The position numbers and the translations under genes are program-made. The notes below the pieces were generated by a model. The model saw only the letters and a list, made by a program, of their open reading frames with translations. It was not told the origin of the DNA and searched no databases. DNA of 48,217 bases from Gammaproteobacteria bacterium (GTDB lineage: Bacteria > Pseudomonadota > Gammaproteobacteria > Pseudomonadales > Azotimanducaceae). The stretch is from NCBI GenBank assembly GCA_018666555.1, contig JABIZD010000069.1, forward strand, positions 1 to 48,217. The letters are read 5' to 3'. This document shows, one piece after another, positions 1 to 48,217 of this stretch (within the stretch, counting starts at the first letter, position 1; each line of letters starts with the position of its first letter).

Positions 1-24
1 ATGATGGTGATGATGGTGATTCAT
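1..24 (-). CDS. gspJ: Partial gspJ start (type II secretion minor pseudopilin), MNHHHHHH leader
   Basis: Only the first eight codons lie in the window, read on the minus strand: Met-Asn followed by six histidines. The ATG overlaps the gspI stop codon by one base (TGATGA). A GGGAAAG sequence sits about five bases upstream as a ribosome-binding site. In type II secretion operons the gene after gspI is normally gspJ, whose prepilin leader is short and positively charged before the GFTLIE-type cleavage site. The identity is therefore inferred from position; the start itself is well supported. A His-run leader is unusual but would be removed by the prepilin peptidase. Confidence 0.55.
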
Positions 25-413
25 CAATACTTTCCCAGGAAGCCAGTCAAAGCAGCCAATACGCGATCCGGGGCTTCAGATAACATCACCGAAACCTCGA
101 CTCGCTTCAAGTCTGGATCCTCGGTATTCACAAGCCGAATATTTACCTGCCATTTTCTATTAGCAGCCGAAACCGTATAGCTGTCGCGACCGGAACTGAA
201 ATTACGACCAGCTTCTCTTGGTGGAATAAGCAATTCATTGAGGGCATTTTTCGCCACTGTCCAGGCCAGCACCTGTTCCTCGACCCGCACCGTCTGCTGA
301 ATCCCCAGTGAAGCGTTGCGACTCAAGGCCGCTGCCACGATGGCAAAAACTGCCAGGGCGATCATCACCTCTATCAGCGTAAAACCCGAGGAAGGTTTAC
401 CGGCTCGTTTCAT
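24..413 (-). CDS. gspI: Type II secretion system minor pseudopilin GspI
   Basis: Minor pseudopilin of the type II secretion pseudopilus tip, inserted in the inner membrane and cleaved by the prepilin peptidase. Using the ATG at 413 gives 129 residues: a short basic leader, then the prepilin motif SGFTLIEVMIALAVF with the invariant Glu at +5 and a hydrophobic helix, then a small C-terminal globular domain. I chose this start over the longer reading from 476 because a GGGGGCAGGTG ribosome-binding site lies directly upstream and the leader length becomes normal. The start overlaps the end of gspH by 17 bases and the stop overlaps the next ATG, so translation in this operon is coupled. Confidence 0.9.
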   Translation of the reverse strand: MKRAGKPSSGFTLIEVMIALAVFAIVAAALSRNASLGIQQTVRVEEQVLAWTVAKNALNELLIPPREAGRNFSSGRDSYTVSAANRKWQVNIRLVNTEDPDLKRVEVSVMLSEAPDRVLAALTGFLGKY

Positions 414-960
414 CACCTGCCCCCAGCCACTTGAAAGAGCCAAAACCATCGGTTTCCAGCGTCTTTGAATTCCCACTTGCTGACGTCAGGGTCAAACTAA
501 ATACGGTGGTCTCACCACTTGATAGGAACAGGATAGGAGGAGGTTTCTTTTTACCTTTTGAGGATTCATCCGAACCATCGTCATCATCCAGTCCAGTGTT
601 ACTATCAATAGAAAATGTAAACGGCTTAGATTCAATGCTAAAGCTAAGGTTTACATCGTCCGGTATGTCATGCGCGATCAGTGGAGGCGAATTCATCTCA
701 TACCATTGCTGGGCTAATTCATCGTAAATATAGAATGAATAACGATTTCTGTCTGGTTGAATAGCGAGTTCGCTGGATTGTATCTGGGACTCCTCAACCG
801 CCATTTCCAGAACCAGCTTCAACCTTGCAGCTTCCTGCTCAAGACTGTCGGACCTGACAAACCCAGGCAAGGTAACCAAAACAAGTCCTGTCATAACCGA
901 AATCACAAACAGAACCACTAGAATTTCAATCAGGGTGAAACCCCTGGACTGTCCTAGCAT
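397..960 (-). CDS. gspH: Type II secretion system pseudopilin GspH
   Basis: Minor pseudopilin that links the GspI-J-K tip complex to the GspG shaft in the type II secretion pseudopilus. The 187-residue product starts with a seven-residue leader and the cleavage motif RGFTLIEILVVLFVI, followed by a hydrophobic N-terminal helix. The C-terminal domain contains an acidic Asp/Ser-rich loop (DDDDGSDESSKGKKK, about residues 125-139) that looks like a surface insertion. The ATG at 960 is preferred to a TTG one codon earlier. It lies eight bases after the gspG stop codon with only a weak ribosome-binding site, so translation probably depends on coupling to gspG. Confidence 0.85.
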   Translation of the reverse strand: MLGQSRGFTLIEILVVLFVISVMTGLVLVTLPGFVRSDSLEQEAARLKLVLEMAVEESQIQSSELAIQPDRNRYSFYIYDELAQQWYEMNSPPLIAHDIPDDVNLSFSIESKPFTFSIDSNTGLDDDDGSDESSKGKKKPPPILFLSSGETTVFSLTLTSASGNSKTLETDGFGSFKWLGAGDETSR

Positions 961-968
961 CAATTTAA

Positions 969-1388
969 TCAGAAGTCAGAAAGTTTAAGGTCAGCGTCAA
1001 CACCTTCACCGCTTTCCTTTCGATCTGAACCCAGGGAGTAGACTTCGGCCTTTCGATCTTCGCTAAAATAAAGATACTTTTCACCCCAGGGATCAACTGG
1101 CACACGTTTTAAGTATCCATCCGCATTCCAGCGTCGCGGTTCAGGATAACCGGAAGGTTCATCCACCAGTGCCTCCAAGCCTTGATCTGTACTGGGGTAA
1201 TGACCATTATCCATGCGGTACAAGTCCAGGGCATTACCAATCTGCTGTATGTCCGACCTTGCAGCCGTTACCCTGGCTTCATCAGGCCGACCAACCAGAT
1301 TTGGCACCACCAAGGCACCGAGAATACCCAGAATGACCACTACAACCATAATTTCGATTAGCGTGAAACCTGATTCTTTTCGTTTCAT
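969..1388 (-). CDS. gspG: Type II secretion system major pseudopilin GspG
   Basis: Major subunit of the type II secretion pseudopilus. The 139-residue protein has the leader MKRKES, the cleavage motif GFTLIEIMVVVVILGIL and the conserved GspG core: PNLVGRPDEARVTAA, DIQQIGNALDLYRMDNGHYP, STDQGLEALV, and the C-terminal DPWGEKYLYF and YSLGSDR segments that form the calcium-binding loop region. The ATG at 1388 is preferred to the GTG two codons upstream because AGAAGG is correctly spaced from it. The gene follows gspF after a 58-base gap containing a hairpin, and that gap could allow this abundant subunit to be expressed more strongly than its neighbours. Confidence 0.95.
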   Translation of the reverse strand: MKRKESGFTLIEIMVVVVILGILGALVVPNLVGRPDEARVTAARSDIQQIGNALDLYRMDNGHYPSTDQGLEALVDEPSGYPEPRRWNADGYLKRVPVDPWGEKYLYFSEDRKAEVYSLGSDRKESGEGVDADLKLSDF

Positions 1389-1419
1389 AATCACCTTCTC
1401 TCTCAGCAGCTAAATCAAT

Positions 1420-1440
1420 CCGGCATCGCCAAAATACCGG
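1420..1440 (-). other. Intercistronic hairpin between gspF and gspG
   Basis: On the minus strand CCGGTAT and ATGCCGG form a 7-bp stem (one G-U pair) with a seven-base loop. No T-run follows, so it is not a convincing terminator. Its place just upstream of the major pseudopilin gene would suit an RNA-processing or stabilising element. That role is inferred. Confidence 0.3.
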
Positions 1441-1446
1441 ACAGTA

Positions 1447-2676
1447 TCATACCACTAACTGGTTAAGATTAATGATCGGCAAGAGAATTGCCATTACAAT
1501 CGTAAACACGGCGCCGCCCATGAATACTAACATTAGAGGCCCGATCAGGCTCAACAAGGTTGCAAGCAGCACTTCTACGTCCTGCTGCATGTGTTTGGCC
1601 ACACGCTCCAGCATTTGGTCTAATTCACCACTGGCTTCTCCACTGGCAATCATATAAAGCATCATTGGCGGGAAGTAGCCACTTTGCTCTAGCGCTGACT
1701 GCAGACTGGAACCTTCTCTGACTTTCACCGTAGCCTCCTTTACCTGAAGGCGCAGCCAGGTATTAGATATAACACCACCTGATATCTGCATCGCATCGAC
1801 CAAAGGGACTCCAGAGGACGACAGAATACTCAGTGTGCTGGCAAACTGAGCGGTATTTCTACCGCGGCTCATTTTTGCAACGATTGGAATATGCAACATT
1901 CTCTGATCGAATTTAAGTCGGAAAGCAGCGACAGCCAGCAGACGTCTAAAACCCAGTGCTGCAAATACCACCATTACGACCATCAGCAGGCCATAATTCA
2001 TAACAAAATCACTGGCGCCGATAATCATTTGTGTCAGCGCAGGCAACGCCTGACCTGTATCGGCAAATACGTCAACAATATCCGGGACAACGTAGCCTAA
2101 CAGGCCGGCTAGGATAGCAACGGTAAGAATCAGCAACAATACCGGATAGATCATGGCCTGCTGAATCCGCAAACCAGACGCGTATTGGGCTTCACTAAAA
2201 TCGGCCAATTGATTGAGCACCTGCTCAAGATGACCGGACGATTCACCCGCTTCTACAGTCGCACGATATAAGGGAGGAAAAGCCCGGGGATATTCCTGAA
2301 GACTTCGCGCAAATGAATAACCTTCCATCACTTTTGCACGCACCGTCACCAGCATCAGTTGAGTCTTTGCAGACTCTGTCTGCTTCGAGACCGCAAATAA
2401 AGACTCCTCAACCGACAAACCAGCCGCAATGAGTGTCGCCAGTTGACGGGTCACCAGGGCGCGATCGCTGACAGATAATCGCGACCCAAAAATGTCAAAG
2501 GAAGCGCCGGTTTTACTTAAATTTTTCTGGCTTGCAGCTGAGGTCAATTCCACCTTTAGCGGAGCCAGCGTGCGATCTCGGAGGATCTGCCTAACCTGGC
2601 GAGCAGAATCTCCTTCTATAATCCCTTTTTTAGACCGGCCCTTCCGATCAAGCGCTTCAAACTCATAGGCTGGCAC
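1447..2676 (-). CDS. gspF: Type II secretion system inner membrane protein GspF
   Basis: Polytopic inner-membrane platform protein of the type II secretion system that contacts the GspE ATPase. The 409-residue product has the family's N-terminal opening (AYEFEALDRKGRSKKGIIEG) and two repeated T2SSF cytoplasmic domains (roughly residues 70-195 and 275-395). Each domain is followed by hydrophobic segments, one near residues 175-200 and one at the C-terminus ending ILLPIINLNQLVV. The start is GTG at 2676, with AAGG nine bases upstream inside the end of gspE; no in-frame ATG competes. The gap to gspE is 13 bases. Confidence 0.95.
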   Translation of the reverse strand: MPAYEFEALDRKGRSKKGIIEGDSARQVRQILRDRTLAPLKVELTSAASQKNLSKTGASFDIFGSRLSVSDRALVTRQLATLIAAGLSVEESLFAVSKQTESAKTQLMLVTVRAKVMEGYSFARSLQEYPRAFPPLYRATVEAGESSGHLEQVLNQLADFSEAQYASGLRIQQAMIYPVLLLILTVAILAGLLGYVVPDIVDVFADTGQALPALTQMIIGASDFVMNYGLLMVVMVVFAALGFRRLLAVAAFRLKFDQRMLHIPIVAKMSRGRNTAQFASTLSILSSSGVPLVDAMQISGGVISNTWLRLQVKEATVKVREGSSLQSALEQSGYFPPMMLYMIASGEASGELDQMLERVAKHMQQDVEVLLATLLSLIGPLMLVFMGGAVFTIVMAILLPIINLNQLVV

Positions 2677-2689
2677 TTAACATCACCTT

Positions 2690-4186
2690 CTAATCTTCCA
2701 TGGTTACACGAAGTATTTCGTCAATGGTAGTTTCACCACTTAACACCTTGAGTCTTCCATCTGTCCGAATCCCGGAAGTCTTCTTCCTTGCCTGCGCTTC
2801 CATTTCCTGTTCAGAAGCCCCACTATGAATCATTCTGCTGATATCATCGTCAATGATAATAACTTCATAAATCCCCATTCGGCCTCGATAGCCTTCAGAA
2901 GCACACTCCTCACACCCCTCTGCCCTGTACAAAGTCTGACTCTTTCGACGCGATAACTTGAGAAAATCTTTTTCATAATCATCGGCCTGATAAGCTTGCT
3001 TACAATGCTTGCAGAGCACCCTTACTAATCGCTGGGCGATAAGTCCTGCCACACTGTTGGACAGCAAATAGGGTTGTACTCCCATGTTAGCCAGACGAGT
3101 AATTGCCCCAATGGCCGTATTGGTATGTAGGGTGGATAACACCAAGTGTCCTGTAAGACTAGCTTGAACCGCTATATCTGCTGTTTCGTAATCGCGACTT
3201 TCACCCACCATGACCACATCTGGATCCTGCCGGAGAATTGCTCGCAAACCTTTAGCAAAGGTCATATTCGCTTTCAAGTTCACCTGTGTCTGGCCGACCC
3301 CTTCTACATCATATTCAATTGGATCTTCAACGGTGAGGATATTCCGGCTGGCATCATTCAACTGATAGAGGCCCGCATAAAGGCTGGTTGATTTACCTGA
3401 CCCGGTTGGACCCGTCACGAGGATAATACCATGTGGTCGTTGCAACAATACCTGCATTGCCTCCAGGTCTTTTTCTCGCATTCCCAGATGCGTTAAATCT
3501 CGAGAGCCTTCCTGCTTATCTAGTAAACGCAACACTACTCGTTCACCATTACTGGCAGGAATAGTCGACACTCGCACATCAACTTCTTTGCCTCCTACCC
3601 GGACAGAAATACGGCCATCCTGGGGCAGGCGCTTCTCGGCAATATCCAATTTTGCCATGACTTTAATTCTAGATACCAATAGCGGTGCCAGAGCTCTTCT
3701 CGGAGATACCACCTCTCTTAACACGCCATCAACACGAAACCGAATAAGCAATCGCCTTTCATAGGTCTCAACGTGAACGTCTGACGCGTTCAATTTTACC
3801 GCTTCAGCTAATAAACTATTAATAAGCCGTATAATTGGAGCATCATCATCCTGTTCCAGCAAATCACCACTTTCGGGTAACTGATCGACCAGACTTGATA
3901 GATCCAGGCTATCGCCAAGATCCTCAATCAATTGCATTGCCTCGCCAGAATCTTCCTCATAAGTGCGCGAAAGATCAGCCTCGAATGCTTGCTGAGCCAC
4001 AGCTTTAAAGATGACAGGCACCCCTGCAAATCTGCGCACCTCAGCCAATATTGCTGAATCAGGCTCTCGCTGGTAACGCAATTCCATACAGCCATCCTGG
4101 TTCATCGGCAGCAGAAGCACCCCATGTCGCTTGGCGAAACTGAACGGTAGGCGTCTGCTCATAGAAACCGCTTGCTGATCCGACAT
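2690..4186 (-). CDS. gspE: Type II secretion system ATPase GspE
   Basis: Cytoplasmic hexameric ATPase that powers pseudopilus assembly. From the ATG at 4186 (498 residues) it opens with the usual LPFSFAKRHGVLL segment, then the N2 domain (DAPIIRLINSLLAEAVKLNASDVH) and Walker A GPTGSGKST (about 259-267). The Walker B region reads ILRQDPDVVMVGESRD, followed by the His-box STLHTNTA. Both CxxC pairs of the GspE zinc domain are present (about residues 392/395 and 425/428). The Walker B glutamate is kept, but the next residue is Ser where most GspE proteins have Ile (GEIRD). A longer reading from a GTG at 4264 adds 26 residues without family support. It is the first gene of the operon; gspC and gspD are not beside it. 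Confidence 0.93.
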   Translation of the reverse strand: MSDQQAVSMSRRLPFSFAKRHGVLLLPMNQDGCMELRYQREPDSAILAEVRRFAGVPVIFKAVAQQAFEADLSRTYEEDSGEAMQLIEDLGDSLDLSSLVDQLPESGDLLEQDDDAPIIRLINSLLAEAVKLNASDVHVETYERRLLIRFRVDGVLREVVSPRRALAPLLVSRIKVMAKLDIAEKRLPQDGRISVRVGGKEVDVRVSTIPASNGERVVLRLLDKQEGSRDLTHLGMREKDLEAMQVLLQRPHGIILVTGPTGSGKSTSLYAGLYQLNDASRNILTVEDPIEYDVEGVGQTQVNLKANMTFAKGLRAILRQDPDVVMVGESRDYETADIAVQASLTGHLVLSTLHTNTAIGAITRLANMGVQPYLLSNSVAGLIAQRLVRVLCKHCKQAYQADDYEKDFLKLSRRKSQTLYRAEGCEECASEGYRGRMGIYEVIIIDDDISRMIHSGASEQEMEAQARKKTSGIRTDGRLKVLSGETTIDEILRVTMED

Positions 4187-4266
4187 ATTGACAACCCACT
4201 GTTGCAGCGACACCGCTGACCCTATGAATGTAAAAAAACTAACGCTACTTAATGTGTACCGCACAG

Positions 4267-4296
4267 GTACGTGTTGGTGTACGTGTACGTGTACGT
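4267..4296 (+). repeat. Short GTGTAC/GTACGT tandem repeat upstream of gspE
   Basis: A 30-base stretch made almost wholly of alternating GTACGT and GTGT units, with three consecutive copies of GTGTAC near its right end. It lies between gspE and the divergent LysR gene, about 80 bases upstream of the preferred gspE start. The unit contains the palindrome GTAC. It may be a slippage-prone spacer in the promoter region of the secretion operon; no function is shown. Confidence 0.6.
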
Positions 4297-4494
4297 ATTC
4301 GAAGTGGCTGATTTCTCAACCTACTCGCACAAGCAGTGTCTGAGGCCACTAGTACTGCAAACCCGAAATACTATAAATTAGCGATTAATTACAGCAAATT
4401 ACAAACCCAACACCCTGAATCATAATCGAAATACCCCGGAATCGCTTGTATTACTTCAATAAACTACCGACATGGAGTACTATCAAACAAACTT

Positions 4495-5433
4495 ATGCAG
4501 GATCCTGCCACCATGAAACTCAGTGATATTGATCTGAATCTATTTGTCGTATTCAACGCCATTTACACTGAAGGAAATTTAACCAGAGCGGGTGAAATAA
4601 TTGGCATAACACAGCCGGCAGTTTCAAACTCCCTATCAAGACTGAGATCACTATTTGATGACCCGCTTTTTGTGCGCACCGCCGATGGCATGATACCAAC
4701 ACCGGTCGCCCAGAATATCATCGGATCAATCCGACAAGGGTTAGAGCTGTTCAGATCAAGTGTTCAGGAAAGCGAACAATTCGATCCAAAACTTTCAGAT
4801 AAACGCTTCAGGATTTCCATGAGCGATCTCCAGCAGGCCGTCTATTTGCCTAATCTAGTCAAAAGCATGAAGCATTATGCGCCTAATACGGCTGCTGAGT
4901 GTTACCAGGTTCGGCGCCGTGACCTCAATATAGAACTGGCTTCGGGGAACCTTGACCTCGCCTTTGATGTGGCCTTAACACCTGACCCTCAGATCAAACA
5001 AGTCCAGTTAAAATCTATCCCTCAGGTCTGTGCTGTGCGTAAGGACCACCCGTTAATCAAGGACCAGCTAAGTCTTGAACATTATCTTGCCCTTGAACAC
5101 CTGCACATCTCATCGCGCCGTGGTGGTCTTGGAATAGTCGACCTGGCCTTGGGTAAAATGGGAGAAAAAAGAAAGATTGCGATACGTACCCAGCATTACA
5201 TGTGCGCACCTCAATTAATCGCCGGGTCTAACCTCGCCGTTACGGTCCCCTTAAATTTTGCTACATTTCTGAAGAATGTCGTACCAGTCAAATTCTTGCC
5301 ACTGCCTTTCGATGTGCAGGAACTCCAAACCCACCTGTATTGGCATGAAAGTACAGATAAAGACCAGGCTAACCAGTGGTTAAGAAAAATCATCATACAA
5401 CAAGGTTCTGATTCTGCGACACCGACGGAGTAA
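4495..5433 (+). CDS. LysR-family transcriptional regulator
   Basis: DNA-binding transcriptional regulator of the LysR family, 312 residues. The N-terminal winged helix-turn-helix (about residues 10-70) shows the signature DIDLNLFVVFNAIYTEGNLTRAGE followed by ITQPAVSNSLSRLRSLFDDPLFVR. The remainder matches the two-lobed effector-binding domain. An ATG at 4513, preceded by AGGA ten bases upstream, is an equally good start and would remove six residues. The stop is five bases before pyrB, so the two genes are probably co-transcribed. The effector is unknown. The NodD/LeuO-like opening does not settle a subfamily, and a link to pyrimidine control rests on position only. Confidence 0.9.
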   Translation: MQDPATMKLSDIDLNLFVVFNAIYTEGNLTRAGEIIGITQPAVSNSLSRLRSLFDDPLFVRTADGMIPTPVAQNIIGSIRQGLELFRSSVQESEQFDPKLSDKRFRISMSDLQQAVYLPNLVKSMKHYAPNTAAECYQVRRRDLNIELASGNLDLAFDVALTPDPQIKQVQLKSIPQVCAVRKDHPLIKDQLSLEHYLALEHLHISSRRGGLGIVDLALGKMGEKRKIAIRTQHYMCAPQLIAGSNLAVTVPLNFATFLKNVVPVKFLPLPFDVQELQTHLYWHESTDKDQANQWLRKIIIQQGSDSATPTE

Positions 5434-5438
5434 GCTCT

Positions 5439-6452
5439 ATGGACTTTAAGGGTAGTCATATCCTTAGTGTTGATCAATTTGATCGTCACTCGGTTGAGGC
5501 AATTTTTAAGGTTGCTGACTCAATGATTCCCTATGCATCCAGGCAAAGCGTCACCCGCGTCTTGGAAGGAGCCATCCTCGGCAACATGTTTTTCGAGCCC
5601 AGTACCCGCACGCGGGTCAGTTTTGGTTGTGCCTGGAACCTGTTGGGCGGTGAAGTCAGGGAAACCACAGAAATAAAGTCATCTGCCATAGCAAAGGGTG
5701 AGTCCTTTTACGATACTGCAAGAGTGCTCAGTGGTTACAGCGATATGATTGTCATGCGTCATCAAACCGCTGGGTCCGTTGAGGAATTCTCGCGCGCCAG
5801 TCGGGTCCCGGTTATCAATGGCGGTGATGGTGCCAATGAGCACCCCAGCCAAGCCCTGCTTGACTTGTATACCATAAGCAGGGAGATGGCCCACCGGGGT
5901 CAAAGTATCGATAATCTGCACATAGCCCTGGTTGGCGATCTCAAATTTGGCCGAGCGGTTCACTCCTTATGTATGCTGCTGACTTTATTCGATAATATTC
6001 ATTTCACTTTAATTTCTCCTGAAGAGTTAAAACTGGAACCACAATACATCGAAAAAATTAAGTCCAGTGCACATGTGGTGACAGAGTCAACCGAGTTACA
6101 GGCAGGCATACAAGATGCTGACATCATTTACGTAACCCGCACCCAGGAAGAGCGTTTTGCCTCATCCGAAGAGGCCAGCCGCTATAAAGGCCTATTCAGG
6201 TTGAATCAGGCTATTTACACCGAATTCTGCAAACCCAATACCGTCATCATGCACCCGCTGCCAAGAGACTCCAGAGCCGATGCCAACGAACTTGATAATG
6301 ATCTGAATGAAAACCCTAATCTGGCAATATTCAGGCAAACTGACAATGGGGTGCTGATCCGTATGGCATTGTTCGCTCTTATACTGGATGTTGTTGAACA
6401 GCTACCCGCTTCCTCGAGACCAGTGAACTGGTATACCGCCAGACGGTTTTAG
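5439..6452 (+). CDS. pyrB: Aspartate carbamoyltransferase catalytic subunit
   Basis: Catalyses carbamoyl phosphate + L-aspartate to N-carbamoyl-L-aspartate, the committed step of pyrimidine synthesis. Carbamoyl-phosphate motif FFEPSTRTR (51-59), HPSQALLDLYT (135-145), VGDLKFGRAVHSL (165-177) and HPLPRDSRADANELDND (272-288) are all intact. At 337 residues it is longer than E. coli PyrB (311) and resembles the longer form I recall from Shewanella-type bacteria, including the C-terminal VNWYTARRF extension. No pyrI regulatory subunit or pyrC lies beside it. GGAG eight bases upstream, inside the end of the LysR gene, serves as ribosome-binding site. Confidence 0.95.
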   Translation: MDFKGSHILSVDQFDRHSVEAIFKVADSMIPYASRQSVTRVLEGAILGNMFFEPSTRTRVSFGCAWNLLGGEVRETTEIKSSAIAKGESFYDTARVLSGYSDMIVMRHQTAGSVEEFSRASRVPVINGGDGANEHPSQALLDLYTISREMAHRGQSIDNLHIALVGDLKFGRAVHSLCMLLTLFDNIHFTLISPEELKLEPQYIEKIKSSAHVVTESTELQAGIQDADIIYVTRTQEERFASSEEASRYKGLFRLNQAIYTEFCKPNTVIMHPLPRDSRADANELDNDLNENPNLAIFRQTDNGVLIRMALFALILDVVEQLPASSRPVNWYTARRF

Positions 6453-6525
6453 GTATGATAGATGCTCAAATTTAGATAACGACCTGACGCTGTCACTTCA
6501 ATAATCCACTTCGAGACCCGAACTT

Positions 6526-7479
6526 ATGCTACATCAATCTATTCTTGAAACAATTGGCAACACCCCAATCGTAAAAATCAAGCGTATGGCACCGGAGGGG
6601 CAAACTTTTTATGTCAAAGTAGAGGCTTTTAACCCCATGGCTTCGGTCAAAGATCGTCTGGCCATCGCCATCATTGAAACTGCAGAACAACAAAGCAAGC
6701 TGAAACCAGGACAGACCGTCATCGAGGCAACTTCCGGGAATACCGGTATCGCCCTGGCTATGGTCTGCGCCGCAAAAGGTTATCCCTTTGTCGCTACCAT
6801 GGTGGAGACTTTCTCCATAGAACGCCGAAAAATCATGAAAGCGCTCGGCGCTAAGGTGATATTAACCCCTGCTGCAGAGAAGGGTACAGGCATGGTCAAA
6901 AGAGCCGAGCAGCTGGCCCAAAAACACGGTTGGTTCCTGGCAAACCAGTTCGAAAACCCAGCTAACCCGGCCTATCACAGGAACACGACAGCACCAGAGA
7001 TCCTACGCGACTTTGCTGGTAGCGCGCTGGATTATTTCGTCAGCGGCTGGGGTACTGGCGGCACTATAACCGGGACTGCGCAAGTGCTCAAGGCTGCTCG
7101 AAGCAACATTAGGGTCATTGGCGTTGAACCTGCTGGTGCAGCCATGTTATCCGGAAAAGATTGGGCACCGCATAAGATACAAGGCTGGACGCCAGACTTT
7201 ATACCCGGCGTCCTGTCAGCGGATGTAATTGACGAACTGATCACTGTAACCGATGGCGAAGCCCTGGAGGCAGCTCAGCGACTAGCCCGGGAAGAAGCTA
7301 TTTTCTGCGGAATATCGTCTGGAGCAACCATGGCAGGTGCTATTAAAGCCGCCCAGGCAGCCCCTCCGGGAAGTACCTTCTGCATTATGTTGCCAGATAC
7401 CGGTGAACGCTATCTATCCACCCCGTTATTTGAAAATATATCTGAAAGTAGTGATGATGACTGGTTATCTGAACAATAA
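6526..7479 (+). CDS. cysK: Cysteine synthase (O-acetylserine sulfhydrylase)
   Basis: PLP enzyme making cysteine from O-acetyl-L-serine and sulfide. The PLP lysine lies in NPMASVKDR (Lys42). TSGNTG (69-74) is the substrate/cofactor loop, and GWGTGGTITG is the phosphate-binding glycine loop. The C-terminal LPDTGERYLSTPLF is typical of CysK rather than CysM, although the KIQGWTPDFIPG segment is somewhat divergent. The 317-residue length is normal. The protein ends with an acidic tail, SESSDDDWLSEQ. The gene follows pyrB after 73 bases, and a short hairpin lies immediately after the stop. Confidence 0.9.
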   Translation: MLHQSILETIGNTPIVKIKRMAPEGQTFYVKVEAFNPMASVKDRLAIAIIETAEQQSKLKPGQTVIEATSGNTGIALAMVCAAKGYPFVATMVETFSIERRKIMKALGAKVILTPAAEKGTGMVKRAEQLAQKHGWFLANQFENPANPAYHRNTTAPEILRDFAGSALDYFVSGWGTGGTITGTAQVLKAARSNIRVIGVEPAGAAMLSGKDWAPHKIQGWTPDFIPGVLSADVIDELITVTDGEALEAAQRLAREEAIFCGISSGATMAGAIKAAQAAPPGSTFCIMLPDTGERYLSTPLFENISESSDDDWLSEQ

Positions 7480-7480
7480 G

Positions 7481-7500
7481 GCTATGCTCCAAGGCATAGC
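7481..7500 (+). terminator. Hairpin after cysK, possible weak terminator
   Basis: GCTATGC and GCATAGC form a perfect 7-bp stem around the loop TCCAAG, starting one base after the cysK stop codon. The following bases (ATTGCCTAATTAG) contain no proper T-run. It could be a 3'-end stabilising hairpin or an inefficient terminator. Confidence 0.4.
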
Positions 7501-7657
7501 ATTGCCTAATTAGTCTCGTAAAACCAACCCTTAAAGACGCTTACCTGGTCAATAATATCGCCTTATAACAGGTCAGCGACAAGACCAGCCACAAAGGCTT
7601 GCCTACTGTTTCAACTGGCTATTTATCTTTTTTATCTATATTGAGAAAACCAACTGT

Positions 7658-7762
7658 CAGTTAAATGACGCTAACACTCAGTTAATCGAAGCCAATGCTC
7701 AGTTAAAAGAAGCTAACGCTCAATCAAGACAAGCTGGTTATCAGTTAAGACAGGCTGTTCAT
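7658..7762 (+). repeat. Five tandem 21-bp units reading as a heptad-like QLxEANA repeat
   Basis: Five imperfect direct repeats of 21 bases begin at 7658, 7679, 7700, 7721 and 7742. Each starts CAGTTAA or CAATCAA, and most continue with a GAAGCTAACGCT-like half. Because 21 is a multiple of three, the plus strand reads in one frame as QLNDANT, QLIEANA, QLKEANA, QSRQAGY, QLRQAVH, which is coiled-coil-like. The open frame runs stop to stop from 7556 to 7894 and begins with a hydrophobic stretch (WLFIFFIYI). It has no ATG, GTG or TTG before the repeats, so it is not called a gene. It could be the remnant of a membrane-anchored coiled-coil gene. Apart from the hairpin after cysK, nothing else is seen in the 7480-7657 stretch. 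Confidence 0.75.
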
Positions 7763-7855
7763 CGCCATTACAGCAGGCTGTTCATCGCCGTTACAGCAGG
7801 CTGTTCATCGCCGTTACAGCAGGCTGTTCATCGCCGTTACAGCAGGCTATCCATC
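7751..7855 (+). repeat. 23-bp tandem repeat (four copies plus a degenerate fifth) at the 3' end of etfA
   Basis: Direct repeats begin at 7751, 7774, 7797 and 7820, each starting CAGGCTGTTC and ending TTACAG. The last three are identical and the first differs by one base. A fifth, degenerate copy begins at 7843 and runs into the etfA coding sequence. The etfA stop codon (7837-7839) lies inside the fourth copy. The last codons of etfA (Asp-Ser-Leu-Leu-stop) are the minus-strand reading of the same unit with two changes. The array therefore looks like repeated duplication of the etfA tail, including its stop codon. Each unit contains CAGC-N2-GCTG. Confidence 0.85.
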
Positions 7856-8766
7856 TCAGGCACAGCATCAAACAAGTCGGCCACTAAACCATAATCAGCC
7901 ACCTGGAATATCGGCGCGTCTTCATCCTTGTTAATGGCAACGATCACTTTGCTGTCTTTCATACCTGCAAGATGCTGTATAGCGCCACTGATACCAACGG
8001 CGATATATAAATCCGGGGCAACGATCTTACCGGTCTGGCCAACCTGCATGTCATTGGCAACGAAGCCAGCATCAACTGCGGCTCTGGACGCACCAATTGC
8101 GGCGCCCAGTTTATCGGCGACACTTTCAAGCAAGGCGAAGTTTTCCCCATTCTGCATCCCTCTGCCACCAGAGATGATGATACTGGCTGCAGTTAGTTCT
8201 GGCCTTTCAAGTTCTACTACATCCTCTCTGAGCCAACTAGACACAGCGGCATCTTTTACCACATCAATAGACTCAACATCGGCCGAACCACCCTCCTCTG
8301 CCACTGGATCAAAAGCGGTACCGCGAACAGTTAACACTTTAACCGTATCGTCCGACTGAACCGTAGCAATAGCATTACCTGCGTAAATAGGCCGTTGGAA
8401 AGTATCCGGGGACTCAACGGACATGATGTCTGATATCTGCGCCACATCGAGCAATGCCGCCACTCTGGGCATGAAGTTCTTACCTGAGGTGGTCGTCGCA
8501 GTCATAATATGCGAGTAATCGGACGCCAGCTCAACGATCAGTTCGGCCAGGTTCTCCGCCAGTGCATGTCCGTATACTGCATCATCAGCAACCAGCACCT
8601 TGCTGACACCTTCTATACTAGCAGCCGCCTCGGCCGCGGCGGCGCAGGCTTCACCAGCAATTAACAGGTGAATCTCACCGCCGATCTGCTGGGCTGCCGC
8701 AACAACCACTCGTGTTGGTAGTTTAACTATTTGATTATCGTGTTCTGCAACGACAAGAATACTCAT
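7837..8766 (-). CDS. etfA: Electron transfer flavoprotein subunit alpha
   Basis: FAD-binding large subunit of the electron transfer flavoprotein, which accepts electrons from acyl-CoA dehydrogenases and passes them to ETF-ubiquinone oxidoreductase. The 309-residue product has the ETF alpha N-terminal domain ([34 protein letters not shown] is read in segments here). It also has the signature FAD domain: [45 protein letters not shown] and [23 protein letters not shown]. The start overlaps the etfB stop by four bases (ATGA). The 3' end lies inside a 23-bp tandem repeat array, which does not alter the conserved domain. Confidence 0.97.
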
Positions 8767-9515
8767 GAAATCACCTTTGCTTCGTTTCTTAATTTATCAA
8801 CCAGCTCTTCAACTGATTCGACCTTAATCCCTGCTTTTCGCTCAGCCGGCGGCTCTACTTTGAGCGTCCTGACTCGAGGCGTCACATCAACTTGCAGTTC
8901 CGACGGTGTATACACATCAACTTGCTTTTTCTTGGCTTTCATAATGTTAGGCAGTGAAGCGTAACGAGGCTCATTTAATCGCAGGTCAGTCGTTACAACT
9001 GCAGGCAGGCTTACCTTAATGGTTTCAAGACCACCATCGACTTCCCTGGTGACGGTAGCAAAGTCATCATCGAGATCAATTTCAGAGGCGAATGTTGCCT
9101 GGGAAATACCAGCTAAAGCGGCTAGCATCTGACCCGTCTGGCTATTATCTCCATCAATGGCCTGCTTACCCGTAATGATCAGTTTGGGTTGCTCTTTATC
9201 AACGATCGCTTTCATCACCTTTGCAATTCCCAATGGCTGCATGTCCTCATCAGTCTCAACTAGAATTCCGCGGTCGGCTCCAAGTGCAAGCGCTGTCCTG
9301 ATTTGCTCCTGGCAATTAGTCGCACCAACAGACAAGACAATAACCTCCTCTGCTTTGCCTGCTTCTTTTAGACGAACCGCTTCTTCAATGGCAATTTCAT
9401 CAAAGGGATTTACCGACATTTTAACGTTATTAAGGTCGACTCCGGTTTGATCCTTCAATACCCGGATGCTGACGTTATAGTCAACTACACGTTTTGCTGT
9501 AACCAGAATTTTCAT
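8763..9515 (-). CDS. etfB: Electron transfer flavoprotein subunit beta
   Basis: AMP-binding small subunit of the electron transfer flavoprotein. Starting at the ATG at 9515 gives 250 residues, the normal family length, and the canonical opening [25 protein letters not shown] six bases upstream supports this start over a 20-residue extension from 9575. Family signatures present include [45 protein letters not shown] and the C-terminal [21 protein letters not shown] region. First gene of the etfBA operon, divergent from ETF-QO. Confidence 0.97.
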
Positions 9516-9572
9516 GGAAACCCTCTGTTTCAATAGGAAAAGGACTATCCTAGTGCCTAAGATAGCATGCCT

Positions 9573-9598
9573 CAAAAACGGCGTATTCTGCCGCTTTG
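9573..9598. promoter_or_regulatory. Imperfect palindrome in the etfB/ETF-QO divergent region
   Basis: CAAAAACGGC and GCCGCTTTG form an inverted repeat separated by seven bases, located 57 bases upstream of the etfB start and about 170 bases upstream of the divergent ETF-QO gene. The size and symmetry would suit a dimeric repressor such as the TetR-type regulators that often control fatty-acid oxidation genes. It could equally be a 5'-UTR hairpin. No regulator can be named. Confidence 0.3.
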
Positions 9599-9769
9599 CT
9601 GCACTTTTATCAAGCGGGTTTTAATGACATCAGCACGATCGATACTAATTAATATGGTCAGCTTACCGACATTCTGAGCGTTATCCCCTGCAATCAATGA
9701 AACTAATTTCCATTCGGATACTGTTTTTTTTACAATAGGCTTTTATCCAGTACATTTTAGGAGTTAGAC

Positions 9770-11431
9770 GTGCAACGAGAATCCATGGAGTTTGACATTG
9801 TCGTCGTCGGTGGTGGCCCAGCTGGCCTATCCACTGCAATTAAGTTTGCACAGTTAGCGGCGGATGGTGATCAGGAATTAACGGTCTGCCTGGTCGAGAA
9901 AGGCTCAGAGATAGGAGCACATATTTTGTCGGGCGCGGTAGTTGAACCAACCGCCTTGAACGAGCTCTTCCCGGACTGGCAGGAAATGGGGGCTCCTTTG
10001 ACCAATCCGGTCACGCAGGACGATGTCTATCTACTCAGTGACCAGAATCAGGGCATGCGTCTTCCCGGGCTATTTATCCCAAAGGCACTTCATAACGAAG
10101 GTAACTACGCAACCAGCCTGGCAAACTTATGCCGTTGGCTCGGTGAACAGGCGGAGCAACTGGAAGTCAATATATTTCCTGGATTCGCTGCCTGTGAAGT
10201 CCTGTATCACGATGATGGTTCGGTCAAGGGTATCGCTACCGGCGATATGGGTGTTGCCGCATCTGGAGAACAAAAATCGAGTTTCGAACCTGGCTATGAG
10301 CTTCATGCAAAATACACCGTTTTTGCAGAAGGCTGCCGCGGCCATCTCGGTAAACAACTAATCGAAAAGTTCGACCTAGATAAAGATTCAGACACCCAAC
10401 ACTACGGGATTGGCTTCAAGGAAATATGGGATATTGAACCCGCCAGGCATGTCCCTGGCAAAGTGCTGCATACGGTTGGATGGCCTCTAGGGTTTGCGCC
10501 CGGAGGAACGCTGGGAGGCTCCTATCTTTATCACCTCGAAAACAACCAGGTCGCTATCGGATTGATCATCGACCTGGGCTACAGTAACCCCCACTTGTCT
10601 CCATACGACGAATTTCAGCAATTCAAGCATCACAAGTTCATACGCAAATATCTTGAAGGCGGTAAACGCATAGCCTATGGGGCTCGTGCTGTCGCCAAAG
10701 GCGGATTTCAGGCTCTGCCTAAACTAACTGTACCCGGCGCGCTTCTGGTAGGAGATGACGCTGGATTTCTGAATAATTTAAAACAAAAAGGAACCCACAC
10801 TGCGATGAAGTCAGGCATGCTGGCTGCAGAGGCAATTTACCAGGCTTTATCAAGCGGCTCTGAAGGTAGGCAGGAACTGACAGCCTATACCGAACTATAT
10901 AAGCAATCCTGGCTCTATGACGAACTCTATCGCGCGCGCAATACCATGCCTGCGCAGCACAAATTCGGAATGTTTTTAGGCGCCATGTTTGCATGGATTG
11001 ACCAGTATCTATTCCGGGGCCGACTACCCTTTACCTGGAAGGACCCAACACCGGATTACGCCAAGCTCAAGCCCCAGGATAAATGCAAGAAACCCATCTA
11101 TCCAAAACCGGATGGTTCAATCAGTTTTGACAAATTAAGCTCGGTATTCCTGACCAACACCTCTCATGAGGAAGATCAGCCATGTCACCTCCAGCTCAAA
11201 GACCCCAACATCCCGGTCAATTCTAACCTGCCATTGTATGATGAGCCTGCACAGCGATATTGCCCGGCCGGTGTTTACGAGATTATTACAGAAGCCGATG
11301 CTGGCCCTCGCTTTCAAATTAATGCGCAAAACTGTATACACTGCAAAACTTGCGACATTAAGGATCCAGCGCAAAATATCACCTGGGTTGTACCCGAGGG
11401 AACAGGCGGGCCTAATTACGGTAATATGTAA
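9770..11431 (+). CDS. etfD: Electron transfer flavoprotein-ubiquinone oxidoreductase
   Basis: Membrane-associated FAD and [4Fe-4S] enzyme that reoxidises reduced ETF and reduces ubiquinone. FAD-binding GGGPAGLS lies at about residues 14-21, GSEIGAHILSGAVVEP follows, and GDDAGFLNNLKQKGTHTAMKSG is the second nucleotide-binding motif. The C-terminal ferredoxin-like domain carries CPAGVYE and CIHCKTCDIKDP, which supply the four cluster cysteines. The length of 553 residues is typical. The start is GTG at 9770, with AGGAG six bases upstream; an ATG five codons later has no such site. It is transcribed away from etfBA, its functional partners. Confidence 0.97.
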   Translation: MQRESMEFDIVVVGGGPAGLSTAIKFAQLAADGDQELTVCLVEKGSEIGAHILSGAVVEPTALNELFPDWQEMGAPLTNPVTQDDVYLLSDQNQGMRLPGLFIPKALHNEGNYATSLANLCRWLGEQAEQLEVNIFPGFAACEVLYHDDGSVKGIATGDMGVAASGEQKSSFEPGYELHAKYTVFAEGCRGHLGKQLIEKFDLDKDSDTQHYGIGFKEIWDIEPARHVPGKVLHTVGWPLGFAPGGTLGGSYLYHLENNQVAIGLIIDLGYSNPHLSPYDEFQQFKHHKFIRKYLEGGKRIAYGARAVAKGGFQALPKLTVPGALLVGDDAGFLNNLKQKGTHTAMKSGMLAAEAIYQALSSGSEGRQELTAYTELYKQSWLYDELYRARNTMPAQHKFGMFLGAMFAWIDQYLFRGRLPFTWKDPTPDYAKLKPQDKCKKPIYPKPDGSISFDKLSSVFLTNTSHEEDQPCHLQLKDPNIPVNSNLPLYDEPAQRYCPAGVYEIITEADAGPRFQINAQNCIHCKTCDIKDPAQNITWVVPEGTGGPNYGNM

Positions 11432-11448
11432 ATACAGGCTTTTGAGTT

Positions 11449-12018
11449 CTAACAGCCCATGGCATTAACAAATCGGTTTAGCTGCTGCGGGTCCCGCTGG
11501 CTTCCCAATATGAACATATCTGGATCATTAGCCGCTAGATGTTTGACTAGCAGATAATCATCTGTTTCGAACCTGAGATGGCAATGCTGAACTACCTCAT
11601 CGCTATTTTCGAACACCCCTCGGACCGCTTGAAACCCTGTCACCGTTTCAATATCCATGGCATCGATTGCGCAACTCATCAGCGGCCATTGCAACCGACC
11701 CAGTTGTAACTGATGACTTCTCAACCGGGTGATACCCTTTTTCACCAGGGTACCGGGAAGACCATCAAGATCAGCGAGATATTCCTTGATATCCTGCTCC
11801 CGCAGCAAAGGTCTGCCGCGGTGGTCTTCTTCCAGCAAATGAGCAAGAGAATAGAAATACCAATAACCTTGCCGGGTAGACAGCGGCATGCGCCAGCCTG
11901 TTTCTGCCAGCACAGCGGCCTGCCAAGTGCTGACCTCAAGACGGCTCAGGTCACCTTTCAATAAAGCCTCGATAATTTTCCTGAACTGACCTGAATCAGG
12001 GATCTTGACCAATAACAA
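11449..12018 (-). CDS. Conserved-looking hypothetical protein
   Basis: A 189-residue soluble protein I do not recognise. It has no signal peptide and no membrane segment, and I see no obvious catalytic motif. Visible features are a Leu/Trp-rich N-terminal half with the aromatic cluster GYWYFYSLAHLLEED, then a basic LVKKGITRLRSHQLQLGRLQWPL segment read in two parts. It begins with a TTG at 12018, immediately after the stop of the DUF1285 gene (TAATTG); a second TTG lies two codons later. It is the last gene of a three-gene operon with a DUF1285 protein and a phosphodiesterase, and it ends 17 bases from the convergent ETF-QO gene. Confidence 0.65.
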   Translation of the reverse strand: MLLVKIPDSGQFRKIIEALLKGDLSRLEVSTWQAAVLAETGWRMPLSTRQGYWYFYSLAHLLEEDHRGRPLLREQDIKEYLADLDGLPGTLVKKGITRLRSHQLQLGRLQWPLMSCAIDAMDIETVTGFQAVRGVFENSDEVVQHCHLRFETDDYLLVKHLAANDPDMFILGSQRDPQQLNRFVNAMGC

Positions 12019-12588
12019 TTAGGTTTCCATCAGCCTAGAAAAGTAACCCTCACTCCAAACCCCATACCACAGCGATCCGTCCTGTGCCTCTTCTACAACC
12101 AGGTCCATCAACTGGTAATAAACGTTCCTATTTAAACGCGCCTTGAGGCCCTGCCTGACAGACACATAAGGCAAACATAGCTTGTCCGAACTGCGCGATG
12201 AACTAAATTCCACAGGGTTTGATTCATTAACTTTGACCCGATCACCTACATTGGTGATGATACTCAGAGACTGTTGCCTACCTGATCCTGAGTTTTCCAA
12301 TAGAACACCCTGAAAAGGTACATCCTCAACCACTATTCGGCATTTTTCAGCCGGCGTCACCAGAAAATAATCCTCATCATCGCGCCTTAGAACGCCTGCA
12401 AACAAGCGCACCATACTGGCTCGATCGATGGGGCTATTCATATAGTGCCAGCTGCCATCTTCTTTTATGAGCATCTCAATATCACGGCTGTTTTCTGGAT
12501 GCCACAAATGAACCGGCGGCAGAGGGTTATCTTTAACATGCTCAAGCTGTGCCAGCAGCGCATAAGAAAAGGTATCTGAGGGTTTCAA
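12019..12588 (-). CDS. DUF1285 domain-containing protein
   Basis: 189 residues matching the DUF1285 family pattern: PPVHLWHPENSRDIEMLIKEDGSW, the MNSPIDRASMVRLFAGVLRRDDEDYFLVTPAEK core (given in parts), then VEDVPFQGV. The family is widespread in proteobacteria and has no known biochemical function; it is cytosolic and beta-rich. The start overlaps the upstream phosphodiesterase gene by four bases, and the stop abuts the downstream hypothetical gene, so all three are likely co-translated. Confidence 0.85.
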   Translation of the reverse strand: MKPSDTFSYALLAQLEHVKDNPLPPVHLWHPENSRDIEMLIKEDGSWHYMNSPIDRASMVRLFAGVLRRDDEDYFLVTPAEKCRIVVEDVPFQGVLLENSGSGRQQSLSIITNVGDRVKVNESNPVEFSSSRSSDKLCLPYVSVRQGLKARLNRNVYYQLMDLVVEEAQDGSLWYGVWSEGYFSRLMET

Positions 12589-13070
12589 AATTTAATCACC
12601 TCAGCCTCGAGTGTCTCTAAGTCGACCAGACCAATAGCATTGAGTCCAGGCATCAGCCCGGCACATTCTCCCGGATTGAACAACAGTTGATTGTCATTAA
12701 TTACGTGAGTATATCGATGTGTATGACCATGCAGTAACAAATCAAAATCGGATTCATCCACCATTGAAAACTCAAGCGGGTCATGGACAACGCAAATTCG
12801 CCTTGCCGCCCAATTCAAACAAAACGGCGGATCAACAAAACTGAAACCGAACTTATCGATCATCTCAGTGAGGGATTGGCGTTCCTGGTCATTATTGCCA
12901 AACACACCAAACAAAGGCGCCTTTAGACCCGCTAGCACTTCGATGGTTTTAGCCTGGGTTATATCACCGGTATGCACGACCCGTTCGACACCTGACTCAT
13001 TAAACAACTCGACAATTTTGGCACAATTCTTCAAATTGTTGTGCGTGTCGCTGACGACCCCTATACGCAT
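12585..13070 (-). CDS. YfcE/MJ0936-family metallophosphodiesterase
   Basis: Small calcineurin-like phosphodiesterase (161 residues from the ATG at 13070) expected to bind two divalent metals. All five metal-ligand blocks are visible in order: SDTHNN near the N-terminus, HTGDI, FGNND, VVHD and LLHGHTHRY. Substrates of this family are usually small phosphodiesters or cyclic nucleotides, so the physiological substrate is unknown. The ORF can be extended seven residues to 13091, but GAGAA is correctly placed for the ATG at 13070 and the opening MRIGVVSDTHNN is canonical. First gene of the operon with DUF1285. Confidence 0.88.
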   Translation of the reverse strand: MRIGVVSDTHNNLKNCAKIVELFNESGVERVVHTGDITQAKTIEVLAGLKAPLFGVFGNNDQERQSLTEMIDKFGFSFVDPPFCLNWAARRICVVHDPLEFSMVDESDFDLLLHGHTHRYTHVINDNQLLFNPGECAGLMPGLNAIGLVDLETLEAEVIKF

Positions 13071-13090
13071 AAAAAAATTCTCATAGAACA

Positions 13091-13110
13091 AAGCCGGGCA
13101 AACCCGGCTT
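13091..13110 (-). terminator. Rho-independent terminator after the thiolase gene
   Basis: AAGCCGGG and CCCGGCTT form a perfect 8-bp GC-rich stem with a four-base loop. On the minus strand it is followed by a short T-rich stretch (TTTGTTCT). It lies 33 bases beyond the thiolase stop and just upstream of the phosphodiesterase start, so it would separate the two minus-strand transcription units or attenuate read-through into the second. Confidence 0.7.
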
Positions 13111-13143
13111 CATTAATCCTGCTGTCTGGATTACAAACTGTAA

Positions 13144-14286
13144 TCAGGCGACTTTTTCCAGGATATGGATACCACAGGCTGACCCCAGGCCAATCACGTG
13201 AGTCATCCCCACTTTGGCTCCATCCACCTGGCGGTCTCCGGCTTCGCCTCGCAAGTGCGTACATACCTCATAAATGTTAGCAATGCCTGTAGCTCCAAGG
13301 GGATGACCTTTAGATAATAACCCCCCTGACACGTTAACAGGCACTCGACCGCCCAGCGCCACCTCTCCATCATCAATCATACGCCCAGCTTCACCGTCAG
13401 CACACAGACCAAGATTTTCATAATGCAATATTTCAGCGGTAGCAAAACAATCGTGCAACTCCACCAAGTCAACATCTTCAGGTCCAATACCGGCCATTTC
13501 ATAAGCTTGCTTTGCAGCAATTCTTGTAACCGCATTGACATCAGGCATGACCAGGTCACGATCCGAATAGGGGTCACTGGCTAGTACCGATGCTTTAATC
13601 TTGACTGCTCGGCCCATACCTAACTCTTTAGCTTTCTTTTCAGACACGAGGACCGCGGCGGCCGAACCATCCACGTTCACAGAACACATTAATTTAGTGT
13701 TTGGATATGAAATCATTTCTGCATTCATTACCGTATCCAGCGGCGTTTCAATCTGATACATCGCTTTTGGATTTAAAGTTGAATGATGATGATTCTTGAC
13801 TGAGACCTTGGCAAACTGTTCAAAGGTCGTGCCGTACTTGCGCGCATGTTCCATACCTGCTTCGGCAAAAACTGCTGGCATAGTGCCAGACCCTAATAAG
13901 CCCTCTTTGGGTATACCTTCTCCACCACCACCACCACCTAGCAAACCCCGACCCATCTGTTCAACACCGACAGCCAGAACACAGTCAAACACACCCGCTT
14001 TAATGGACATCCACGCCTCTCTAAAGGCCGTCGCTCCAGTAGCACAAGCATTAGCGCAATTAACCACTGAAATACCTGTCTGGCCAATTTCCTGAAGAAT
14101 ACGTTGCCCTACCATGGCATTCGCCTGGCCAAGATTCCCGCAATAAAGGGCCTGCATATCCTGAATTGTTAAACCGGCATCATCTAAAGCCATTAATGCC
14201 GCCTCCGAACCAATTTGTGGTACGGTTTTTTCCGGAAAGCGGCCAAACTTGATCATATCAACGCCCACTACATAAACATCACTCAT
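13144..14286 (-). CDS. SCP-x-type thiolase / acetyl-CoA acyltransferase family protein
   Basis: 380-residue thiolase-superfamily enzyme of the SCP-x / lipid-transfer type that usually pairs with a DUF35 protein. Seen: the nucleophile-region motif NCANACATGATAF (Cys in the ANACATG block), a Gly-rich loop (GLLGGGGGGEGIPKEG), HDCFATAEI supplying the His, and the C-terminal GGLLSKGHPLGATG plus GLGSACGIH. The likely reaction is thiolytic cleavage or condensation of a beta-ketoacyl-CoA, for example from sterol side chains, branched or medium-chain acids. The substrate cannot be read from sequence. The start is 15 bases downstream of the DUF35 gene, so they form an operon. Confidence 0.9.
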   Translation of the reverse strand: MSDVYVVGVDMIKFGRFPEKTVPQIGSEAALMALDDAGLTIQDMQALYCGNLGQANAMVGQRILQEIGQTGISVVNCANACATGATAFREAWMSIKAGVFDCVLAVGVEQMGRGLLGGGGGGEGIPKEGLLGSGTMPAVFAEAGMEHARKYGTTFEQFAKVSVKNHHHSTLNPKAMYQIETPLDTVMNAEMISYPNTKLMCSVNVDGSAAAVLVSEKKAKELGMGRAVKIKASVLASDPYSDRDLVMPDVNAVTRIAAKQAYEMAGIGPEDVDLVELHDCFATAEILHYENLGLCADGEAGRMIDDGEVALGGRVPVNVSGGLLSKGHPLGATGIANIYEVCTHLRGEAGDRQVDGAKVGMTHVIGLGSACGIHILEKVA

Positions 14287-14301
14287 AATAATCTCCCTTA
14301 C

Positions 14302-14739
14302 TCAAACCGCTGGTTTAAAAAAATAACTGATATAGCTGTTTCCCGCTTTATCCTTGCGACCGAGCGCGTCTCCATAGACCACATCGAGCGCCATATCAAA
14401 TGATAGATTTGCAGGATCAGCTTCTATACCGATCAAATTACCCTTTATTGTTCCCCCTCCGTCTAAGTCTACGATCGCAGAGATATAGGGGACATCAATT
14501 CCTGGAAAACTCCGGTAAACAATGCTGTAGGAATACAACTTGCCTTTGTTCTCTAACCGGGTAGCCTTAAGTTGATCTCGAGCACCACACTTCGAACAAG
14601 TAGATCTGGCACCGAGAAATATCGCATCACAGGCTGAACATTTTAACCCTTCTAGATAAGGGTCTTCGGTTCCCGCACCCTTCAGGTAGGGAACTACAGG
14701 CAATGGACCGTTACTGACCGCTTGCTCCGACATAGTCAT
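14302..14739 (-). CDS. DUF35 Zn-ribbon/OB-fold acyl-CoA-binding protein
   Basis: 145-residue partner protein of thiolases and hydratases. An N-terminal rubredoxin-like Zn ribbon has two CxxC knuckles (CSACD and CSKCG), followed by the OB-fold domain GKLYSYSIVYRSFPGIDVPYISAIVDLDGG (read in pieces) that binds acyl-CoA in characterised homologues. The start could be the ATG at 14739 or two codons later at 14733; GAGAG is better spaced for the second. It lies directly upstream of the SCP-x thiolase, the standard arrangement for a DUF35-thiolase complex. Confidence 0.9.
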   Translation of the reverse strand: MTMSEQAVSNGPLPVVPYLKGAGTEDPYLEGLKCSACDAIFLGARSTCSKCGARDQLKATRLENKGKLYSYSIVYRSFPGIDVPYISAIVDLDGGGTIKGNLIGIEADPANLSFDMALDVVYGDALGRKDKAGNSYISYFFKPAV

Positions 14740-14859
14740 TCTCTCTATTACTTCTGATTACGAACCGTGAAGATTAAACCGCATCTGGGTCAATATTCAA
14801 GTGACAAGAATTTACAGTTATGACATCGTACTCACTTTATTATCCAACATGAGGTTTTT

Positions 14860-15432
14860 ATGGCTCGCTACCTTACCTTTTCCGGAAGCCGCAGAGAAGG
14901 ATCGTTCAACACGACGGTTATTAATATCGTATCCAGAGAACTTACCCGGTCAAACCTACAGGTCACTGCGATCTCCTTAGACGATTATGAGTTACCTCTT
15001 TACGAACAACCCACAGAAAAGCAACTCGGTCTTCCTGAGCAAGCAGTTGAACTCAGAAACCTGTTTAAGCAACACGATGGCATTATTATCGGATGTCCGG
15101 AATATAATGGCATCTTGCCTCCGCTTTTACTCAATACACTGACCTGGCTTTCCAGATCACCCGAGGGTCAGCCGGACCTGTCAGTGTTTCAGGGAAAACC
15201 TGTCCTGATAACCAGTAGCAGCCCAGGATCACTGGGCGGAATAAGGGCCGCTGCCCATTTAAAATCATTCCTCAGTGGAGTCGGCTGCGTTGTGTACCCT
15301 GAGATGATCATTGTCGCCAATGCCTTCTCTGCATTTAACGATAATGGAGACTTAACTGATGAAAATCTCGGGCGGAAAACAGTCGCCACAATAGAGCAAT
15401 TCCACCAACTGACCAGTAAGATCAGTGCCTGA
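14860..15432 (+). CDS. NADPH-dependent FMN reductase family protein
   Basis: 190-residue flavodoxin-like flavoprotein of the SsuE/ChrR type, expected to bind FMN and use NAD(P)H to reduce quinones, flavins or metal ions. Seen: the phosphate-binding loop GSRREGSFN near residue 9, and the family signature PEYNGILPPLLLNTLTWLSR with ITSSSPGSLGG further on, which contacts the isoalloxazine. A quinone or chromate reductase role is plausible, but the substrate is not defined. The gene stands alone and is divergent from the DUF35-thiolase operon. Its stop overlaps the next ORF by eight bases. Confidence 0.85.
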   Translation: MARYLTFSGSRREGSFNTTVINIVSRELTRSNLQVTAISLDDYELPLYEQPTEKQLGLPEQAVELRNLFKQHDGIIIGCPEYNGILPPLLLNTLTWLSRSPEGQPDLSVFQGKPVLITSSSPGSLGGIRAAAHLKSFLSGVGCVVYPEMIIVANAFSAFNDNGDLTDENLGRKTVATIEQFHQLTSKISA

Positions 15433-15907
15433 TCAACTATGCAACCATAATTGGCACGGCAATGCTGGCGATCATCCGTCCGGCCTGCGAATTTTATACC
15501 TGATAGACGACTGGCAAGGACCAACTGCTGCTATCATCAAATGTCTGCACTGCGCGCTACCCGGCATCATCTGGATGCAAGCCTGGTCCGGAAAGCTGAA
15601 CAGTTTGAGAATTTTCAGTCTGGCCAAGCTGAGAACGAGTACAGTAAAAGTATTTTTAGATAATCAGAACCGGGCCTTTTGCGATCTAGCAAGGCCGTCG
15701 ATGGAGCTGGAGGCTTTAGTTGCCAGTGCTGAGCCCTGTTGCCAGCTATTTGCTCTTGACCTCAATACAGGTCACTTGGGCGAAAATATTTCCTGCGATG
15801 ATTGGTCAAAAATCAGTTATCAATCGTGGCAACTGGGCTTGCCTTATCAGGCTTACTGGCAGCAGCGTTTTTCTTTACCCCCTGACTCTGTCATCGGGTC
15901 TAGCTGA
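15425..15907 (+). CDS. Hypothetical protein overlapping the FMN reductase gene
   Basis: 160-residue ORF starting at a GTG inside the last codons of the FMN reductase gene. I recognise no family. The second half (VKVFLDNQNRAFCDLARP, then LFALDLNTGHLGE and QLGLPYQAYWQQRFSLP) has a protein-like composition with no low-complexity stretch, and no competing ORF on either strand fills the region. The first 20 residues are less convincing, and the true start may be further in. It is a probable gene of unknown function, convergent with the CDF transporter. Confidence 0.45.
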   Translation: MPDQLCNHNWHGNAGDHPSGLRILYLIDDWQGPTAAIIKCLHCALPGIIWMQAWSGKLNSLRIFSLAKLRTSTVKVFLDNQNRAFCDLARPSMELEALVASAEPCCQLFALDLNTGHLGENISCDDWSKISYQSWQLGLPYQAYWQQRFSLPPDSVIGSS

Positions 15908-15967
15908 AGCAAATCGTTGTATGGCGAACAGGTAAAATGAGCTGAACTACCCCCACATCAAGCAGGA

Positions 15968-16876
15968 CTAATCTTTATCATCAATTTCCATAAAGCACCA
16001 GCCCACCTCTGGATGAGCCGATTTGATACTAGCTTCAAGTTCATTTATCGCACTAACTGCTTCAGCAACGCGCATTTCTGCCCGCATCCTAACCTTTGCT
16101 GCCAGCATGATTTTAGGACCCATTTGTAAAGTGATCATATTAAAGACCTCGAGAATCCTGTTATCTTGGTCAATTTTTTCATAAATGACTGTACAAAGGT
16201 CAGGCTCAGCTGACCTACCTACCAACAAACTCTTCAAGCGAACGCCCAGGAAAACAGCAACAATTACCAATAGCACCCCAATGCTGATAGAACCAACTGC
16301 ATCGTATACCGGGTCATTGGTCAACCAAACCATAAAGAGCGCTGCAAAGGCTATGCTCAATCCCAGCATAGCGGCCAGGTCTTCTCCAAGAACTACAACT
16401 AATTCGGCATTGCGAGTCTGCTTCAGCCATTCAAACAAACTTCGTTCGCCGGCCATTTTTTTTGCTTCAATAGAGGCTCCGTAAAAACTGGCTCCTTCAA
16501 GACAGATTGCCAGGCCCAATACTGTCAACCCAATCCAGATATCAGTCAACAATACCGGATCCATCAATTTATGAAGCCCTTCATAGATCGAATAGACTCC
16601 ACCCAAACTAAACAAAATCAAGGCAACGACGAAACTCCAGAAGTAACTAAGCTTGCCGTAGCCCATCGGATGTTCTTCGTCAGCCGGTCGCTGACTCCCT
16701 TTTAAACCTATAAATAACAGAACTTGGTTAACTGAGTCTGCAAACGAGTGAATAGCCTCAGCGAACATGCTACCCGATGCGGTATAGATAGCAGCGATCA
16801 ATTTTGCGATCGCAATCCCGAGATTGGCGACAAAAGCATACATAATGGCCCTTGCTGGTGAGCTTGCTCCAGCCAT
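15968..16876 (-). CDS. Cation diffusion facilitator (CDF) family transporter
   Basis: 302-residue inner-membrane divalent-cation/proton antiporter, probably Zn or Mn/Fe. Four to six hydrophobic segments are visible. The HSFADSVNQ motif in TM2 supplies metal ligands, HPMGYGKLSYF follows in the loop, and LGEDLAAMLG in TM5 carries the second ligand pair. The cytoplasmic C-terminal domain is short. The Glu-Asp pair in TM5 resembles the ZNT9/YdbO-like branch rather than classic ZitB. Metal specificity is not readable. No regulator lies next to it. Confidence 0.87.
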   Translation of the reverse strand: MAGASSPARAIMYAFVANLGIAIAKLIAAIYTASGSMFAEAIHSFADSVNQVLLFIGLKGSQRPADEEHPMGYGKLSYFWSFVVALILFSLGGVYSIYEGLHKLMDPVLLTDIWIGLTVLGLAICLEGASFYGASIEAKKMAGERSLFEWLKQTRNAELVVVLGEDLAAMLGLSIAFAALFMVWLTNDPVYDAVGSISIGVLLVIVAVFLGVRLKSLLVGRSAEPDLCTVIYEKIDQDNRILEVFNMITLQMGPKIMLAAKVRMRAEMRVAEAVSAINELEASIKSAHPEVGWCFMEIDDKD

Positions 16877-16992
16877 AATTCTTCTCCGAAAAATATTCCA
16901 GCCCTTATCTTACTGGTAAAGGCAAAACTCAAACAATCCGCTATACTAATTAAATCGCTGACCAGCACAAACACTGCTCTGTCAAACCTCGC

Positions 16993-17676
16993 ATGATCGA
17001 AAAAAACCTTAATATCGCCGTCAACCATCCCGTTAAGAATATCAGCGGTCTATTGCAGGTGCCTACGAACGCAAAAGCCATTATGGTACTTGCTCATGGA
17101 GCTGGCGCCGGTATGCAGCACTCCCACATGGAAAGCCTGTCTACCAGCCTACTCGAGCAAGCAATCGCCTGTTTTCGGTTTCAATTCCCATTTATGGAAC
17201 AATCAACGCGCAGACCGGACTCCCTAGCAGTTGCTGTTGACAGCAGCCTTGCCGCTATAAAAACAGCAGCCCAACATCAACCAAGTCTACCCCTGTATAT
17301 TGGCGGACACAGCTTTGGCGGCCGCGTCGCGACTCATGCAGCAGTTAACCTCACAAACCAGGTCAGTGGCCTGATAGCCTACTCGTTTCCACTGCACCCT
17401 GCTAAAAAGCCTTCTGTAAAAAGAGCCGAACACCTAGCATCGGTGCCGTTACCAATGCTGTTCATCAACGGCGATAGAGATCGCCTGGCTGAATCAGACC
17501 TTCTCGAGGCGACCCAGAAAAACCTGCCCAACTTAAACTTACATTGGTTACCCGGTGCAGACCATGGTTACAAAACCACCAAACGATCAGGAATAACACA
17601 ACAACAAACTTATCTTGCAGCCGGCAGGCTTACCAGCGAATTTATCGATCATCATTCAGCCAGAATTAAATTATGA
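16993..17676 (+). CDS. Alpha/beta-hydrolase family protein (KANL3/TEX30-like)
   Basis: 227-residue cytosolic alpha/beta hydrolase. The oxyanion-region motif LAHGAGAGMQHSHM, the nucleophile elbow GGHSFGGR with its serine, FINGDRDRLAE with a candidate acid residue, and PGADHGYKT with the catalytic His are in the right order. The pattern is that of the uncharacterised KANL3/TEX30-like dienelactone-hydrolase-related family, so it is probably an esterase or thioesterase; the substrate is unknown. The last 11 bases overlap the end of the convergent M28-like gene. Confidence 0.82.
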   Translation: MIEKNLNIAVNHPVKNISGLLQVPTNAKAIMVLAHGAGAGMQHSHMESLSTSLLEQAIACFRFQFPFMEQSTRRPDSLAVAVDSSLAAIKTAAQHQPSLPLYIGGHSFGGRVATHAAVNLTNQVSGLIAYSFPLHPAKKPSVKRAEHLASVPLPMLFINGDRDRLAESDLLEATQKNLPNLNLHWLPGADHGYKTTKRSGITQQQTYLAAGRLTSEFIDHHSARIKL

Positions 17677-18847
17677 AAGCATCCCTACGGGTAAGAAGTG
17701 GTACCAGATTTTCAAATATACAGGCCCACTGTTCTAAATTCTCAGTATTGACCGCCGCCGGCCAGCGGTCAGATGGATGATGAAAAAGATCATTACCCGC
17801 CAGGATAGACAGGTATCTACCACCCGCATCATGAATATTCCTGGCTTCTCCAACAGCTCTCTCTGCCTCCGGCTTGATTTTATATACCGGCGAATTGAAA
17901 GCCTTAACCAGTTTGATGAAGCCTTCCTGTATGACTGCATCAGAAAACTGTAATCGAGCACCTATCGGAGACGCGGCGGCAAAGTTTGCGCCCAGGTGAA
18001 CCCACAAATGAGCTGATTTTTCAATTCCGGGTCGTTCACTTAGAAATGAGGCTAATCCTGCATGGTCCAATTCGTGACCGGTATTGGCCAAAAAGACAAG
18101 CGAACGTTCACCTTTAAATGTAACAGCCTTGCGAATCATTTCCAGGAAACATACCAGGCCACCCGCTCGTTCCGAAGTGGAACACCACCAACTGCTGCGA
18201 GGGGTCATTATAACGACGGGATCAAGTGCGGGGTTCGAACCATTAACCCGGGTTTGAATATTAAAGGCTTGCCCAGAATTTCTCTTAGCCTTTAACCTGA
18301 TCGATAGCGAGCCCTTGGCCTTCATTATTCGCTTAATCTCCGCCCAGTAACGATTCGCTATTTGGACTACAGGAGGACCAAATGGCTGGGCATAGTCATC
18401 CGCATTAAGCAGGGCAATGCCAGTTCCAGGAAAGTGACTATCAGTTACAACAACGATAGCGGAGTGCTGATGCGATCGTCTTGATTGATAAAGCAGCTTG
18501 ACCTGAGCTGACTCTGCTTGCGGTGGAGCCATAATGACGCCAATGTCAGCATCCGTCCCAATCTCGCCAATCTTTCCGCTGATACTGCTGCGACGCGGAA
18601 AATTACAGTCAAATAATGGTACCGCATCGATTTTGATGTCACCTAGACTCACCCAGCATTCATCGATTTGAACCAGCGGTAGCGAGAATTGTATTTTTTC
18701 CGGTCGCGCACCCAGCGCAGAGATCTGCTCGTACAGCCAGTCGCCACTATCCTGATCAACTCGACTACCGGTACGATGGTCACCTTGCTGGTCAAACGCC
18801 CTGACCATACTCCTAATCCGCTGGCCTTGCTGCTCTAACGTCTTCAT
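17666..18847 (-). CDS. M28-peptidase-fold protein with altered metal site
   Basis: 393 residues, no signal peptide. The overall layout follows the M28 aminopeptidase fold, and the C-terminal FHHPSDRWPAAVN (about 355-367) matches the terminal His block. The usual first metal-ligand segment (HYDS) is replaced by TPRSSWW (215-221). The DDNASG-type block is replaced by SERAGG (225-230), and the EE-GL block reads GHELDHAGL (257-265), keeping one Glu. It may be a non-peptidase relative or bind a single metal differently. I recall similar proteins annotated as M28 family but cannot verify that here. It lies downstream of glyA on the same strand. Confidence 0.65.
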   Translation of the reverse strand: MKTLEQQGQRIRSMVRAFDQQGDHRTGSRVDQDSGDWLYEQISALGARPEKIQFSLPLVQIDECWVSLGDIKIDAVPLFDCNFPRRSSISGKIGEIGTDADIGVIMAPPQAESAQVKLLYQSRRSHQHSAIVVVTDSHFPGTGIALLNADDYAQPFGPPVVQIANRYWAEIKRIMKAKGSLSIRLKAKRNSGQAFNIQTRVNGSNPALDPVVIMTPRSSWWCSTSERAGGLVCFLEMIRKAVTFKGERSLVFLANTGHELDHAGLASFLSERPGIEKSAHLWVHLGANFAAASPIGARLQFSDAVIQEGFIKLVKAFNSPVYKIKPEAERAVGEARNIHDAGGRYLSILAGNDLFHHPSDRWPAAVNTENLEQWACIFENLVPLLTRRDAFII

Positions 18848-19007
18848 CGGCTCAGACCGCCGCGGCGCTTGCCAGCGATGAGCTCAATAACCTGACAACG
18901 CTTAATAGTCATAAAGTGCAGCCTTAACGATGAATCCAGCAACAACCTGGGACCCTATCTAAAACCATTTATACTAAGAAAATTTACCCATTGGCCGACA
19001 TGATCGC

Positions 19008-20315
19008 TTAGCCGTTTTCTCCTTCCAGGCCCGGCACAGGAAATTTTTGGCAGAATTGCTGAACCTGCTCAGCAACCTCTGCAAGCATGGCTTCATCGCC
19101 GGGGTTTTTAAGGCAAGTAACAAGCCACGACGCCAGCAGTTGCATATCACCCTCCTGCATACCCCGAGTTGTCGCCGCAGGTGTACCGATACGAATTCCA
19201 CTGGGTTTCAGTGGTGGATTGGGGTCGTCAGGGATAATCTGCTTATTCGTGGTAATCTGAACCTGATCAAGCACCTCCTCAGCCACCTTCCCGTCCAGGC
19301 CAAAGGACTTGACCGTATCAATCACCATCATGTGATTATCCGTGCCTCCAGCTATCAGTTCAGCGCCCTGGTCCATCAATGCACCAGCAAGGGTTTTCGA
19401 ATTCTTCAGGACCTGTTCTGCATATTGTTTGAATTCGTCAGTCTGGGCTTTACCCAACGTCACCGCTATACCCGCTATGGCATTCATATGGGGACCTCCC
19501 TGCAAGCCAGGGAAAACAGACTTATCCAATTTCTTGGCAAATTTCTTACGAGACAGAACCATTCCGCCTCGCGGCCCTCGCAGAGACTTGTGGGTGGTCG
19601 TAGTGACAATATCAAACCCATGGTCAAACGGGTTTTCCATGGCATCGCCGGCAACCAGACCACCGAAGTGCGAGGCATCGGTCATGGTCAGGGCACCCAC
19701 TTCGTCAGCGATGGATTTAAAGGCTTGATAGTCAATATCTCTTGGATAAGAGGTATAACCACACAAAACCAGCTTAGGCTTATGTAATTTTGCGTCAGCC
19801 CTGATTTGATCGTAGTCAATTGAGCCATCAACGGGATTGGTTATGTACCGGACAAAATTGAACAGCTTTCCCATATGAGATACCGGCGCACCATGGGTCA
19901 GATGACCACCGTGGGACAGGTCCATGGCCAAAATCGTGTCCCCTGGCTCAAGTAACCCTAAATAAACTGCCTGGTTCATAGCTGACCCGGATAGCGGCTG
20001 CACATTTGCATGTTCACACCGAAACACCGCCTTGGCTCGGTCCCTAGCCAGATTTTCAATCTCATCAGTATAAGTCTGGCCACCATAATACCGACGACCC
20101 GGATAACCTTCGGAGTACTTGTTGGTAAAAACACTTCCAAGTACAGCCAGAACTTCCGGAAAGGTGTAATTCTCAGATGGTATCAATTCGATCCCGTCAC
20201 GCTGACGCTGTTCTTCGCCAAGCAGCGCAGCATAAACCTGAGGATCACTTTGCTGGAGATCGAGGCGATTTTTTAATACTGGGTGAATTTCATTTCCGGT
20301 CTGTGTTGCTGTCAT
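19008..20315 (-). CDS. glyA: Serine hydroxymethyltransferase, divergent type
   Basis: PLP enzyme interconverting serine + tetrahydrofolate and glycine + 5,10-methylene-THF. 435 residues from the ATG at 20315, with AGGAG eight bases upstream; the longer reading from 20339 is not supported. Seen: PSENYTFPEV, TNKYSEGYPGRRYYGG, DLSHGGHLTHGAPVS, and the PLP-lysine motif TTTTHKSLRGPRGGM. FPGLQGGPHMNAIAG, GGTDNHMMVID and SGIRIGTPAATTRGM also match. The PLP-stacking block reads TDASHFGG where the E. coli enzyme has VDMAHVAG, and the preceding loop (GYTSYPRDIDYQAFKSIADEVGA, given in part) also differs, so it belongs to a separate SHMT branch. A ZTP riboswitch precedes it. Confidence 0.93.
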   Translation of the reverse strand: MTATQTGNEIHPVLKNRLDLQQSDPQVYAALLGEEQRQRDGIELIPSENYTFPEVLAVLGSVFTNKYSEGYPGRRYYGGQTYTDEIENLARDRAKAVFRCEHANVQPLSGSAMNQAVYLGLLEPGDTILAMDLSHGGHLTHGAPVSHMGKLFNFVRYITNPVDGSIDYDQIRADAKLHKPKLVLCGYTSYPRDIDYQAFKSIADEVGALTMTDASHFGGLVAGDAMENPFDHGFDIVTTTTHKSLRGPRGGMVLSRKKFAKKLDKSVFPGLQGGPHMNAIAGIAVTLGKAQTDEFKQYAEQVLKNSKTLAGALMDQGAELIAGGTDNHMMVIDTVKSFGLDGKVAEEVLDQVQITTNKQIIPDDPNPPLKPSGIRIGTPAATTRGMQEGDMQLLASWLVTCLKNPGDEAMLAEVAEQVQQFCQKFPVPGLEGENG

Positions 20316-20341
20316 CGGGCAGGCTCCTAATAAGGTCAATT

Positions 20342-20452
20342 GGGCGCCCAGGCGAACGGCTTCTTGGTTGAGATAAAGTCAGCTTCGACAAGCTACTCTG
20401 ACCTTCACACTTCCCAGTGGTTTTCCACTTTTCATCGCCAGTCATGTGAAAG
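20342..20452 (-). ncRNA. ZTP (pfl) riboswitch upstream of glyA
   Basis: Read on the minus strand, the element contains the pfl-motif parts in order. P1 5' arm CTTTCACA (20452-20445) pairs over eight positions with TGTGAAGG (20409-20402). The conserved ACTGGCG is at 20442-20436. P2 is AGTGG-AAAA-CCACT (20429-20416), then GGGAAG. A variable linker hairpin follows (20402-20378), then the second conserved block CCGTTCGCCTGGGC at about 20359-20346. Its CGCC can pair with the GGCG of the first block to make the expected pseudoknot. ZTP riboswitches sense ZTP/ZMP, signals of 10-formyl-THF shortage, and glyA is a classic target gene. The element ends 26 bases before the glyA start codon. Confidence 0.88.
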
Positions 20453-20457
20453 TAGAT

Positions 20458-20463
20458 TGTATA
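20458..20463 (-). promoter_or_regulatory. Candidate -10 box for the glyA riboswitch transcript
   Basis: On the minus strand TATACA (as TATACAAT) lies six bases upstream of the P1 arm of the riboswitch, so the predicted RNA would begin almost exactly at the aptamer. The matching -35 is poor (TATTCA at 17-base spacing). The 20456-20624 region otherwise shows no gene. Confidence 0.4.
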
Positions 20464-20624
20464 CTCCATTGCACCAAAATTGAATATTCCCGATCAATGT
20501 TGAGACGACTAACAGTAGAAACCAGATGACTTCCACTAGAACCGGACAGCAGATAAAACGAGAAGTTCTCAGCCAGGATTAAACCAAAACCGACCCTGCC
20601 AAAAGTGCTTGCTGACAAACGTGT

Positions 20625-21017
20625 TCAGGTAATGACTTGGTGACCGGCTCGCGACAGCGCCTTGATCGACACATTCACATCTTGTTCCGACATAAAGAAA
20701 TAATCAGTTTTAAAACCACTCATCACCAGCACGCTGACCGACTCCTGGGCGAGTATACCGGTCACCAGCGCAGCCACACCAACCGTGTCAAAGGCAAACT
20801 CTCCCATCAACGTAAGACAACACCAGCTTATCTTTGAAACTTCATAAGTCTGCCTTGCAATATCAACGTTACTTTTGCTGACAGGCAGCATGATCGAATA
20901 ATCACTGGCAACCATAATAGAGAAGGCTCCCTCTATACTGGTCAAGGTTTCCGGGGGCTTTGAATTGAACGTTAAAAACCGAAAATTTTCGGCTGATTGT
21001 TTAAACCGCAACTGCAT
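20625..21017 (-). CDS. ACT domain-containing protein
   Basis: 130-residue cytosolic protein. The C-terminal half matches the CASTOR-like ACT domain: FAFDTVGVAALVTGILAQES, then VSVLVMSGFKTDYFFMSEQDV and ALSRAGHQVI. ACT domains bind small molecules such as amino acids. This class is usually a stand-alone sensor of unknown ligand. It lies upstream of glyA on the same strand, but the riboswitch and its own promoter-like sequence lie between, so joint transcription is uncertain. It is divergent from the enoyl-CoA hydratase gene. Confidence 0.8.
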   Translation of the reverse strand: MQLRFKQSAENFRFLTFNSKPPETLTSIEGAFSIMVASDYSIMLPVSKSNVDIARQTYEVSKISWCCLTLMGEFAFDTVGVAALVTGILAQESVSVLVMSGFKTDYFFMSEQDVNVSIKALSRAGHQVIT

Positions 21018-21096
21018 GATTATTCCAGCTCTGGAAATTGACAGAAACTTCGAAAAGGTCTAATGATAGGTGTAACTAATCAAAACCGGGGGAAAA

Positions 21097-21948
21097 ATGC
21101 AAGAAGGTCAATTCACAGGATTCAAGGTGGCGATCGATAGTTCCGGTATCGCTTGGATAGAGTTTAATGAGCCCGAGCGTCTCAATGGCATGAGTATCGC
21201 AAAGAAAAGGGACTTGATCGAAGTACTGACCCAGGCACAGATGGATAACGCCATTCGCGTTATCATCTTCATAGGCCAAGGCCGCGCATTCTGCGCGGGT
21301 GATAATTTAAAGGGCTATACCTCTCAAGCACCTGATTCAAAGCTGCTACCCAGTATTCCGCCAGGTCACGATAATGCGCTGGGCACCTATAATTCGTTGC
21401 GGCACATCTCCCAGGAGCTCAATCTGACCGTGAGAAAGCTGGATAAGCTCACTATTGCCGCTATTAACGGCATCGCCATACAGACTGGCCTGTCACTGGC
21501 CCTGGCCTGCGATTTTAAAATAGCGGCTGATACAGCCAGACTCGGGTCAGCTACATTAAGGTTTGGACTACTGCCCGACGAAGGCGGTCATTACCTGCTT
21601 CTGGAGCATCTCGGCCTGGTCAAAACCATGCAATTCCTAATGCGTAAAACCATTGCCACCGCCAACGAAGCTCTCGAACTCGGCTTAGTCAACGAAGTCG
21701 TTGCCGAGGCACAGCTCAGGCAGAGAGTCACAGAACTGGCTGTGGAGCTAAGCGAAGGGCCTCAAGTTGCCATGCGGATGTTGAAGCGCTCGCTGTATCA
21801 GGCTACCTCGATGAGCTTTGAACAGGCCTGTGAGGATATCGCCTCAAGAACGGCCATTACAGATCACCATGCTGATGCCAGGGAAGGCGGTAATTCGTTT
21901 CGTGAAAAACGCTCACCCGTCTTTAATCGCTGGCTTGACGATGCCTAA
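21097..21948 (+). CDS. Enoyl-CoA hydratase/isomerase (crotonase) family protein
   Basis: 283-residue crotonase-fold enzyme acting on an acyl-CoA thioester. The oxyanion-hole segments GQGRAFCAGDNLKG and AAINGIAIQTGLSLALACDFKIA are both clear. GLLPDEGGHYLLLEHLG covers the usual catalytic Glu region (PDEGG). The C-terminal AREGGNSFREKRSPVFN matches the family's ...EG..AF.EKR.P.F end. A GGGGGAAAA ribosome-binding site precedes the ATG. It is likely part of fatty-acid, aromatic or branched-acid degradation; the exact substrate cannot be assigned. Next gene downstream is the selenoprotein. Confidence 0.88.
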   Translation: MQEGQFTGFKVAIDSSGIAWIEFNEPERLNGMSIAKKRDLIEVLTQAQMDNAIRVIIFIGQGRAFCAGDNLKGYTSQAPDSKLLPSIPPGHDNALGTYNSLRHISQELNLTVRKLDKLTIAAINGIAIQTGLSLALACDFKIAADTARLGSATLRFGLLPDEGGHYLLLEHLGLVKTMQFLMRKTIATANEALELGLVNEVVAEAQLRQRVTELAVELSEGPQVAMRMLKRSLYQATSMSFEQACEDIASRTAITDHHADAREGGNSFREKRSPVFNRWLDDA

Positions 21949-21963
21949 TTTTGTTAAGGGGCA

Positions 21964-21991
21964 TTGCAGTTCAGGTAATCCAACCTATACT
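21964..21991 (+). promoter_or_regulatory. Candidate sigma-70 promoter for the SelW-like gene
   Basis: TTGCAG and TATACT are separated by 16 bases, with the -10 about 60 bases upstream of the selenoprotein ATG. This is a good match at -10 and a moderate one at -35. It would let the small gene be transcribed independently of the crotonase gene. Confidence 0.4.
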
Positions 21992-22051
21992 AAAAACAAT
22001 ACACGAGCCTATTTTAGGAATAATCGTGCCGCCAACCAGGAAATTAAAACC

Positions 22052-22288
22052 ATGAAAATCAATATCGAATACTGTGTGCAATGAAATTATTCACCTGAAG
22101 CGGTCAGTCTGGCCGAACAAATCGAACAAACACGTGGAATTGCCAGCGAACTTCAACCCGGCGCCGGTGGGGTTTTCGAAGTATCCTATGGAGACAAACT
22201 TATTTTTTCTAAAAAACAAGTGCACCGGTTTCCTGATCTGACGGAAATACTCGCCGGACTGGACCCACTCGTAACTGAAAAAAATTAA
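22052..22288 (+). CDS. SelW-like (Rdx family) selenoprotein with in-frame TGA = Sec
   Basis: Seventy-eight codons before the TAA. The frame is open apart from one TGA at 22082-22084, which falls exactly at the second position of a CxxU redox motif: IEYCVQU, with Cys8 and Sec11. Downstream the reading is that of the Rdx/SelW thioredoxin-like family: a helix after the motif, then GGVFEVSYGDKLIFSKK and HRFPDLTEIL. If TGA were a stop the product would be ten residues, yet the rest is clearly conserved protein sequence. AGGA ten bases upstream of the ATG can act as ribosome-binding site. A candidate SECIS hairpin follows the TGA. Members are thought to be thiol oxidoreductases; the partner is unknown. 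SelA/B/C/D are not in this window. Confidence 0.9.
22101..22115 (+). promoter_or_regulatory. Candidate bacterial SECIS apical hairpin
   Basis: CGGTC and GGCCG form a 5-bp stem (one G-U pair) with the loop AGTCT, starting 17 bases after the Sec TGA. The GUCU in the loop recalls the GGUCU loop of the E. coli fdhF SECIS, and the UGA-to-loop distance of about 22 bases is in the usual bacterial range. SelB binding is inferred, not shown. Confidence 0.6.
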
Positions 22289-22326
22289 AGCATTGCCAGA
22301 CAATGGACACTAAGAGGAAAATACAA

Positions 22327-23583
22327 ATGAATATGGCCATGAAGTACCTGCCTTTACTATTAGCCATGGTGCTACTACAAGGCCAGGCTGATGAATTATC
22401 CCAGCGAGTAGCCAAAGTACTTGAAAACACGCCGTTAATCGACGGCCATAATGATATTCCCTGGCAATATCGGGTACGCGTTAAAAACCATTTGAATCAG
22501 CTTGATTTGGCAGCAGACTTAACAAAACTGGAGAAACCTACCCATACCGATATAGCCCGGCTCAGAAAAGGCTTGGTAGGAGGCTTGTTCTGGTCAGTAT
22601 ATGTACCTATCGGAGAATACGGCGGCGATGCCCAAGATGTGCAATTAGTAGTGGAGCAAATCGATCTGGTAAAACGTTTGGTTGGCAAGTACAACGCCGA
22701 TTTTGAAATGGCCTACACTGCTGAAGAAGTTAGGGATATACATAACCGCGGTAAAATTGCCTCCCTGATCGGAATGGAAGGCGGCCATGCCATCCATAAT
22801 TCACTGGCAACCCTACGCATGCTCTATGATCTCGGCGCCCGTTACATGACCTTGACCCATTCTAAGGGACTACTTTGGGCAGACTCAGCAACCGATGATG
22901 CCAGACACGATGGACTGACGACTTTTGGCGAACAGGTCGTCAAGGAAATGAACCGAATAGGTATGCTTGTTGACCTGTCGCATGTCTCCGCTGAATCCAT
23001 GAGGGATGCCTTGAGAATCTCCCGGGCACCTATCATATTTTCCCACTCTTCGGCCTACTCCATCACCCAGCATGAACGAAACGTACCGGATGACGTGTTG
23101 AGGAGCGTTGCTGCAAACAATGGCATCGTCATGGTGAATTATCTGACCTCTTATGTATCGGAAGCTAGACGCCTACACAGAATAGAATATGAGCAACATC
23201 ACGAGGCGATTTCTTCTCAGCTCACAGAAGATAAATTAGAGGTAGCCATGAACCTCTGGGAAAAGAACAATCCTCCACCAGACGTCACACTATCGGACGT
23301 AGCTGATCATATAGACCATATTCAGCAGATAGCCGGTATAGACCACATTGGTCTTGGCGCAGATTACGATGGCATGCCGCCTGGCCCAATTGGCCTTGAG
23401 GATGTGTCTACCTATCCGGCATTACTAAGGGAATTACTGGTTCGAGGTTACAGCGATGAAGACATTGCTAAGATAGCCGGCGACAACATTTTGCGAGTAC
23501 TCTCGCAAGCCGAAGTAATCGCACAACAAATGCAGAGCGAAACAGAAGCATCTGACCTGCTGCTGGAAGAGACCATAGACTGA
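22327..23583 (+). CDS. Membrane dipeptidase, peptidase family M19
   Basis: Zn-dependent renal-dipeptidase-like enzyme, predicted to be exported: MNMAMKYLPLLLAMVLLQGQA forms a signal peptide. Metal ligands and active-site segments are present: LIDGHNDIPW (HxD), GMEGGHAIHNS (Glu), LTLTHSKG, VDLSHVS (His), IFSHSSAYSI (His) and IGLGADYDG (Asp). The family cleaves dipeptides, often D-Ala- or dehydro-dipeptides. The ATG at 22327 is chosen because AAGAGGAA lies seven bases upstream; an ATG at 22303 adds eight residues. The mature length of about 400 residues is normal for secreted bacterial M19 enzymes. Confidence 0.9.
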   Translation: MNMAMKYLPLLLAMVLLQGQADELSQRVAKVLENTPLIDGHNDIPWQYRVRVKNHLNQLDLAADLTKLEKPTHTDIARLRKGLVGGLFWSVYVPIGEYGGDAQDVQLVVEQIDLVKRLVGKYNADFEMAYTAEEVRDIHNRGKIASLIGMEGGHAIHNSLATLRMLYDLGARYMTLTHSKGLLWADSATDDARHDGLTTFGEQVVKEMNRIGMLVDLSHVSAESMRDALRISRAPIIFSHSSAYSITQHERNVPDDVLRSVAANNGIVMVNYLTSYVSEARRLHRIEYEQHHEAISSQLTEDKLEVAMNLWEKNNPPPDVTLSDVADHIDHIQQIAGIDHIGLGADYDGMPPGPIGLEDVSTYPALLRELLVRGYSDEDIAKIAGDNILRVLSQAEVIAQQMQSETEASDLLLEETID

Positions 23584-23700
23584 ACCGGACTAGAAGCTTA
23601 TATGACCTGGCAGAACCAGATAATCATTAGTAACTGGTTTTGAACGCCACTGCATTTTTAACCGAACCCAGATGACTGCAAAGAGGGGTAAACACAAAAG

Positions 23701-24894
23701 ATGACCGAGTTAACGCAATTTAGGAACGACACCCGGACCTGGCTTGAACAGCACTGCCCACCCAGTATCCGTAGTCGACAAAAAAACGAAGATGAAACAG
23801 TCTGGGGAGGTCGACGCGCTGAATACCCTAACCCGGAAGCAAAAACCTGGCTCGATGCCATGGCATCCAAGGGCTGGACCTGTCCAACCTGGCCCACCGC
23901 ATATGAGGGAGGAGGTCTATCAAGGGAAGAAAACACTGTCCTTCAGCAGGAATTAGCCCGCCTGAATGCCCGCTCACCGCTGACCTCTTTCGGCATCAGT
24001 ATGCTGGGTCCAATCCTGCTGGAATATGGTAGTGAAGAACAAAAGCAGGAACATCTGCCTAAGATTGTCAGGGGAGAAATTCGCTGGTGCCAGGGCTATT
24101 CTGAGCCAGGTTCCGGTTCAGACCTCGCCAGCCTACAGACGCGAGCTACCCTGAAGGGGGATCAATACCTCATAAATGGGTCAAAGATCTGGACCTCATT
24201 TGCCGACAAGGCTGACTGGATCTTTTGTCTGGTAAGAACTGATCCGACGGCATCAAAGCACATGGGCATCAGCTTTATACTATTCGATATGGAAAGCAAA
24301 GGCATTAACGCCAAACCAATTAAACTGATCTCTGGCGCATCGATTTTCTGCGAAACCTTTTTCGACAATGTTGCTGTCCCGAAAGCGAATCTAGTTGGCG
24401 AGGCCAACGCCGGCTGGACCATCGCTAAAAAGCTTCTCCAGCATGAGCGTAATATGATCAGTGGCATGGGACCGCGGGAACGAAGTAACCCCGCACATTC
24501 CCTGGCCAACCAGGCCAAACTCTATGTTGGTGAACACAATGATAAAATCGCGGACAGCCATCTGCGCGACCAAATCATCCAACTGAACCTTAACAGTCAG
24601 GCGTTTGGGTTAACCCTGCAGCGAGCATCTGCCGAATCAAAGAGCAGTGGTGGCGTCTCCCCTACCTCATCGATGTTCAAGCTCTATGGCACAGAGCAGA
24701 ACAAACAAAGGTATGACCTATTGATTAACATACTCGGTGCTCAGGGAACCGGTTGGGAAGGAGACTCATTTACAGAGCGTGAACTGAGTGTCACCCGGGA
24801 ATGGTTGCGATCAAGAGCCAATTCTATCGAGGGCGGGACCAGTGAAGTGCAGTTAAACGTGATCGCAAAACAGGTTTTAAAACTTCCTGATTAG
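23701..24894 (+). CDS. Acyl-CoA dehydrogenase family protein
   Basis: 397-residue FAD enzyme that desaturates acyl-CoA and feeds electrons to ETF. N-terminal helical domain, then the FAD/substrate motif WCQGYSEPGSGSDLASL, the beta-domain (LINGSKIWTSFADKADWIF), and the C-terminal helical domain ending SRANSIEGGTSEVQLNVIAKQVLKLP (shown in part). The WLRSRANSIEGGTSEVQ segment is typical of the ACAD class found in sterol and branched-acid degradation clusters. The position of the catalytic base is not certain from sequence alone. It is consistent with the ETF and ETF-QO genes in this window. Confidence 0.9.
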   Translation: MTELTQFRNDTRTWLEQHCPPSIRSRQKNEDETVWGGRRAEYPNPEAKTWLDAMASKGWTCPTWPTAYEGGGLSREENTVLQQELARLNARSPLTSFGISMLGPILLEYGSEEQKQEHLPKIVRGEIRWCQGYSEPGSGSDLASLQTRATLKGDQYLINGSKIWTSFADKADWIFCLVRTDPTASKHMGISFILFDMESKGINAKPIKLISGASIFCETFFDNVAVPKANLVGEANAGWTIAKKLLQHERNMISGMGPRERSNPAHSLANQAKLYVGEHNDKIADSHLRDQIIQLNLNSQAFGLTLQRASAESKSSGGVSPTSSMFKLYGTEQNKQRYDLLINILGAQGTGWEGDSFTERELSVTREWLRSRANSIEGGTSEVQLNVIAKQVLKLPD

Positions 24895-24944
24895 ACATAT
24901 TGTGCTACCGGCGCTTGCAAACCAGTCACGGCTGATCAAGCAGA

Positions 24945-25877
24945 TTAGCTAAAGGGTAAATTCCGATAATCCACGTTGCCTCCCGTCAAGACCACGCCTA
25001 TCTTCTTACCGACAAAAGTCTCTCGGTGAGCCATGATTGCAGCTAATACCACTGCACTACTGGGCTCCACCAATTGCTTCAAATACCGCCAGATTAGCTC
25101 CATCGCAATAATGATCTGCGCCTCGCTGACCAGCAAGATGTCTTCTGCACCACCCTTGATAATCTCAAAATTCATCTCACCTAAGGTCGTCAACAGGCCG
25201 TCACACAACGTATCAGGTTGGTGTTCCATTACCCGGACACCCGTTCGCAATGATCGATGTGCATCGTCGGCCTTTTCAGGTTCTGCACCATATACCTCGA
25301 CCCTAGCATTTGCTGCCAGAATTACACCTGCCAACAGACCACCCCCACCCACAGGAACCATCATTGAATCCAGGTCAGGAACCTGAACCATTAGCTCAAG
25401 CCCTGCAGTACCCTGACCTGCAATAATGAGCGGATCATCAAAGGGCGGAACTTCCACAGCTCCGGTCTGCAATCGGACTTCCTCAAGCCTGGTTGCCCTG
25501 GCTGCAAGGGAATTATCACAGGTAATGAGTTGTCCACCATAATGGGCAATAGCTTCCTTTTTCAGAGGGTTAGCAGATTCCGGCACAACAATAAAGGATG
25601 GGATCTGCCGTAGCCCAGCTGCCCTGGCCAGAGCAGCGCCGTGATTCCCCGATGAATGTGTGCATACGCCATTTTGGAGTGCTTCCAGAGCATGGGCAAA
25701 AACCGCATTGACAGCCCCTCTACTTTTAAACGCACCTGCCTTCTGAAGATGGTCACACTTGAAAAAAACCCGGCAGCCAGCCAGCTCATCGATAGTTACA
25801 CTGGTCATAACAGGTGTTACATGACAGTGCGGACGAATCCTTTGCGCGGCTAATTCAACATCAGGTAAGCCAATCAT
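24945..25877 (-). CDS. PLP-dependent threonine/serine dehydratase family protein
   Basis: 310-residue fold-type II PLP enzyme. The PLP lysine is in KAGAFKSRGAVNA, SSGNHGAALARAA binds the substrate carboxylate, PVGGGGLLAGV is the phosphate glycine loop, and LTGGNVD is the C-terminal signature. The size and lack of an ACT domain fit a catabolic threonine dehydratase, a serine racemase-like or a hydroxyaspartate dehydratase-like enzyme; these cannot be separated here. It starts five bases after the LLM oxidoreductase stop, so the two are co-transcribed. Confidence 0.87.
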   Translation of the reverse strand: MIGLPDVELAAQRIRPHCHVTPVMTSVTIDELAGCRVFFKCDHLQKAGAFKSRGAVNAVFAHALEALQNGVCTHSSGNHGAALARAAGLRQIPSFIVVPESANPLKKEAIAHYGGQLITCDNSLAARATRLEEVRLQTGAVEVPPFDDPLIIAGQGTAGLELMVQVPDLDSMMVPVGGGGLLAGVILAANARVEVYGAEPEKADDAHRSLRTGVRVMEHQPDTLCDGLLTTLGEMNFEIIKGGAEDILLVSEAQIIIAMELIWRYLKQLVEPSSAVVLAAIMAHRETFVGKKIGVVLTGGNVDYRNLPFS

Positions 25878-25882
25878 GATCG

Positions 25883-26734
25883 TTAACCAATTAATTTTTC
25901 AGCTAATTCAGACATCCCTTTCAGCGGATCGGCTCCAAGCGCAAACAAAGGCACAACCATGCGCTCCACCCCCAGGTCTTGATATGCATCTATCTGCTCC
26001 TGTTGAGTCTGCCCCGACCACATAATGGAAATTTCAATTTCGTTATAGTCCCTGTCAATTAGATCACACTGCTTGCGGATTTCGTCCAGGTGGCGAGCCA
26101 GTTCCGCTAAGTCACTGGTTGGGGCAAACCACCCATTACCATATAAAGCAATGCGCTCATGTATCTTACCTTTGGAGCCACCCATGATTACCGGCAGTGG
26201 GTCCTGCATGGGCATTGGATAGCTCTTAAAACCGCTCCAGTTCAAAAATTCGCTCTGGTGCTCAACCACTTCACCCGACCAGACTTTTCGCATGCCCTGA
26301 AGATAGTCATCAAATCGAGCACCACGCCTTTCAAAGGGCACGCCAAGTGCCGCAAATTCTTCCTCCAACCAGCCAATACCAACGCCAAGCATAAAGCGTC
26401 CGTTTGAAAGCAAGTCGAGGCTGGCGCTCTGTTTTGCTACATACATGGGATTAGCCTGGGACAGGATGTTTACACCCGTACCAAGTCTGATTTTCTCGGT
26501 AGCTGCTGCAATAAAACTCAGGGCAATCAATGGGTCGATGAAGTTAACATCCGGACTCCCACCCATCTTGCCGGAAGCGCTATAGGGATACTTCGATTGA
26601 TAATCCAACGGAACGATAACATGTTCGAATGTCCAAACCGATTCGTAACCCAAACTTTCGGCTTTCTGGGCCATACCGACCATTTGCTGCATTGTGGACA
26701 CACCGAGATTGACCGGAATCAGGCCATATTTCAT
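25883..26734 (-). CDS. LLM-class (luciferase-like) oxidoreductase, F420-type
   Basis: 283-residue TIM-barrel flavin/F420 oxidoreductase. Openings MKYGLIPVNLG and LGYESVWTFEHVIVP, the central IRLGTGVNIL, SNGRFMLGVGIGWLEEEFAALGVPFERRG (read in parts) and DPLPVIMGG follow the TIGR03619-like group named F420-dependent. In proteobacteria such proteins may use FMN instead, so the cofactor is open. AAGGAA six bases upstream supports the ATG at 26734. The leader between this gene and glnS contains a 14-bp tandem repeat. Confidence 0.85.
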   Translation of the reverse strand: MKYGLIPVNLGVSTMQQMVGMAQKAESLGYESVWTFEHVIVPLDYQSKYPYSASGKMGGSPDVNFIDPLIALSFIAAATEKIRLGTGVNILSQANPMYVAKQSASLDLLSNGRFMLGVGIGWLEEEFAALGVPFERRGARFDDYLQGMRKVWSGEVVEHQSEFLNWSGFKSYPMPMQDPLPVIMGGSKGKIHERIALYGNGWFAPTSDLAELARHLDEIRKQCDLIDRDYNEIEISIMWSGQTQQEQIDAYQDLGVERMVVPLFALGADPLKGMSELAEKLIG

Positions 26735-26770
26735 GATAGTTTCCTTTGTTAATTGTTCGTTGTTCTTAGT

Positions 26771-26805
26771 GCTTTATTGTTAGCGCTTTATTGTTAGCGC
26801 TTTGC
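26771..26805. repeat. 14-bp tandem repeat between glnS and the LLM gene
   Basis: Two exact copies of GCTTTATTGTTAGC (26771-26784 and 26785-26798) are followed by a partial third. The junctions create AGCGCT palindromes. It lies in the 86-base gap between glnS and the LLM oxidoreductase. It may be slippage-generated spacer DNA; it does not look like a terminator. Confidence 0.7.
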
Positions 26806-26820
26806 TTTTTGTTACTGATT

Positions 26821-28491
26821 TTAACCATTTATCTTAGCCCAGGAGTCGCGTAAACCAACCACCTCATTAAATACAGGCACATTATCCGCTTGCTGCTCGC
26901 TGTCACGGGTAAAATAACCGACTCTTTCGAACTGGTACTGGTTACCTGGCTGGGTTTCTAACAACCAATTTTCCAGAAAACCAGAAAATTCAAGCATTGA
27001 ATCTGGGTTGATGAGATCCGTGTATTCGGCGTCACTGGCATCAGGGTATTCAACAGAAAACAGCGGCTGGAAACGCCGAAAAATGACGCCAGCTGCATTA
27101 ATACTCGATACCCAATGGATCACGCCCCGGACCTTCCGATCCGGCGGATTGACGCCTAACGTCTCGGGGTCATAACTACAGTGAAGTTCTGATATCTTAC
27201 CCATGGAGTCGACTTTCACATCATCAGCGCGTATGACGTAACCGCCCCGCAAGCGAACCTCGCCACCAAGAACCAGCCTTTTATACTTGCGGTTGGCTTC
27301 AAGCCGGAAATCCTCTCTGTCAATATACAACTCCCGTGTAAAAGGCACTGAGCGCTCGCCCATGGCTTCATTTTTTGGATGGTTCGCGACCTTCAGTGTC
27401 TCAACCTGATCCTCTGAAAAATTTGTAATGATGACTTTCAACGGATCAAGTACGGCCATTGCCCTTGGTGCATTGACCTCTAGATTTTCTCGAAGGCAGC
27501 TTTCAAGCAATGCCAATTCAACATTGTTTTCGCTTTTGGCAACGCCGATTCGCCTGCAGAAATCTCTTATGGCTGCAGGCGCGTAGCCTCGTCGCCTTAA
27601 CCCTGCCAGCGTAGGCAGGCGCGGATCATCCCAGCCTTCTACCAGGTCCTGTTCGACGAGTATCTTCATCTTCCGCTTACTCATTACCGTATATTTCAGG
27701 TTTAACCGCGAGAATTCTATCTGCTGGGGGTGAATGGGTAATTGCAACTGATCCAACACCCAATTATACAAGGGTCGATGATCTTCAAAGCCGATGTCGC
27801 AAAGTGAATGGGTAATACCTTCCAATGCATCAGAGATACAGTGTGTGTAATCATACAGGGGGTAAATACACCATTTATTACCGGTTTGATGATGCTCAAC
27901 GTGCCTTATACGGTAGATAGCAGGATCGCGCATGTTAATATTAGGGGAACTCATATCGATTTTAAGTCGCAATACGTGCGCACCATCAGCAAACGCGCCT
28001 GCACGCATATCCTCGAACATCTTCAGGTTCTCTTCTATGCTTCTATCCCGGAAGGGGCTATTTTTGCCCGCTTGCGTCAGGGTACCTCGGTACAGCCTAA
28101 TATCCTCTGCAGACAGGGAATCGACATAAGCCTTATCTTGACGGATTAAATCCACAGCAAATTCGAACAACTGTTCGAAATAATCCGATGCTTTTCTTTC
28201 CTCTGACCACTGAAAGCCTAGCCACTGGATATCCTCCCTCATGGTTCTCATGAAATCAGCATTTTCCTTGAGCGGATTAGTGTCATCAAAACGAAGATTT
28301 GTCGTGCCCACATAATCTCTTGCCAGACCAAAATTCAGGCAAATTGCCTTAGCATGGCCAATGTGCAGAAAACCATTCGGTTCAGGGGGGAACCGGGTCG
28401 ATACCCGGCCACCATTTTTACCCACTTTTAAATCTCCTTCGATAATATTGCTAATAAAATTCGAAGGGTATCGTTCAGAATCATCACTCAT
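26821..28491 (-). CDS. glnS: Glutaminyl-tRNA synthetase
   Basis: Class Ic aminoacyl-tRNA synthetase that charges tRNA-Gln in the cytoplasm. 556 residues, the usual bacterial length. The HIGH motif appears as [15 protein letters not shown] and the KMSKS-like motif as [35 protein letters not shown] (in part) and the two C-terminal beta-barrel anticodon-binding domains are present. AGGTGA six bases upstream of the ATG lies in the end of the TSUP permease gene, so the two genes are probably co-transcribed. Confidence 0.98.
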
Positions 28492-28498
28492 ACATCAC

Positions 28499-29254
28499 CT
28501 AAAAAACAGCCGCTGCTGCACAACTTAACGTCACCATTATAAACAAAAACCACTTCAAGGTGGCCTGACTAACCGAAATAGCAAAACGAACACTGACAAC
28601 GGCACCTGCTACCGTACCGACAGCAAGGACCAATCCTGGTATCCAGAGTACTTGATCGCTAAGCGCAAAGATCACCAGGGCAACCAGACTCAAGGCACCA
28701 GTGCAAACCAATTTTAAAGCATTAGTGCGTACCAAATCATAACGAAGCATCCCAGCCAAAGTGGCAATTAACAGAAATCCGACGCCGGCCTGGGCAAATC
28801 CACCATAAAGTCCGGTAAAAAAAAGCCCTAGCCATGCTGATGGCGTATCCTTCAGCCCTCTGGGCAGTACCTGTTCTTCGGCAATAACCTCAGGTTTCAA
28901 CACCATCAGTAGTGCCATCAGCACCATTACCCCTAACAGCAGTGGTTTCAAGTATACATTCGGCAAAACCGAAGCAAGAATTGCGCCTAGAAGCGCCCCA
29001 AGTAAAGTGGGTAACAGGATCGGCAGTATTGCTGTCCGGTCCAGTTTTTTAGCTGAATCAAACCCTTTTACGGCTGCAGCTGATTGCAGGAAAATACCTA
29101 CACGATTAGTGCCATTAGCGAGATCCGCAGGCATACCTAGTAACATTAACGCAGGTAGCGTCAACATCGAGCCACCTCCGGCGAGAGTATTGACCACCCC
29201 ACCGAAAAATCCAGCGAAAATCAACATGCCATACCAAAAAATAACTTCCAACAC
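28499..29254 (-). CDS. TSUP (TauE/SafE) family membrane permease
   Basis: About 251-residue inner-membrane protein with seven to eight hydrophobic segments and the TSUP motif GFFGGVVNTLAGGGSMLTLPALMLLG (in part) in the first half and GLYGGFAQAGVGFLLI in the second. The family exports sulfite, sulfonates or other organic anions; the substrate is unknown. The longest ORF begins at a GTG at 29329, but its extra residues are basic and unusual. CAGGAG five bases before the GTG at 29254 makes that the better start. It is co-directional with glnS, seven bases upstream. Confidence 0.83.
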   Translation of the reverse strand: MLEVIFWYGMLIFAGFFGGVVNTLAGGGSMLTLPALMLLGMPADLANGTNRVGIFLQSAAAVKGFDSAKKLDRTAILPILLPTLLGALLGAILASVLPNVYLKPLLLGVMVLMALLMVLKPEVIAEEQVLPRGLKDTPSAWLGLFFTGLYGGFAQAGVGFLLIATLAGMLRYDLVRTNALKLVCTGALSLVALVIFALSDQVLWIPGLVLAVGTVAGAVVSVRFAISVSQATLKWFLFIMVTLSCAAAAVF

Positions 29255-29439
29255 CCATACTCCTGTCCGAAAGCGCAATTCTAGACGCCGGAAAATGAAA
29301 ATCAACGCCAATTGAAGCAGCGTCTCCACAATTTACGGTTCACCCGAGCCAAGTGAAGCCTATGGCTTCAATCTACTTGCGCCAGCAGGCAACCCATCAA
29401 CCGCCACAATCCTCCTGAAAGACCCGCAAAGCACGCCAT

Positions 29440-30363
29440 CTAGTCCGGCAATGTCACCAGGTAAACCACCCCATCCTCATTACCGACCAGCAAGCTATCA
29501 GCATCCCGCCAACTAACCGACTCAATCTGTCCCATTCCAAAGCCCGCCAGGTCAAGGGATCTAGATTGTCCTGAAAGCCACTTGTCTCCTGATTCAGGTG
29601 CAGGGAAAACAGACAACTGTCGATACCCCAGCACCGCTAACTGAGTTGCATCCGGAGATAGATCTGCTGCGGTAATGGCAAATAGACCTGGATGACTATC
29701 GATCAACACAGCCTCATTCATCTCGCCCGATGCCAGATTATCCAGTCGATACAGGTTAGCCCCTTTTTCGAAACGACTGAATCTGCCAGCCACCCTGTGC
29801 TTGGTAATCAGATAGATGTGGTTATCCAGCACAAACAGCGCCTCACTATCGTAGTGCCACTGCTTTGCCGGGAAATACTCCTGCTGAGGATACCTGAAGG
29901 CATAAAAACGTATCGACCTGGAGCTCTCGATCATCGCCGGATTAAACTCCGGGACAACATAAATACCCAGATCCCGTCTAGCATTACCATTGTTACCCGT
30001 GTCCGCTATATAGATCCAATCCTTATCTACCGCGATATCCTCCCAGTCGTAATTAACCGCCAGATTGATACGGTGTCCCGGCCACGGCTTTTTCCCTAGC
30101 TTTGATTCCTGCCCATGAAAGGAAAGGAAGGAAGGAAATAGAACCTCTCCCTGCCCATTTACAGCGAACAACCGAGCAGTATCCCCGCTATCGTTATGAA
30201 GCCAGTAAACATCACTGAAGCGCTTACTCTTTACCATGCCACTCATTTCGGAAATGGGATCAAAATCAAGCTCATACAACTTTTCGACCTGCCACTGCTC
30301 GGCGTGACTATAAGAAAGGAAAAAAGCCAGTATTAAGCCCGGTAATAAGTATGGTTTCTTCAT
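29440..30363 (-). CDS. Secreted propeller-like hypothetical protein
   Basis: 307 residues with a clear signal peptide (MKKPYLLPGLILAFFLSYSHA, cleavage before EQW). The mature part shows repeated strands of propeller type: SEMSGMVKSKRFSDVYWLHNDSGD, YDWEDIAVDKDWIYIADTGNNG, HYDSEALFVLDNHIYLITKHR (each in part), ending DSLLVGNEDGVVYLVTLPD. The HNDSGD and DWEDIA blocks recur in uncharacterised periplasmic proteins. I cannot name an activity. The ATG at 30363 is preceded by AGGAG at a six-base spacing. Divergent from DAHP synthase. Confidence 0.78.
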   Translation of the reverse strand: MKKPYLLPGLILAFFLSYSHAEQWQVEKLYELDFDPISEMSGMVKSKRFSDVYWLHNDSGDTARLFAVNGQGEVLFPSFLSFHGQESKLGKKPWPGHRINLAVNYDWEDIAVDKDWIYIADTGNNGNARRDLGIYVVPEFNPAMIESSRSIRFYAFRYPQQEYFPAKQWHYDSEALFVLDNHIYLITKHRVAGRFSRFEKGANLYRLDNLASGEMNEAVLIDSHPGLFAITAADLSPDATQLAVLGYRQLSVFPAPESGDKWLSGQSRSLDLAGFGMGQIESVSWRDADSLLVGNEDGVVYLVTLPD

Positions 30364-30665
30364 TATCAACTCCTATGAGTGCGAATTTTACCTGCTTCTC
30401 TCCGTTTGAAGAAAAAGGACTTGCGTTTCAGCAATCCAAGGCTATTATTGCTGCCTTACGCCAGACTAACACTTTAGAACCGACTCATGATCTCTTCTAG
30501 CCACCACATTAACGCAGGCCAGGCCTGTTGGATATCGGCTTACCTATTTTTCAAATCATAAAGCTCGAATCGGCTTCAGGCGAATACCCTGCCTTCATGA
30601 AACTTGCAAGGCGAATCTGCCCTCAAGATCTATAAGTCAGTCTCTAAGTAACGGGAATAAAAATC
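30364..30665. other. Divergent intergenic region, no clear feature
   Basis: About 300 bases between the secreted protein (minus) and DAHP synthase (plus). A 41-codon ORF from 30375 has five Phe codons but no ribosome-binding site and no terminator hairpin after it. I saw no convincing operator, riboswitch or attenuator. GGGAA near 30651 is the DAHP synthase ribosome-binding site. Confidence 0.5.
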
Positions 30666-31766
30666 ATGAGTGATATGAAGCTTGATGACCTAAACGTTTT
30701 GAACGAGGAACCCTTGATCAGTCCTAACGACCTGAAGAAGCAGGTAATCGCATCACAAAAAGCCTTGCACACTGTTGCTGAGGGGAGAAAAGCGATTAAG
30801 GCCATCCTAAATAGAACAGACCATCGACTCATGATTGTGGTCGGACCCTGCTCTATACATGATTACAAATCCGCTATCGAGTATGCTACTCGATTAAAAG
30901 ATTTATCAGCCCGGGTATCTGACAACCTGCTCCTGGTCATGCGCGTATATTTTGAAAAACCGCGGACCACGGTAGGCTGGAAAGGTTTTCTAAATGATCC
31001 AAAAATGGATGATTCCTTCAATATTGCCGACGGCCTGGCACTTGGCCGTCAACTGTTGATTGACCTGACTGAGATCGGTCTTCCAACAGCCACTGAGGCA
31101 CTAGACCCAGTCTCACCACAGTATCTCCAGGATCTCATCTGCTGGAGCGCAATTGGCGCGCGAACTGCCGAGTCACAGACTCATCGTGAAATGGCAAGCG
31201 GACTCTCATCTGCGGTCGGATTCAAAAATGGCACTGATGGCAGCTTGGATGTCGCCATCAATGCCTTGAAATCAGTATCTGCACCGCACCGTTTTCTCGG
31301 TATCAATCACAGTGGCGAAGTCGCTATTATCCATACCAGGGGTAACCGTCATGCCCATATAGTCCTTAGAGGCGGCGCAGACGGCCCCAATTATGAAGCT
31401 GGCAGGGTAGCCACTTGTGAGCAACAGCTTAGCGCAGCGGATGTAACCGCTAACATCATGATCGACTGCAGCCATGCAAACTCTGCAAAGGACCATAACC
31501 GGCAGACGACAGTGATGAAAAATGTCAGTGACCAAATTGTCAGCGGTAATCACTCTATCCTTGGCCTGATGGTCGAAAGTCACTTAAATGAAGGCAACCA
31601 GGCCATCCCCAAAGACCTTGCTGAGCTACAATACGGTGTGTCTGTTACTGACGCTTGTGTGGATTGGAAGACAACTGAGCAAATGCTGCTCAGCCTCAAT
31701 GATGCAGTGCAAACAGCCCTACTAAAGCGATTTCCAGCCGCTCTATCGACTCAGCAATCAGCATGA
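30666..31766 (+). CDS. 3-deoxy-7-phosphoheptulonate (DAHP) synthase, class I
   Basis: First enzyme of the shikimate pathway: PEP + erythrose 4-phosphate to DAHP. 366 residues of the AroF/G/H type. Metal and substrate motifs: VVGPCSIHD (metal Cys), MRVYFEKPRTTVGWKG, EALDPVSPQYLQDLICWSAIGART (in part), GFKNGTDG, VLRGG, MIDCSHANSAKDH, and VESHLNEGNQ with the metal Glu. The N-terminal extension carries the usual feedback-inhibition elements, but which amino acid inhibits it cannot be decided, so no isozyme symbol is given. Confidence 0.95.
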   Translation: MSDMKLDDLNVLNEEPLISPNDLKKQVIASQKALHTVAEGRKAIKAILNRTDHRLMIVVGPCSIHDYKSAIEYATRLKDLSARVSDNLLLVMRVYFEKPRTTVGWKGFLNDPKMDDSFNIADGLALGRQLLIDLTEIGLPTATEALDPVSPQYLQDLICWSAIGARTAESQTHREMASGLSSAVGFKNGTDGSLDVAINALKSVSAPHRFLGINHSGEVAIIHTRGNRHAHIVLRGGADGPNYEAGRVATCEQQLSAADVTANIMIDCSHANSAKDHNRQTTVMKNVSDQIVSGNHSILGLMVESHLNEGNQAIPKDLAELQYGVSVTDACVDWKTTEQMLLSLNDAVQTALLKRFPAALSTQQSA

Positions 31767-31782
31767 GCGAATCCAAAAAAAT

Positions 31783-32361
31783 CTAGTAATAGGCATTTTC
31801 TGTGACCGAATGATCAGTCACATCCCTGACCGCGGTCAATTCTGGAAGCTGCTCAAGTAAAGTCTTTTCGACACCGTCTTTTAAGGTCATATCGACCATT
31901 CCGCAACCTTGGCATCCGCCACCAAACTGAAGTACCGCAATATTGTCTTCTACCACCTCAACTAAACTAACCATTCCCCCATGACTTGCCAGAGATGGGT
32001 TTACCTGACTGTGCAGAAGATAATTTATGCGATCTTCAATAGGACTATCATCCGAAACTTTAGGTAATTTAGCATTAGGCGCTTTAATCGTTAATTGGCC
32101 TCCCATGCGATCTTCAGCATAATCAACCAATGCATCTTCGAGAAAACGTTCACTTTTTGCATCGATCCAGGCCGCAAAATGAGGATAGTCAACCATGATG
32201 TCATCTTCCTGCTCTTCTCCGGCCCGACAATAAGCAATACAGGTTTCGGCCATGGGCGTTCCCGGATCAGAAATGAATACCCTGATACCAACGTCACTGC
32301 CTTCCTGTTTTGACAGCAAGTCTTGCAGATATTCTTGTGCTGATATTGTAATTTCGACCAT
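31783..32361 (-). CDS. nfuA: Fe-S biogenesis protein NfuA
   Basis: 192-residue Fe-S carrier. The N-terminal degenerate A-type domain ([41 protein letters not shown] in part) is followed by a NifU C-terminal domain with the cluster-binding CxxC in [20 protein letters not shown] (in part). It receives and delivers [4Fe-4S] clusters, including under oxidative stress. The ATG at 32361 gives the usual length; a GTG four codons earlier is possible. It is convergent with DAHP synthase and divergent from metH. Confidence 0.95.
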
Positions 32362-32592
32362 TTTGACTTTCACTGGTTAGCTTTGAGGCTATATTACTTC
32401 AGGCTAGCCTTTTCACCAAGCCTGCGTTCGTCTTTTATCAAGGCGATGACCACGCAAGCATCTAAAAACAGCAATGACTCCGCCACTCGCTTCTCAAAGT
32501 GAGTCAATCTCATAGTCAGCACGAATCAGTTTCCCAAAGGCCGGCAAAGATAATTGTTAACATGGGCAAACTTTCTCGACACGTCTTTACCC

Positions 32593-35500
32593 ATGAAAAC
32601 CATCGTTACTCCATCATCCATAACGCCCCTCCTGCAGCAAAAAATTCTGGTCCTAGATGGAGCCATGGGCACTATGATCCAGGAACAATCCCTATCGGAA
32701 GCGGATTTTCGCGGCCAACGTTTTGAAAATCATCCCATAGACCTGAAGGGAAACAACGAAATACTCAATCTAACTCGGCCCGAGTGTATTAAAGCTATCC
32801 ACACAGAATTTCTGGTCAGCGGCGCAGATATTATTGCAACTAACACATTTACCGCCAACGGAGTCTCGCAAGCCGATTTCGGTACTGAAAAACTCGTTTA
32901 TGAACTCAACTACCAGGCAACGATTCTAGCTAGACAGGCCATATCAGAGTTACCCGTCGAAGCTAATAATCCGCCCCGCTTTGTGGCCGGTGCCATCGGC
33001 CCTACGACCCGTTCTGCAAGCCTGTCTCCTGATGTTAATGACCCCGGGTTCCGCAATATCAGCTTCGATGAACTCGTCACGGACTACACGAGCGCATTAC
33101 ACGGACTCATCGACGGTGGCTGTGACCTCATCCTCATAGAGACCATCTTTGACGTACTAAATGCAAAAGCGGCTATATTTGCGGTACTTAATCTATTCGA
33201 AGAAACCGGACAAGAACTACCCATCATGATATCGGGGACCATTACCGATGCCAGTGGTCGATTACTGTCAGGGCAAACTGTAGAGGCATTTTGGGCTTCT
33301 ATCCGTCACGCTCAACCCTTGAGTGTCGGTTTCAACTGTGCACTGGGTGCCTCGGCTTTGCAGACTCACATTAAGGAACTCAGTGGGTACGCTAACTGTG
33401 CCATCAGTGCTTATCCTAATAGAGGACTCCCAAATTCATTTGGCGAGTACGATGAATCGATTGAGACAATGGTCTCTGCAATGCGGGAATACCTGGACCA
33501 GGGTCTAGTCAATATTATAGGAGGCTGTTGCGGTACAACGCCTGCTCATATATCCGCTTTCAAGCAACTGGCAACAGAATACGGGCCTCGACTACCTAAC
33601 GCTAATCCAGATAATTGCCTGCTGAGTGGATTAGAAGCTTTCCGTATCACTGACGAGTCACTGTTCATCAACATTGGAGAGCGAACTAATGTTACCGGAT
33701 CAGCGAAATTTGCAAGATTGATTAGGGACGAGAATTACCAGGAAGCTTTGCAAGTTGCCCAGCAACAAGTAAACAACGGCGCTCAGGTGATCGACATTAA
33801 TATGGATGAAGGCATGCTCGATTCAAAAGCTGTGATGGTCCGATTCCTCAATCTAATCGCCTCAGAGCCTGATATCTGTCGTGTTCCTATCATGATTGAT
33901 TCATCAAAGTGGGACATTATTGAGGCAGGCCTGAAGTCAATTCAAGGCAAATCTATAGTAAATTCAATCAGCCTGAAGGAAGGCGAAAAGGAATTCAAGC
34001 ACCATGCCCGACTCTGTCTGAAATACGGTGCAGCGGTCGTGGTCATGGCATTTGATGAGCAAGGCCAGGCAGACACCCTGACCCGGAAAAAAACGATCTG
34101 CAAGCGTAGTTACCAGATTCTGGTTGAAGAAGTTGGCTTCGCCGCCTGTGATATTATTTTTGACCCGAATATATTTGCTATCGCAACTGGCATTAAAGAA
34201 CACAATCTTTACGGTAAAGACTTCCTTGATGCTTGTCGGTACATCAAAGAAAACCTCCCTGGAGTAATGATTTCAGGCGGCATCAGTAATATCTCGTTTT
34301 CCTTTCGCGGCAATAACGCGATTCGTGAAGCAATCCATGCTGTGTTCCTATATCACGCCATCCAAGCCGGTTTGACGATGGGCATTGTTAATGCTGGACA
34401 ACTCGCTATCTACGAACAAATCCCTGCTGACCTTAGGAACCGTATCGAAGATGCGATTTTTAATCGTCGAAGCGACAGCACAGAAAGGTTGATCGAAGCG
34501 GCAGAAAACTTTTCAGGCCAAACTCGGAAAGATAACTCCCAGGATTTGGCCTGGCGTGAGCTGCCCCTGCATGACCGTATCGCCTATGCTCTAGTCAAAG
34601 GTATCAATCAGTATGTGCTGGCAGATACAGAAGAAGCCCGACTAGAAGCAGACCGGCCCATCGAGGTGATTGAAGGTCCTCTGATGGCCGGCATGAATCA
34701 AGTAGGAGATCTTTTTGGTGCTGGTAAAATGTTCCTCCCCCAAGTGGTGAAAAGTGCCCGGGTCATGAAACAGGCAGTCTCTCATCTGATACCGTTCATC
34801 GAAGCCGAAAAACACGGCGTTATTCAAAGCAAAGGAAGAATACTCATGGCCACCGTCAAAGGTGATGTCCATGATATTGGTAAAAATATCGTTGGTGTTG
34901 TATTGCAATGCAATAATTACGAGGTCATCGACCTCGGTGTCATGGTGCCTGTAGACAAGATATTGCAGACTGCCCTGGAGGAGAATATCGACATTATCGG
35001 CCTGAGCGGCCTGATTACACCCTCCCTCGACGAGATGGTAACCATAGCCTCTGAAATGCAGCGCCGCAATCTTTCAATCCCACTCATGATCGGCGGAGCC
35101 ACCACTTCCAAAGCCCATACTTCCGTCAAAATTGAACCTTGCTACCAAAACGATATCACGGTGTATGTTACCGATGCATCACGAGCAGTAGGGATAGCCA
35201 GTCGCCTGCTGTCCAGCAAAGAAAAACCTTTGCTGGGTGAAGACCTTCGAGAAGAATATGACAAGATTAGAACCCGTATTCTAAACAAGACAGCGAAAAA
35301 TAAGCTGTTGCCGATTTCTCGGGCACGTGAGCACAAGCATCAAGTGGATTGGCACGGCTACATGCCCCCTATACCCGAGCTGATTGGCAATAAAACCATA
35401 TCAGATATTTCACTGGCTGACTTAAGGCCTTATATTGACTGGACGCCATTTTTTATTACCTGGGAGTTAGCCGGTAAATTCCCGGCAATTCTGTCAGATG

Positions 35501-36285
35501 AGGTTATCGGACAATCGGCCCGTGAACTTTTTGAAGATGCCCAAAGTATGCTCGATAAACTCGAACTGGACAAAACTATTAGCGCCCGTGCAGTCCTGGG
35601 AATATGGCCTGCTAATGCGGTCAACGAAGATGATATTGCAGTCTATGCCGACGAATCGCGGTCTGAAATAATTGCCAGACTACACCAGCTCAGACAACAG
35701 ACGGATAAACCCAACGGCCAGGCAAACTTATGCCTCAGTGATTTTATTGCACCTGCTAATACGGGTATCAGTGATTTTGTCGGCGGTTTTGCAGTTACAT
35801 CAGGCATTGGACTGGAACAAATGGTCGATAGCTTCAAACAGGCCCAGGATGATTACACAGCAATATTATTGAGTGCCATCGCTGACCGCCTGGCTGAGGC
35901 ATTGGCTGAATTCATGCATGAACAGGTCCGTAGACATTATTGGGGTTATAGCAAAAAGGAAAAATTTTCTGCTAACGAGCTCATCAAAGAAAGCTATCAG
36001 GGTATCCGTCCGGCACCGGGTTATCCTGCCTGTCCAGAGCACTCAGAAAAACAGACCTTATTCGACTTACTCGATGCAGAAAAACAAATCGGCATAAAAC
36101 TGACAGAAAATTTCGCCATGAGCCCGGCGGCATCGGTCTGCGGATTCTACTTTGCTCATCCTGAATCCCGATACTTTGGCCTCGGAAAAATTGACCGAGA
36201 TCAAGTGAAGGATTACGCACAAAGAAAAAACTGGGACCTGGAAACTGCAGAACGCTGGCTACGACCTTCGTTAGGCTACGTATAA
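32593..36285 (+). CDS. metH: Methionine synthase, cobalamin-dependent
   Basis: Transfers the methyl group of 5-methyl-THF to homocysteine through cobalamin. About 1230 residues with all four modules. The homocysteine domain contains [17 protein letters not shown] and GGCCGTTP (zinc cysteines). The folate domain contains [16 protein letters not shown]. The cobalamin domain contains [19 protein letters not shown], with the axial His in DVHDIG, and [13 protein letters not shown]. The reactivation domain contains [15 protein letters not shown], which binds SAM. The ATG at 32593 lacks a good ribosome-binding site; a TTG at 32554 is an alternative. I saw no cobalamin or SAM riboswitch upstream. Confidence 0.97.
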
Positions 36286-36516
36286 TCTGGTTGTAGTTTT
36301 GCCCTGCTGCCATGAAAGAATTATAGCTCCCTTATTTGAAAAATCTTTGACCACTCATTGCAGGTCAACTTTTCGACTGGGAACATGCTACTTGCTGCTA
36401 TTTAGTTAACTGGGTCACCAAGCTTAGTTTTGGCTATATCTATAGAAGTATAAGTTAATTCAAGTCTCCTCTTAAAGCTGCTAAATTCGCGCCTACATTT
36501 TATCGTGTGGCAGAGC

Positions 36517-38169
36517 ATGTATCAGTATAGCGAGTCCGACCAAACCCTCATCGAAGAACGCGCAGCCCAATTCAAGAACCAAACCCGGCGCTTCCTTGAT
36601 GGTGATATGGAGCCAGAAGAGTTCCAGCAACATCGCCTAAGAAATGGTCTTTACCTGCAGAAACTGGCCCCCATGCTGCGCGTGGCTATACCATACGGCA
36701 TGCTGTCATCGAATCAGTTACGTAAACTAGCTTATATCTCTGAAAAATATGACAAAGGCTATGGCCATTTAACCACTCGCCAAAATATGCAATTCAACTG
36801 GCCAAAACTCGAACAGGTACCCGAGATACTTGAACAACTCTCCAGCGTACAAATGCATGCCATACAGACCAGCGGCAGTTGTATTCGAAATGTCACCGCA
36901 GACCAGTTTGCTGGGGTCGCAGGAGATGAACTGGAAGACCCCAGACCGTGGGCTGAAATGATTCGCCAATGGTCTACGCTGCATCCTGAGTTCAACTGGT
37001 TACCGAGAAAATTTAAGATCGCTGTCAGTGGCAGCGATCATGACAGAGCCGCCGTTAAAGTTCATGATATCGGCCTTAAATTGGTAACCAAGGAAAATAC
37101 AACCGGCTTTCAGGTATGGGTCGGTGGCGGATTAGGAAGAACTCCAATCATCGCTTCAGAAATTAAACCTTTCCTGGACAAAGAACATTTGTTGACCTAC
37201 CTGACAGCTGTATTGCGCGTCTACAACCGTCTGGGTAGACGAGACAATAAGTATAAAGCCAGAATCAAGATACTAGTGAAAGCTTTGGGAGCAGAGACTT
37301 TCGCACAGCGAGTTGAATCCGAATGGCTAACCTTAAAGGATGGACCAGATACTATCAGCCAGGTCGATATCGACCAGTTCAAGCGCTGCTTTAGTCATCC
37401 TGACTACCTTGATCTGAATACTAAACCCATAGAGAGACTGGCCGGCACTGATACTCAAAGCCAGGCCTGGCTTGACCACAATGTCCTGCCGCACAAAAAA
37501 ACAGGCTACGCTATCGTCAACATCTCTTTGAAAAATCTCGGTACCGCGCCTGGTGATATCACCGCAGAGCAGATGAATCTGATAGCAGAACTGGCGGACG
37601 ATTACAGCTTCGGTGAAATCAGAGTAACCCATGAACAGAATCTCGTGCTAGCGGATGTCAGGCAGTCAGAACTGCTCAATTTATGGCAGAAACTGAAAAA
37701 AGCCGACCTGGCGACTGCAAATTTAGGCTTGATCAGTGACGTGATCTGCTGTCCTGGTGGCGATTTCTGCTCGCTTGCTAATGCTAGATCTATTCCCATA
37801 GCCGAAGCCATCCAATCTCAGTACCAGCAAATTCAAGAAGTCATCGATATCGGAGCGGTGGATATCAATATTTCAGGGTGCATGAATGCTTGCGGTCACC
37901 ACCACGTCGGCAATATTGGCGTTCTCGGTGTGGACAAAAAAGGCCAGGAATACTACCAGGTATCTGTTGGCGGTAACGCCAGCGAACAGACCCAACTGGC
38001 ACGCATTCTAGGACCGGCATTCCCTGCCGAAGAAATCCCACAAGCGGTCGACCGGCTGGTGCAATGCTATCGGCAGTACCGATTACCACAGGAAAATTTC
38101 ATTCAAACATTTAACCGCGTCGGCATCGATGCTTTCAAAGTCGCCGCTTATCCAGGAATTGCAGCATGA
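36517..38169 (+). CDS. cysI: Sulfite reductase hemoprotein subunit (nitrite/sulfite reductase family)
   Basis: Siroheme-[4Fe-4S] enzyme reducing sulfite to sulfide for cysteine synthesis. About 550 residues with two ferredoxin-like half domains. Siroheme/substrate motifs: YDKGYGHLTTRQNMQFNWP and TSGSCIRNVTADQFAG; GGGLGRTP follows. Cluster cysteines lie in CCPGGDFC and SGCMNACGHH. The ATG at 36517 (MYQYSESDQTLIEERAAQF) matches the Pseudomonas protein's start as I recall it; a GTG four codons earlier is less likely. The next gene, a DUF934 protein, overlaps by four bases. Confidence 0.95.
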   Translation: MYQYSESDQTLIEERAAQFKNQTRRFLDGDMEPEEFQQHRLRNGLYLQKLAPMLRVAIPYGMLSSNQLRKLAYISEKYDKGYGHLTTRQNMQFNWPKLEQVPEILEQLSSVQMHAIQTSGSCIRNVTADQFAGVAGDELEDPRPWAEMIRQWSTLHPEFNWLPRKFKIAVSGSDHDRAAVKVHDIGLKLVTKENTTGFQVWVGGGLGRTPIIASEIKPFLDKEHLLTYLTAVLRVYNRLGRRDNKYKARIKILVKALGAETFAQRVESEWLTLKDGPDTISQVDIDQFKRCFSHPDYLDLNTKPIERLAGTDTQSQAWLDHNVLPHKKTGYAIVNISLKNLGTAPGDITAEQMNLIAELADDYSFGEIRVTHEQNLVLADVRQSELLNLWQKLKKADLATANLGLISDVICCPGGDFCSLANARSIPIAEAIQSQYQQIQEVIDIGAVDINISGCMNACGHHHVGNIGVLGVDKKGQEYYQVSVGGNASEQTQLARILGPAFPAEEIPQAVDRLVQCYRQYRLPQENFIQTFNRVGIDAFKVAAYPGIAA

Positions 38170-38681
38170 ACAAACTCATTAAACCTGAGTCTTTGACCAG
38201 TGGCACTGTTATGATCAGCACAGCAGAACAGACAAACCAGACCTACCTGGCATGGTCTGATTATTTAGAATTGGAAGAAACGACGCTATCAAAACAGCCG
38301 GTTTTACTGGAACCCGATGTCGATATTGACGAAATCTACCAACGGCTCAAGCCGCTATCACTCATCGCCTTGAATTTCCCCAGTTTTTACGAAGGCAGGC
38401 CGTATTCTACCGCCGCTATACTGCGCCAGAGGTACCATTACCAGGCAGATATTCGTGCCGTCGGGGCTGTACGAGTCGACCAACTCAATCAAATGTACCG
38501 ATGCGGATTCAGTAGCTTTGAAATCAGCAACGACCAATTAACCGATACTAGAACTGCCGCTTTGCAATTTTTCTCTTCCTGCCAGCAAAACGACAGCAGT
38601 GACGCGCCTACTTTAGCCAATAATAACCAGCAACTCTGGAGCAAAGCCTGGGCCGAGCCCAATTCAATGATCAGGATCTGA
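38166..38681 (+). CDS. DUF934 domain-containing protein
   Basis: 171 residues. The family core PLSLIALNFPSFYEGRPYSTAAILRQRY (in part) and IRAVGAVRVDQLNQMYRCGFSSFEI (in part) is clear. DUF934 proteins almost always follow the sulfite reductase hemoprotein gene and are presumed to aid its assembly or electron supply; the mechanism is unknown. The four-base overlap with cysI implies coupled translation. The last 11 bases overlap the convergent reductase gene. Confidence 0.9.
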   Translation: MNKLIKPESLTSGTVMISTAEQTNQTYLAWSDYLELEETTLSKQPVLLEPDVDIDEIYQRLKPLSLIALNFPSFYEGRPYSTAAILRQRYHYQADIRAVGAVRVDQLNQMYRCGFSSFEISNDQLTDTRTAALQFFSSCQQNDSSDAPTLANNNQQLWSKAWAEPNSMIRI

Positions 38682-39663
38682 GATCAACTACCACCCGCCC
38701 AGCCACTTTAGCCGCTAAGATATCAGCGATCGCCGCGGACAAACCGGCAAGGTTAATATCAATCGCCATTTCCTCAAGGTTAGGCAGAGACCATTCAGCC
38801 GCTAAGCGATTCCAGTTGCGTGTCTTGTCCAATACAGGAAGCTCAACCGAATCAATGCCCAGGACATTGACACCACGCAGGATAAACGGCAACACCGTAG
38901 TAGAAAAAACCGGCGAGGCTACCAGGCCACAAATGGCCACACTGCCCTGATAATCCAGCGATTTGATGATATTTGTGAGTATTTCCCCACCGACAGTATC
39001 AATCGCATTAGCATAAATCGGCGCAGCCATAGGTCGTTTGTTGGCTTCTTCTAACTCACTTCTTGGCAATACGGACTGGGCACCCAGACTCTCCAAATAC
39101 TTTACCTTGTCCGGTTTACCGGTGCTCGCAAGCACCGGGAAACCAAGCTTTGACAGCAGCGAGACTGCCACTGAACCAACACCACCAGTTGCACCTGAGA
39201 CTAGCACCGGGCCTTGTTCTGGACTTGCCCCCTGTTGCAGTAATTTTTCAACACACAAGCTGGCTGTGAGCCCTGCAGTACCGATCACCATACTCTGGCG
39301 AAGCGAAAGACCCTCTGGAAGTGGCGTAATCCATGCTGCTGGTACACGGATATACTGCCCGAATCCGCCGGATGTATTCATACCAAGATCAAACCCGATA
39401 ACGATCACTTTATCCGCAACCGAAAACTCGCTGACCGAGGATTCTACTACCACGCCTGCCGCATCAATACCGGGTGCATGCGGGTATGACTTTGTGACCC
39501 CCGGCGAACCATTAGCCGATAGCGCATCCTTATAATTCAACGAAGAATAATGGACTTCAATAAGCACCTCTCCAGCGGGAAGATCTTCCAGATCTCTTTG
39601 TATGATCGAATGCTTGACGCCTTCAGCGTTTTTTTCTACCCAGAACGATTGAAAACTCGACAT
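38671..39663 (-). CDS. acuI: AcuI/YhdH-type acrylyl-CoA reductase (NADPH)
   Basis: 330-residue medium-chain dehydrogenase/reductase. Seen: the family opening SSLNYKDALSANGSPGVTKSYPHAPGIDAAG (in parts), the Rossmann loop VSGATGGVGSVAVSLLSKLG, STGKPDKVKYLESLGA, and the AcuI-typical AIDTVGG and LPFILRGVNVLGIDSVE. It has no zinc-binding cysteines. Characterised members reduce acrylyl-CoA to propionyl-CoA, a detoxification step in DMSP and 3-hydroxypropionate metabolism, but no DMSP genes (dddX or dmdA) flank it here. Confidence 0.87.
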   Translation of the reverse strand: MSSFQSFWVEKNAEGVKHSIIQRDLEDLPAGEVLIEVHYSSLNYKDALSANGSPGVTKSYPHAPGIDAAGVVVESSVSEFSVADKVIVIGFDLGMNTSGGFGQYIRVPAAWITPLPEGLSLRQSMVIGTAGLTASLCVEKLLQQGASPEQGPVLVSGATGGVGSVAVSLLSKLGFPVLASTGKPDKVKYLESLGAQSVLPRSELEEANKRPMAAPIYANAIDTVGGEILTNIIKSLDYQGSVAICGLVASPVFSTTVLPFILRGVNVLGIDSVELPVLDKTRNWNRLAAEWSLPNLEEMAIDINLAGLSAAIADILAAKVAGRVVVDLRS

Positions 39664-39715
39664 CTTACTCCTCGTATACCTTGAAATTAACTCACCCTAA
39701 TGGCGTTAAACAACA

Positions 39716-40786
39716 TTATCTGATCTGGCTATCAGGCAGTTTCGCTAGATGCTGAACCGGTGTATGCCATTGACTTTTAAGTACCTGCATCTTTTTAAAT
39801 ATCTTCTGCCAGCGATTCAGCGCCTGGTTATATTGCACCGAGAAAACCTCGCAATCCTCACATTTATCGATGATATATTCATCACTGGTCATTAATTCAT
39901 CAACCAACATCACCTCAAGCGCTCTTTTACCGTACCAGGCTTCTCCTGTACTCACTTCTTCTATCTGTACCTGAGGTCGATTCTCTGACACGAACTCCTT
40001 GAATAGGGCGTGCACATCTTCAAGTTCCTCAATGAATTTCTGCTTCCCAGATTCAGTATTTTCACCAAATAACGTCAGCGTTCGTTTATATTCTCCCGCC
40101 GTCAACACCTCGACATCAACCTCCTTATTCTTAAGAAAACGATGAAAGTTCGGGATCTGAGCGACCACACCAATTGAACCCAGCAATGCAAAAGGCGCAG
40201 CTATGATCTTATCGGCAATACAGGCCATCATATACCCACCACTGGCAGCTACTTTATCAACAGCAACGGTCAGTTTGATTGACTTCGCCTTAATCCTCTG
40301 TAATTGCGAAGCGGCCAGCCCATAGCCATGCACAACCCCTCCAGGGCTTTCCAGTTTAACGATTATTTCATCATCCGGGTTTGCAACCGAGAGCACGGCT
40401 GAAACTTCTTCTCGCAGAGAATCTACCGCTGATGCCTGTACATCTCCGTCAAACTCAAGTACAAAAACGCGCGACGCGGGAGAGGCCTCTGCTTCATCTT
40501 CAAGTTCTCGCTTCAGCTGCTTCTTTCGATTTTTCTCTTCTTGCTTGAGCCTTTTTTTATCTGCCTTATGGTGTGCTTTCTGCTGGATAGGGTTCAGCAT
40601 GGCTCGGGTCAGGCTCTGGCTGATCTCTTTTACAGCTTCATTTATATTCTTAACTTCAAGCTCTCCCTGCTGCGATGGCTGACCCCGCTGGGTGGATCCA
40701 AGAACAAACACGATAACGATAATTAAGCTAACCAGAACTGTCAGGCACTTTGCCAGAAACAATCCATATTCGAATAAAAATTCCAA
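39716..40786 (-). CDS. sohB: Inner-membrane protease SohB (S49 family)
   Basis: 356-residue signal-peptide-peptidase-like serine protease, anchored by an N-terminal transmembrane segment (CLTVLVSLIIVIVFVLG). A long charged Lys/Glu-rich linker (KKRLKQEEKNRKKQLKRELE) is followed by the S49 domain. VLEFDGDVQASAVDSLREEV (in part), ESPGGVVHGYG, AVDKVAASGGYMMACIADKI (catalytic Ser in SGGY, in part) and GSIGV are present; the catalytic Lys would lie in the AGEYKRTLT segment. It acts on the periplasmic side and is thought to degrade signal peptides or membrane fragments. Confidence 0.93.
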   Translation of the reverse strand: MEFLFEYGLFLAKCLTVLVSLIIVIVFVLGSTQRGQPSQQGELEVKNINEAVKEISQSLTRAMLNPIQQKAHHKADKKRLKQEEKNRKKQLKRELEDEAEASPASRVFVLEFDGDVQASAVDSLREEVSAVLSVANPDDEIIVKLESPGGVVHGYGLAASQLQRIKAKSIKLTVAVDKVAASGGYMMACIADKIIAAPFALLGSIGVVAQIPNFHRFLKNKEVDVEVLTAGEYKRTLTLFGENTESGKQKFIEELEDVHALFKEFVSENRPQVQIEEVSTGEAWYGKRALEVMLVDELMTSDEYIIDKCEDCEVFSVQYNQALNRWQKIFKKMQVLKSQWHTPVQHLAKLPDSQIR

Positions 40787-40896
40787 AATTTTAATCCCTC
40801 GGGAAGAACCTGCAATATTAGCACAATCAGGTTAACGGTCATGGCACTTGATTAGAATAAGCGCTATTCTTTGCCGACTCACGAATAGCCTTGTTT

Positions 40897-41253
40897 ATGA
40901 ATACTGAACAGCTCGATCAGCAGTCATCTCGACTGGCTCCTTTCTTCCGCAGTTACTTCCTGCCAGAGAACCCGGTCACATTTCAGTTCAATTTTGACGA
41001 CGCAGACCCATTTCATCTTACCGTTGACCACGCAGAGTTTGTCTTCAAACCTGGTTATGCGCAGACCCCGACACTATCCCTATGGCTGGATCAACCAACT
41101 ACGCTTTGGCGACTCCTTGAAGGACGACTCGACGGCATGGACGCATTTCTCACTGGCCAATACCGGGCTGACGGGAATATTGTCCTGAGCCAGTTGCTGC
41201 TCTATCTATTCCAATCCCCTGAACCCGTACTTGCCCACGATATCAGCGACTAG
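40897..41253 (+). CDS. SCP2 sterol-binding-like domain protein
   Basis: About 118 residues. The C-terminal pattern LLEGRLDGMDAFLTGQYRADG followed by a hydrophobic helix resembles the SCP2 fold (bacterial UbiJ/UbiT-like and lipid-transfer proteins). The central beta strands (TFQFNFDDADPFHLTVDHAEF, in part) agree. It probably binds a lipid, ubiquinone precursor or acyl chain; the specific ligand is unknown. The ATG at 40897 is preferred to a TTG two codons earlier. No clear ribosome-binding site is visible. It is divergent from sohB. Confidence 0.68.
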   Translation: MNTEQLDQQSSRLAPFFRSYFLPENPVTFQFNFDDADPFHLTVDHAEFVFKPGYAQTPTLSLWLDQPTTLWRLLEGRLDGMDAFLTGQYRADGNIVLSQLLLYLFQSPEPVLAHDISD

Positions 41254-41314
41254 ATCGCCAGACATAGCTGACCGGCATTAACAGCACTTTAAACCATTTC
41301 AAATCGTCTTAACC

Positions 41315-41330
41315 GCCTTTTTGAAAAGGC
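41315..41330. terminator. Small hairpin between convergent genes
   Basis: GCCTTT and AAAGGC flank a TTGA loop (6-bp stem) between the convergent SCP2-like gene and nudC. It has no T-run on either side. It may be a weak bidirectional terminator. Nothing else is seen in 41254-41375. Confidence 0.35.
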
Positions 41331-41375
41331 CTGAACAAGCCTCTATAGCGCTCCCATTTAGCAAAAACAACCAGG

Positions 41376-42215
41376 TCAACTCAACCAAACCCCTTGTTGG
41401 CGGAGATAATCATCAATCAACCATCTTGAAATTGCGTGCTTACCAGGAATCACCGGCAATGCTTCTATATCAAACCAAGCCGCTTCGGCTATCTCCTCTT
41501 CCTGCAAACGAATTTCGCCACCGTTATACCGAGCTTGAAACCCCAGCATCAGGCTATTAGGGAAGGGCCAGGGCTGACTGCAACAATAACGAAAATCACT
41601 GATTTCTACTCCTACTTCTTCCCTCACCTCACGACTCAGAGTACCTTCTACTGATTCGCCGGGTTCAACAAAACCGGCAAGCGTAGAAAACAGGCCGATT
41701 GGAAACCGGTGGTTCCGAGCTAGCAATACTTTCCTATCATGATGGACCAGGACAATGATTGACGGTGATATTCGGGCATAAAAGCTGAGTTGGCAGGTGT
41801 CACAACGACTGGATCTATCGGATTCACTGACACGCATCTGGCCACCACACTTGCCACAGAATCGATGCGTTCGGTCCCAGTCAAGGGTTTGAAGTGCCCG
41901 GCCGGCCAGGTTGAACAAATCAACGGATATACTGCCGAATAGATCTCTGAGCGTTGACATTTCTTGATCTGGCTCGGTACTTAGGTTGACTGCATAGCAG
42001 GCCGTACTACCCTGCATACCCATAAAAAAGCGCCCTTCTTCATCAACAGCCAGGGCCTTCAATTCTGCATCCCCAATCGCCCTGAAATTGCTCGAAGCAT
42101 CTCTTCGGACAACAATACTGTCCGCAAAAAATACAAAAAACCAATTTTCGAGAGCCTCGCCATGGACCCTGAGAGGGGAAGAAAACCCGATATTTGCTTC
42201 AGGCCAGATCATCAA
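41376..42215 (-). CDS. nudC: NAD+ diphosphatase NudC
   Basis: 279-residue Nudix hydrolase that splits NAD(H) to NMN(H) + AMP and removes NAD caps from RNA. It has a zinc ribbon with CGKC and CDTC, the Nudix box GFVEPGESVEGTLSREVREEVGV (in part), and the NudC-specific SQPWPFPNSLMLGF motif just after it. The N-terminal domain is weakly conserved, as usual. It starts nine bases after the dnaQ stop and is the last gene of the methyltransferase-rnhA-dnaQ-nudC operon. Confidence 0.95.
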   Translation of the reverse strand: MMIWPEANIGFSSPLRVHGEALENWFFVFFADSIVVRRDASSNFRAIGDAELKALAVDEEGRFFMGMQGSTACYAVNLSTEPDQEMSTLRDLFGSISVDLFNLAGRALQTLDWDRTHRFCGKCGGQMRVSESDRSSRCDTCQLSFYARISPSIIVLVHHDRKVLLARNHRFPIGLFSTLAGFVEPGESVEGTLSREVREEVGVEISDFRYCCSQPWPFPNSLMLGFQARYNGGEIRLQEEEIAEAAWFDIEALPVIPGKHAISRWLIDDYLRQQGVWLS

Positions 42216-42224
42216 AAGGCCCGG

Positions 42225-42929
42225 TTACGAATCGAGTTCAGTCCAGAGACAGCCTGACTGCGAGGATTCGTTAAGGTCATCTAAAAAACTATTATGCTCC
42301 TCCAGTTCTTTTTCTGTCGGCAAGATTACGCGGAGTTGCTGGCTCCTTGGTGCCAGCCTTTGTTCATGGGTTCTAGCCTTTGTATTGGACCCGTCCAATA
42401 CAAGTTTGCCCTGACCACCTGAGAGGTGCAGATAAACTTCAGCAAGCAATTCGGCGTCAAGCAAGGCCCCGTGCTGCTCTCTATTTGAGTTATCAACACC
42501 TAATCTGTTACAGAGTGCATCTAGACTGTTCCTCTGGCCTGGATATTTTGACCGAGCCATCGACAGGGTGTCCAGGACACCACAAATCTCCTCCATCGTT
42601 ACAGGATCCGCAGACCCAAGTGACAATTCCTTGTTTAAAAATGCAAGATCAAATGCCGCATTGTGAATGACTAGCTCAGCGCCCTTAACAAACTCTAAGA
42701 AGGCATCCTCGAGATCTCCAAACACAGGCTTATCTGCCAAAAACTCCGCGCTGATGCCATGCACTTGCTGGGCACCTTCATCAATACTTCTTTGTGGATT
42801 AATATATTCGTGGAAACAATTTTTAGTTATACGCCTGTCGATTAATTCAATACAGCCTATTTCTATAATTCTATGACCCGCCTCAACCTCCAGACCTGTT
42901 GTTTCAGTATCCAGGACAATTTGTCTCAT
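42225..42929 (-). CDS. dnaQ: DNA polymerase III epsilon subunit (3'-5' proofreading exonuclease)
   Basis: 234-residue proofreading subunit. Exo I DTETTGLE (residues 7-14), Exo [15 protein letters not shown] and Exo III-epsilon [19 protein letters not shown] provide the DEDDh acidic residues and His. The C-terminal tail that binds the alpha subunit is present. The start overlaps the rnhA stop by four bases. rnhA and dnaQ run in the same direction here, unlike E. coli, where they are divergent. Confidence 0.96.
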
Positions 42930-43366
42930 TTCGATGCCATCATCGTATCAATCGCAGCATTTGCCAGCTGGTCGGCTATCTCATTTTCTCTATGGCCGCT
43001 ATGTCCCTTTACCCAGTGCCATTCAATAGAATGCACCAGTGCCAATTCATCAAGTCTGCCCCATAAATCCTGGTTTTTGACTGCTTGCTTGTTACTGGTT
43101 TTCCAACCATTTAATTTCCATTTGGCAAGCCACTGGGTTATACCTTTTCGCAAATATTCTGAGTCAGTAGTGAGCTTAACCTCGCTAGGACGCGTCAAGG
43201 CTGCTAAGGCTTCAATAGCAGCTAACAATTCCATACGATTATTAGTGGTATCTAAGGCGCTACCATTTAGCTGCTTCTCTGTCTTTCCATAGCGCATAAT
43301 CGCTCCCCAGCCGCCGGGCCCTGGGTTACCGCGACACGCACCATCAGTGAAAATTTCAGTTTTCAT
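42926..43366 (-). CDS. rnhA: Ribonuclease HI
   Basis: 146-residue endonuclease that degrades RNA in RNA-DNA hybrids. All catalytic carboxylates are visible: [35 protein letters not shown] and [15 protein letters not shown]. The basic protrusion region ([16 protein letters not shown]) is present. The start overlaps the methyltransferase stop by 11 bases and the stop overlaps dnaQ. Confidence 0.97.
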
Positions 43367-44147
43367 ACGCAGGACCCTGGTGTTTCGTCTTCTGCATTAT
43401 ACCAACCTCAGGCGGATATAGCTGTGCAACCGGTTTTACTAAGCCTAGATTCGAAAAATGCCTGCGTCGGGGCCACTTGGGCTGTAACCGTATCATTGTT
43501 TCCAGCTGCTTTCTTGCCACAATTATGCTCACGGCACCAATGGGGAGGTTATTCCTCTGGCTCAGGCCTAAACTATAATCTGGTCGCCGTACACGCCTAC
43601 CGGTCAAGGGTAACCGATACTCACTATAGATGGCTCTATCGATTCGAAAATTTAAAACGTTAAGCCAGTCCATCAACCTATTGGGGCCTAAATAGTGCCC
43701 CGCCCAGGGCACTTTAGGGCTCCAGGACATCAACAACCGAGTCAGTCCCCACAGGCTATATGGATTAAAGCCAATTAATACCAGCCATCCTCCTGGCAGT
43801 ACTACGCGCGAAAATTCTCGAAGCAAATCCTGCGGCTTCTGGCAGAAATCCAGAAGATGGTGACTGATCACTACATCAATACAATCCGATTCGAATGGTA
43901 ACGCGTCTGGGTACGCACTTAGATCAGTACCAGGAAGGTCCAACAGGGATGTTTTCACGCGATGCTGAATGGGGCTTTCAACACACAGATCCGCCTGCTG
44001 GAAGCTCATCTGCAGAAGGTGATAGCCAAACATTTCTGCCAGCAATTCATCCAGTATCGCCGTTTCCGTGTCAATTAACTGTTTTCCCAAAGGACTTTCA
44101 AACCAGTGGTTAATTTCAATGATTTGATCGACAAGCACAGTAGCCAT
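43356..44147 (-). CDS. Class I SAM-dependent methyltransferase (YafS-like)
   Basis: 263-residue methyltransferase of the type 11 group commonly found next to rnhA/dnaQ. Seen: [35 protein letters not shown] (in parts; the motif I glycines are weak), [26 protein letters not shown], and the C-terminal [11 protein letters not shown] segment. The C-terminal extension is basic. The substrate is unknown. First gene of the operon and divergent from mltD. gloB, which lies between mltD and yafS in E. coli, is absent here. Confidence 0.85.
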
Positions 44148-44231
44148 CTTTCTTTAATCCAAGAGTCATTGACCGCATCGGCCATCACTATACATACTTT
44201 CCAACGAGAAGCTTGTCTCGCGCCAGAGTAA

Positions 44232-46040
44232 ATGCAGTATACTTCAGGTATGAGTTTTCCCGATATACCGCGACTACTGCAAACTTCGATTTGTTCAATC
44301 TTGTTTCTCACCAGCGCCTGCAGCCTGCTTCCCCAGGCTGAGCAATCACTCCAGGATAATACTGCTGATGCGGTACAACTCGCAGCGACCCTGAGCACGA
44401 CCGATGAGCCGATTCAAGATAATGCCTCCCAGGCCGAATTGACCTTGCTAGCGTCGACTAAACCGATTCATGCTGATGCCGGCCGGATCGTACAGACCCT
44501 TGCAGCCAGCGATAGTGGATCTCTGCATAATATCCCCGAGCAGGATATCGAGCAAACGCATGCAGTACCGGTTCCCAACCTGAATCTGACAGAAGGACAA
44601 GCATCTTCCAACGAGCCAGCAGCGGAACCCTGGAATCCTGATATCTGGAGTCGCATCAGAACCGGCTTCAGACTAGATCACCATTTGGCTGAAAGGCGTG
44701 TAAAACAGCAGCTTAACTGGTTTATTAATAATCCAGATTACCTGCAAAGGGTGATCAAGCGCAGCGAGCCTTATCTCTACTACATCGTCGAATCTTTGTC
44801 TGCCTCGAATATGCCCCTTGAGTTAAGCCTGCTTCCCATTGTAGAAAGCGCCTTTGATCCTTTTGCTTACTCTCACGGAAGAGCCTCTGGCCTATGGCAG
44901 TTCATCCCCTCCACGGCCCACCTTTATGGCATACGAATTGACTGGTGGTATGACGGACGTCGCGACCTGATCGATTCTACCAGTGCTGCTATCGACTTTC
45001 TCGAAGACCTTCATCAGCACTTCGACGGTGATTGGGAACTGGCCCTGGCATCGTACAACTCAGGTATGGGCATGGTTGGAAAGGCCATCAGGTCAAACAA
45101 AAAACAGCTGAAACCAGCAAATTTCTGGTATTTAAAACTGCCTCGCGAAACGCAATCTTATGTTCCTAAACTGCTGGCCCTCAGCGCCATTATAAATGAC
45201 CCAGAGCATTACAATATTCAACTACCCAGTCTAGCTAATCAGGCCTACCTGACAACCGTTGACATCAAGGCACAAATTGACCTGGCCCTGGCGGCCGACC
45301 TTGCCGACATCGACCTGGATCGACTTTACCGACTCAATCCTGGCTACAATCAATGGGCAACGCACCCTGATGGCCCACACAGGCTGGTGTTACCCGTTAA
45401 ACAAGCTGGCAACTTCGAAGCCCATCTAAAGCAGCTACCAGATGCCAGCAGAGTGAGCTGGAAAAGACACATCATAAAAACCGGCGAGAATCTGGGCAGC
45501 ATAGCCCATCAGTACGGCGTCAACGTAAGCACGATAAAACAAACCAATCATCTCTCAGGCGACATGATAAGAGCTGGCAGGACATTATTGATTCCAAGCG
45601 CAATCGCTGAAAACTACGCCATGTCTATCAACGGCAGAGCAGACAACCGGGAAGACTATTATCGCAAACGTTTCGGTACGGAACCGACCCTCTACCGCGT
45701 CTCGGCAGGAGATAGCCTCTGGTCTATTGCTATGCAGTTTAATGTCTCCATTCGGTCTCTGGCTAAGTGGAATGGCATAGGCACTAACGGCATATTGCCA
45801 CAGGGAAAAGAAATGAAGATCTTTATTCCTGGTACCAACAGGCAAAAACCGAAGTCACCTGAAAAGCTAAGAACGATTCGTTATAAAGTCAGAAAGGGGG
45901 ATTCACTTTCCAGGATAGCGAGTAAATTTCGAGTTACCGTGGCGAGCATCAAGAGCTGGAATGAAAAAATCCGCAACTCCACCTATATTCAACCAGGCGA
46001 TCAAATTACCATCATTGTTGATGTAACAGCATCTCTCTAA
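44232..46040 (+). CDS. mltD: Membrane-bound lytic murein transglycosylase D
   Basis: 602-residue lipoprotein that cleaves peptidoglycan glycan strands. N-terminal lipobox LTSAC follows a hydrophobic segment. The SLT domain (about residues 170-320) contains LSLLPIVESAFDPFAYSHGRASGLWQFIPSTA (in part) with the catalytic Glu in VESAF, and LASYNSGMG. Three LysM repeats follow: HIIKTGENLGSIAHQYGV, YRVSAGDSLWSIAMQFNV and YKVRKGDSLSRIASKFRV. The ATG at 44250 gives a shorter leader and is an alternative start. It is convergent with ppiD (three-base gap). Confidence 0.93.
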   Translation: MQYTSGMSFPDIPRLLQTSICSILFLTSACSLLPQAEQSLQDNTADAVQLAATLSTTDEPIQDNASQAELTLLASTKPIHADAGRIVQTLAASDSGSLHNIPEQDIEQTHAVPVPNLNLTEGQASSNEPAAEPWNPDIWSRIRTGFRLDHHLAERRVKQQLNWFINNPDYLQRVIKRSEPYLYYIVESLSASNMPLELSLLPIVESAFDPFAYSHGRASGLWQFIPSTAHLYGIRIDWWYDGRRDLIDSTSAAIDFLEDLHQHFDGDWELALASYNSGMGMVGKAIRSNKKQLKPANFWYLKLPRETQSYVPKLLALSAIINDPEHYNIQLPSLANQAYLTTVDIKAQIDLALAADLADIDLDRLYRLNPGYNQWATHPDGPHRLVLPVKQAGNFEAHLKQLPDASRVSWKRHIIKTGENLGSIAHQYGVNVSTIKQTNHLSGDMIRAGRTLLIPSAIAENYAMSINGRADNREDYYRKRFGTEPTLYRVSAGDSLWSIAMQFNVSIRSLAKWNGIGTNGILPQGKEMKIFIPGTNRQKPKSPEKLRTIRYKVRKGDSLSRIASKFRVTVASIKSWNEKIRNSTYIQPGDQITIIVDVTASL

Positions 46041-46043
46041 AAA

Positions 46044-47933
46044 TCAGGAACCAGTAATATCAGCTTCTTGCTTGCGAGAGCTTTGATAGTTCTGCATGTC
46101 AAACCCTCCCAACTGCATCGCCATCACCTGTCCTAGGCCTTGAACTTCTTCGTCCATAATAGCGTCGACCTGTTTTGCTGCAACGTTGGTTACCGAAATT
46201 ACAGCAGCGCCACCGCCATCAGTCAGTGTGTATCCTACACTTTTAGAAGACGAATCCGGCTTTGCTAAAGAAAACGCTTTTGTCCTGATCGCTTGGGGAA
46301 GGCCTTGTTGATAGCGTTGCGCTTTGGGCACTACCTTCCATTCAAGCCCAAACTGATCAGCGACATACCGGGTGATATCTCCCTGTTCAAGCATACTGAC
46401 GGCTTTTTGCGCTTGCTGTTCAGCTAACTCAGAAGCTTTATTTTCTTTTAACTGAGCAACGATTTCATCTCGGACATTGACTAGCTCCCGTAACTCACTG
46501 GGACGATGCGCTTTTACCCTGACAATCAAGGCTCGATTATCAGATTCTTCGATCAAAGAACTATTGTTACCATCGATTAAAAGGTCTGGAGAAAAAACTG
46601 CTTCTTTAACCGCACCGTTGGCAAATAATCCTGTTGACGATACTCGCTCCAGTAAACCCGACGATTTTATTTCAAGGTCAAGTTGTTGGGAAATCCCCAG
46701 CAGGTCTGGATCTTCAAACGCCAACTCATCCATGATGGACACTTGGGTGACGTACTCTTCCGCCACGGCTTCTTCTTTAAAAGCAAGCGTGACCTCTGCT
46801 TTGATGGTTTCAAGGTCGGGCACTACCTGCTCAGCCAATTCTGTCAGTTGCAGCAAATGGTAGCCAAACTGAGTTTCTACCGGGACAGAGACCTCACCGG
46901 TTACCGTCAATGCCAGCGCCGCTGACTCAAATGGTTTAACAAATACATCTGGGGACAGATAGCCCAGATCACCTCCCTGAGCCGCACTGCCCGGATCCTG
47001 CGAAAGTGCCTGAGCTAATTCAGAAAAGCTTTCTCCAGTATCCAGGCGCGCTCTTATGCCCTCTATGGCTTCAAGTGCTGACGCCGAGTCATCACCCTCC
47101 GTTGCGATTAAAATGTGTGAGAGGCGCCTTCTTTCTGGTTGACTGAACAGGTCTGCCCTATTCGTGTAAAAAGTCTGTAATGCTTCATCGGAGATTTCTA
47201 CTTGGTCCATCAAGTTAGCCCTGGTCAATTCCACATATTCAATATCGACCGACTCTGGCGAATAAAAGCTGGCTTGATTCTGATCATAATAGTCTGCTAC
47301 TTCAATCTCACTCACATTAGCCGCTTCAGTCATCATGACTGATGTGAATTCAAGATAAGCTATGTCGCGGGTCTGCTGCATGAGGCTGGCTGCCTGCCGT
47401 ACCTCAGTATCAGTAACAAATGCAGTCGAGCGCAAGCCGTCACTCAACTGCTGGATTGCTTTATCTTGTCGCAATTCTTCTCTATACCGGGCAGGATTAT
47501 AACCCGCACCGGCGAGGACGACGCGAAACTGATCGGGATCAAACCGCCCATTCACCTGGAATACTTCTGTCACTGTAATATCGGCATCCAGAACACTATC
47601 AGCGATCGTGAGTTCAAGGGTTTCAGTGGATTGATTCAATAGTTCCCTGTTCACTAAGGTCTTCAATACATTCTGCCTCAACAGGTCTTCATCCAATTCC
47701 TCAGGAGAAACACCGTTATCCTGTTGCATCCTTCTGGATCGGCTTACGGCATTTTCCATTTCCACTTGCGTGATATCGACACCATTGATCGTAGCCACCT
47801 TCGGAACAGGCGCGAGAAAGGTAGTGATGGAACCCAGGCCGAAGAAAGCGAAGGCGACGATAATCAAACCAATAATAATTTTCGTCCCCAATCCCTGACT
47901 ACGTTCCTGCATACTCATAATCGACATCAGCAT
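46044..47933 (-). CDS. ppiD: Peptidyl-prolyl isomerase/chaperone PpiD
   Basis: 629-residue periplasmic chaperone anchored in the inner membrane at the Sec exit. It has an N-terminal transmembrane segment (IIIGLIIVAFAFFGLGSI), then a SurA-N-like domain (VATINGVDITQVEMENAVSR). The parvulin domain is at about 265-365 (RRRLSHILIATEGD, FSELAQALSQDPGSAAQGGDLGYLSP in part, FGYHLLQLTEL). In PpiD proteins the parvulin domain is often inactive. The start could be the ATG at 47927, for which AAGGAG is better spaced. Downstream of hupB, the standard gene order. Confidence 0.94.
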   Translation of the reverse strand: MLMSIMSMQERSQGLGTKIIIGLIIVAFAFFGLGSITTFLAPVPKVATINGVDITQVEMENAVSRSRRMQQDNGVSPEELDEDLLRQNVLKTLVNRELLNQSTETLELTIADSVLDADITVTEVFQVNGRFDPDQFRVVLAGAGYNPARYREELRQDKAIQQLSDGLRSTAFVTDTEVRQAASLMQQTRDIAYLEFTSVMMTEAANVSEIEVADYYDQNQASFYSPESVDIEYVELTRANLMDQVEISDEALQTFYTNRADLFSQPERRRLSHILIATEGDDSASALEAIEGIRARLDTGESFSELAQALSQDPGSAAQGGDLGYLSPDVFVKPFESAALALTVTGEVSVPVETQFGYHLLQLTELAEQVVPDLETIKAEVTLAFKEEAVAEEYVTQVSIMDELAFEDPDLLGISQQLDLEIKSSGLLERVSSTGLFANGAVKEAVFSPDLLIDGNNSSLIEESDNRALIVRVKAHRPSELRELVNVRDEIVAQLKENKASELAEQQAQKAVSMLEQGDITRYVADQFGLEWKVVPKAQRYQQGLPQAIRTKAFSLAKPDSSSKSVGYTLTDGGGAAVISVTNVAAKQVDAIMDEEVQGLGQVMAMQLGGFDMQNYQSSRKQEADITGS

Positions 47934-48038
47934 TAACTCCTTCGGTCATTCACTTAAGCTAATTTACAACTGAGGTTTCGTCTCTAGTTGTAATCCAAGT
48001 GATATAAAGCCTGGTTTTTATTAATCAGTAAGATAAAA

Positions 48039-48060
48039 AATGGCGCTGGAAAGCGCCATT
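48039..48060 (-). terminator. Rho-independent terminator after hupB
   Basis: AATGGCGCT and AGCGCCATT form a perfect 9-bp stem with a four-base loop. On the minus strand six T residues follow directly. It lies between the hupB stop and ppiD, so it should end the hupB transcript. Confidence 0.88.
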
Positions 48061-48176
48061 AGTAACTAACCCCATCAATCTGTACCACGGTCATGACCAT
48101 TACGGCCCGGGATTTATACAGATTGATGTATTGAGGCTGATCAGCCTAAACTGCCAGCCTTGTTTGCTTGACTGCT

Positions 48177-48217
48177 TTAATTGACAGCATCTTTTAAAGC
48201 TTTACCGGCTTTAAATG
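48177..48217 (-). CDS. hupB: Partial hupB (DNA-binding protein HU), C-terminus
   Basis: The last twelve complete codons read FKAGKALKDAVN followed by TAA, the typical HU C-terminus. The rest lies beyond the window. HU is a histone-like DNA-bending protein. Location upstream of ppiD, with a terminator between, agrees with the usual lon-hupB-ppiD order. Confidence 0.9.
   Translation of the reverse strand, partial: FKAGKALKDAVN

Follow-up and report, generated by a model that had tools for sequence, protein, structure and literature searches.

An in-frame UGA at the CxxU site of a SelW-like gene very probably encodes selenocysteine in a gammaproteobacterial genome

The window examined here is a stretch of 48,217 nucleotides from the genome of a Gammaproteobacteria bacterium of the family Azotimanducaceae. 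On its plus strand, at 22052..22288, lies a selW-like gene of the Rdx family which runs from an ATG at 22052 to a TAA at 22286-22288 and codes for 78 amino acids, with an AGGA located 10 nt upstream of the start. The frame is broken solely by a TGA at 22082..22084 (+), codon 11, most likely read as selenocysteine (Sec); in translation this codon closes the redox motif CVQU (codons 8-11, 22073..22084, +). These coordinates, with U at residue 11 of 78, are exactly those given by an earlier sequence-only reading, which had also supposed the gene to be hidden from automatic callers. A search for table 11 ORFs of at least 60 aa returned over the start codon only an in-frame TTG frame, 21818-22084, and since this frame stops at the TGA, a caller without Sec logic probably misses the selW-like gene. 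The annotation is corrected here for a gene that ordinary calling would probably overlook. Past the TGA, at 22101..22115 (+), a SECIS-like hairpin of six pairs was found, with an apical loop GUC at 22107-22109 and 22 nt from UGA to loop. A promoter and terminator scan of 21900-22400 gave one promoter-like site (1.3 expected) and no terminator-like site (0.5 expected).

The sequence-only reading had recognised a SelW-like protein around the CVQU site, and profile searches with the 78-residue translation bear this out. Pfam PF10262 (Rdx) matches residues 2-68, across the TGA, with an E-value of 5.5e-19 and 68.6 bits (cut-off 22.6), and TIGR02174 reaches 55.6 bits (cut-off 34.2); the narrower profile NF041051 (SelTWH_Campy) gives 82.8 bits, below its cut-off of 88. 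The match to the Rdx family is far beyond chance. Sequence comparison with solved structures retrieved eight distinct chains at E-values up to 1, the best being 3dex (5e-8), which carries Cys in the sequence alignment where the window gene has TGA; mouse selenoprotein W is also among them (E 0.0014).

An AlphaFold model, built from a 3-row alignment with C substituted for U, has a pLDDT of 90.5 and a pTM of 0.80, and predicts a beta-alpha-beta-beta-beta-alpha order plus a short extra helix. With strand 1 predicted at residues 3-8 and the first long helix at 14-28, the CxxU residues 8-11 stand at or just after the end of the strand and before the helix, that is, in the position expected between strand 1 and helix 1 of a thioredoxin-like fold. 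The top 21 Foldseek matches in the PDB are bacterial Rdx/SelW-type entries with TM-scores by query length of 0.74-0.88, several of them bearing SelW-related titles. The closest solved structures are the bacterial Rdx proteins 2fa8, 3dex, 2obk, 2oka, 2ojl and 2p0g, which share the same fold. The eukaryotic proteins mouse SelW (2npb, Foldseek rank 23) and MIEN1 (2ljk) are detectable by both sequence and fold; they are 23-26% identical to the window protein and structurally weaker matches, with TM-scores by query length of 0.62 for mouse SelW and 0.80 for MIEN1. In an alignment of 17 rows selected for a TGA at residue 11, Cys 8 never varies.

If the TGA encodes Sec, the organism should possess the corresponding machinery, as the earlier reading had implied; the absence of selA, selB, selC or selD would have spoken against it. 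All four were found in the same genome, an assembly of 4.17 Mb in 217 contigs that is 97.6% complete. SelA scores 570.7 bits (cut-off 267.9), SelB 425.3 bits (cut-off 242.25) and SelD 251.3 bits (cut-off 125). The selA and selB genes neighbour each other on contig C152; their frames, 465 and 627 aa long, have a four-base overlap. The SelD match covers the C-terminal portion of a frame of 733 aa, whose front part we take to be an oxidoreductase fusion. A tRNA-Sec is present at 49.8 bits (gathering score 47) and is called as tRNA-Sec with anticodon tca by ARAGORN. It is the only one of ten tRNA-Sec model matches in this genome to exceed the gathering score, and the seven scanned among the nine others are ordinary tRNAs. 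Among 14 named control genomes, the cut-offs were passed by five for tRNA-Sec, two for SelB, one for SelA and two for SelD. As five of the 14 controls pass the gathering score, the tRNA score alone is unspecific, and the argument for Sec machinery is carried by the tca anticodon together with the selA, selB and selD genes. The bacterium is thus very likely a selenoprotein-making one.

The distribution of TGA and Cys forms was followed in a set of 58 genomes including that of the window. A SelW match was obtained in 21 of them, and 17 carry a form with a single TGA, all within the family of the window. SelA is over the cut-off in 16 of these 17, the remaining one (G030) having SelA pieces below it, and the TGA form is absent from all 23 genomes of the set without a SelA match. 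Four genomes (G042, G043, G049 and G051) have only a stop-free form, read as CxxC, and none of them has a SelA match. A further 18 of the 58 genomes have a SelA match and no SelW match, so that Sec use among these genomes is independent of SelW. Within the genus, the SelW gene occurs in 4 of 15 genomes.

A wider search of the family gave 116 match rows in 113 of 206 genomes, and 111 of the rows hold a TGA. The five rows that lack one are two partial matches (G169 and G161) and second copies in G062, G017 and G031, those of G017 and G031 being read as Cys-type. These last three genomes combine a Sec-type SelW with a second, stop-free Rdx gene (in G031, G017 and G062: L044, L045 and G062:C20:1632-1850). 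One of the rows with TGA, in G093 (C12:25649-25846), is a weak SelW match which also contains TAG and TAA and is perhaps a decayed copy.

The in-frame UGA is conserved across species at the family's Cys/Sec site. DNA was read at 42 distinct places in separate genomes, the best-scoring rows (one SAR324 locus, the other 41 within the family), and every one has TGA at the CxxU position. In 29 loci the gene was located with a motif that itself demands TGA at CxxU and that gave one match in each of the 29. Repeated places were counted once (L046=L024, L049=L030, L051=L028, L055=L027, L057=L038 and L061=L036). This recurrence bears directly on the proposal that a Cys codon appears as TGA through a mistake in sequencing or assembly, the gene then being an ordinary Cys-type Rdx protein, which the earlier reading had named as a way in which it could fail. 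TGA is a single base away from TGC and TGT and the genome is assembled in 217 contigs, but with an identical TGA recurring at this codon in every one of the 42 distinct places, a sequencing error is not credible. Furthermore, the Cys forms from the window's order make up a separate branch of the protein tree described below (5 rows, 100/100), and Cys as the only form sits in four genomes that have no SelA match. We therefore attach practically no probability to such an error.

Selection on the gene was estimated against three same-genus copies. For the whole frame dN/dS is 0.13-0.15, and downstream of the TGA it is 0.12-0.14 (0.233/1.637, 0.232/1.627 and 0.235/1.92); relative to one of these copies (L024), changes number 18, 9 and 35 at the first, second and third codon positions and thus fall mostly on the third. 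Judged from these substitution patterns, the stretch downstream of the TGA evolves like translated sequence, under purifying selection. The same two neighbours, presumably an enoyl-CoA hydratase-like and a dipeptidase-like frame, flank the SelW gene in all three of the other same-genus loci that have it. Outside the genus, the hydratase-like neighbour has a match in L037 (71.5%) and a weak one in L028 (27.6%), and the dipeptidase-like neighbour has none in the other loci compared. No functional link between these neighbour genes and the SelW-like gene emerges.

Persistent purifying selection past the TGA and the conserved neighbours both argue against a dead or truncated copy in which the TGA would be a true stop. 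Decayed copies may exist elsewhere, as the G093 row with its TAG, TAA and TGA suggests. A TAA also falls within the match in seven further rows; the five that were read at DNA level (all but G075 and G192) simply end at that TAA. The gene is also missing from about 10-11 of the 14 other same-genus genomes and hence is dispensable in the genus. For the window gene itself, a dead copy is nonetheless extremely improbable.

According to the available text of a recent review, the bacterial SECIS model has a loop of 3-9 nt, a stem of 4-16 pairs, a G in the first two loop positions, a distance of 16-37 nt from the UGA and a folding energy of -7.5 kcal/mol or lower (PMC13188914). The window hairpin, with its loop of GUC, six pairs, G in first position and 22 nt, lies within the limits of size, spacing and G. 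Its energy is -7.3 kcal/mol for segments of 38-54 nt, just short of the limit, and -8.4 kcal/mol for 57 nt, the limit being passed from 57 nt onwards through extra pairs outside the hairpin. In stability the window hairpin does not exceed chance expectation (z +0.77; 159 of 200 shuffles fold at least as well). Structural support comes only from comparison across species, folding of the window stretch alone having given none. Eukaryotic SECIS elements sit in the 3' UTR (PMC1088965), whereas the window hairpin is inside the coding region.

When 54-nt segments of 18 sequences were folded, the hairpin belonged to the minimum-energy structure in 13, the exceptions being L024, L025, L026, L035 and L047. 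Alignments A2 and A3 used 17 of these 18 rows, L026 being left out for its N letters and kept in the larger count, for which 47 segments were reduced to 39 distinct sequences. An outermost seventh pair is present in 32 of the 39 and missing in the window and seven of the 39, and the apical loop is GUC or GUU. In the 17 sequences, pairing holds in 93.3% of 119 cells, where shuffles average 87.9% and none of 500 comes as high; shifting the partner strand by 1-3 columns lowers the figure to 16.8-45.4%. None of the 500 shuffles attained the covariation score, and 15 of 500 attained the two pairs with changes on both sides; in further pair types the alignment does not exceed the shuffles, 468 of 500 reaching the observed value. 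RNAalifold recovered six of the seven pairs unprompted.

The clearest signal comes from pair 21-33, which among the 39 distinct sequences is G-U in 26, C-G in seven and G-C in six, with no mismatch; 0 of 200,000 permutations were as good. Since shuffles and permutations ignore relatedness, none of these counts is to be taken as a probability. In 38 of 39 sequences, columns 21 and 33 both fall on the third base of an Ala codon; in the SAR324 row the second codon is Met. As wobble positions, they are not linked by protein conservation by itself, and their covariation illustrates SECIS selection within a coding region. Ser is encoded by AGT in 38 of 39 rows (the remaining one has an N), and the third loop base, at a silent Leu position, varies freely (C in 20, T in 19).

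Together with the full Sec pathway, the covarying hairpin also stands against decoding of the UGA by something other than Sec, such as a Trp suppressor or general readthrough, as does the location of the codon at the family's Cys/Sec site. Such decoding is very unlikely. Sequencing error, dead copy and general readthrough were all rejected, on the basis of UGA conservation, selection, and the Sec pathway and hairpin.

We are accordingly almost certain that the gene codes for a SelW-like selenoprotein. The frame, its family, the predicted fold, the Sec machinery, the conservation of the UGA and the covariation of the hairpin are all established by computation. From these we infer the actual insertion of Sec, the binding of SelB and the redox activity. 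During translation, the UGA-proximal hairpin would recruit SelB with selenocysteyl-tRNA-Sec, and Sec would be placed at residue 11. The gene would yield a small thioredoxin-like protein, most likely acting as a thiol/selenol oxidoreductase, whose CxxU redox pair, set between the first strand and the first helix, would likely carry out thiol/selenol exchange at C8-U11.

SelW-like selenoproteins were listed as a known bacterial family already in 2005, their function being called unclear with mention of an interaction with glutathione (PMC1088965). In the available text of two marine surveys, the SelW-like CxxU proteins are the most abundant selenoprotein family (PMC1088965, PMC2398784), the GOS survey counting 427 SelW-like genes (PMC2398784). 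Bacterial members are also described in PMC1794560, and a 2026 review lists them as PF10262 with CxxU (PMC13188914). The window gene shares with them the family PF10262, the CxxU motif, the predicted place of Sec and a putative bacterial-type SECIS past the UGA; compared by description, it shows no difference of substance. As this family is well described in bacteria, the window gene is a further member that adds little new and leaves the known selenoprotein picture unchanged.

A tree was built from 52 proteins (44 distinct) over 71 columns, a motif filter having removed L045, a Cys form. In this tree, the TGA-containing SelW-like gene of a SAR324 MAG (L047:5001-5222) clusters with the four copies of the window's genus (support 97/91), and the cluster stands apart from other family members. 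Identity to the window protein is 48% for the SAR324 sequence and 37-44% for family members of other genera. It is possible, if rather doubtful, that SelW in this genus was not inherited within the family and instead forms, with that of a SAR324 bacterium, a branch of its own, in which case Sec genes may cross phyla. Given the 71 columns, the long genus branch (1.21) and the single SAR324 sequence, transfer is put forward as a lead. If true, whole Sec-encoding genes with a built-in SECIS may travel between phyla.

Other observations were made in the genome and the window. Among molybdopterin oxidoreductases, none of the 11 matched stretches in the genome holds a TGA, a count in which a Sec codon outside the stretches would go unseen, so that the genome may still encode a Sec formate dehydrogenase. 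A second probable selenoprotein gene is AhpD/CMD-like, with GCLYU at a CxxC-type site (L091:811-813, contig C140; PF02627 33.2 bits, cut-off 23); the hairpin downstream of its TGA is strong, at -17.9 kcal/mol, a value without shuffle control. A third candidate is a CMD-like stretch with QCFYU (L093:1558-1560, contig C163), which at 22.0 bits is under the cut-off of 23 and has a modest fold past the TGA (-8.3 kcal/mol). Finally, a ZTP riboswitch (RF01750, 55.6 bits) lies in the window at 20339-20455 (-) and adjoins a 443-aa minus-strand frame, 19008-20339, which we take to be a serine hydroxymethyltransferase.
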